Source of the DNA: a virus
DNA: 26,897 bases
IMG/VR virus record: IMGVR_UViG_3300032246_001148
Location: 1 to 26,897 of that record
Direction: 5' to 3' (one strand)
In this document: piece after piece, positions 1 to 26,897 of the stretch
How positions within the stretch are numbered: position 1 is the first letter of the stretch
How the letters are laid out: the number at the start of each line of letters is the position of its first letter
The notes under the pieces: generated by a model
What the model was told of the DNA's origin: nothing
Database searches by the model: none
The model's input: the letters and a program-made list of their open reading frames with translations, nothing else
Translations under genes and position numbers: made by a program

Positions 1-166
1 CAACGATGCGCTGTCCCGGACTGCGTGGTATGATATGCACCGCCGGTCTAAACGCATCGGGCGGGATTGGGCGGCAAAGATCAGTCCTAACGACAGGATT
101 TGTTATACCGTTCAACCGCGTTTTGATTGATTTGTAGCGATCAATAAGTTCTTCTGCGTAAGCCAT
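1..166 (-). CDS. Unknown phage protein, 5' part only (cut by left edge)
   Basis: An open frame runs from an ATG at 166-164 off the left edge, giving 55 residues (MAYAEELIDRYKSIKTRLNG...). The sequence just upstream on the minus strand, AGGATGG, is a good ribosome binding site, which supports this start. It follows the DUF6378-like gene in the same leftward operon. The visible part has an amphipathic N-terminal helix and then a proline-rich linker (RPIPPDAFRP). Small phage proteins with a DnaA-like helix-turn-helix domain often begin in a similar way, but the diagnostic part lies outside the window, so no function is assigned. The 110 bases between it and the next gene hold two short hairpins (GCGGG/CCCGC and GCAGC/GCTGC, near 216-250) and no further gene. 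Confidence 0.65.
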   Translation of the reverse strand, partial: MAYAEELIDRYKSIKTRLNGITNPVVRTDLCRPIPPDAFRPAVHIIPRSPGQRIV

Positions 167-277
167 GTTACCATCCTATGACGCCGATTGTGGTGCCCTT
201 CCAAACCAAAGTGGTCAGGAAACGGCGGGAACGTGCCCGCAGCAAACGCTGCGAGCGAGTTTCTCTAAACCACCACC

Positions 278-610
278 TCACGAATCAACCTGTTGTCGTG
301 GCGCATACTTGCGGGCAATTTCAGAGATATCGTCCTCAAGCTCATCAGGTGTTTTGAGGCTGTTGCGCACAAGGCGGGAATAACCTTCCTTGTCCTTCCA
401 ATGCTCCACCAAATTGGCATTGCCTGAGAGAATGCGGGCTGTCTTCACTGCGTCCATATCCAGAGCTTCCTGCTGCTCGTAGCTGAGCTTCTTCCAGCCC
501 TCAGAAGTATGCATCACAATCTTGAGGAGCTGACTGATTCTGGCCGTCTCGTTGTAGGAACCGTGGTCAAGCGAACGTTCCAACAGCAGCATTTGAATTT
601 GGTCTTCCAT
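278..610 (-). CDS. MazG-like / DUF6378-family phage protein
   Basis: This 110-residue protein has the shape of the small all-helical phage family DUF6378, which is related to MazG-type nucleotide pyrophosphohydrolases. Seen in the sequence: a block resembling the family's GxYxxxxRISQ helix (residues 17-30), then 'EALDMDAVKTARILSG' and 'EHWKDKEGYSRLV', which match the usual '(E)AL.MI..K.ARILxG...xDxWxDxAGYxxL' pattern. The family is thought to act on nucleotides, but catalytic metal ligands cannot be confirmed by eye, and the usual D-I-A-G-Y is replaced by K-E-G-Y here. AAGGAG lies 8 bases before the ATG. It is the penultimate gene of the leftward early operon, 15 bases after the replication protein. 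Confidence 0.65.
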   Translation of the reverse strand: MEDQIQMLLLERSLDHGSYNETARISQLLKIVMHTSEGWKKLSYEQQEALDMDAVKTARILSGNANLVEHWKDKEGYSRLVRNSLKTPDELEDDISEIARKYAPRQQVDS

Positions 611-625
611 TATACTATCTCCTTG

Positions 626-1285
626 TTATACAAAGTTACGACTAGGAATGTGCCCGATTCGGCTGGGCCTGTCAACGGGCATTGGATTTTTTTCTTTGGT
701 CCGCCTGATCCAATTCCGCCAAGTCGCATTCCAGTCTGTCTTGACGCCCTTGATGCCGGGTTGAGATGTCCAGTAATCCCGAAACTTTTCTATCTCAGTC
801 TTCCACTCTAAATGCTCAGATGGCATCCAATCAGGAGGCAAGCGTGAGCCTCTATCCGACGAAGGCGGATTTTCTTTTTTACTAGGTTTTTTCTTTATCT
901 GTTCTGTATCTGTATCTGGGGGTGTTTCACTCGCCGTTACATCGACGTTTCTGAAACGTTCCCTGAAACGTTTCACTCTGGTAGTTGAGGTGTCTGATTT
1001 ATATTGTCTTTTGTCCCACGAGTGGACAGCGTAGTGGTATCCGTTAGCGCCACCGTTAAGGGTATCGATAAGGCCAGCGTTCGATAGGCGTTCGACCACC
1101 GTTCGGCAAGCGTTCAGCTCCATCCGAAGACCAAATGCAATGTCATTCAAATTGGGGATTTTGCCATTTCGGCGGCAAGCCAAACACAAAAGATTCACCC
1201 AAAACTTAAAGTCTTCGGGCGGCAGATTTTGGACCTTAGGGTCATCCAAAACTTCGTGGTAAAACCGGAACCATTGCATAGACAT
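626..1285 (-). CDS. DnaD/DnaT-like phage replication initiation protein
   Basis: I start this protein at the ATG at 1285 (MSMQWFRFYHEVLDDPKV...), 219 residues, because AAGAAAGGTG ends 5 bases upstream; a further in-frame start 30 bases upstream has no such site. The N-terminal third (residues 1-85) resembles the winged-helix domain of phage replisome organiser proteins, opening with WFRFYHEVLDDPKVQNLP. The middle (about 105-145) is a low-complexity Lys/Ser/Pro linker. The C-terminal part 'LPPDWMPSEHLEW...KFRDYWTSQPG...KTDWNATWRNWIRR' matches the DnaT-like ssDNA-binding domain: W, FRDYW and DWxxTxRNWxRR are its hallmarks. It probably loads host helicase at the phage origin. A 128-bp gap with a strong inverted repeat separates it from the upstream DUF1064 gene. 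Confidence 0.8.
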   Translation of the reverse strand: MSMQWFRFYHEVLDDPKVQNLPPEDFKFWVNLLCLACRRNGKIPNLNDIAFGLRMELNACRTVVERLSNAGLIDTLNGGANGYHYAVHSWDKRQYKSDTSTTRVKRFRERFRNVDVTASETPPDTDTEQIKKKPSKKENPPSSDRGSRLPPDWMPSEHLEWKTEIEKFRDYWTSQPGIKGVKTDWNATWRNWIRRTKEKNPMPVDRPSRIGHIPSRNFV

Positions 1286-1383
1286 TGTGGCACCTTTCTT
1301 AAGGCTCTTGCACAATGCTAAGGGAGATCGTACTTCTCACGTATGCAATGCGCTTGACGGACCAAATAAAGCGTGTTGTTCTA

Positions 1384-1414
1384 GAGGCCCGCTAACTTGA
1401 CACTGGCGGGCCTC
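1384..1414 (-). terminator. Strong inverted repeat just after the DUF1064 gene; possible terminator
   Basis: A perfect 9-bp stem, GAGGCCCGC (1384-1392) and GCGGGCCTC (1406-1414), encloses a 13-base loop. It overlaps the stop codon of the leftward DUF1064 gene. No U-tract follows on either strand, so it is not a classical intrinsic terminator. It may be an attenuator, a processing or stability hairpin, or a protein-binding site. The rest of the gap 1286-1405 shows no gene. Confidence 0.35.
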
Positions 1415-1829
1415 ACACTTTCTTACCGCTCTTTTTCGGTTTTGGCAAGGCGGCTTTTTTGCGTCTGCCACCAAGAGGGTTCCCAAAGCAATCTATAGCT
1501 CTTATTTCTATGCCGTAGAAAAGCTCCGCCGCTTTCTTCCTCAGGCGGTATGCCGGGTCTTTCTCCGTGATCGCAACCTTAACATCTTCAACCACAGTTT
1601 CCGAAGTAACCGAATCAACGTAACTGAAGTCCGCCGTGTACGTACAATAATGTATGTCGTTGATTTTGACTGGGAATTGCGGCTGTAATTGTAAGTACGA
1701 TATGGCTCCGGATTGAAGTAATAATTTCAGATCGTGATAACGAATCATCTCGTTTTTGGAATCAAACAAAATTCCATCAACGCTACGTTGTGATTTATCA
1801 GATACTCTGAACTTAGCCCTTGCCATCAT
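1413..1829 (-). CDS. DUF1064-family nuclease-like protein
   Basis: This 138-residue basic protein fits the phage family DUF1064, which has a restriction-endonuclease (PD-(D/E)XK) type core. Seen: 'FDSKNEMIRYHDLKLLLQSGAISYLQLQPQFPV' (about 22-54), the family's '(F)xSKxExxRYxxLKxLxxxGxIxxLxLQPxF' signature with its Glu; then 'YTADFSYVD' and 'VVEDVKV', supplying the D...ExD/VK catalytic-type pattern; and 'AYRLRKKAAELFYGIEIRAI'. The tail is strongly basic (KKAALPKPKKSGKK), suiting DNA binding. The family often sits in replication or recombination regions of phages, and a Holliday-junction resolvase role has been proposed but is not settled. The ATG overlaps the upstream gene's stop (ATGA), so the two are translationally coupled; an adjacent second ATG (1826) is an equal alternative. 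Confidence 0.8.
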   Translation of the reverse strand: MMARAKFRVSDKSQRSVDGILFDSKNEMIRYHDLKLLLQSGAISYLQLQPQFPVKINDIHYCTYTADFSYVDSVTSETVVEDVKVAITEKDPAYRLRKKAAELFYGIEIRAIDCFGNPLGGRRKKAALPKPKKSGKKV

Positions 1830-2050
1830 TCAATCTTTGGAAAAAAGTCTTCTGGTGTCAGTATGATACCATGTTGTCTTGCGGCCACCATCAATTCAAT
1901 TTGCCTCTTTTGCGGAATGAGCCCGTTGGTGCCGCCTCTGCTACGGGGAATTGTCCACTTATAGACAGATTGTACTGATACACCAATAAGATAGGCGGTG
2001 TTTCTAATCCCACCACATTTGTTAATTACCCTTTGCGATACTAAATGCAT
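1826..2050 (-). CDS. Cro-like (carph-isopro type) transcriptional repressor
   Basis: I start this 74-residue protein at the ATG at 2050 (MHLVSQRVINKCGG...), because GGAGAG lies 7 bases upstream; a longer reading frame would run through the promoter. The helix-turn-helix is 'VINKCGGIRNTAYLIGVSVQSVYKW' (about 8-32), followed by 'IPQKRQIELMVAARQHGIILTPEDFF'. Both blocks match the Cro-type 'carph-isopro' regulators of alphaproteobacterial phages (GGxxxxAxxxGVxxxxVxxW...IPxxxQxxIxxAAxxxGIxLTPxDFF). It is the first gene of the leftward operon and faces gcrA across a 74-bp gap that carries promoters for both directions. It probably binds the palindrome there and sets the balance between the two operons. 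Confidence 0.8.
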   Translation of the reverse strand: MHLVSQRVINKCGGIRNTAYLIGVSVQSVYKWTIPRSRGGTNGLIPQKRQIELMVAARQHGIILTPEDFFPKIE

Positions 2051-2070
2051 TGACAATCTCTCCGTTTTAG

Positions 2071-2098
2071 GTGACAACAAAAAGGTAATAGTTATGAT
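2071..2098 (+). promoter_or_regulatory. Rightward promoter for the gcrA-recombination operon
   Basis: GTGACA (2071-2076, 5/6 match to TTGACA) and TATGAT (2093-2098, 5/6 match to TATAAT) are 16 bases apart. Transcription would start near 2105, about 20 bases before the gcrA ATG at 2125. The element interleaves with the leftward promoter, so occupancy of one should exclude the other. Confidence 0.6.
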
Positions 2099-2105
2099 TT
2101 TCGTT
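2076..2105. promoter_or_regulatory. Imperfect palindrome, candidate operator
   Basis: The left arm AACAAAAAGGTAA (2076-2088) and the reverse complement of the right arm, AACGAAAATCATAA (2092-2105), share AACnAAAA...TAA with a one-base offset. The centre is at 2089-2091. It covers both -10 boxes, where a Cro-type dimer could repress both directions. That assignment is inference. Confidence 0.45.
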
Positions 2106-2113
2106 AATGTCAA
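2085..2113 (-). promoter_or_regulatory. Leftward promoter for the Cro-like operon
   Basis: On the minus strand TTGACA (2113-2108) and TATTAC (2090-2085) are separated by exactly 17 bases: a perfect -35 and a 4/6 -10 match. The predicted start of transcription near 2078 leaves a leader of about 28 bases carrying the GGAGAG site before the ATG at 2050. It overlaps the rightward promoter. Confidence 0.65.
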
Positions 2114-2124
2114 TGGAGAGGGGA

Positions 2125-2577
2125 ATGAGAAGTTGGTCAACAGAAGAGCTGAGCATAGCTTTTGATATGTTCAATGAGGGATTTTCATCAACGCTTATTG
2201 CGAACAGGCTTGGAAGAACGCGCAACGCTGTTATCGGGGTGATTAATCGTGAAACATTGAAGAACCCTTTAAGGCGCACAATGCCTCCAAAGCCTCTTAA
2301 TCAAAACAAAAAGATCCCGAAACCAAGAGTGCCAAAATACAGGAAAAATCACGTTAACATTAACGTTTCTTATAATTTTCATGCTGTTAAACTAGAACCC
2401 GTAATCAAAACTACTTACGCGCCCAAGACCATCATGCATCTTCGGATGTTTGATTGTCGTGCGATCTTGGGTGATGTTAAAGGCGAGAACACTATGTATT
2501 GCGCAGCGCCAGTGGCCGATAATTCATCTTGGTGTCCAGCTCACAAAAAAATTTTTACAGTGAAGCCAAACTCATGA
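2125..2577 (+). CDS. gcrA: GcrA-family cell-cycle regulator
   Basis: I start this 150-residue protein at the ATG at 2125 (MRSWSTEELS...), since GGAGAGGGG sits immediately upstream; an ATG at 2107 lies inside that leader. Residues 1-45 hold the GcrA DNA-binding domain: 'WSTEELSIAFDMFNEGFSSTLIANRLGRTRNAVIGVINR' follows the family's 'W(T/S)xExxxxLxxLWxEGxSxxxIAxxLGxxTRNAVIGKxHR'. The usual G-K-V-H-R end of the recognition helix is G-V-I-N-R here. A basic linker leads to a C-terminal block with C111, C126, C137 and H140, as in GcrA C-termini. Cellular GcrA binds sigma-70 and promotes transcription at promoters methylated by CcrM at GANTC. A phage copy as first gene of the early operon could redirect host transcription or activate phage promoters. 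Confidence 0.85.
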   Translation: MRSWSTEELSIAFDMFNEGFSSTLIANRLGRTRNAVIGVINRETLKNPLRRTMPPKPLNQNKKIPKPRVPKYRKNHVNINVSYNFHAVKLEPVIKTTYAPKTIMHLRMFDCRAILGDVKGENTMYCAAPVADNSSWCPAHKKIFTVKPNS

Positions 2578-3041
2578 CAGTCAGGGATTTCAGAAAGGCT
2601 CTTGCTGCGTCAACTGATTCGGTTTTCCATGCCGCCAAATGGCTTCAGAAGGCCTATGGATGCACGGTACGAATCAGCCCTCCGCCCGTAGACCCAGAAA
2701 CCAAACAGCCAATCTTTGAGCGGGATGCGGGCGATATTGTCGTTACGTTTGAGCGTGTGGTGGAGGTAAAACATCGGCCCAGTTTGGAATTCACATCCGC
2801 AGAAGACTATCCATTTAACACCATAATGGTGGCTAATGTGGAGCCATCTGATTTACATCAGATACACATGTGGGTGATTCTGAATAAAGATATGACCCAC
2901 GCGGCGGTCATAAAGGGGAAAGACAAAAAACATTTTATTAAAGAAAATGTTTATTGCTGGCCCACAAAAAAATATGAACTTAAATACATGTGTCCAAAGG
3001 AATTTGTGCAATTTGTGGATATTAACAATCCAGCTAGTTGA
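2574..3041 (+). CDS. Unknown protein, possible PD-(D/E)XK nuclease
   Basis: The 155-residue reading starts at the ATG at 2574, which overlaps the gcrA stop (ATGA); an in-frame upstream start would lie deep inside gcrA. I do not recognise the family with certainty. Seen: an N-terminal helical part (MTVRDFRKALAASTDSVFHAAKWLQKAYG), then GD54-I-V-V-T-F...V-E64-V-K66, with the D-(x9)-E-x-K spacing of PD-(D/E)XK nucleases, then strands around 'NTIMVANVEP' and 'MWVILNKDMTHAAVI'. The C-terminus is rich in Lys and aromatic residues. Its place directly before an exonuclease and an annealing protein would suit a recombination or resolvase role, but this is inference. Confidence 0.6.
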   Translation: MTVRDFRKALAASTDSVFHAAKWLQKAYGCTVRISPPPVDPETKQPIFERDAGDIVVTFERVVEVKHRPSLEFTSAEDYPFNTIMVANVEPSDLHQIHMWVILNKDMTHAAVIKGKDKKHFIKENVYCWPTKKYELKYMCPKEFVQFVDINNPAS

Positions 3042-3064
3042 CAAGTTTTATGATTAGCTATAAA
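3038..3064 (+). promoter_or_regulatory. Possible internal promoter before the exonuclease gene
   Basis: TTGACA (3038-3043, perfect match) overlaps the stop of the preceding gene and is followed after 15 bases by TATAAA (3059-3064, 5/6). The short spacing weakens the call. It lies in the only sizeable gap of the rightward operon, 33 bases before the start codon at 3097. Confidence 0.4.
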
Positions 3065-3096
3065 AAGACCCATGCCATTTGAAAAGGAGAATCACA

Positions 3097-3882
3097 ATGG
3101 CCTTAACACCAGAGCAAATTAAATTACGACGCGGCCTAGTTGGTGGCAGCGATGCCAACACTATTATGGGGGGAAATGAGGAACGCATCATGCGCCTCTG
3201 GCAAGAGAAGCGTGGGGAGATTGAACCAGAAGATCTGTCTGATGTCTTGCCTGTTCAGATGGGCGTATGGACTGAGCCATTTAACTGTCAATGGTTTGAG
3301 AAGCAGACTGGCAAGAAGGTTACGTCTCAAGGGGAAAGCCGCCTGTGTCTGGATTATCCCTTCATGGGAAGCACATTGGATGGCCTAACCGACGACGACG
3401 CTTCTGTTGTAGAATTCAAGCATGTGTCTGCGTTTGCAAAATCAGAAGAGATTCTGGATCGCTACATGCCACAGCTACACCACAACATGATAGTTTGTGG
3501 TTTGGAGAAGGCGTATCTTTCAGTGTTCTTTGGCACTCTCAAATGGGAGAAATTTGAAGTAACCAAGGACCCCATTTACGCCTCCATTCTTATCGGGGCG
3601 GTAGAGAACTTCTGGGCTTGCGTTAAATCTGGCACACCGCCAGTTGCGACTAAGGTCAAATCACCTGTCGAAGCTGTTCGTCGTGTTGATTTCAGCACAA
3701 ACAACATGTGGGCAAACTTTGCGCAGCAGTACAAGGACAATGTCCAGTACAACAAGCTTTTTGAGGAAGCCAGCAAGGGGTTGAAGTCCCTTGTCGAAGA
3801 AGATGTTGTTGAAGCGTTTGGCCACGGTATCATCATCAAGAGAGACAAAAAAGGCTCTCTCAGACTTACAGCGAAAGGTTAA
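3097..3882 (+). CDS. YqaJ-type viral recombinase (alkaline exonuclease)
   Basis: The start at 3097 (MALTPEQIKLRRGLVGGSDAN...) has AAGGAG at 3084-3089; the product is 261 residues. It is a lambda-exonuclease-type PD-(D/E)XK enzyme that degrades the 5' strand of double-stranded ends to give 3' single-stranded tails. Motifs: R-x4-GGSDANxIMG (about 12-25), 'QMGVWTEP' with the helical Glu (54-61), catalytic D95 in GSTLDG, E106-F-K108, and 'YMPQLHHNM' (123-131), the usual Q-x-Q-type helix motif. The C-terminal 70 residues form a linker and a short domain ending in a basic tail. It is followed 3 bases later by the ERF gene, the classic exonuclease-annealase pairing. Confidence 0.9.
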   Translation: MALTPEQIKLRRGLVGGSDANTIMGGNEERIMRLWQEKRGEIEPEDLSDVLPVQMGVWTEPFNCQWFEKQTGKKVTSQGESRLCLDYPFMGSTLDGLTDDDASVVEFKHVSAFAKSEEILDRYMPQLHHNMIVCGLEKAYLSVFFGTLKWEKFEVTKDPIYASILIGAVENFWACVKSGTPPVATKVKSPVEAVRRVDFSTNNMWANFAQQYKDNVQYNKLFEEASKGLKSLVEEDVVEAFGHGIIIKRDKKGSLRLTAKG

Positions 3883-3885
3883 GTT

Positions 3886-4524
3886 ATGATTACGTCAGAA
3901 AGCATTGGAGCTATCAGCGCAGCGTTGGCTAAAGCACAGGCGGAGTTGAAGAACCCACCAAAGAACAAAGAGAACCCGCATTTCAAATCCAAATATGTTG
4001 ATCTTTCAGATGGTCTGGATGAGGTGCGTAAGACGTTGGGCAAACACCAGATTGCCTTTATCCAAGCTCCCATGATCAACGATAATATGGTTGTCTTGCA
4101 TACACGCCTTGCCCATTCCAGCGGCGAGTGGATTGAATCAATCTATCCTGTTTCTGGTTTGGACAAGCATCAGGCTATGGGTAGCGCCATGACCTACGCA
4201 AGGCGTTACGCAATCTTTGCGATGGTTGGCGTGGCTGGTGAAGACGACGACGATGGCAACACAGCATCTGAGACAGTTGCGAAGAAGCCAGCTCCAAAGA
4301 TCGTCAATATGCCAAAGCAGGAAATGGAACCCGGCTTTAATGACGACGAAAGCAATACCGTCTACGGCGTAATGCTTGGCGCATTGCAGATGGCGGAATC
4401 TTTGGAAGACTTGCGTAATTGGGCGACAGACAATCAGGCCAACAAACAACGCCTGCGACCGAACCATCAGAAGATGATTTCTGAAGAGTTCAAGAAAGTC
4501 GAAAAGGAATTGAGGACTGCATAA
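3886..4524 (+). CDS. erf: ERF-family single-strand annealing protein
   Basis: The 212-residue product matches the ERF superfamily of phage annealing proteins. Seen: 'AISAALAKAQAELKNPPKNKENPHFKSKYVDLSD' (9-42), the family's opening with the conserved FKSKYxDL; 'VRKTLGKHQIAFIQAP'; 'VVLHTRLAHSSGEWIES'; and 'QAMGSAMTYARRYAIFAMVGVAGEDDDDGN' (96-125), the highly conserved GSAxTYARRY block. The C-terminal third is a variable helical region likely used in oligomer or partner contacts. It should anneal the 3' tails made by the YqaJ exonuclease encoded 3 bases upstream. An AAAGG element precedes the ATG. Confidence 0.93.
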   Translation: MITSESIGAISAALAKAQAELKNPPKNKENPHFKSKYVDLSDGLDEVRKTLGKHQIAFIQAPMINDNMVVLHTRLAHSSGEWIESIYPVSGLDKHQAMGSAMTYARRYAIFAMVGVAGEDDDDGNTASETVAKKPAPKIVNMPKQEMEPGFNDDESNTVYGVMLGALQMAESLEDLRNWATDNQANKQRLRPNHQKMISEEFKKVEKELRTA

Positions 4525-4525
4525 T

Positions 4526-4987
4526 ATGTCAACCTCTTTGTACGTAAGGCGCAAGGGCAATACTCTTGTACCCTGCGCACAGGTGGATGAAGAGGTGCTG
4601 ATGTCCCTTCCAGAGGGTAAGGATATATCAGCGTCTCTTACCCGCCCCAGAAGCTCAAAGCAGCACCGCCTATTCTGGGCGCTGCTATTACAGGTCTGCA
4701 ATAACAGCGATGATTACAGCAAGCCTGAGCAGCTTCTTCTTTGGATAAAGATCCGTCTTGGCTACGTTGAGGCGGTAAGGTTTCATGGAGATCAAACTTG
4801 GTGGGTGGCTAAATCCATCAGCTTCAACTCTATGGGGCAGGATGAGTTTGGGAAATTCTTCAATGATTCAGTGGATTTAATTTGTACTGAAGTTATTCCC
4901 GGAATGGACCCAAATGCTCTCATTAATGAGGCAGAACAAGTTAGTGGCATTAGCACAAAGGAAGTGAAGGTAGATTATGGCTTATGA
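4526..4987 (+). CDS. DUF1367-like phage protein
   Basis: This 153-residue protein fits DUF1367, found in recombination regions of lambdoid and other phages. Seen: 'LYVRRKGNTLVPCAQVDEEVLMSLPEGKDI' (about 5-34), 'PRSSKQHRLFWALLLQV' (41-57), matching the family's 'RNxxxHRxFWALL', and 'WWVAKSISFNSMGQDEFGKFFNDSVDLICTEVIPG' (94-129), matching 'xxxKSIxFxxMdExEFxxFYxxxxxxI'. Its biochemical role is not established; NinB-like help in recombination is a guess. It starts one base after the ERF stop and overlaps the next start by 11 bases. Confidence 0.75.
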   Translation: MSTSLYVRRKGNTLVPCAQVDEEVLMSLPEGKDISASLTRPRSSKQHRLFWALLLQVCNNSDDYSKPEQLLLWIKIRLGYVEAVRFHGDQTWWVAKSISFNSMGQDEFGKFFNDSVDLICTEVIPGMDPNALINEAEQVSGISTKEVKVDYGL

Positions 4988-5234
4988 AATGCGAAACAAC
5001 TCAGGCTCAGCTTTTCCTGTTAAAGAAAAGAAAGATCCCAAGCATGGCGACCTGTCCGGGTCGTGCATTATTGAGGGAAAGGATTACTGGATCAACGTCT
5101 TTGAAAAGACTACCAGCAACGGGGGCAATTACCTTTCTTTTTCGTTCAATCTTAAGCAAGCGACTGCCAAGAGGGAAGAATCTGGTTTTAAAAAAGCGCC
5201 CAGCCAGTCCTTTGACGACGATATATCATTCTGA
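4977..5234 (+). CDS. Small SSB-like protein with an acidic SSB-type tail
   Basis: The 85-residue product begins MAYEMRNNSGSAF and has two short beta-rich stretches, 'LSGSCIIEGKDYWINVFEKT' and 'GNYLSFSFNL', suggesting a minimal OB-type fold. This 'xxNNSGSLFxNxKKxxxxHPDxxGxxxIxGxxYWI' pattern is a common phage family. The C-terminus ends in DDDISF, nearly identical to the DDDIPF tip by which bacterial SSB recruits partner proteins. Placed after the exonuclease, annealase and DUF1367 genes, it probably coats single strands or recruits host repair enzymes. A 85-codon frame at 4984-5241 overlaps it but lacks the family pattern and a ribosome site. ssDNA binding is inferred. Confidence 0.7.
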   Translation: MAYEMRNNSGSAFPVKEKKDPKHGDLSGSCIIEGKDYWINVFEKTTSNGGNYLSFSFNLKQATAKREESGFKKAPSQSFDDDISF

Positions 5235-5782
5235 TGTCTAAAGGTCATAGCATCGTTGGCGTTTCGCCGGGTAGGCCGGAGCATGACTTCTACAGGACGC
5301 CTATCGTTGCTGTAGAAGAGCTGCTTAAGCACGAAACGTTTCCGGGGATTGTTTGGGAGCCTGCTTGCGGTGACGGGGCGATATCTATGGCCCTAGAGAA
5401 AGCGGGGATCAATGTCTTGTCTTCGGATCTTATTGATTATGGGTTTGGCGTTCCTGATGTTGATTTTCTAAAAACAACTCAGATCGTTGATTCCGTAATC
5501 ACAAACCCGCCTTACAAGCATGCAAAGGATTTTGTTGAGCAGGCACTGACCTGCACGACACAAAAGGTTGCGATGCTGATGAAACTGTCATTCCTTGAGG
5601 GGAAAAGCAGGAAGGCATTTTTCAAGAACAGCCCGCTGCGAACCGTCTATGTGTTCTCCAACAGGCTCAAACTGAGCAGAAATGGCGATGATGCCGCTTA
5701 TAAAAATGGCGGTATGATAGCATTTGCTTGGTTTGTGTGGGATCATAGTTACGACGGACCACCAACTATAGAGTGGCTATGA
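5234..5782 (+). CDS. Phage N6-adenine-type DNA methyltransferase
   Basis: The 182-residue product is a compact class I SAM methyltransferase. Motifs: D18-F-Y-R-T-P, the phage adenine-methylase opening (DFYxTP); EPACGDG at 42-48, the SAM-binding motif I; a following acidic end at 'VLSSDLIDYG' (61-70); and the catalytic N-P-P-Y at 91-94, followed by 'KHAKDFVEQAL'. There is no separate target-recognition domain, so sequence specificity is unknown. Its start overlaps the previous stop by one base (TGATG). It might protect phage DNA from restriction or change host methylation. A GcrA homologue in the same operon makes GANTC methylation worth testing, but nothing visible sets the target. Confidence 0.85.
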   Translation: MSKGHSIVGVSPGRPEHDFYRTPIVAVEELLKHETFPGIVWEPACGDGAISMALEKAGINVLSSDLIDYGFGVPDVDFLKTTQIVDSVITNPPYKHAKDFVEQALTCTTQKVAMLMKLSFLEGKSRKAFFKNSPLRTVYVFSNRLKLSRNGDDAAYKNGGMIAFAWFVWDHSYDGPPTIEWL

Positions 5783-6120
5783 TGGCAAGGAAGTCCATAT
5801 CTACAAAGACCAAAGTAATGCTTTTCAATAAGCGTGGTGGCCGTTGCTACCTATGCGAAGGAAAGATCAACATTGGTGAATCTTGGGATCTGGAGCACGT
5901 CATACCACTGGCTATGGGAGGGTTGGATGAGGAATCAAACTGGGAGCTGGCGCACTCAAAGTGCCATCTCATTAAGACCAAGGCTGACTTTGGTAATATA
6001 GCCAAAGCCAAAAGAAGGGAATCTAGGCACATAGGTGCTAAAGAATCCAAGACCCCGCTTCCATTTGGAAAGAAATCTAAATGGAGAAAAAAGATGGACG
6101 GCACAATTGTGCCAAGATGA
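5779..6120 (+). CDS. HNH endonuclease
   Basis: The 113-residue protein starts with ATGATG at 5779, overlapping the methylase stop as ATGA; the GTG at 5773 is a less likely start. It contains a full HNH beta-beta-alpha metal motif: C23-x2-C26 (CYLC), E39-H40 in 'WDLEHVIPLAMGG', N54 in 'ESNWELAHSKCH', and C62-H63, followed by a basic tail. HNH enzymes nick or cut DNA. Next to the methylase it could form a small modification-and-cleavage pair, or act as a freestanding homing nuclease or packaging helper. The context does not decide between these. Confidence 0.85.
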   Translation: MMARKSISTKTKVMLFNKRGGRCYLCEGKINIGESWDLEHVIPLAMGGLDEESNWELAHSKCHLIKTKADFGNIAKAKRRESRHIGAKESKTPLPFGKKSKWRKKMDGTIVPR

Positions 6121-6128
6121 GGTGAGTT

Positions 6129-6434
6129 ATGACTGAAGAAGCAACAGATTTCCGTGACCAATGGGCAGTGCCAATTAACTTGGCTGACCACTTATCTTCC
6201 GTAATTTTTCCATACCTCATCAAATATGAAAAGAAAAACAAAAGCTTTTTACAAAAGCACAATCACAATGAGGTCCATCCTCATGAGGTTTTTGTTGCGC
6301 TGATGATCATCATAGCGGCTTACGGGCGAACTGTTAATAGGGTGGATGTGATCAACACTTTCATATCCGTTATGGACACGGTTAGTCAGATCAACTTTAT
6401 TGATGTGCCCGATTCAACCGATAAAATCCACTGA
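6129..6434 (+). CDS. Unknown 101-residue protein
   Basis: I do not recognise this protein. TGAGGTGAG lies just before the ATG, so it is probably translated. It has an acidic start (MTEEATDFRDQW), a charged helix (KYEKKNKSFLQKHNHNEVHPHE) and a hydrophobic helix 'VFVALMIIIAAYG' (about 55-67) that is short for a membrane span, then 'VDVINTFISVMDTVSQINF'. It reads as an all-helical soluble or weakly membrane-associated protein. It lies 8 bases after the HNH gene and 6 bases before the winged-helix gene, in the same rightward operon. Confidence 0.6.
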   Translation: MTEEATDFRDQWAVPINLADHLSSVIFPYLIKYEKKNKSFLQKHNHNEVHPHEVFVALMIIIAAYGRTVNRVDVINTFISVMDTVSQINFIDVPDSTDKIH

Positions 6435-6440
6435 GGAATT

Positions 6441-6752
6441 ATGGAAAAATTACAGGAAATCATACTCTGGACGAAAGCAGCCAAGCCCTGTGAGCAAGTC
6501 TTTATGCTTAAGCTTATCGCTAAGTTTGGGGATTATGAGTTCAAGACAACTTTCCGTGAGATCACATTGGCCACCGGCGTGTCTGAGCATAACCTCTCCA
6601 AGCTTCTTCCACGACTTAAGAGGCTTGGATGGCTTAAGTGGACAAGGACTTATGGCGATGGAATGAAGAACCTCAAATACGTAACGGGGTGCCTTTATGA
6701 GGTGACCGTTAGCGAGGCATCTGAGCCGCCCGCAGCGCCCTCTGAAGGATAA
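6441..6752 (+). CDS. Winged-helix DNA-binding protein
   Basis: The 103-residue product has a probable winged-helix domain: 'EQVFMLKLIAKFGDYEFKTTFREITLATGVSEHNLSKLLPRLKRLGWLKWTRTYGDGMKNLKYVTGCLYEV' shows a helix, an 'ITxATGVSxxNLSKLLPRLKRLGWL' recognition-helix pair and a basic wing. GAGGA precedes the ATG. It is the last rightward gene and would suit a regulator of the early-late transition or a replication accessory protein; neither is demonstrated. Its last 44 bases overlap the 3' end of the converging late gene. Confidence 0.65.
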   Translation: MEKLQEIILWTKAAKPCEQVFMLKLIAKFGDYEFKTTFREITLATGVSEHNLSKLLPRLKRLGWLKWTRTYGDGMKNLKYVTGCLYEVTVSEASEPPAAPSEG

Positions 6753-7233
6753 CGTTCTGGGGGGCTTCTAGGTAAACCTGTGAGCCTTCTGGGAGCGTTG
6801 GAGAGATGGCAGAGACCTGATCCATAGCTGTGCTGGGTGTACCCACAGCAGCGATGATCTCATGGCCTTCTGGAGACCTTCCAACGACGTTCAAAAGCCA
6901 CTCACCTTTGCCTACTCTCTTAAGGACATCCTTTTTGGAGTACGGGCCAATGCCAAGAATCTCATTAAGCCGCCCCTCATCAATGGCGGCTTTGATGCGT
7001 TGTGGGCTGATCATCTTGGGGTTGTAGTGGAACACGCCCTCTGGAGTGTTTATGGACTTCATGCCCGGCGGAGGGTCAAGCACCCTGCCAGTGTTTGCGG
7101 GGAACATCATGACGGCCTTTTTGCCATCCATGAGCATCTGCTGCTGAAGGCGCAAGGTCTCTGGGGACTCCGGGATGTTCTTACCGGTATCCTTGTCCGC
7201 CAGCTTCATCGCACGGGCTACAGCATCAACCAT
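6709..7233 (-). CDS. Unknown protein at the end of the late operon, probably virion-associated
   Basis: This 174-residue protein starts one base inside the previous stop (TAATG) with AGAGGAAG as ribosome site, so it is coupled to the giant virion protein. I do not know its fold. Seen: 'LMDGKKAVMMFPANTGRVLDPPPGMKSINTPEGVFHYNP' (about 34-72), 'RLNEILGIGPYSKKDVL' and 'HEIIAAVGTP'. Proteins with this pattern are found beside large internal virion proteins of short-tailed phages. Its first residues (VDAVARAMKLA) resemble the last residues of the upstream protein (DDVVVKALRVA), suggesting a shared helical docking motif. A virion role is inferred from location. Confidence 0.65.
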   Translation of the reverse strand: MVDAVARAMKLADKDTGKNIPESPETLRLQQQMLMDGKKAVMMFPANTGRVLDPPPGMKSINTPEGVFHYNPKMISPQRIKAAIDEGRLNEILGIGPYSKKDVLKRVGKGEWLLNVVGRSPEGHEIIAAVGTPSTAMDQVSAISPTLPEGSQVYLEAPQNVILQRALRAAQMPR

Positions 7234-10200
7234 TAGAACTTCCTCTGGGCGACCCTGAGGGCCTTAACCACCACATCGTCAGGAGTATTCAGGATGCCCT
7301 TTGTGTGGCTATCCACGTACTTCTTAGCCTGCTTGAAGAGCTTGTCCATTTCAGGGATTCTGCCGCCTGTGTGACGCTGCGGGCGGATAATTCCGCCCTT
7401 TTTAGCGCCTAAATCTCCTGAGGAAATTTTTTTGGGGTCGAATTTAGCATATTCTGATCTGATATTTTGCGGGTTCAAAACAGCAATTTGATCCCAAGGA
7501 TCAGTGTTCGAATCTTTTATGCCTTCATCTTCCATATCAGCTTCGCGCATATTCTTAATCCGCAAAGTGTCATAACCCTGTTTGCGGTGAAAATTGATTA
7601 AATCCCGCATTACTTGTGAATTATAATCACGTTTTCCTGTATGCTCCATCCAATCAATTACTTTGTGCTTTCCATGACGGATTCTTACGGGAAAAACAGT
7701 TGGGTTATTTCTGTTTCCAGCTTTCATTGGATGGGCAAAATCGGAGTATTCGTTTGCAGCTTTTGGGTTATCCCAAAAGAAAATAGCATTTTCACCTCCA
7801 GCAGCACGATATGGATCAAAGCTTCCATCATCATTTATTGCTTCAGCATGCCTTCCCTTTGTTGCATGATAACCCTTTATGGTGAATCCTTGTTCTTCAG
7901 CTCTTTTATGAGGCTCATACGCAACATCACCGCCATCAGCGTAACCGACACGACCGCCAGACATTTTTGGCAAATCATTTGGGTCAAAAGTCATTTGATT
8001 GCTTTTGTCTTTTTTGAACCCATGTTTTTCATAAAATTTTGTCAGAACCTTTTGTGGCACTCTTCCTTTACCCCAAGGGAATAGAGTTAATTTAACGTTA
8101 TGCTTGGCGGCAGATTCGGTAATGTGTTTTAGCGCACGAGAACCATATCCCTTTTTATTTGGTCCCGCCTGAAGCCAATCCAAGCTTGCTGTATCTGGAT
8201 CATGGGGAGATAATTGCGCTGCGGCAAAACCCGTTGCAACGCCTTTTTCATCTGGATCATAACCCATCGCAAATTGACGATCACGCGAATACGGGAATGG
8301 ATGATTTTCAGCATACATCTTCTCTACCCATTGGTGAGAAGGCCAATCTTGTTTTGACTTGTAAATAAGTGCAGGTGATGCAGAAGCTATAGACGAAACA
8401 TCGCCGCCATCGGCCATAGCAGGCTTGGCGGCGCGGATGAGATCTGAGGCAGCGGACTGGATAATCTTGTTCTGCTGAAACTTACGGTTTACGGGGCCGC
8501 CAAAGGCCTTTCCGCTTTGTTGAAGCTGCCCGGCATTGGCACCAACAGCAGCCGTAGACCGTGCGGCAAGAGAGTCTATAAGCTTGGCAAAAGCATTTAT
8601 GTTTTCAGGGCTATTGGTTATGGTATTATAGACCTCATTGAAGTCGTTAATATCCCCGGAAGCAAATTTGTCCGCCATTTGTTTTGCATATTTCTCGCCT
8701 TTGATATTGTTAAAATGCTGAGCGGCAATCCGCGCACCAGCGAGTTTATAATCAAAAATGGCGTAAATTAAATTGCGGATTTCCTGCGGGTAAGCGCTCC
8801 CGCCGCCCATTTTATTAATTTTTTTCAAAGTGTTATTCATCAACGCTTCGGTCTTAATGTAGCGCTCAAGGTTGTTGAAGTTCTCTTCGCCAACAATATT
8901 TTTGATTGTTGTCCTTGTTAGGCCCGGATCAAAGTATTTATTGAGTTTTCTGGTATTCATCATGCCGTCGGCAAGACGAGATTCTTGATACATTGACGCC
9001 AGCAGCCCATGCGTAGCAAGTTCCCGCTCAACAGGCGACATGATGCGCGTCTCAAGTTCTATTTTGGCGGCATCACGCGCATTTCCAGTTTTGCCTAGAA
9101 CCTTTGTCCCGTAATCATAGGCATTCCCATTATCACGATATGCTACAGTGTTGTCGTGGGCCTCTTTATAAACAGGGTCAAAGAACGGATTTGGCTTACC
9201 GTTAATTTCTTCCTTCTTCAGCGTATCAACAATAGCATTACGCATTTGGACAGCGCCTTGAGCGGACCCGCCCTGAGGTGCGTAAGTGGCCCTGAATCTA
9301 TTATCCGCAAGCTTGTTAAGATAGCGCTGCAAAACATCCAGATATTGGTTGTCAATTCGGTTCTGAAATTGAACCTCAAGCTCAGGCATGCCCGTAACTG
9401 GGTTAAACGCCGGAATCATCTCTCCGGTTTTTGGATTTTGAACAACTTTCTGGGCAAAAGGAGAAATGAAATTCCTTGCATCCATGCCGTAAAGAGACGT
9501 CATTTGAGCAACAATTTCATTTTCCGCCAACTGCGTAGCCCTAACAAAATCAGGATTCTTTAGCCACGTGTCCCATTCCGGCTTCCAGACGCCGTGATTT
9601 CTACCGGGAGTAAGCGCCTCTCCATAGGACTCATTTTTGGCTCTCGCCGCAATCTGTTGCGCACGGTCAAATAGCTCTTGAGGGTTTTCGCTGGAGCCGC
9701 GCATTTTTTCGGTGAAATTAAAGAAACGCTCAGCCTGATCTTCTGTTCTAGCCTTCAATGCTGTTTGGATCTCATCCGCAATCTCTGGGCGACCACGAAG
9801 GGACTTCCCCAGCATCTGCTGCCATTTAGGGCCGTAGAGATCCGCAATGGTTACAGGCTGGCCAGCGTCGATACGCTCAACCGCCTGTTGCGGATTCATG
9901 CGGACGTTGCCATCAGCAATATCCTGTTTGGCGGCGTCAGCAAGGCGTGAGTCAAGCTTTCCAAGCGACCGGTACCATTCTGGCCCTATCTTCTCCAACC
10001 CATACTGGATGGCCTTCCCAGCCGTTCCTAGAGCCGCTCCAAGACCACCGCCTACAATGGCAGACTGGCCGATACCTTGTGTCTTGTCCTCAGGTGTTGT
10101 TCCAAACGCATGCTCAGCAGCGGCAGATCCAGCGCCCCACAAGGCACCTTCTGTGCCGTATCCAAGCGCAGGGGCAACGGCAGAGCGAAGCGCCGCAAGA

Positions 10201-10757
10201 CTTCCTGTAGCGCCTGCCGCAGGAGCAATAGCGCCCGTAACGGCCTCAGAAACCTTACCTGCGGGGAGAAACAAAGATCCGCCAATTTCTGTTGCGGCCT
10301 TTGTGACTGGATATTGTTTGCCATATTGGCGATTCAGAGCTTCTTCCCATGCGGAAATATTCTGCACACGGTTGGAGAATGTGTTCTCCTCAGGCTTCAG
10401 CTTCTCTGAACCAGCGCCGGTCGCAGCCGCAAGATAGCGCCCAGCAGCGCCGACAGCAGGCCCAACAATCGGAATATTGGTGACGCCTTGTCCGACAGCT
10501 CCAAGATATCCTTGTTCTTTGGCTTGCTTGCTAGCCTCAGGCATCCACGATTGAATACGCTGCTCGTAGGCGGCGTTCTTCTCTTTGGAAGCTTTTTGCT
10601 CAGGGGTGAGATTAGCACCAGACATGATTGACGTATGAACGTCAAAGGGATCTTTAGCTGGCTGACTTGGGGTTTTGGCAGCAGGCTCCGTAGGCGCATT
10701 TTGCGACCTGATAGTCTCAAGGACATCAAAAGGGTCTTTTGGAGCTTGGTCTGCCAT
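7233..10757 (-). CDS. Giant internal virion protein with C-terminal GNAT-like and ADP-ribosyltransferase-like domains
   Basis: 1174 residues. The N-terminus repeats KDPFDV (7-12 and 35-40), followed by Ala/Gly-rich, probably membrane-active helices (about 80-250) and a long helical body to about 760. The Gly-Gly motif 'AMADGGDV' then introduces a GNAT-like domain (about 795-930: 'LDWLQAGPNKKGYGSRAL' as the acetyl-CoA loop and 'FYEKHGF' near its end). 'SGGRVGYADGGDV' introduces an ART-like domain (about 955-1107: 'KGYHATKGR', 'AIFFWDNPKAANEYS', 'DPWDQIAVLNPQNIRSEY'), as in ART-PolyVal/DUF3990-type enzymes. The protein ends with 'KKGGIIRPQRHTGGRI' and a helical tail. Its position after the transglycosylase protein suggests an ejected virion component. 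The stretch 7420-8370 is much lower in GC than its flanks. Catalytic activity of either domain is unproven. Confidence 0.8.
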   Translation of the reverse strand: MADQAPKDPFDVLETIRSQNAPTEPAAKTPSQPAKDPFDVHTSIMSGANLTPEQKASKEKNAAYEQRIQSWMPEASKQAKEQGYLGAVGQGVTNIPIVGPAVGAAGRYLAAATGAGSEKLKPEENTFSNRVQNISAWEEALNRQYGKQYPVTKAATEIGGSLFLPAGKVSEAVTGAIAPAAGATGSLAALRSAVAPALGYGTEGALWGAGSAAAEHAFGTTPEDKTQGIGQSAIVGGGLGAALGTAGKAIQYGLEKIGPEWYRSLGKLDSRLADAAKQDIADGNVRMNPQQAVERIDAGQPVTIADLYGPKWQQMLGKSLRGRPEIADEIQTALKARTEDQAERFFNFTEKMRGSSENPQELFDRAQQIAARAKNESYGEALTPGRNHGVWKPEWDTWLKNPDFVRATQLAENEIVAQMTSLYGMDARNFISPFAQKVVQNPKTGEMIPAFNPVTGMPELEVQFQNRIDNQYLDVLQRYLNKLADNRFRATYAPQGGSAQGAVQMRNAIVDTLKKEEINGKPNPFFDPVYKEAHDNTVAYRDNGNAYDYGTKVLGKTGNARDAAKIELETRIMSPVERELATHGLLASMYQESRLADGMMNTRKLNKYFDPGLTRTTIKNIVGEENFNNLERYIKTEALMNNTLKKINKMGGGSAYPQEIRNLIYAIFDYKLAGARIAAQHFNNIKGEKYAKQMADKFASGDINDFNEVYNTITNSPENINAFAKLIDSLAARSTAAVGANAGQLQQSGKAFGGPVNRKFQQNKIIQSAASDLIRAAKPAMADGGDVSSIASASPALIYKSKQDWPSHQWVEKMYAENHPFPYSRDRQFAMGYDPDEKGVATGFAAAQLSPHDPDTASLDWLQAGPNKKGYGSRALKHITESAAKHNVKLTLFPWGKGRVPQKVLTKFYEKHGFKKDKSNQMTFDPNDLPKMSGGRVGYADGGDVAYEPHKRAEEQGFTIKGYHATKGRHAEAINDDGSFDPYRAAGGENAIFFWDNPKAANEYSDFAHPMKAGNRNNPTVFPVRIRHGKHKVIDWMEHTGKRDYNSQVMRDLINFHRKQGYDTLRIKNMREADMEDEGIKDSNTDPWDQIAVLNPQNIRSEYAKFDPKKISSGDLGAKKGGIIRPQRHTGGRIPEMDKLFKQAKKYVDSHTKGILNTPDDVVVKALRVAQRKF
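7420..8375 (-). other. Low-GC effector module inside the giant virion gene
   Basis: Hand counts of 60-base lines give 21/60 GC at 7441-7500, 23/60 at 7681-7740 and 17/60 at 7981-8040, against 34/60 at 7201-7260 and 41/60 at 8401-8460. The low-GC stretch coincides with the GNAT-like and ART-like domains, suggesting they were acquired separately from the rest of the gene. Confidence 0.6.
7924..8414. repeat. 17-bp near-perfect direct repeats flanking the GNAT-like domain
   Basis: Copies at 7924-7940 (ACATCACCGCCATCAGC) and 8398-8414 (ACATCGCCGCCATCGGC) differ at two of 17 bases. They are 474 bp apart, exactly 158 codons, and encode the same ADGGDV motif in frame. Fifteen bases spanning the first copy's end (7930-7944) recur exactly at 12708-12722 in the neighbouring virion gene. 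Confidence 0.7.
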
Positions 10758-10759
10758 GA

Positions 10760-13700
10760 TTAACTCACGAAGTAACGGGACAGATTTTGAATCTTGTATT
10801 GGTCTTTGACAAGCTGGTCAAACTTGTTAGCCATGTTTGGATTCTGCATTAGGAGCGTAATCCAGTTTTGAGGCTTTCCGTCTGTATAGGGCACAGTAGT
10901 ATGCAACAGAATGTCTTTGATAGCGTTCATATCCCGAATGTAAGCACCGGGAGGATTGACCCTATCAAATGCGGTTTGAGCGTTATAACCCAGACCCGCC
11001 GAATATTTTTGACCGCCGTAATAATTGTAAAGCTCAGAACGGTCACGAGATATGCGATTTCCGACATACATATTAGCAAGAATATCGGCAGACGTTTCTT
11101 TATTCAGCTCAGTGCTGGGACCAGCCTTTTGCAACGCGCTCAGCCAGAATCCAGCTTCACGCCCAAGACCCTTCTGAGCACCTTGCGCACGAAGTGTGTT
11201 CAGTTTGGTTTGGACCTGATCAGCCGTGATTGTATCGGGGCTAAACGCCTCATTACCCGTCAAATTCATGAGGGTGTTGAAGTAGTTAACCGCCGCATAG
11301 CGAAGTGAGGCCGCAGCGCCGGGAGCAAGTATCCCAGTCTCTGGGATATCCGTAAATGCGCGGATACCTTGAGCAAGACTTGCGGAAGCATTCTGAGCAG
11401 CTTGTGCTTCCTGATTCGCACCATCCCGAAGCTCTTTGAACGTTTTAGCGTTCTCTTGAGCTGCGAGGGGATTGAACTGCGATGCAGTGGCTTCCTTAGC
11501 CATTTCTTTCAGGACTGCATCTTTGTTGTTCTGCTCAGGAGTTATTGGCTCGTCGTGAACTGGGCCAAGTTGCAGGCTTATCGCTTGGGGTTGAGCTGTC
11601 GGGCCTGCTGGAGCCGCCGGTGCTGACGGCGCACCTTCCCTTTGAGCCGTGGAAGTAAACGGCTGATTAGGCTGGCCACCCTGCGGGCTAAGTGAAACGG
11701 GAGGACCGCCAACTTCTGGCATGGGGGACACGCCAACGATTGGCTGGCCTGAAGCGTCTTGTCCGTAGACCATAACGCCAGTTGCGGCGGGCTGCACACG
11801 CTCTTTGAGGCCACGACCCGTGGTCTCGTAAGCGCTAGCACGTTCACGCTCTCCACGAGCCTGCGACTCAGCCAATTCACGCTGATTCTTGAGGTAATCC
11901 ATTTTGGTTTGTGCAAACTGTTGAGCAGCCGCGCCCAAGCCAGTTCCCAAGCGACCGGGAGTGCTCATGAGTTTGCCGGATGCTGCCAGAAGGGCCATGC
12001 GATCTGAGTCCGTCATGGAAATGCCCATCGCACCAAGAATACCTTCTTTGGTTGGTGTTTCCTTGAACGGGATATTGCTTTCCTTTTGTGGAGTCTGCGC
12101 ACCCTTCATGGCTGCGGAGATGGCCTTACCGCCGGGCAGATTACCGAACACATTCTCTACGTAGTTAGGATCTCCGCCGCCATTGTAGGCGCGGAGGGCA
12201 GCAGCAATCTGCTCTGGGTCGTTCCAATTTTTTGTGCCAGCAGCTTTGCCACGGGCCGCAAGATACTGCGAACCAAACAAGATGCTATTGCGTGGATCTC
12301 TGAGGCTTTCAGGATCGACTCCCTGCATCCCAAATCCGGGATCACGGGCGGTGGACGGCTTAACCTGCGTAATGCCAATCTCACCAGCTCCGCCGGTTTT
12401 ATCTTGTCTAAAACCAGATTCCTGACGGTCCTTAGCCGCAAGGACGCTGATTGGAACACCAGTTACTCTTTCGGCTTCCTGATAGTGCGGATAAAGATCC
12501 GCAGGGATGCCGTAAGGATTGTCTGAACCTGTTGGTCCGCCGTCCAGCTTATGAATAGCGCCGCCGTAAGCTTCATGAGACGGAAGAAGGTCTTGTGATG
12601 CCGTTGCGTAAAGAGTTGGGTCTGCCCCACCAGCGCCTGAGCTCGCAAAATCTTGAATCGCACTTGACAAGTCATCCTTTGTCATCATGCCATGAGGAAT
12701 TGCGATTCCGCCATCAGCGTAATGACCAACAACGCCGCCCTGCGAATAAATTGGCGGAAGGTTATCAGGCTGGACTGGTGCCATGTACCCAAGGCCACCA
12801 GCAGGGGTCGGGTCTGTAGCACCAGAGAGATCTGTTGGCTTTCCGGGGCTTTGCTTGCCCATAAGAGATTTAATCCCAAGAACAGCATTCTTAAGTTGAT
12901 CGTTGGAGACCTCATTGGGATTCTTTACTTGAGGTACAGCGGGACCGTGAAATCCTGTTCCTTGAGGAGCAGGAAGTTTTGGAATGGGTGATAGATCGGT
13001 CAAATCGCCAACGGGACCGCCGTTGGCGTAATGAGATTTATCTTCTACACGCCCGCCATCTTTCAAGAAACTAGCAAGTGCAGTCATGAATGAGCCAGCA
13101 CCAGCCCCAATTCCCGATGCAGCCGCTCCTAAACCTGCTCCAAGCGAGCCCAAGAACCCACTTCCAGCGCCAGCCGCACCAGCCGCGCCAGCGCCGCCAC
13201 CAAACAATCCGCCCAAATTGCCCATAGCGCCCAATGCACCAAGGCCACCCAATATCTGCGATCCTGTGCTGGGCTGCGGGATTGACGATGTGCTTGTGCC
13301 ACCCATGCCGGACGCAGCACCAGATGTCAGGCCGCCCAACCAGCCAAGCTGCGAGTAGGGGTACATTTTCTCTTGCATGTACTGTTGGTACGCAGTGCTG
13401 AGACCAGCTTGGTTTTGAGCTTGTTGATTTGCGCCGCCGCCGTACAGAGCTTGGAGCTGTTGCAGGTTTGCCTGTTGGCCAATGAGACCAAGATTGCCAA
13501 GATTTGTTGCTCCAGACGCCGCAAGCTGTGCGCTTTGCAGTTGACGCTGGGCATCCATAGCCTGCTGAGTGTTGAATTCGCCAAGAGCTGATGTGTAGCC
13601 AGTATTCGCAATGTTCGCCAGCGTAGCGTTATTTGCGAGATTCTGCTGCCTAGCAAGTTCAGCTTGTGCGATCTTAGCGCGGTCTCCGCCAAATGCGCCT

Positions 13701-14188
13701 TTACCAATTGCGTTGCCTATCAACTGTTGCTGTTGTTGGGCATTGGTCTCGTTGATGTTCGCAACAGTCGAACCCATTACTGAGTTAAGGTAGGGAGACA
13801 TGTATTGGTTGACAGATCCGGGTGAAAATTGCTGAAGCTGAATTGGAGAAGCGCCAGCCAAACCAAGACCAGTTGCGGTGTTAATGTAGGGATTAATGTA
13901 TCCAGTCATCCCAGAAATGCCGCTGAGAGCAGCGTTTTGCATTGGTGAGAATGGAGCAACAAGATTCCCGACATTGCCTTGAGCCTGCGCCGCCGCGTCA
14001 GCAGTGTATGTCGGGTAAGAAGCTAATTGCGCTTGGCTATAGTCAGGCTGTCCATCTGCGCCGGTCGGCGCATTTGGATAAAGCACACGCTGTGCCTGAC
14101 CCAACAAACTTTTGTAGGCGGCAGAAACCTCTGGGGGAGGTGTTTGCGTGACTGTTTGGCTAGTGCTTCCGCCTCCGCCCTTACACAT
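10760..14188 (-). CDS. Giant internal virion protein with lytic transglycosylase domain
   Basis: 1142 residues. It begins MCKGGGGSTSQTVTQTPPPE, a Gly/Gln/Ala-rich start seen in podophage internal proteins, then Gln-rich helices (about 150-280) and a glycine-alanine zipper (about 310-370). Gly-Gly motifs follow: KDGGRV and YANGGPV (about 375-390), YSQGGVVGHYADGG (about 480-495) and YGGAIHKLDGG (about 540-552). A soluble lytic transglycosylase domain spans about 562-680: catalytic E590 in 'RQESGF', 'GEIGITQVKPSTA' and 'AYNGGGDPNYV'. The C-terminal 450 residues are helical and proline/glutamine-rich. By analogy with T7 gp16, it should open the peptidoglycan during DNA ejection. It starts 8 bases inside the GNAT gene and ends 2 bases before the next start. 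Confidence 0.87.
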   Translation of the reverse strand: MCKGGGGSTSQTVTQTPPPEVSAAYKSLLGQAQRVLYPNAPTGADGQPDYSQAQLASYPTYTADAAAQAQGNVGNLVAPFSPMQNAALSGISGMTGYINPYINTATGLGLAGASPIQLQQFSPGSVNQYMSPYLNSVMGSTVANINETNAQQQQQLIGNAIGKGAFGGDRAKIAQAELARQQNLANNATLANIANTGYTSALGEFNTQQAMDAQRQLQSAQLAASGATNLGNLGLIGQQANLQQLQALYGGGANQQAQNQAGLSTAYQQYMQEKMYPYSQLGWLGGLTSGAASGMGGTSTSSIPQPSTGSQILGGLGALGAMGNLGGLFGGGAGAAGAAGAGSGFLGSLGAGLGAAASGIGAGAGSFMTALASFLKDGGRVEDKSHYANGGPVGDLTDLSPIPKLPAPQGTGFHGPAVPQVKNPNEVSNDQLKNAVLGIKSLMGKQSPGKPTDLSGATDPTPAGGLGYMAPVQPDNLPPIYSQGGVVGHYADGGIAIPHGMMTKDDLSSAIQDFASSGAGGADPTLYATASQDLLPSHEAYGGAIHKLDGGPTGSDNPYGIPADLYPHYQEAERVTGVPISVLAAKDRQESGFRQDKTGGAGEIGITQVKPSTARDPGFGMQGVDPESLRDPRNSILFGSQYLAARGKAAGTKNWNDPEQIAAALRAYNGGGDPNYVENVFGNLPGGKAISAAMKGAQTPQKESNIPFKETPTKEGILGAMGISMTDSDRMALLAASGKLMSTPGRLGTGLGAAAQQFAQTKMDYLKNQRELAESQARGERERASAYETTGRGLKERVQPAATGVMVYGQDASGQPIVGVSPMPEVGGPPVSLSPQGGQPNQPFTSTAQREGAPSAPAAPAGPTAQPQAISLQLGPVHDEPITPEQNNKDAVLKEMAKEATASQFNPLAAQENAKTFKELRDGANQEAQAAQNASASLAQGIRAFTDIPETGILAPGAAASLRYAAVNYFNTLMNLTGNEAFSPDTITADQVQTKLNTLRAQGAQKGLGREAGFWLSALQKAGPSTELNKETSADILANMYVGNRISRDRSELYNYYGGQKYSAGLGYNAQTAFDRVNPPGAYIRDMNAIKDILLHTTVPYTDGKPQNWITLLMQNPNMANKFDQLVKDQYKIQNLSRYFVS

Positions 14189-14654
14189 GATGTTCTACCT
14201 TCGCATATTCACGGTTGTACACGAAGAACGCACCAGCTTTGGGGAGCTGTCGTTCATACAGTTTAATCTTGGCTTCCGTCCGAATGTTCGAAATGATGCC
14301 AATGACCAACGGAATCTTCATTTGATTAGAGCAATTTTTTGCGAAAGAAAGCATTGATTTTGCTCTAGTTGACTTACGAAACTCTGGTGGCACAAAATTA
14401 AACAATTCACACAAGAACCATTCTTTTGAGTACCAGTATTTGTCGATAACCAGACAGATAACACCTTCAAGGCCGTTCTCGCCGTCGATGACGCCAATGA
14501 TGCCGCCACGTCCCTCTGTGGCGGTCTTGATGACCTCCATTACGGATTCGGCATCCATTTCAAACAAGCCATTCTCATCGTGCAATTTCTCGCACAATTC
14601 AAAGATGGCCTCTTCGTCACCTACTGTCGCTATGCGGACGGGGTAATCTGTCAC
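14181..14654 (-). CDS. GNAT-family acetyltransferase of the phage structural cassette
   Basis: 157 residues, starting at a GTG (14654) with AAGGAG 7 bases upstream. It fits the GNAT fold: 'VRIATVGDEEAIFELCEKLHDENGLF' (6-31), 'GRGGIIGVIDGENGLEGVICLVID' (beta hairpin), and 'ELFNFVPPEFRKSTRAKSMLSFAKN' (about 88-112), the acetyl-CoA motif A with V-P-P-E-x-R-x-S; then 'NIRTEAKIKLYERQLPKAGAFFVYN'. The classic R/Q-x-x-G-x-G/A is replaced by R-K-S-T-R-A, as in many phage members near virion genes. The substrate is unknown. Free-standing GNATs of this type are common among podophage structural genes. It overlaps the transglycosylase gene by 8 bases. Confidence 0.82.
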   Translation of the reverse strand: MTDYPVRIATVGDEEAIFELCEKLHDENGLFEMDAESVMEVIKTATEGRGGIIGVIDGENGLEGVICLVIDKYWYSKEWFLCELFNFVPPEFRKSTRAKSMLSFAKNCSNQMKIPLVIGIISNIRTEAKIKLYERQLPKAGAFFVYNREYAKVEHHV

Positions 14655-14665
14655 AGACTAGCTCC

Positions 14666-15952
14666 TTAGTCTCGTTTCGGGCCGGGGAGATTCTGAAGTG
14701 TTTTGGCGGTATGCGCCCGAACATACTTCACGAAGTTATCCAGATAATCATGTCCAGAATCGGCATCTCCGCCGCCAAGACGATGTACAACATCAGGATG
14801 CACAACGTACTCGCCACCGGCAGCAATAATCGGGACCACTTTGTGATCCTGAGTCCGCGCACCGCCAGCAGCCGATTTAACAGGAGGGGCCTCATAAAAC
14901 TTACCGGCGGGGAATCTTGGGCTAGCGCGGTCTGTTGGTATCTTTACTCCCATAGGACCTGTTCCAAACATTTGGTCCAGAATCTTGCTGCCAGCCAGTG
15001 TATTGCCTTCGCCAAGACCAGAAACAATGTCTGCGGGTAGGACGTAAGAATTAGCAAGGACGTTCATGGGGATGTGGTCTGTGCGACCGCCGACAGCCAT
15101 GTTGATGATGCCATGATGCGTTGGGATGGCCCTTTCGCTTGCGATCCTTTGAGCGCGGTCAACAGCTCCGCCAGAGGCGCGTTGCATCTTCATAGCGTTA
15201 GAGGCGCGAACGAAGTCTGCCGGATTGCCAGTCTGGTTGTAGATTTCCCAGAGCTTTGCGACTGATGGCTGGGCGGCAGCAGCAGGTGCTGGAGAAACGG
15301 GAGCAGGTGCAGCAGGGGCAGGTGCGCGTTGCTGATTTTGAATGACAGTAGGTGCGCGAAGATTTTCCACGCCGGAAGTTAGGCGGAAGCCATCGACATC
15401 GTTATCTGACGGATAACGTGGCGCACCGGCCTGAGCATTGGCGGGGCCATTGCTGCTCATTGACGGAAGATATGGGGCTACATAAGGCGCTGCAATTGCA
15501 CCGGCGGCAGTTCCCGCAACCCCTTTTTGCAAATTATTAAACCGTTGTTCCTGAGGCAAGATCCTGCCGTTAGGGCCACGCAAGCCTCTAACCCATTCAG
15601 GGTTTAAAGACTCAGGTAAGTATTTTCTAGCCCAATTAGAAACAGCTGTTTGACCTTCAAGCGCAAGATCTTTGGGGTCTAGGTCGCGGATCGTGCGGCC
15701 TATACCATAGGCAATGTTTTCACCTTCAGGAGCCACGCTCCTAACGGCTTGGATACCACGGCGGGCCAAATTAGCACCCTCTACACCTGCACCCCACACG
15801 GGCGGAAGCAATACAGAGGCATCCAAAGCGGCACTACCAAGCTTTGACCAATAATCGGGATCTTTTTCAAGGGCGGTATGTTCTTCATTATTCTCAGGAA
15901 CATAAGCGTTTTCGCCAAACATTCTTGGGGTAATGGTTTTACGGTCAGCCAT
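14666..15952 (-). CDS. Virion-associated repeat protein with degenerate C-terminal repeats
   Basis: 428 residues; AAAGGA precedes the ATG. I know no function. The N-terminal half is helical (about 30-160), a Pro/Ala-rich linker spans about 205-230, and the C-terminal half contains Gly-Gly motifs like those of the two giant virion proteins (RASGGAV, MAVGGRTDHIP). Two related blocks occur: 'HIPMNVLANSYVLPADIVSGLGEGNTLAG' with 'KILDQMF' (about 292-330), and 'VVPIIAAGGEYVVHPDVVHRLGGGDADSG' with 'DYLDNFV' (about 367-404). Similar 'GEYVIPADVV..LGxGxxxxGxxxLD' blocks occur in podophage virion proteins. Position between fibre and ejection genes supports a virion or assembly role. Confidence 0.65.
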   Translation of the reverse strand: MADRKTITPRMFGENAYVPENNEEHTALEKDPDYWSKLGSAALDASVLLPPVWGAGVEGANLARRGIQAVRSVAPEGENIAYGIGRTIRDLDPKDLALEGQTAVSNWARKYLPESLNPEWVRGLRGPNGRILPQEQRFNNLQKGVAGTAAGAIAAPYVAPYLPSMSSNGPANAQAGAPRYPSDNDVDGFRLTSGVENLRAPTVIQNQQRAPAPAAPAPVSPAPAAAAQPSVAKLWEIYNQTGNPADFVRASNAMKMQRASGGAVDRAQRIASERAIPTHHGIINMAVGGRTDHIPMNVLANSYVLPADIVSGLGEGNTLAGSKILDQMFGTGPMGVKIPTDRASPRFPAGKFYEAPPVKSAAGGARTQDHKVVPIIAAGGEYVVHPDVVHRLGGGDADSGHDYLDNFVKYVRAHTAKTLQNLPGPKRD

Positions 15953-15964
15953 AGCTAATTCCTT

Positions 15965-17185
15965 TTATGTGTATTCCCAAATACGAATGACGCCAGCAGC
16001 GCCCGCTGAGTTGGCAGCACCGCCGCCGCCATAATTTCCGCCGGGTCCGCCAGTGGGACTAGGGTTGCTGTTTGATTGAGATGTAGCTCCAGAACCGCCA
16101 CCGCCAAAGAAAGACGATCCGCCGTTGCCAGCGAGATAGAGTGGGTAGTTAGCCACACCACCGGGACCACCGCCACCGCCTGCGATGTTCAAGTCGCCGC
16201 CTGATCCAGCACCACCGCCGCCACCTCCAGCGCCGCTAGCACCCGCTGTTCCGCCACCGCCCGTAATTGTTGTAGCCCCAACAGTGAACGTTGTCGCTCC
16301 GCCATTGTTGCTTACGGCCCCGCCTGATCCGATAGCGTAAGTGTAGGCAGTGCTTGGGGTGACCGTGAAGTATTTGGCAGCATACCCGCCTCCACCACCG
16401 CCACCGCCCGGAGATGATCCACCGCCACCGCCAGCGCCAACCAATTCAACATATATCTTGGTGCAGTTTGATGGCGTTGTGTAGGACGTTCCAGACGTAA
16501 GAATTTGGGGCGCACGAATAAGGAAAGATCCGCTGGGTGTGGCCCACTGCGGATTGTTAGAAGCACCTTGCGTCTGCAAGAATTGGCCGTTCGTGCCGGG
16601 TGATAGCGCAACCCAGCCGCTGGCAGAACGGTAAAGTACAACGCCTTGAGTTGCAGAGATTGTGTCAAGGAAAGTTGTCAGGCTGGCATCTTGAACGTTT
16701 GCCGTAGAAGATGTTGGATTGCCTTTGATTGTGTAAGCGGGTGCCTGCGCCAAAATAGAATTGGACACAGAGTTATTTGTTAGTGATGTCGATACAGCAG
16801 GCTGGACATTGGTGCCATCAGAATAAATGAAGCTGGAAACACCTTGCGTCACTACTGTTGTGAGACCAGAACCAGTAGTTGCGGTAACTGCCCACGGACC
16901 ACCAGAATTGGCGGTGCTATTGGTTACTACCCAATCGCCACCAACGCCGGAGGGAAAAACAAGGTTAATATTAGCAGTAAGAGTGCCAGTAAGAAGGATT
17001 CTTTGATTCTGAGCATCTGTGCTGCTAACTGTTTGATTTGACGATGAAAGAGCATAGGAAACCGTGCCACCAAGAGCTTTGTCAATGATGTCCATGTCCG
17101 AGTTGATGTACGGACCCCAAGTGCCAACCTCCGTGCCTACGGTGACCTTTGTAAGACCTTTATTCGTCGTAGTTGAAGTGCTCAT
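15965..17185 (-). CDS. Tail fibre or adhesin with glycine-rich C-terminal domain
   Basis: I start this 406-residue protein at the ATG at 17185 (MSTSTTTNKGLTKVTVGTEVGTWGPYIN...) because TGAGGTC lies just upstream; a TTG at 17209 has no such site. The N-terminal 110 residues ('GTEVGTWGPYINSDMDIIDKALGG' and 'ILLTGTLTANINLVFPSG') look like a virion-attachment domain. The middle resembles phage fibre repeats ('ALSPGTNGQFLQTQGASNNPQWATPSG'). The C-terminal 170 residues are the typical glycine-rich receptor-binding domain, from 'IYVELVGAGGGG' to 'GAAGVIRIWEYT', with many GGGG runs of the kind that form polyglycine-II bundles in phage adhesins. It lies just downstream of the nozzle gene, with a 70-bp gap that shows no gene. 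Confidence 0.8.
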   Translation of the reverse strand: MSTSTTTNKGLTKVTVGTEVGTWGPYINSDMDIIDKALGGTVSYALSSSNQTVSSTDAQNQRILLTGTLTANINLVFPSGVGGDWVVTNSTANSGGPWAVTATTGSGLTTVVTQGVSSFIYSDGTNVQPAVSTSLTNNSVSNSILAQAPAYTIKGNPTSSTANVQDASLTTFLDTISATQGVVLYRSASGWVALSPGTNGQFLQTQGASNNPQWATPSGSFLIRAPQILTSGTSYTTPSNCTKIYVELVGAGGGGGSSPGGGGGGGGYAAKYFTVTPSTAYTYAIGSGGAVSNNGGATTFTVGATTITGGGGTAGASGAGGGGGGAGSGGDLNIAGGGGGPGGVANYPLYLAGNGGSSFFGGGGSGATSQSNSNPSPTGGPGGNYGGGGAANSAGAAGVIRIWEYT

Positions 17186-17255
17186 GTCTGACCTCAGGCC
17201 ATAGGCCAATATCTAACTGATATTTGCACCATTTTTAAGAAAATGTCCAATCGGA

Positions 17256-19568
17256 TTAGAATTTTCCATCTGGCGAAAATCGATACCTAATTCTTTCAAG
17301 TCTCCAGAAGGTTTCAGCGCCGTCCGTAGACTGTATGGTAAATGAGAATAATCGCCCTCTGGCCCTTACGTTAATGTAGGGAATACCCGCCGTCATAGCG
17401 TATGGACCGTAGGAGACTGGCGTTTCTGTGGGGTAATTTACCGCATTTAGAGTGATATAGACGGTAGCGTTATTACTGCCGTTATAAGGCCCCCATTTCA
17501 TGTCGGGCCAGATCTGGTCAACAAAGACCATATTGTCGCCGTCAGCAGCCGCAAAATAACCTGTCGTAAACGATGAGTTCATTGGGTCGCCAGCAGCGCT
17601 GTAGCCCTGCTCATGCTGGTAAAGGTACCTATCTGTTCCAGCCCCAATCGGAGTTCCAAGAACAGATTGGTCAATCCAAGCGGTACGACCAAGAGATCCG
17701 TAATCCCAAAGGTTCAGCACAACGTTCAGCTTGACGTAAGAATCTACTTCTCCGCCGCCGTTTAAAGAAGGATAAAACCAGAAGATCTCATTGAAACTTG
17801 TGTCTGTGCCGCAACGAATTTTGCTGACGTTATTTCTATCCAGATTTTGGAAAACCACATCCCAAACCGGGCAGGTTATTGGCTGGACGCCAGAACCGGC
17901 CATCATAAAGAACTGATTCTGGGACATCCAGAAAATAGAATTATGCAACTGCCCAGCAGCTTTGGCGGAGATCAAACCGCAGTTACTGTCAATTTTATTG
18001 AACCCATAGACCAGCGGTGCGCCGATATACTGCATCGACCAAAGGTCTAAGTCGGTCCAGAAAAGAGCCTGCTGCGGACCCTGCATGGCTCCAACAATTT
18101 TACTGCCGGTTGGGATTCTGTAAGATCCCGCCTGATTAACAGAAGACGCTGTCCAGACATTATAGTTTTCAATATCGCACCAGCGAATCAACAATGGATC
18201 AATGATGCTTGAGTAAGCTCCCAGCGGATCTGTTGCGGAAGAATACGAAGATCCCCACGCAACAATCTGCCTTTGCGGCATGGCCACAAAAGACCCCGTA
18301 TTAAACAGCGGTGCGTTTTGAATGTATTGCGCTGTTGGCAAAACCCCATTTGGTTGCCATTGATACAACGCGCCGCCAAGCGGATTGGCTATAAGAACCT
18401 GCCCCCAATTGTCCAAGAACCAGTCTGTGGCTGTAATTGGAGTCCCTGTTGTTCCAGACGAACTTGTGCCACCAAATGGGCCTGATCCGTAAGCACCGGC
18501 ACCAAAGGCTGTTGATGATGCTGATGGGGATGGGGAATAAAAATACGTAACAGATACGTTGCCGCTATTGTCAAAAATGGATGCTGAAGAACTGGCGGTT
18601 GAGGCAGCAACAAAATTATATTCATTTGCCGCTAACGCTGTATATACAGTGTATAGACCGCTAATTTTTACGCCCCCAACCGTTTCAGTTACGGAAAACA
18701 CTTGCGTGTCCCCAACAGCAGCGTTGCTGTATGGGAAAACGACATCAATCACTGAAGAAGCGGTAATTGTGGTCAGGTATCTTGTCTGGGGGACAAAGTT
18801 GGCTGTGTGAACGCCAGATTGCGATCCTGAGGTATTTATATTAACCCCGCCGGGCGTGGCGGAGATATTGAAAGTCGTAGAACTGACGTTTTTAACGTAG
18901 TACGTAACACCAGCCGTAATGCCTGTTGGTAGCGCTCCAGTTGTGCTGAAAACAACTGCCGTGCCTGTCTGAGGGGCATTCGTGACCGTAAATACAGCGG
19001 GCGTGGCTATTGTAATTGTTGTTGTTTGTGCTGTTGAAAAGGCGGCAGCAGTGTTCGCTGCTATGGTGTATTGGCTAGCGCTGATTTGCGATGCAATCGG
19101 GTAAGCGCCATTTAAAATAACGCCGCCAACTGATACCGGCACAGAAAAATACACAAAGCTGAAGACGTTGGCATTACTGCCAGAGTCTGTAACTGTGATG
19201 GTGCTGCTACCAACCGTTGCGGAGATATTTGATGCCGTAGAGCCGCTGTTCCACGGGGTGATAGTGCTGCTTCCTGTTTGCGGCGTAATGATCTGTTGTT
19301 GGCCATTGTTTAAGACGGACAAAGAAGTTTCTGCGCCAATTGCCAACCATGTATTGGCGTTGAGATCTTCCCAAGCCTTTAACGCACGGATGATGGAGCC
19401 GATTTGGTTGGCGTAATAAAGAATCCAACCGCCAATCTTCTGCGGGACAGCACCGTCTTTGTCCGGCAGAAACCGAATCAAATTCGACGAAGAAATGCCA
19501 GCCTCGTTTAATGCAGGGCTTTTAGTGGTGTTTACACCCGGAAGCAGTTTTAACGAAGCGTGGGGCAT
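17256..19568 (-). CDS. Tail nozzle / DNA-stabilisation protein (P22 gp10-like)
   Basis: 770 residues. The opening 'LKLLPGVNTTKSPALNEAGISSSNLIRFLPDKDGAVPQKIGGW' (6-48) and the ending 'INVRARGRLFSFTIQSTDGAETFWRLERIRYRFSPDGKF' match podophage tail-nozzle or DNA-stabilisation proteins, in which 'RxRGRxxxxxxxS...WRLxxIRxxxxPDGK' is diagnostic. The body has beta-propeller-like strands ('WLAIGAETSLSVLN', 'RYLYQHEQGYSAAG'). Residues about 136-320 are an insertion of Thr/Ser-rich beta repeats, including 'LPTGITAGVTYYVKNVSSTTFNIS', of the kind seen as decoration in other phage proteins. It follows the adaptor gene after 5 bases, so the two tail-tube parts are co-expressed. Confidence 0.85.
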   Translation of the reverse strand: MPHASLKLLPGVNTTKSPALNEAGISSSNLIRFLPDKDGAVPQKIGGWILYYANQIGSIIRALKAWEDLNANTWLAIGAETSLSVLNNGQQQIITPQTGSSTITPWNSGSTASNISATVGSSTITVTDSGSNANVFSFVYFSVPVSVGGVILNGAYPIASQISASQYTIAANTAAAFSTAQTTTITIATPAVFTVTNAPQTGTAVVFSTTGALPTGITAGVTYYVKNVSSTTFNISATPGGVNINTSGSQSGVHTANFVPQTRYLTTITASSVIDVVFPYSNAAVGDTQVFSVTETVGGVKISGLYTVYTALAANEYNFVAASTASSSASIFDNSGNVSVTYFYSPSPSASSTAFGAGAYGSGPFGGTSSSGTTGTPITATDWFLDNWGQVLIANPLGGALYQWQPNGVLPTAQYIQNAPLFNTGSFVAMPQRQIVAWGSSYSSATDPLGAYSSIIDPLLIRWCDIENYNVWTASSVNQAGSYRIPTGSKIVGAMQGPQQALFWTDLDLWSMQYIGAPLVYGFNKIDSNCGLISAKAAGQLHNSIFWMSQNQFFMMAGSGVQPITCPVWDVVFQNLDRNNVSKIRCGTDTSFNEIFWFYPSLNGGGEVDSYVKLNVVLNLWDYGSLGRTAWIDQSVLGTPIGAGTDRYLYQHEQGYSAAGDPMNSSFTTGYFAAADGDNMVFVDQIWPDMKWGPYNGSNNATVYITLNAVNYPTETPVSYGPYAMTAGIPYINVRARGRLFSFTIQSTDGAETFWRLERIRYRFSPDGKF

Positions 19569-19573
19569 GGTGG

Positions 19574-20290
19574 CTACCTATTCGGAGTAGCCGCCGCAGC
19601 GGGCGGGTTGGAGGTCCAGCCGCCAGCCTCAAAGGACTTGCGGGCCTCATCCATGACAGCACCTCTCAGGAGCGACTGATACTGCGACTCATAGGTCATA
19701 GCCATCTGCGGGTCATCCGCAACCTTGCCAAAATTGCGCTGATAGGCGGAAATATAAATCATGGAAGCCATGATAAATACATCCGGAAGGTAGGTGGAAA
19801 TAAATGTGGTTGGGTTGGTCGGAGAGAGCGAAGGAAAGCGAACCGTTCCCGTAACGTTTGTACTATATGCCTGATTGGGGATAGGCCCAAGCAACATCAG
19901 ATTATCATTGAATGGCGCGAAGAACTTTGGAAGGCCAGTTGTGGAACCTATAGGATAAACGGCATAAAGAAACTCTTTTGTGACCGGAGTGCATTGGGCG
20001 ACATACCCCGTTGTGGGGTCCGTAACGCCAATATTCTGAATGGTAACAAAAGGATAGCCGCTTCCAAGAGCCAAAGACTGGTTATTCGCCGTGCAGTTAA
20101 AAGACAAGGTATCGCTGACGTTCAAGAAATCAATATCACGCTGCATCCGAAGCTCAGCATAGTCGATCATGGACGGCACGATAGACGTGTAGTTAGGATC
20201 GGTATAAGTGAAGGTACCGTTGATAACGCTGCCTACAGCCGCCATTTCTGCGATCTGCTGCACGTATGTAGTGTATGTTAAACCGCTCAT
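19574..20290 (-). CDS. Tail adaptor protein (SU10-adaptor / gp6-like)
   Basis: 238 residues. Podophage adaptors sit between the portal and the nozzle. Seen: the N-terminal helices 'YVQQIAEMAAVGS' and 'IVPSMIDYAELRMQRDIDFLNV' (about 37-58), a beta-rich middle ('LMLLGPIPN', 'GTVRFPSLS'), and the C-terminal helices 'TYLPDVFIMASMIYISAYQRNFGKVADDPQMAMTYESQYQSLLRGAVMDEARKS' (about 166-220). The last block closely follows the SU10-adaptor family pattern 'xYPDLxLxASLxxAxxYxxD...YexxyxxLlxxA..DEaRR'. The Pro/Ala tail is variable. It lies directly upstream of the nozzle gene in the late operon. Confidence 0.83.
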   Translation of the reverse strand: MSGLTYTTYVQQIAEMAAVGSVINGTFTYTDPNYTSIVPSMIDYAELRMQRDIDFLNVSDTLSFNCTANNQSLALGSGYPFVTIQNIGVTDPTTGYVAQCTPVTKEFLYAVYPIGSTTGLPKFFAPFNDNLMLLGPIPNQAYSTNVTGTVRFPSLSPTNPTTFISTYLPDVFIMASMIYISAYQRNFGKVADDPQMAMTYESQYQSLLRGAVMDEARKSFEAGGWTSNPPAAAATPNR

Positions 20291-20341
20291 AGACCCTACT
20301 CATGCAGAAATCCGGTGCCAGCTCCCCTATAGCACACTGAT

Positions 20342-20695
20342 TCAATTTGGAGAATACGTTATATTTAAAGACTGGCCGGTGCCCGGAACCACGACCAGAC
20401 CCACCGTATAGTTGCTGCCGTTTGCGTATGTGCCGATTGTGTTAGGCGCTGCCGCCAAAGCCTGAGAAGACGTCACGGTCGTTGAAGCTGCGTTATATAC
20501 AAATCCGGTGGTACTCCCCGCCACAACAACGGAAATATTAACCAACCGCCCGTTTCCTGTCGCCACAACCGTTGCTGCGGTGACGGTCGTTGAGGAGGTT
20601 GTCCCGGCATTTTTCTTGGTCGTAGTATTCCACCCATTGATGGCCACAACCACGTTTTTGAGGACCGTAAGGATATCGTCAATCGATGCGATAAT
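20342..20695 (-). CDS. Small beta-rich virion-like protein, probable non-AUG start
   Basis: The open frame begins after a stop codon and contains no ATG, and its first GTG (20653) lacks a ribosome site. A perfect AGGAGG (20703-20698) lies 2 bases before ATT (20695) and 5 bases before ATC (20692), so initiation at one of these is likely. The product, about 117 residues, begins 'IIASIDDILTVLKNVVVAINGWNTTTKKNAG', a sensible short helical start, then has Thr/Val-rich strands ('TTVTAATVVATGNGRLVNISVVVAG' and 'GLVVVPGTGQSLNITYSPN'). It looks like a small head-fibre, decoration or head-closure protein beside the adaptor gene; no family is recognised. A sequencing error at the start codon is an alternative. 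Confidence 0.6.
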   Translation of the reverse strand: MIASIDDILTVLKNVVVAINGWNTTTKKNAGTTSSTTVTAATVVATGNGRLVNISVVVAGSTTGFVYNAASTTVTSSQALAAAPNTIGTYANGSNYTVGLVVVPGTGQSLNITYSPN

Positions 20696-20724
20696 AGCCT
20701 CCTATTCAATGAATATCTTGCGAT

Positions 20725-20733
20725 ATTATAGCA
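20725..20733 (-). promoter_or_regulatory. Extended -10 promoter of the tail module
   Basis: On the minus strand TGCTATAAT (20733-20725) is a perfect extended -10 element (TGnTATAAT). The -35 region is weak (TTGAAG 15 bases upstream), as allowed for extended -10 promoters. Transcription near 20718 would give a leader of about 23 bases containing the AGGAGG at 20703-20698. Confidence 0.6.
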
Positions 20734-20955
20734 TTACTCTACGGCCTTCAATCCGCGAATCGGCTTATCTGCCGTAACTTGGATCATTACCGTCAACATG
20801 CTTAAAGCTAGCTTTTTGATTTCTTCGTCTTTGAAGCTATCGGCCTTCTCCGCAAGGCACTGGAATGCAAGGCATCTCTGGGCCTTCGGGTCTGAGTAGG
20901 ACGGATAGTTGATGAGATCTTCGTCATCTAAAATCTCTATTATTTCTTCAGTCAT
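20734..20955 (-). CDS. Unknown small acidic protein
   Basis: 73 residues, started at the ATG at 20955 (MTEEIIEILDDEDLINYPSY...) because GGGAG lies 6 bases upstream; an in-frame start 39 bases earlier lies inside the upstream gene. It is acidic at the N-terminus, then helical ('AQRCLAFQCLAEKADSFKDEEIKKLALSMLTVMIQVTAD'). No function is recognised. It overlaps the upstream gene by 8 bases and ends just before the extended -10 promoter. Confidence 0.65.
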   Translation of the reverse strand: MTEEIIEILDDEDLINYPSYSDPKAQRCLAFQCLAEKADSFKDEEIKKLALSMLTVMIQVTADKPIRGLKAVE

Positions 20956-21214
20956 GTGATACTCCCGTTTTGATCCAACTATCGTCAATCGCATCAGGAT
21001 ACGCCGTAGTGGTGTATTTTGGTTTTTCTTTTGGAGGTTTCCTCATATAACCAGATGATTGATTTTGTTCAGCCTTTTCCAGAAGATCCAAAATTATGAG
21101 CAGCTCTCTTGCCATCGCTCTTTTTATATCGGTATCGATATAATTTAAGCTAAGGGTTTTGTTGGCGTAGGCGGATTCAAATTGTTGCAGCAAGCGGTCA
21201 ACGTCAGTCGCCAT
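20948..21214 (-). CDS. Unknown small helical protein
   Basis: 88 residues from the ATG at 21214 (MATDVDRLLQQFESAYANKTL...), with GGAGG 6 bases upstream; a start 30 bases earlier is less likely. It shows one long helical region to about residue 50 ('DIKRAMARELLIILDLLEKAEQ') and then a Pro/Lys-rich tail with 'PKYTTTAYPDAIDDSWIKTGV'. No family is recognised. It overlaps the metallophosphoesterase stop by 11 bases and is probably coupled to it. Confidence 0.65.
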   Translation of the reverse strand: MATDVDRLLQQFESAYANKTLSLNYIDTDIKRAMARELLIILDLLEKAEQNQSSGYMRKPPKEKPKYTTTAYPDAIDDSWIKTGVSHD

Positions 21215-22187
21215 ATTTTTCCTCCAGAGTTTCCATGTCAACAAAATTATAACCTACAACATGCCCCCGGCGAATCGACAGCTCCCACACCCCATAAGTC
21301 CAACCAGTAGTAGAACGGCCAGCGTACTTTTTGACGTATTTGTTAGGCATTGATGACCCAAGATTGCAAATTTCAATGGTTTGAGCCGGGCCAATTTTTG
21401 GCACACTTTTGAACAAACCTTTGTGGGTATGGCCGCACACTATCGAAAATATGGCGTCATTGGCTATTACGTTTTCGGGGTTTTTGCCGCCGTATTCTCT
21501 CCCCATCTGGTTGAATGGAGTATGGATAAAACCTACGCCGTTAATAAAAACCCATTGGCCGTAAAAACTGGTTTTCCATCCATATCTGGAGGCTATTTCT
21601 TCAAACTGCCTGTACACACCGCCATGAACTTCTGGGTGATTGTTTTCAAATCTTTTTAGACGGTCCTCATGATTCCCGGCGGTCAGTATTTTGTTTGGGC
21701 CATCTGGTAAGATTTTATTGTACATTTCCAAACATTCTTCCAAGCTCTCCATATCCGCTGAGATTGTTGGCCTTAAAGAATGCTCTACAGTTCCGGGCGC
21801 AGCGTGTGTTGAGACGCTATCGAAATCAGCAACATCGCCTATCTGGACAACCATGTCTGGTTTCGTTTCGGCTATATGCCGTGCAATCCAAGTTATGCGA
21901 GATTTATCAGTCATGTACGGGCTATCGTGGTGATCTCCGATAGCTATGATTTTTAGAGTTTCCTGTGAAATACTGAGCGTTATTGGCTTATATATATCTT
22001 TTGGCCTAGTGGCGTTTAATATATCGTTTGATACATCACGGCCTTCCGCCTCATATCTTTTTTTTACTATAAAAATAAATTGCCTTGAAATGTTTAGTTT
22101 AATCGCTGCATTAAAAAAATTACCGTTTGAATCTACAACCGCTTGAATAAATTTATCATACGGAACTTCTTGGCGCTTATTAGGCAT
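21204..22187 (-). CDS. Metallophosphoesterase with N-terminal helix-turn-helix
   Basis: 327 residues. The calcineurin-like metal motifs are complete: D85-x-H87 (IGDHHDSP), G117-D118 (QIGDVADF), G171-N172-H173-E174, H222 (FIHTP) and G252-H-T-H255. The enzyme should be a two-metal phosphodiesterase, nuclease or phosphatase; substrate unknown. Residues 1-57 form a separate domain with a Fis or homeodomain-like helix-turn-helix ('GNFFNAAIKLNISRQFIFIVKKRYEAEG', 22-49), suggesting it is brought to DNA. SbcD-like nucleases and phage end-processing enzymes share the core. AGGTG precedes the ATG. It sits between the lysis genes and the tail module. Confidence 0.85.
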   Translation of the reverse strand: MPNKRQEVPYDKFIQAVVDSNGNFFNAAIKLNISRQFIFIVKKRYEAEGRDVSNDILNATRPKDIYKPITLSISQETLKIIAIGDHHDSPYMTDKSRITWIARHIAETKPDMVVQIGDVADFDSVSTHAAPGTVEHSLRPTISADMESLEECLEMYNKILPDGPNKILTAGNHEDRLKRFENNHPEVHGGVYRQFEEIASRYGWKTSFYGQWVFINGVGFIHTPFNQMGREYGGKNPENVIANDAIFSIVCGHTHKGLFKSVPKIGPAQTIEICNLGSSMPNKYVKKYAGRSTTGWTYGVWELSIRRGHVVGYNFVDMETLEEKYGD

Positions 22188-22199
22188 ATGGCACCTATG

Positions 22200-22394
22200 T
22201 CACTGAGTGCTACAGTATGCAGCCCTCTTGGCATTGTTGACCTTAATCTCCTTGATGGTTTGATCAGTATCTTTTGAAGACCATGTGACAGGAACCCATA
22301 CTTCACAAACTTTAGTATTAATCTCGTTGATTGGAATCTGGACGGCGCAGCCCATCAGGGGAGACATCAACAGCATCGCCAGCAACCAGCGCAT
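22200..22394 (-). CDS. Outer-membrane lipoprotein, Rz1-like (o-spanin candidate)
   Basis: 64 residues from the ATG at 22394 (MRWLLAMLLMSPLMGC...), with AGAGGG upstream. The first 15 residues are a lipoprotein signal peptide with the lipobox L-M-G-C16, so the mature protein would be a 49-residue lipid-anchored protein. The C-terminal part 'VWVPVTWSSKDTDQTIKEIKVNNAKRAAYC' matches a small phage lysis protein pattern ('xPIxWSxxDTDxTIxxIKxxNAxxxALC'). Its first 77 bases overlap the 3' end of the upstream inner-membrane gene in the +1 frame, like the lambda Rz/Rz1 arrangement. Outer-membrane anchoring is inferred from the lipobox. Confidence 0.7.
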   Translation of the reverse strand: MRWLLAMLLMSPLMGCAVQIPINEINTKVCEVWVPVTWSSKDTDQTIKEIKVNNAKRAAYCSTQ

Positions 22395-22524
22395 TATGAA
22401 CCCTCTTGACGGCATCGGCGGCTATTCTGGCATCCTCTGCCGAAATAAGCCGCCTTTCAGAGAGATACGAACTTAATGCTTCAACAACCTTAATTAAAGT
22501 TAGCAAAAATGCTAACCAGTTCAT
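22318..22524 (-). CDS. Small inner-membrane protein, possible Rz-like partner
   Basis: 68 residues; the ATG overlaps the holin-like stop as ATGA. One hydrophobic segment (about 3-20, 'WLAFLLTLIKVVEALSSYL') is followed by an amphipathic helix 'SERRLISAEDARIAADAVKRVHNALVAGDAVDV', a common phage small-protein pattern. The arrangement (membrane segment, then helix, gene overlapped by a lipoprotein gene) resembles an inner-membrane spanin, although the periplasmic part is short (about 48 residues). It could instead be another type of lysis accessory protein. Confidence 0.6.
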   Translation of the reverse strand: MNWLAFLLTLIKVVEALSSYLSERRLISAEDARIAADAVKRVHNALVAGDAVDVSPDGLRRPDSNQRD

Positions 22525-22694
22525 GTAGTTGGTTTCTTAGACAGAACAGACCAAATGGCAACGCCAACTGTAACGCCAGCGCCAACCAACTCATTTCCCA
22601 TGTCTGTTGTGATAAATCCTTTGCCAGCAGCATAACCAGCAATAGCAGCAAGCAAAGCGCGGATAATCCCGCCAACCTGATCTGATGTCATCAT
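22521..22694 (-). CDS. Holin-like small membrane protein
   Basis: 57 residues: MMTSDQVGGIIRALLAAIAG, then YAAGKGF, an Asp-Glu turn and 'LVGAGVTVGVAIWSVLSKK'. Two hydrophobic segments (about 8-24 and 36-51), a short turn and a positively charged end give the shape of a class II holin or antiholin. This 'DQVGGIxRALLAAxxGYxxGKGxI' family is common in phages of alpha- and gammaproteobacteria beside endolysins. AGGAG lies 3 bases before ATGATG, which overlaps the endolysin stop as ATGA. A 61-codon frame at 22490-22675 crosses it in another phase and is a shadow. Confidence 0.78.
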   Translation of the reverse strand: MMTSDQVGGIIRALLAAIAGYAAGKGFITTDMGNELVGAGVTVGVAIWSVLSKKPTT

Positions 22695-23188
22695 TTTCTC
22701 CTAGCTAATTGGAAGTGCATGGGGTCATTATCCCCCGGCTCTCCCCTCCATGTGAAACCATACTTTTTCATGATTTCAACAAAAGTCTTATCAATCATTC
22801 CCGGTTTCCAATGAGACGGGAACTGGTTTCGGCTTGGATCCATGTCTATGGCACAAGCCCAAGAATGGACAGATAGGGACGATCCATTCCGCTGTAATCT
22901 ATAGCAAAATACGCCGCCTGTCACATCTAAATGCAATTCTTTTATCCTGTCGTGCCCCATAGTCTGTAGGACGTCAGTGAAAGCATCTGTAAAGGTTTGA
23001 AGAGTTTTTTTGTGGACCCTAATATGAGGTAAGGAAGTTTCCTTACCATCGCTATAGAACATGGGGTATGGCGGGGTCCAGAGCACTACGTTCTTTATTT
23101 CCCACGCACGATCAGCACTTTCACCGCCTCGCGGGTCTCCGTAGAAAGAGTTTAGTGCGGCTAGGTCTTCGTGGGGCCAGTCGGTCAT
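22691..23188 (-). CDS. M15-family peptidase endolysin
   Basis: 165 residues. Motifs of the M15 (D-Ala-D-Ala carboxypeptidase or L-Ala-D-Glu peptidase) family: 'SVHSWACAIDMDP' with H108 and D115 as zinc ligands, and 'DPMHFQ' with H158 as the third ligand and general-base region. No signal peptide is visible, so export would depend on the holin. The region 40-90 is a substrate-binding beta sheet. It lies between the membrane/coiled-coil protein and the holin-like gene, with both ends overlapping by 3-4 bases, so the lysis cassette is tightly coupled. Confidence 0.87.
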   Translation of the reverse strand: MTDWPHEDLAALNSFYGDPRGGESADRAWEIKNVVLWTPPYPMFYSDGKETSLPHIRVHKKTLQTFTDAFTDVLQTMGHDRIKELHLDVTGGVFCYRLQRNGSSLSVHSWACAIDMDPSRNQFPSHWKPGMIDKTFVEIMKKYGFTWRGEPGDNDPMHFQLARRK

Positions 23189-23427
23189 TTGTCTGCCTTA
23201 GCGTCAAGTTTGTCGTATATGCGTTGAAACATATCTTCAATATGTTTCATGGTTATGTTAAAATCGTCTTTGGCTACGTAACTTTTTGGTAAATCGACTT
23301 CAATTTCATGAAGGTCTTTTCTTAACTGGCTTACGGCATCGTATAATGACCGTGCGAACCATCCAATGACCGCAAGCGTAGCCCCGCCTGCCAAATTAAT
23401 TAGCGTTTGCGTTTCCATCAGACTCAT
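23185..23427 (-). CDS. Membrane-anchored coiled-coil protein of the lysis cassette
   Basis: 80 residues from the ATG at 23427 (MSLMETQTLINLAGG...), with GAGG upstream; an internal ATG at 23418 is possible. One transmembrane segment (about 9-27, 'INLAGGATLAVIGWFARSL') is followed by a charged helix (28-48, 'DAVSQLRKDLHEIEVDLPKSYV') and a second helix ('ITMKHIEDMFQRIYDKLDAKADK'). This resembles XhlA/BhlA-type or holin-like phage proteins, known in clusters with endolysins. It overlaps the glycosyltransferase stop by 32 bases. Confidence 0.75.
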   Translation of the reverse strand: MSLMETQTLINLAGGATLAVIGWFARSLYDAVSQLRKDLHEIEVDLPKSYVAKDDFNITMKHIEDMFQRIYDKLDAKADK

Positions 23428-24508
23428 GTCCAGCCTCTGATTTACCCATCACATAGTCAAGATTCGCTTTAAGTCTAGCGTCATCTGGAGAATGTTCCAA
23501 AGCCAATTTTGCCTGTTCGATTGATATATCAGTCAGCCCCAAATGCCAAGCCGCAATAGACAATAAATCGTGTGCCTGATATCCCCAAACTGCTGGATCG
23601 CAAGTATAAACCAGATGGCGATCTTTGATTTGCAAGGCCCTCATGGCCATAGCAAAGCATTCCGGCCAGCGGCTTTGGCGGTAATACAGAAGAGCTAATT
23701 CGCACCACGGCTCACGGGTATTAGGAGCTTCTCCAGCCGCCTGTAAATACCACTTTTCCGCCTCGTACCAATTGCCCTTCTCCCCGTAGCATTTGCCCAT
23801 AACGCGCATGGCGTAGCACCGTTCGTTTTGATTGCTCTCCGCATCCATCGTCAGGTACTTTTTAAGCGCAACTATGGATTCATCCCATCGTTGGTAAAAA
23901 CTAAGCTCACGTGCGTAGTAAAAGAAATGCGTTGGCTGACGGTCATCTTCTTTAACCGCAACATCCAAAATTTCCATGTACTGGCCACGAGACTTTGTTG
24001 GGTCTGGGTGATGGCTGACAAGGAGCTTTGGAACCCAAGCCTTAACCTCTTCAACACGAGCGTCAATACGAAGATCCTCATGGCATGGGTGGAACCAGTG
24101 ATATCCATGACGGCTGTGAATCTTGCGATAGGGAAACTTAATTCCCATCCCCCAGTCAAAATAATACCAAAGGTTGGTTGTCTTGCCCTGCTCCCAAACC
24201 TCTTCAATAGCGTCCCGCCAACCGGGTTCAAGCACCTCATCCAGATCCAAGCTGATGCAGATGTCTATATCAGCCGGAATCAGGGCTAAGGCGGCATTAC
24301 GGGCTATATCAAAGCGCCACGGACGCACATGGATGTTGTGAACCACCGCACCGCAAACACGGGCCAAATCAATAGTCCGGTCAGTGCTACCAGTGTCTGC
24401 GATTAGGATTAAATCAGCGTCTTTAGCAGAATTGCAAAACCGTTCGACAAACTGTTCTTCATTCTTCGCAACAGCATATACGCAGATCTTTAGATTTCTG
24501 TCTCCCAC
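23396..24508 (-). CDS. GT2 glycosyltransferase with TPR-like C-terminal domain
   Basis: 370 residues, GTG start at 24508 with AAGGAGAGG just upstream. The N-terminal 195 residues are a family 2 glycosyltransferase: 'VYAVAKNEEQFVERF' (11-24), 'ILIADTGSTDRTIDLA' (34-49), 'RPWRFDIARNAAL' (62-74) and the metal-binding 'SLDLDEVLEPGW' (86-97). Residues about 195-350 form TPR-like helical pairs ('AMRVMGKCYGEKGNWYEAEKWYLQAA', 'PWCELALLYYRQSRWPECFAMAMRAL', 'AHDLLSIAAWHLGLTDISIEQAKLAL'). Such fusions often glycosylate proteins. No sugar-nucleotide gene is nearby. The genes around it suggest fibre, virion or surface modification, but the target is unknown. Confidence 0.87.
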   Translation of the reverse strand: MGDRNLKICVYAVAKNEEQFVERFCNSAKDADLILIADTGSTDRTIDLARVCGAVVHNIHVRPWRFDIARNAALALIPADIDICISLDLDEVLEPGWRDAIEEVWEQGKTTNLWYYFDWGMGIKFPYRKIHSRHGYHWFHPCHEDLRIDARVEEVKAWVPKLLVSHHPDPTKSRGQYMEILDVAVKEDDRQPTHFFYYARELSFYQRWDESIVALKKYLTMDAESNQNERCYAMRVMGKCYGEKGNWYEAEKWYLQAAGEAPNTREPWCELALLYYRQSRWPECFAMAMRALQIKDRHLVYTCDPAVWGYQAHDLLSIAAWHLGLTDISIEQAKLALEHSPDDARLKANLDYVMGKSEAGHESDGNANAN

Positions 24509-24552
24509 AGTCCCTCTCCTTCTGGACGGTCTTCAGCGCCATAAGCCCACAT
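24490..24552 (-). CDS. 20-residue ORF with a perfect ribosome binding site; leader peptide candidate
   Basis: AGGAGG (24565-24560) lies 7 bases before an ATG (24552), which opens a 20-codon frame, MWAYGAEDRPEGEGLWETEI, ending at 24490, 16 bases inside the glycosyltransferase gene in another frame. The site is stronger and better spaced than many real starts here. It could be a leader peptide that couples or slows glycosyltransferase translation, or a functional microprotein. Its peptide matches nothing I recognise, so the call rests on the ribosome site and overlap alone. Confidence 0.45.
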   Translation of the reverse strand: MWAYGAEDRPEGEGLWETEI

Positions 24553-24578
24553 TGGCTTGCCTCCTATATTTTTAAAAA

Positions 24579-25409
24579 TTATGTCCAAGCATAATATGAC
24601 ATTCCACCAGCCCCTCCGCCGCCGCCAGCATCCGCATCACTAGATGTAACACCGCCTCCGCCGCCACCAGCGCCAATAACCCATGCTTTCATAGAATTTG
24701 TACCGGCAGGAATAGAGTAAGATGTGCCAGAAATTAAAACAACTGTTGTGGTTCCGTTGAATTGTAAAATTATAATTCCTGCGCCACCTGCGCCACCCGG
24801 ATGGCTTGCAGCAAAACCAGCAGCACCACCACCACCACCGCCATAACTTCCACCGCCGCCAGAACCACCATACCATCCAGCTCCGCCGCCGCCTGCTCCT
24901 ATTCCTGTTCCCGGACTTCCGTTTTTAGCATCCGATGGGGTTGACCCTGAATCAGCGCCAGCGCCTCCTGTTCCAAGAGAATATCCGGTTCCAGATAAAG
25001 CGGAGCTTAAGCCATTATAATCTGTAGGAGTGCCGCCATTTCCACCTGCACCGCCGCTTTCAGGATTACCATTGTTTGCATTTATTGCGCCACCACCGCC
25101 ACCACCTTTGTCTCCGCTTGAATAAGGTCCGTATCCACCGGAAACATTTGCTGTTCCACCTGTTGCTGTACCGCCATTTGCATTTGAACCGCCGTTATCA
25201 ACTCCACCTTGTCCGCCATTCGCAGTAATGCTTACGGAAAGATAAGATAAGGTTGTTGCTCCTCCTGTTCCACCAGATCCACCTCCGGCGATTCCAGCAG
25301 ATCCGCCAGATCCAATTGTATAAGATATTGTTCCGGTATATTTTCCTGTAGAGGCAGAAAAGCCAAACGCTTTGGCGGACGCAGCGCCACGAGTTGTAAT
25401 AGTAGGCAT
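24579..25409 (-). CDS. Glycine-rich adhesin-like protein
   Basis: 276 residues; AGAGGGG precedes the ATG. The opening 'MPTITTRGAASAKAFGF' is common to small phage fibre or adhesin proteins. The body is a long series of GGxGG and GGGG blocks, including 'SYTIGSGGSAGIAGGGSGG' near residue 30 and 'GGGGAGWYGGSGGGG' near 175. It ends with 'ISGTSYSIPAGTNSMKAWVIGAGGGGG' and 'AGGMSYYAWT'. The order is reversed relative to the usual glycine-rich domain: the normal entry strand (WVIGAGGGGG) is at the C-terminus and the normal second half (ISYTIGSGGSAG) at the N-terminus. Possible receptor-binding or fibre-tip role. Confidence 0.75.
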   Translation of the reverse strand: MPTITTRGAASAKAFGFSASTGKYTGTISYTIGSGGSAGIAGGGSGGTGGATTLSYLSVSITANGGQGGVDNGGSNANGGTATGGTANVSGGYGPYSSGDKGGGGGGAINANNGNPESGGAGGNGGTPTDYNGLSSALSGTGYSLGTGGAGADSGSTPSDAKNGSPGTGIGAGGGGAGWYGGSGGGGSYGGGGGGAAGFAASHPGGAGGAGIIILQFNGTTTVVLISGTSYSIPAGTNSMKAWVIGAGGGGGGVTSSDADAGGGGGAGGMSYYAWT

Positions 25410-25418
25410 TAGCCCCTC

Positions 25419-25907
25419 TTATGCAAACTTGGTTTGTGAAGCTAGAACCGTAAACGCAGCACTGCCGGTTTTTATAATAGTGTAAGTGTAAACGTCCAAG
25501 CTGGATGCGTTACCTGCCGACCAAGCAGTACCGCCCTGATATTTCGGCGTTACAGAGCTGCCGTCAACCTGCACCGCATTGTTGTAGTAAGGCGTTGAAC
25601 CCTGCGTCACCAGAAAAGCAACTGTGATTGTCTGGCCAGTTGACATCAGTGTGTTGAGAGATGTGCCGGAACTGCCGCGAAAGTTAACCGTCCAATTAGC
25701 TGACGCATTGCTGGTGTAATACAATATTGACTGTGTGGTGACATCAAAGTTAATGGTACCAGTAGCCGCCGTAGCGCTTACGGTTGTTGTTTCCGCAGAA
25801 TTGGTGAGGATAGATGCCAGTGAAGATGAATTACCAAGCAGAGAGACTGTGGCCCCGCTGTTTGATAAAGCATCCGCAAATGCGCCCAGATTACGAGCTT
25901 GTGTCAT
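25419..25907 (-). CDS. Tail fibre / baseplate-type protein
   Basis: 162 residues with GGAG upstream. It begins MTQARNLGAFADALSNSGATVSLL, typical of small phage fibre-associated proteins, then has Thr/Ser-rich beta structure ('TINFDVTTQSILYYTSNASANWTVNFRGSSGTSL' and 'GQTITVAFLVTQGSTPYYNNAVQVDG', then 'WSAGNASSLDVYTYTIIKTGSAAFTVLASQTKFA'). This beta-sandwich pattern is widespread at fibre and head-fibre tips of alphaproteobacterial and cyanobacterial phages. It sits between the chaperone and the glycine-rich adhesin. Confidence 0.75.
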   Translation of the reverse strand: MTQARNLGAFADALSNSGATVSLLGNSSSLASILTNSAETTTVSATAATGTINFDVTTQSILYYTSNASANWTVNFRGSSGTSLNTLMSTGQTITVAFLVTQGSTPYYNNAVQVDGSSVTPKYQGGTAWSAGNASSLDVYTYTIIKTGSAAFTVLASQTKFA

Positions 25908-25920
25908 TCTGAATCTCCAA

Positions 25921-26388
25921 TCATGGTTTTACGGGCCATGATACTGACCACGGAAACCCATTTGATTCTGGTATATCACGCAATGCCTGACGATAGGTAG
26001 CCCAAGCGTTTTTATCAACTTTAGCGTCAGCAAGTTGGGTCCAGTCACAATCAGAAAGGAGCTTGTTACGGTTTTCACGAACCTGCTCTGCCTGCTTAGC
26101 ATCTTTGGATGCTTTGTATGCCGTCTCATCTTCAGCATTGTCAAAGATAGGCCCCAGCACATATTTGGTGTACCACTGACCGTCTATTTGCTCTACGCCA
26201 TTATACTGACTGTATTGATAGACAGTGCCGCCGGTAGCTTGCGGGCCTTCAAACACTGGATCAGCGCCCAGCTCGTTAAGAACCTCAACGGTGGTTTGTT
26301 CCCATGATGCGCCAGTCGTGTTTGCATGATATGAGCGAAACTCGCTTTCATACATGACCTGACCTGTATCTCTAATCCGAATGAGCAT
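25921..26388 (-). CDS. Tail fibre assembly chaperone (Phage_tail_APC-like)
   Basis: 155 residues; AGGTG precedes the ATG. The N-terminal part (MLIRIRDTGQVMYESEFRSYH...) is of the Rossmann-free, beta-rich kind seen in fibre-assembly proteins. The C-terminal block 'VRENRNKLLSDCDWTQLADAKVDKNAWATYRQALRDIPESNGFPWSVSWPVKP' (about 103-155) matches the phage tail assembly chaperone signature 'RNxLLxxxDWTQLxDxxxxxxxxWxxYRQALRDIPxxxGFPxxVxWPxxP'. It should assist folding or assembly of the neighbouring fibre proteins, and lies between two fibre genes. Confidence 0.88.
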   Translation of the reverse strand: MLIRIRDTGQVMYESEFRSYHANTTGASWEQTTVEVLNELGADPVFEGPQATGGTVYQYSQYNGVEQIDGQWYTKYVLGPIFDNAEDETAYKASKDAKQAEQVRENRNKLLSDCDWTQLADAKVDKNAWATYRQALRDIPESNGFPWSVSWPVKP

Positions 26389-26395
26389 TTTTCAC

Positions 26396-26897
26396 CTATG
26401 CGATTGCAAGGAAGATATAAGATCCGCCACTAACATTAATTGCGGCTAGAACTGATGAGTTTAGCGCAAAGCCAGTTGATACTGTTGTCACTGAGCCAAG
26501 CGTAGCAGTTTCAGCCGCCGTGCTGTTTATCAACAGATACGGGTCTGTCAATGTGGTCATGCCACGAGCCGTATCGTAAACGTACCAACCGCCACTGCTA
26601 TCGGTGCGCTTAATTAAAACAAACCTAGCCCCGCCTGTGAAACCACAGTTGATGGTCTGGGTTGTTCCGTTGCCTGTGTAAGTTCCAACTTTGCTGACAC
26701 CAGAAACGGTAGCAAAGAGATAAGCAACATAAGTCGAACCTGACCCATTTGTTGTTGTATTTGCGCCAACACTGAATACAGATGAAGTTGGTAATGTTGA
26801 ATTGAAATAACCTGAATAAAAACCAGTGTCAAAGGGTCCGGCATCATCCAAAAGTCCAACTGTACCAGAAAGTACTGTTGTATTAGCCAATACACCC
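26396..26897 (-). CDS. Tail fibre protein, C-terminal part only (DUF7483-like), cut by right edge
   Basis: The open frame continues through the right edge; a TTG at 26890 is inside it and should not be taken as the start. The visible 166 residues contain the DUF7483-type fibre domain: 'VAYLFATVSGVSKVGTYTGNGTTQTINCGFTGGARFVLIKRTDSSGGWYVYDTARGM' then 'DPYLLINSTAAET' and 'STGFALNSS' with 'GGSYIFLAIA' at the end. The block is common at fibre C-termini of marine and freshwater phages. Eight bases separate it from the chaperone gene. Confidence 0.82.
   Translation of the reverse strand, partial: GVLANTTVLSGTVGLLDDAGPFDTGFYSGYFNSTLPTSSVFSVGANTTTNGSGSTYVAYLFATVSGVSKVGTYTGNGTTQTINCGFTGGARFVLIKRTDSSGGWYVYDTARGMTTLTDPYLLINSTAAETATLGSVTTVSTGFALNSSVLAAINVSGGSYIFLAIA

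Follow-up and report, generated by a model that had tools for sequence, protein, structure and literature searches.

A minimal phage protein of a family labelled single-stranded DNA-binding, encoded in a recombination operon and ending in a natural ssb-113-type tip

The ssb-113 allele is a classic laboratory mutant, in which one proline-to-serine change in the tip of Escherichia coli SSB (P176S) disables the contacts of the protein. Strains carrying it are described in PMC10164576 as damage-sensitive and temperature-sensitive, and the same source gives a greatly reduced affinity of the SSB113 tail for SSB-interacting proteins in general, with the peptide KD for RecG rising from 3.1 to 23 uM. 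For proteins of the Orf type, PMC4118853 reports no detectable ELISA binding of the Orf-family member YbcN to SSB113, and an association of lambda Orf with SSB113 that is kept. A phage protein comparable in its setting is SSB(HK620) (DUF669), which is encoded beside an annealing protein and whose short acidic tail, with PF at its end, recruits the Sak4 annealer to coated ssDNA; the loss of six C-terminal residues lowers recombineering tenfold and abolishes Sak4 binding to coated DNA (PMC5928155). SSB(HK620) differs from the protein described here in being, according to the same source, a 21.3 kDa tetramer with the tail NDYPPF, and is not assigned there to the family that we discuss.

The gene of our interest, called below mini-SSB, is carried by a virus contig record of 26.9 kb (IMGVR_UViG_3300032246_001148, positions 1 to 26,897), the whole of which is the window of this analysis. 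An initial annotation, made from the sequence, had pointed to an 85-residue protein ending in DDDISF and following exonuclease, ERF and DUF1367 genes; the frame from its ATG to its last residues was confirmed in the sequence, and Pfam and PHROGs matches bear out the gene order, which continues with a methyltransferase and an HNH endonuclease (Table 1). The mini-SSB gene shares its first 11 nt with the 3' end of the NinB/DUF1367 reading frame, and its stop codon runs into the methyltransferase ATG (TGATG, 5232-5236); these overlaps with both neighbours fit the expectation for a coupled operon. From the SSB-Ct docking motif the protein retains the terminal phenylalanine and the preceding acidic residues (DDDI-S-F), and the penultimate proline is absent, residue 84 being serine. 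Upstream, the window also encodes a homologue of the GcrA cell-cycle regulator (2107-2577, + strand, Pfam E 7.7e-14); GcrA is typical of Alphaproteobacteria, and the gene hints at an alphaproteobacterial host for this phage.

Table 1. Features of the mini-SSB gene and its neighbours in the window
Feature	Position	Strand	Basis
YqaJ / RecE-like exonuclease	3079..3882	+	Pfam YqaJ E 9.7e-16; RecE-like phrog_434 E 1.4e-42
ERF-type ssDNA-annealing protein	3886..4524	+	Pfam E 1.4e-27
NinB/Orf-like recombination mediator (DUF1367)	4526..4987	+	Pfam E 9.7e-9; NinB/Orf phrog_319 E 1.2e-19
GAAGG, possible ribosome-binding site of mini-SSB gene	4966..4970	+	by eye; 6 nt before ATG
mini-SSB gene, phrog_18154 / phrog_7364 family	4977..5234	+	85 aa; ATG start; end FDDDISF, then stop
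Core, residues 1-60, predicted beta strands 9-14, 26-32, 35-45, 51-59	4977..5156	+	AlphaFold
Linker, residues 61-79, variable, low-confidence	5157..5213	+	pLDDT near 50; column entropy >3 bits at -14 to -8
C-terminal tip DDDISF, residues 80-85, SSB-Ct-like, Ser replacing penultimate Pro	5214..5231	+	translation
DNA methyltransferase, start overlapping mini-SSB stop	5234..5782	+	phrog_799 E 6.1e-59
HNH endonuclease	5773..6120	+	Pfam / PHROGs search

The family to which the protein belongs is already known and named in PHROGs, and it is the tip of the window member that is unusual. The protein matches phrog_18154 (E 7.4e-7, residues 6-57) and phrog_7364 (E 4.7e-6, residues 7-63), each of which carries the label 'single strand DNA binding protein', and a profile search of the genome picks the same gene as their member; the earlier description as an SSB-like small phage protein thus agrees with the label that the family has in PHROGs and in phage records. 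With the window protein as a query nothing was found in Pfam at E up to 1, or by sequence among solved structures at E up to 10, and the bacterial SSB profile PF00436 matched neither anything in the window record nor the mini-SSB at E up to 1. A tblastn search of 50,697 phage records gave five distant relatives, including VpV262 ORF24, which bears the note 'similar to single strand DNA binding protein C-terminus'; because of this note at least one of the SSB labels rests on the tail, and the label of the family seems to depend partly on six residues. In the open-access literature we found no experiments on the family, ssDNA-binding assays included.

Queries with homologues widen the family; one of them reached 130 records, many of which bear an SSB label. 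When viral contigs were scanned with only the window protein as query, no relative came back, and relatives were gathered via the scan of a homologue and via neighbouring genes; among genome contigs the mini-SSB alignment found 13 loci and the NinB alignment none that was confirmed, and plasmids had no match to mini-SSB. A profile over 219 loci made 125 matches, which after removal of duplicates leave 90 distinct members, the seeds of the profile being counted among them. The members are 64-171 aa long. All 61 that were aligned match phrog_18154 and 56 of them phrog_7364; DUF736 (PF05284), a family of unknown function, is matched weakly by 27/61 (best E 3.6e-4), the window protein not among them, and the weak match of a single member (1/61) to Shiga-toxin B subunit profiles was taken as chance. 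A match of phrog_18154 was also seen in the E. coli control genome, perhaps owing to an SSB tail or a prophage gene.

In the core, Lys18 or another of K, R and H is present in 92% of rows, and positions 42 and 52 are aromatic in 97% and 95%; because such basic and aromatic positions are conserved, the mini-SSB appears suited to nucleic-acid binding. With the named members of the two PHROGs (VpV262 ORF24, phiVC8 p31 and gene 38 of Acinetobacter phage SH-Ab 15497) the window protein shares the core profile and the position of the tail, and differs from them by its tip, theirs being usually xxDIPF or xxDLPW, and by P24G and W42F in the core. Together with P84S it departs from 3 of the 6 columns conserved in at least 90% of rows, so that judging from the alignment the window copy may be diverging.

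Unusual features are seen in or beside several relatives. In VpV262 (L002, NC_003907.2 7957-16199) a reading frame at 3558-3953 of the locus carries a doubled tip, DNDIPFDDDIPF, at its end; it lies just upstream of the mini-SSB ORF24 and in a frame other than that of the annotated ORF22. For ORF22 a long region of R, G, N and S is annotated, and a second SSB-like protein could be made here by frameshifting. The p31 protein of phiVC8 (L049, 2995-3510) apparently consists of two tandem mini-SSB domains, with DDDIPF located 14 residues before the annotated C-terminus, so either the tip is internal or the stop is wrongly placed. A long frame on a Rhodoferax antarcticus contig (L231, 3758-4510) joins a mini-SSB domain to long Pro/Ala-rich repeats and has DDDIPF followed by extra residues.

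The SSB-type tail is a property of the family. The end [ILMVY]P[FW] was found in 76/90 distinct members and in 21/9013 other ORFs, and acidic-X-hydrophobic-[PS]-[FW] ends in 7/9013 non-family ORFs of at least 60 aa; since such ends are rare outside the family, the tail is beyond chance. Proline stands at position -2 in 80/90 members, phenylalanine or tryptophan at -1 in 84/90, and positions -6 to -4 are mostly acidic, with a preceding linker that is free to vary. By alignment columns, column 85 is aromatic in 98% of rows and column 84 is proline in 56/59 rows and serine in 2. A constant tip on a loose linker has, in these sequences, the look of a docking peptide. The window protein with its S-F end is one of the 14 members that miss the strict pattern, and another swap of the penultimate proline is seen in the mini-SSB of L112 (595-837, minus strand; tip DDEILF).

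DDDISF is the exact hexapeptide of E. coli SSB-113. The initial annotation had considered this tip as near-perfect, differing by one residue from DDDIPF, and had proposed the capture of host repair enzymes by it. This is doubtful, because the differing residue is the very change that weakens partner binding as described in PMC10164576; functionally the tip is not near-perfect, and such capture is less likely for the DDDISF protein than for its DDDIPF relatives. A neighbour of the Orf type might still read the serine tip, since lambda Orf keeps its association with SSB113.

The serine is preserved in a sister phage. In the contig IMGVR 3300032216_001931 (L140) the gene recurs, 69% identical in amino acids and 70% (179/255) in nucleotides and again ending in DDDISF; the methyltransferase adjoins mini-SSB there as well, and both phages keep the frame intact and its overlaps on either side. 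Between them all 4 codon differences in the tail are synonymous, with 0 replacements; in the core synonymous differences number 19 and replacements 17, and in the linker 4 and 9. This is suggestive, though with such small numbers not strong, of a constraint on the tail relative to core and linker. A serine tip was seen in three mini-SSBs, these two sisters and a distant third, L256, which also ends in DDDISF.

Other phage SSB families also have a few members whose tip takes the ssb-113 form. A viral scan gave 27 DDDISF stretches, from which we claim no enrichment of phages over cells, since the viral count of DDDIPF is a lower bound and gives no ratio; 9 of the 27 close ORFs shorter than 40 aa, and a single 49-aa frame, met twice, accounts for another 2. 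Ten of the 18 longer ORFs were put to Pfam and PHROGs, and 7 of these ten match families labelled as ssDNA-binding, which are several and unrelated: PF00436 SSB (three proteins), an Enc34-type ssDNA-binding protein, phrog_1192, phrog_743 and phrog_378 (L243, L258, L264, L245, L250, L261, L267). Two others of the 18 are mini-SSBs. A tail matched to a host SSB that would itself end in DISF was also considered and is unlikely, because the serine tip is absent from the genomes searched: DDDISF (TCN serine) occurs in 0/398 Pseudomonadota genomes, which have DDDIPF in 266/398, and DDEISF in 0/142 genomes in the class of the Bradyrhizobiaceae genome G058, which have DDEIPF in 66/142, these searches covering TCN-coded serine and the DDD and DDE tips within Pseudomonadota.

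The same operon arrangement is repeated in related phages. Among viral contigs, short ones included, 57 of 80 related ERF genes have a same-strand mini-SSB family gene no more than 2 kb downstream, and in 53 of those 57 loci an ORF of at least 100 aa lies between them; the intervening ORFs listed (30 distinct sequences) look NinB-like, and 15 of them aligned with each other. Of the 23 loci lacking a same-strand family gene, 4 have an opposite-strand copy, and in 3 the contig stops no more than 200 nt from ERF. In the reverse view ERF is present in 14/32 contigs found by the mini-SSB query and not by ERF, many of these contigs being fragments. In named phages mini-SSB adjoins Sak, ERF or DNA polymerase I (in one of them an endonuclease lies between mini-SSB and the polymerase), in phage MEP301 it follows RusA, and in the stretch examined of the Chaseviridae phages PM1 and Y2 neither an ERF/Sak nor a DNA polymerase I neighbour is visible. 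Because the neighbours vary in this way, the link of the mini-SSB gene is to recombination and replication genes in general. A replacement of ordinary SSB by mini-SSB through mutual exclusion is not supported, PF00436 being absent with mini-SSB (0/18 and 0/40 records, one record common to both sets) and equally from ERF contigs lacking it (0/16), so that there is no contrast.

As to the fold, AlphaFold builds the window protein from four strands without any helix (mean pLDDT 69, about 74-84 in the core), and predicts for the homologue L013 the same strand layout (mean pLDDT 75, best block 90); the two models, of moderate confidence, share essentially one alignment. The initial annotation had named an OB fold as the expected outcome of such modelling, and no five-stranded barrel appeared in either model. 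Foldseek gave 0 matches at E <= 0.001 among solved structures for either model, and the mycobacterial SSBs in its first list had a probability of 0.04 and TM-score near 0.15. Among viral models ten matches reached E <= 0.001, none named SSB among the matches listed; those ranking next include the SSB of Vibrio phage JSF9 (E 4.5e-3) and, further down, a DUF736 protein (E 0.05). Structural re-alignment ranked Borrelia Pur-alpha first for both models (Z 4.0 and 4.3); the T5 PC4 homologue reached Z 3.5 and 3.8. Such values may mean a common arrangement only. PUR/PC4/Sub1 entries make 12 and 15 of the best 50 rows per model (Z <= 4.3), and no OB SSB name is among these best 50 rows for either, an absence that excludes nothing.

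PC4-like and PUR folds are built of a four-stranded curved sheet followed by a helix and are dimeric, and PUR-alpha and PC4 are ssDNA-binding folds lacking an OB barrel. The curved four-stranded sheet is the feature shared with the mini-SSB models in these best, though weak, matches, while identity is about 8% and the C-terminal helix is missing from the mini-SSB model. With low confidence, based on the models, we suggest that the core is probably not OB and possibly PC4/PUR-like.

From this analysis we consider it likely that the window gene encodes a minimal phage ssDNA-binding protein of the recombination operon, whose tail aids the annealing proteins and whose serine tip weakens the contacts with host partners. 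The YqaJ-type exonuclease would resect phage ends and leave a 3' strand, which the mini-SSB core of about 60 residues, probably as an oligomer, would coat; the flexible acidic tail may then help to recruit NinB/Orf and ERF in the manner of the SSB(HK620) tail with Sak4, ERF being loaded with the help of NinB. In the window phage and its sister the serine would weaken binding to host SSB partners such as ExoI, RecQ, RecO, RecG or chi, and perhaps the tip serves mainly a phage partner or the shielding of the DNA-binding face by charge. The sequences show the family, the operon, the conserved tail and the serine in two sister phages; for the window protein we infer ssDNA binding, oligomeric state, choice of partners and the effect of serine. 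It speaks against a functional role of the serine that P24G and W42F also break near-invariant columns and that serine members are few.

An ordinary OB-fold SSB, merely shortened, would agree with the names given in PHROGs and phage records and with the SSB-type tail, and we regard it as unlikely: both models are four-stranded and helix-free, the core, with its roughly 60 residues, falls short of a usual OB domain, and when solved structures were searched by profile, an E. coli-type SSB was aligned with the tail and linker half only (E 0.27). Relative to bacterial SSB (PF00436), with which it has in common an acidic tip ending in phenylalanine, mini-SSB is also about half as long. Rather unlikely, yet a little less so, is a more specific history, in which a non-OB PC4/PUR-like mini-SSB gained an SSB tip that in this lineage later took the ssb-113 form, as in a few members of other phage SSB families, the tail being read by phage NinB/Orf or ERF only and host enzymes excluded.

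The tail has also to be considered as a possible mimic, by which a core that binds another protein or duplex DNA would serve as a decoy or adaptor and occupy or recruit host SSB-binding enzymes. The tiny size of the core, for which a sequence search of solved structures gave nothing, the SSB-type tail of most relatives and the DUF736 matches are compatible with it, but the ssb-113 change would weaken host partner capture, going by the accounts in PMC10164576 and PMC4118853, gene order ties mini-SSB to exonuclease, annealer and mediator, and the conservation of basic and aromatic residues is in keeping with a nucleic-acid-binding core; we hold this to be quite improbable. Least of all do we favour a decaying copy with Ser84 as drift: the three altered near-invariant columns could be read so, but the tail shows no replacement against the sister in the small numbers available, frame and overlaps are preserved in both phages, and DDDISF also ends L256 and other phage SSBs, which makes loss of function very improbable. 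What stands of the earlier interpretation is a small SSB-like phage protein with a real SSB-type tail in a recombination operon, and what is unsupported or doubtful is the OB fold and the near-perfect tip capturing host enzymes.

What makes the mini-SSB interesting is that a small core, probably non-OB, is combined with a natural ssb-113 tip. Phage SSBs trigger the bacterial defences Hna, as described in PMC13381803, and AbpAB, as described in PMC10732053; because several defences are triggered in this way, changes in SSB tails could matter for defence recognition, and if the tail is indeed reserved for phage partners, any defence that reads the Pro-Phe tip would also be shut out. The natural ssb-113 tips of several unrelated phage SSB families offer a test of whether such tails keep phage partners and drop those of the host.
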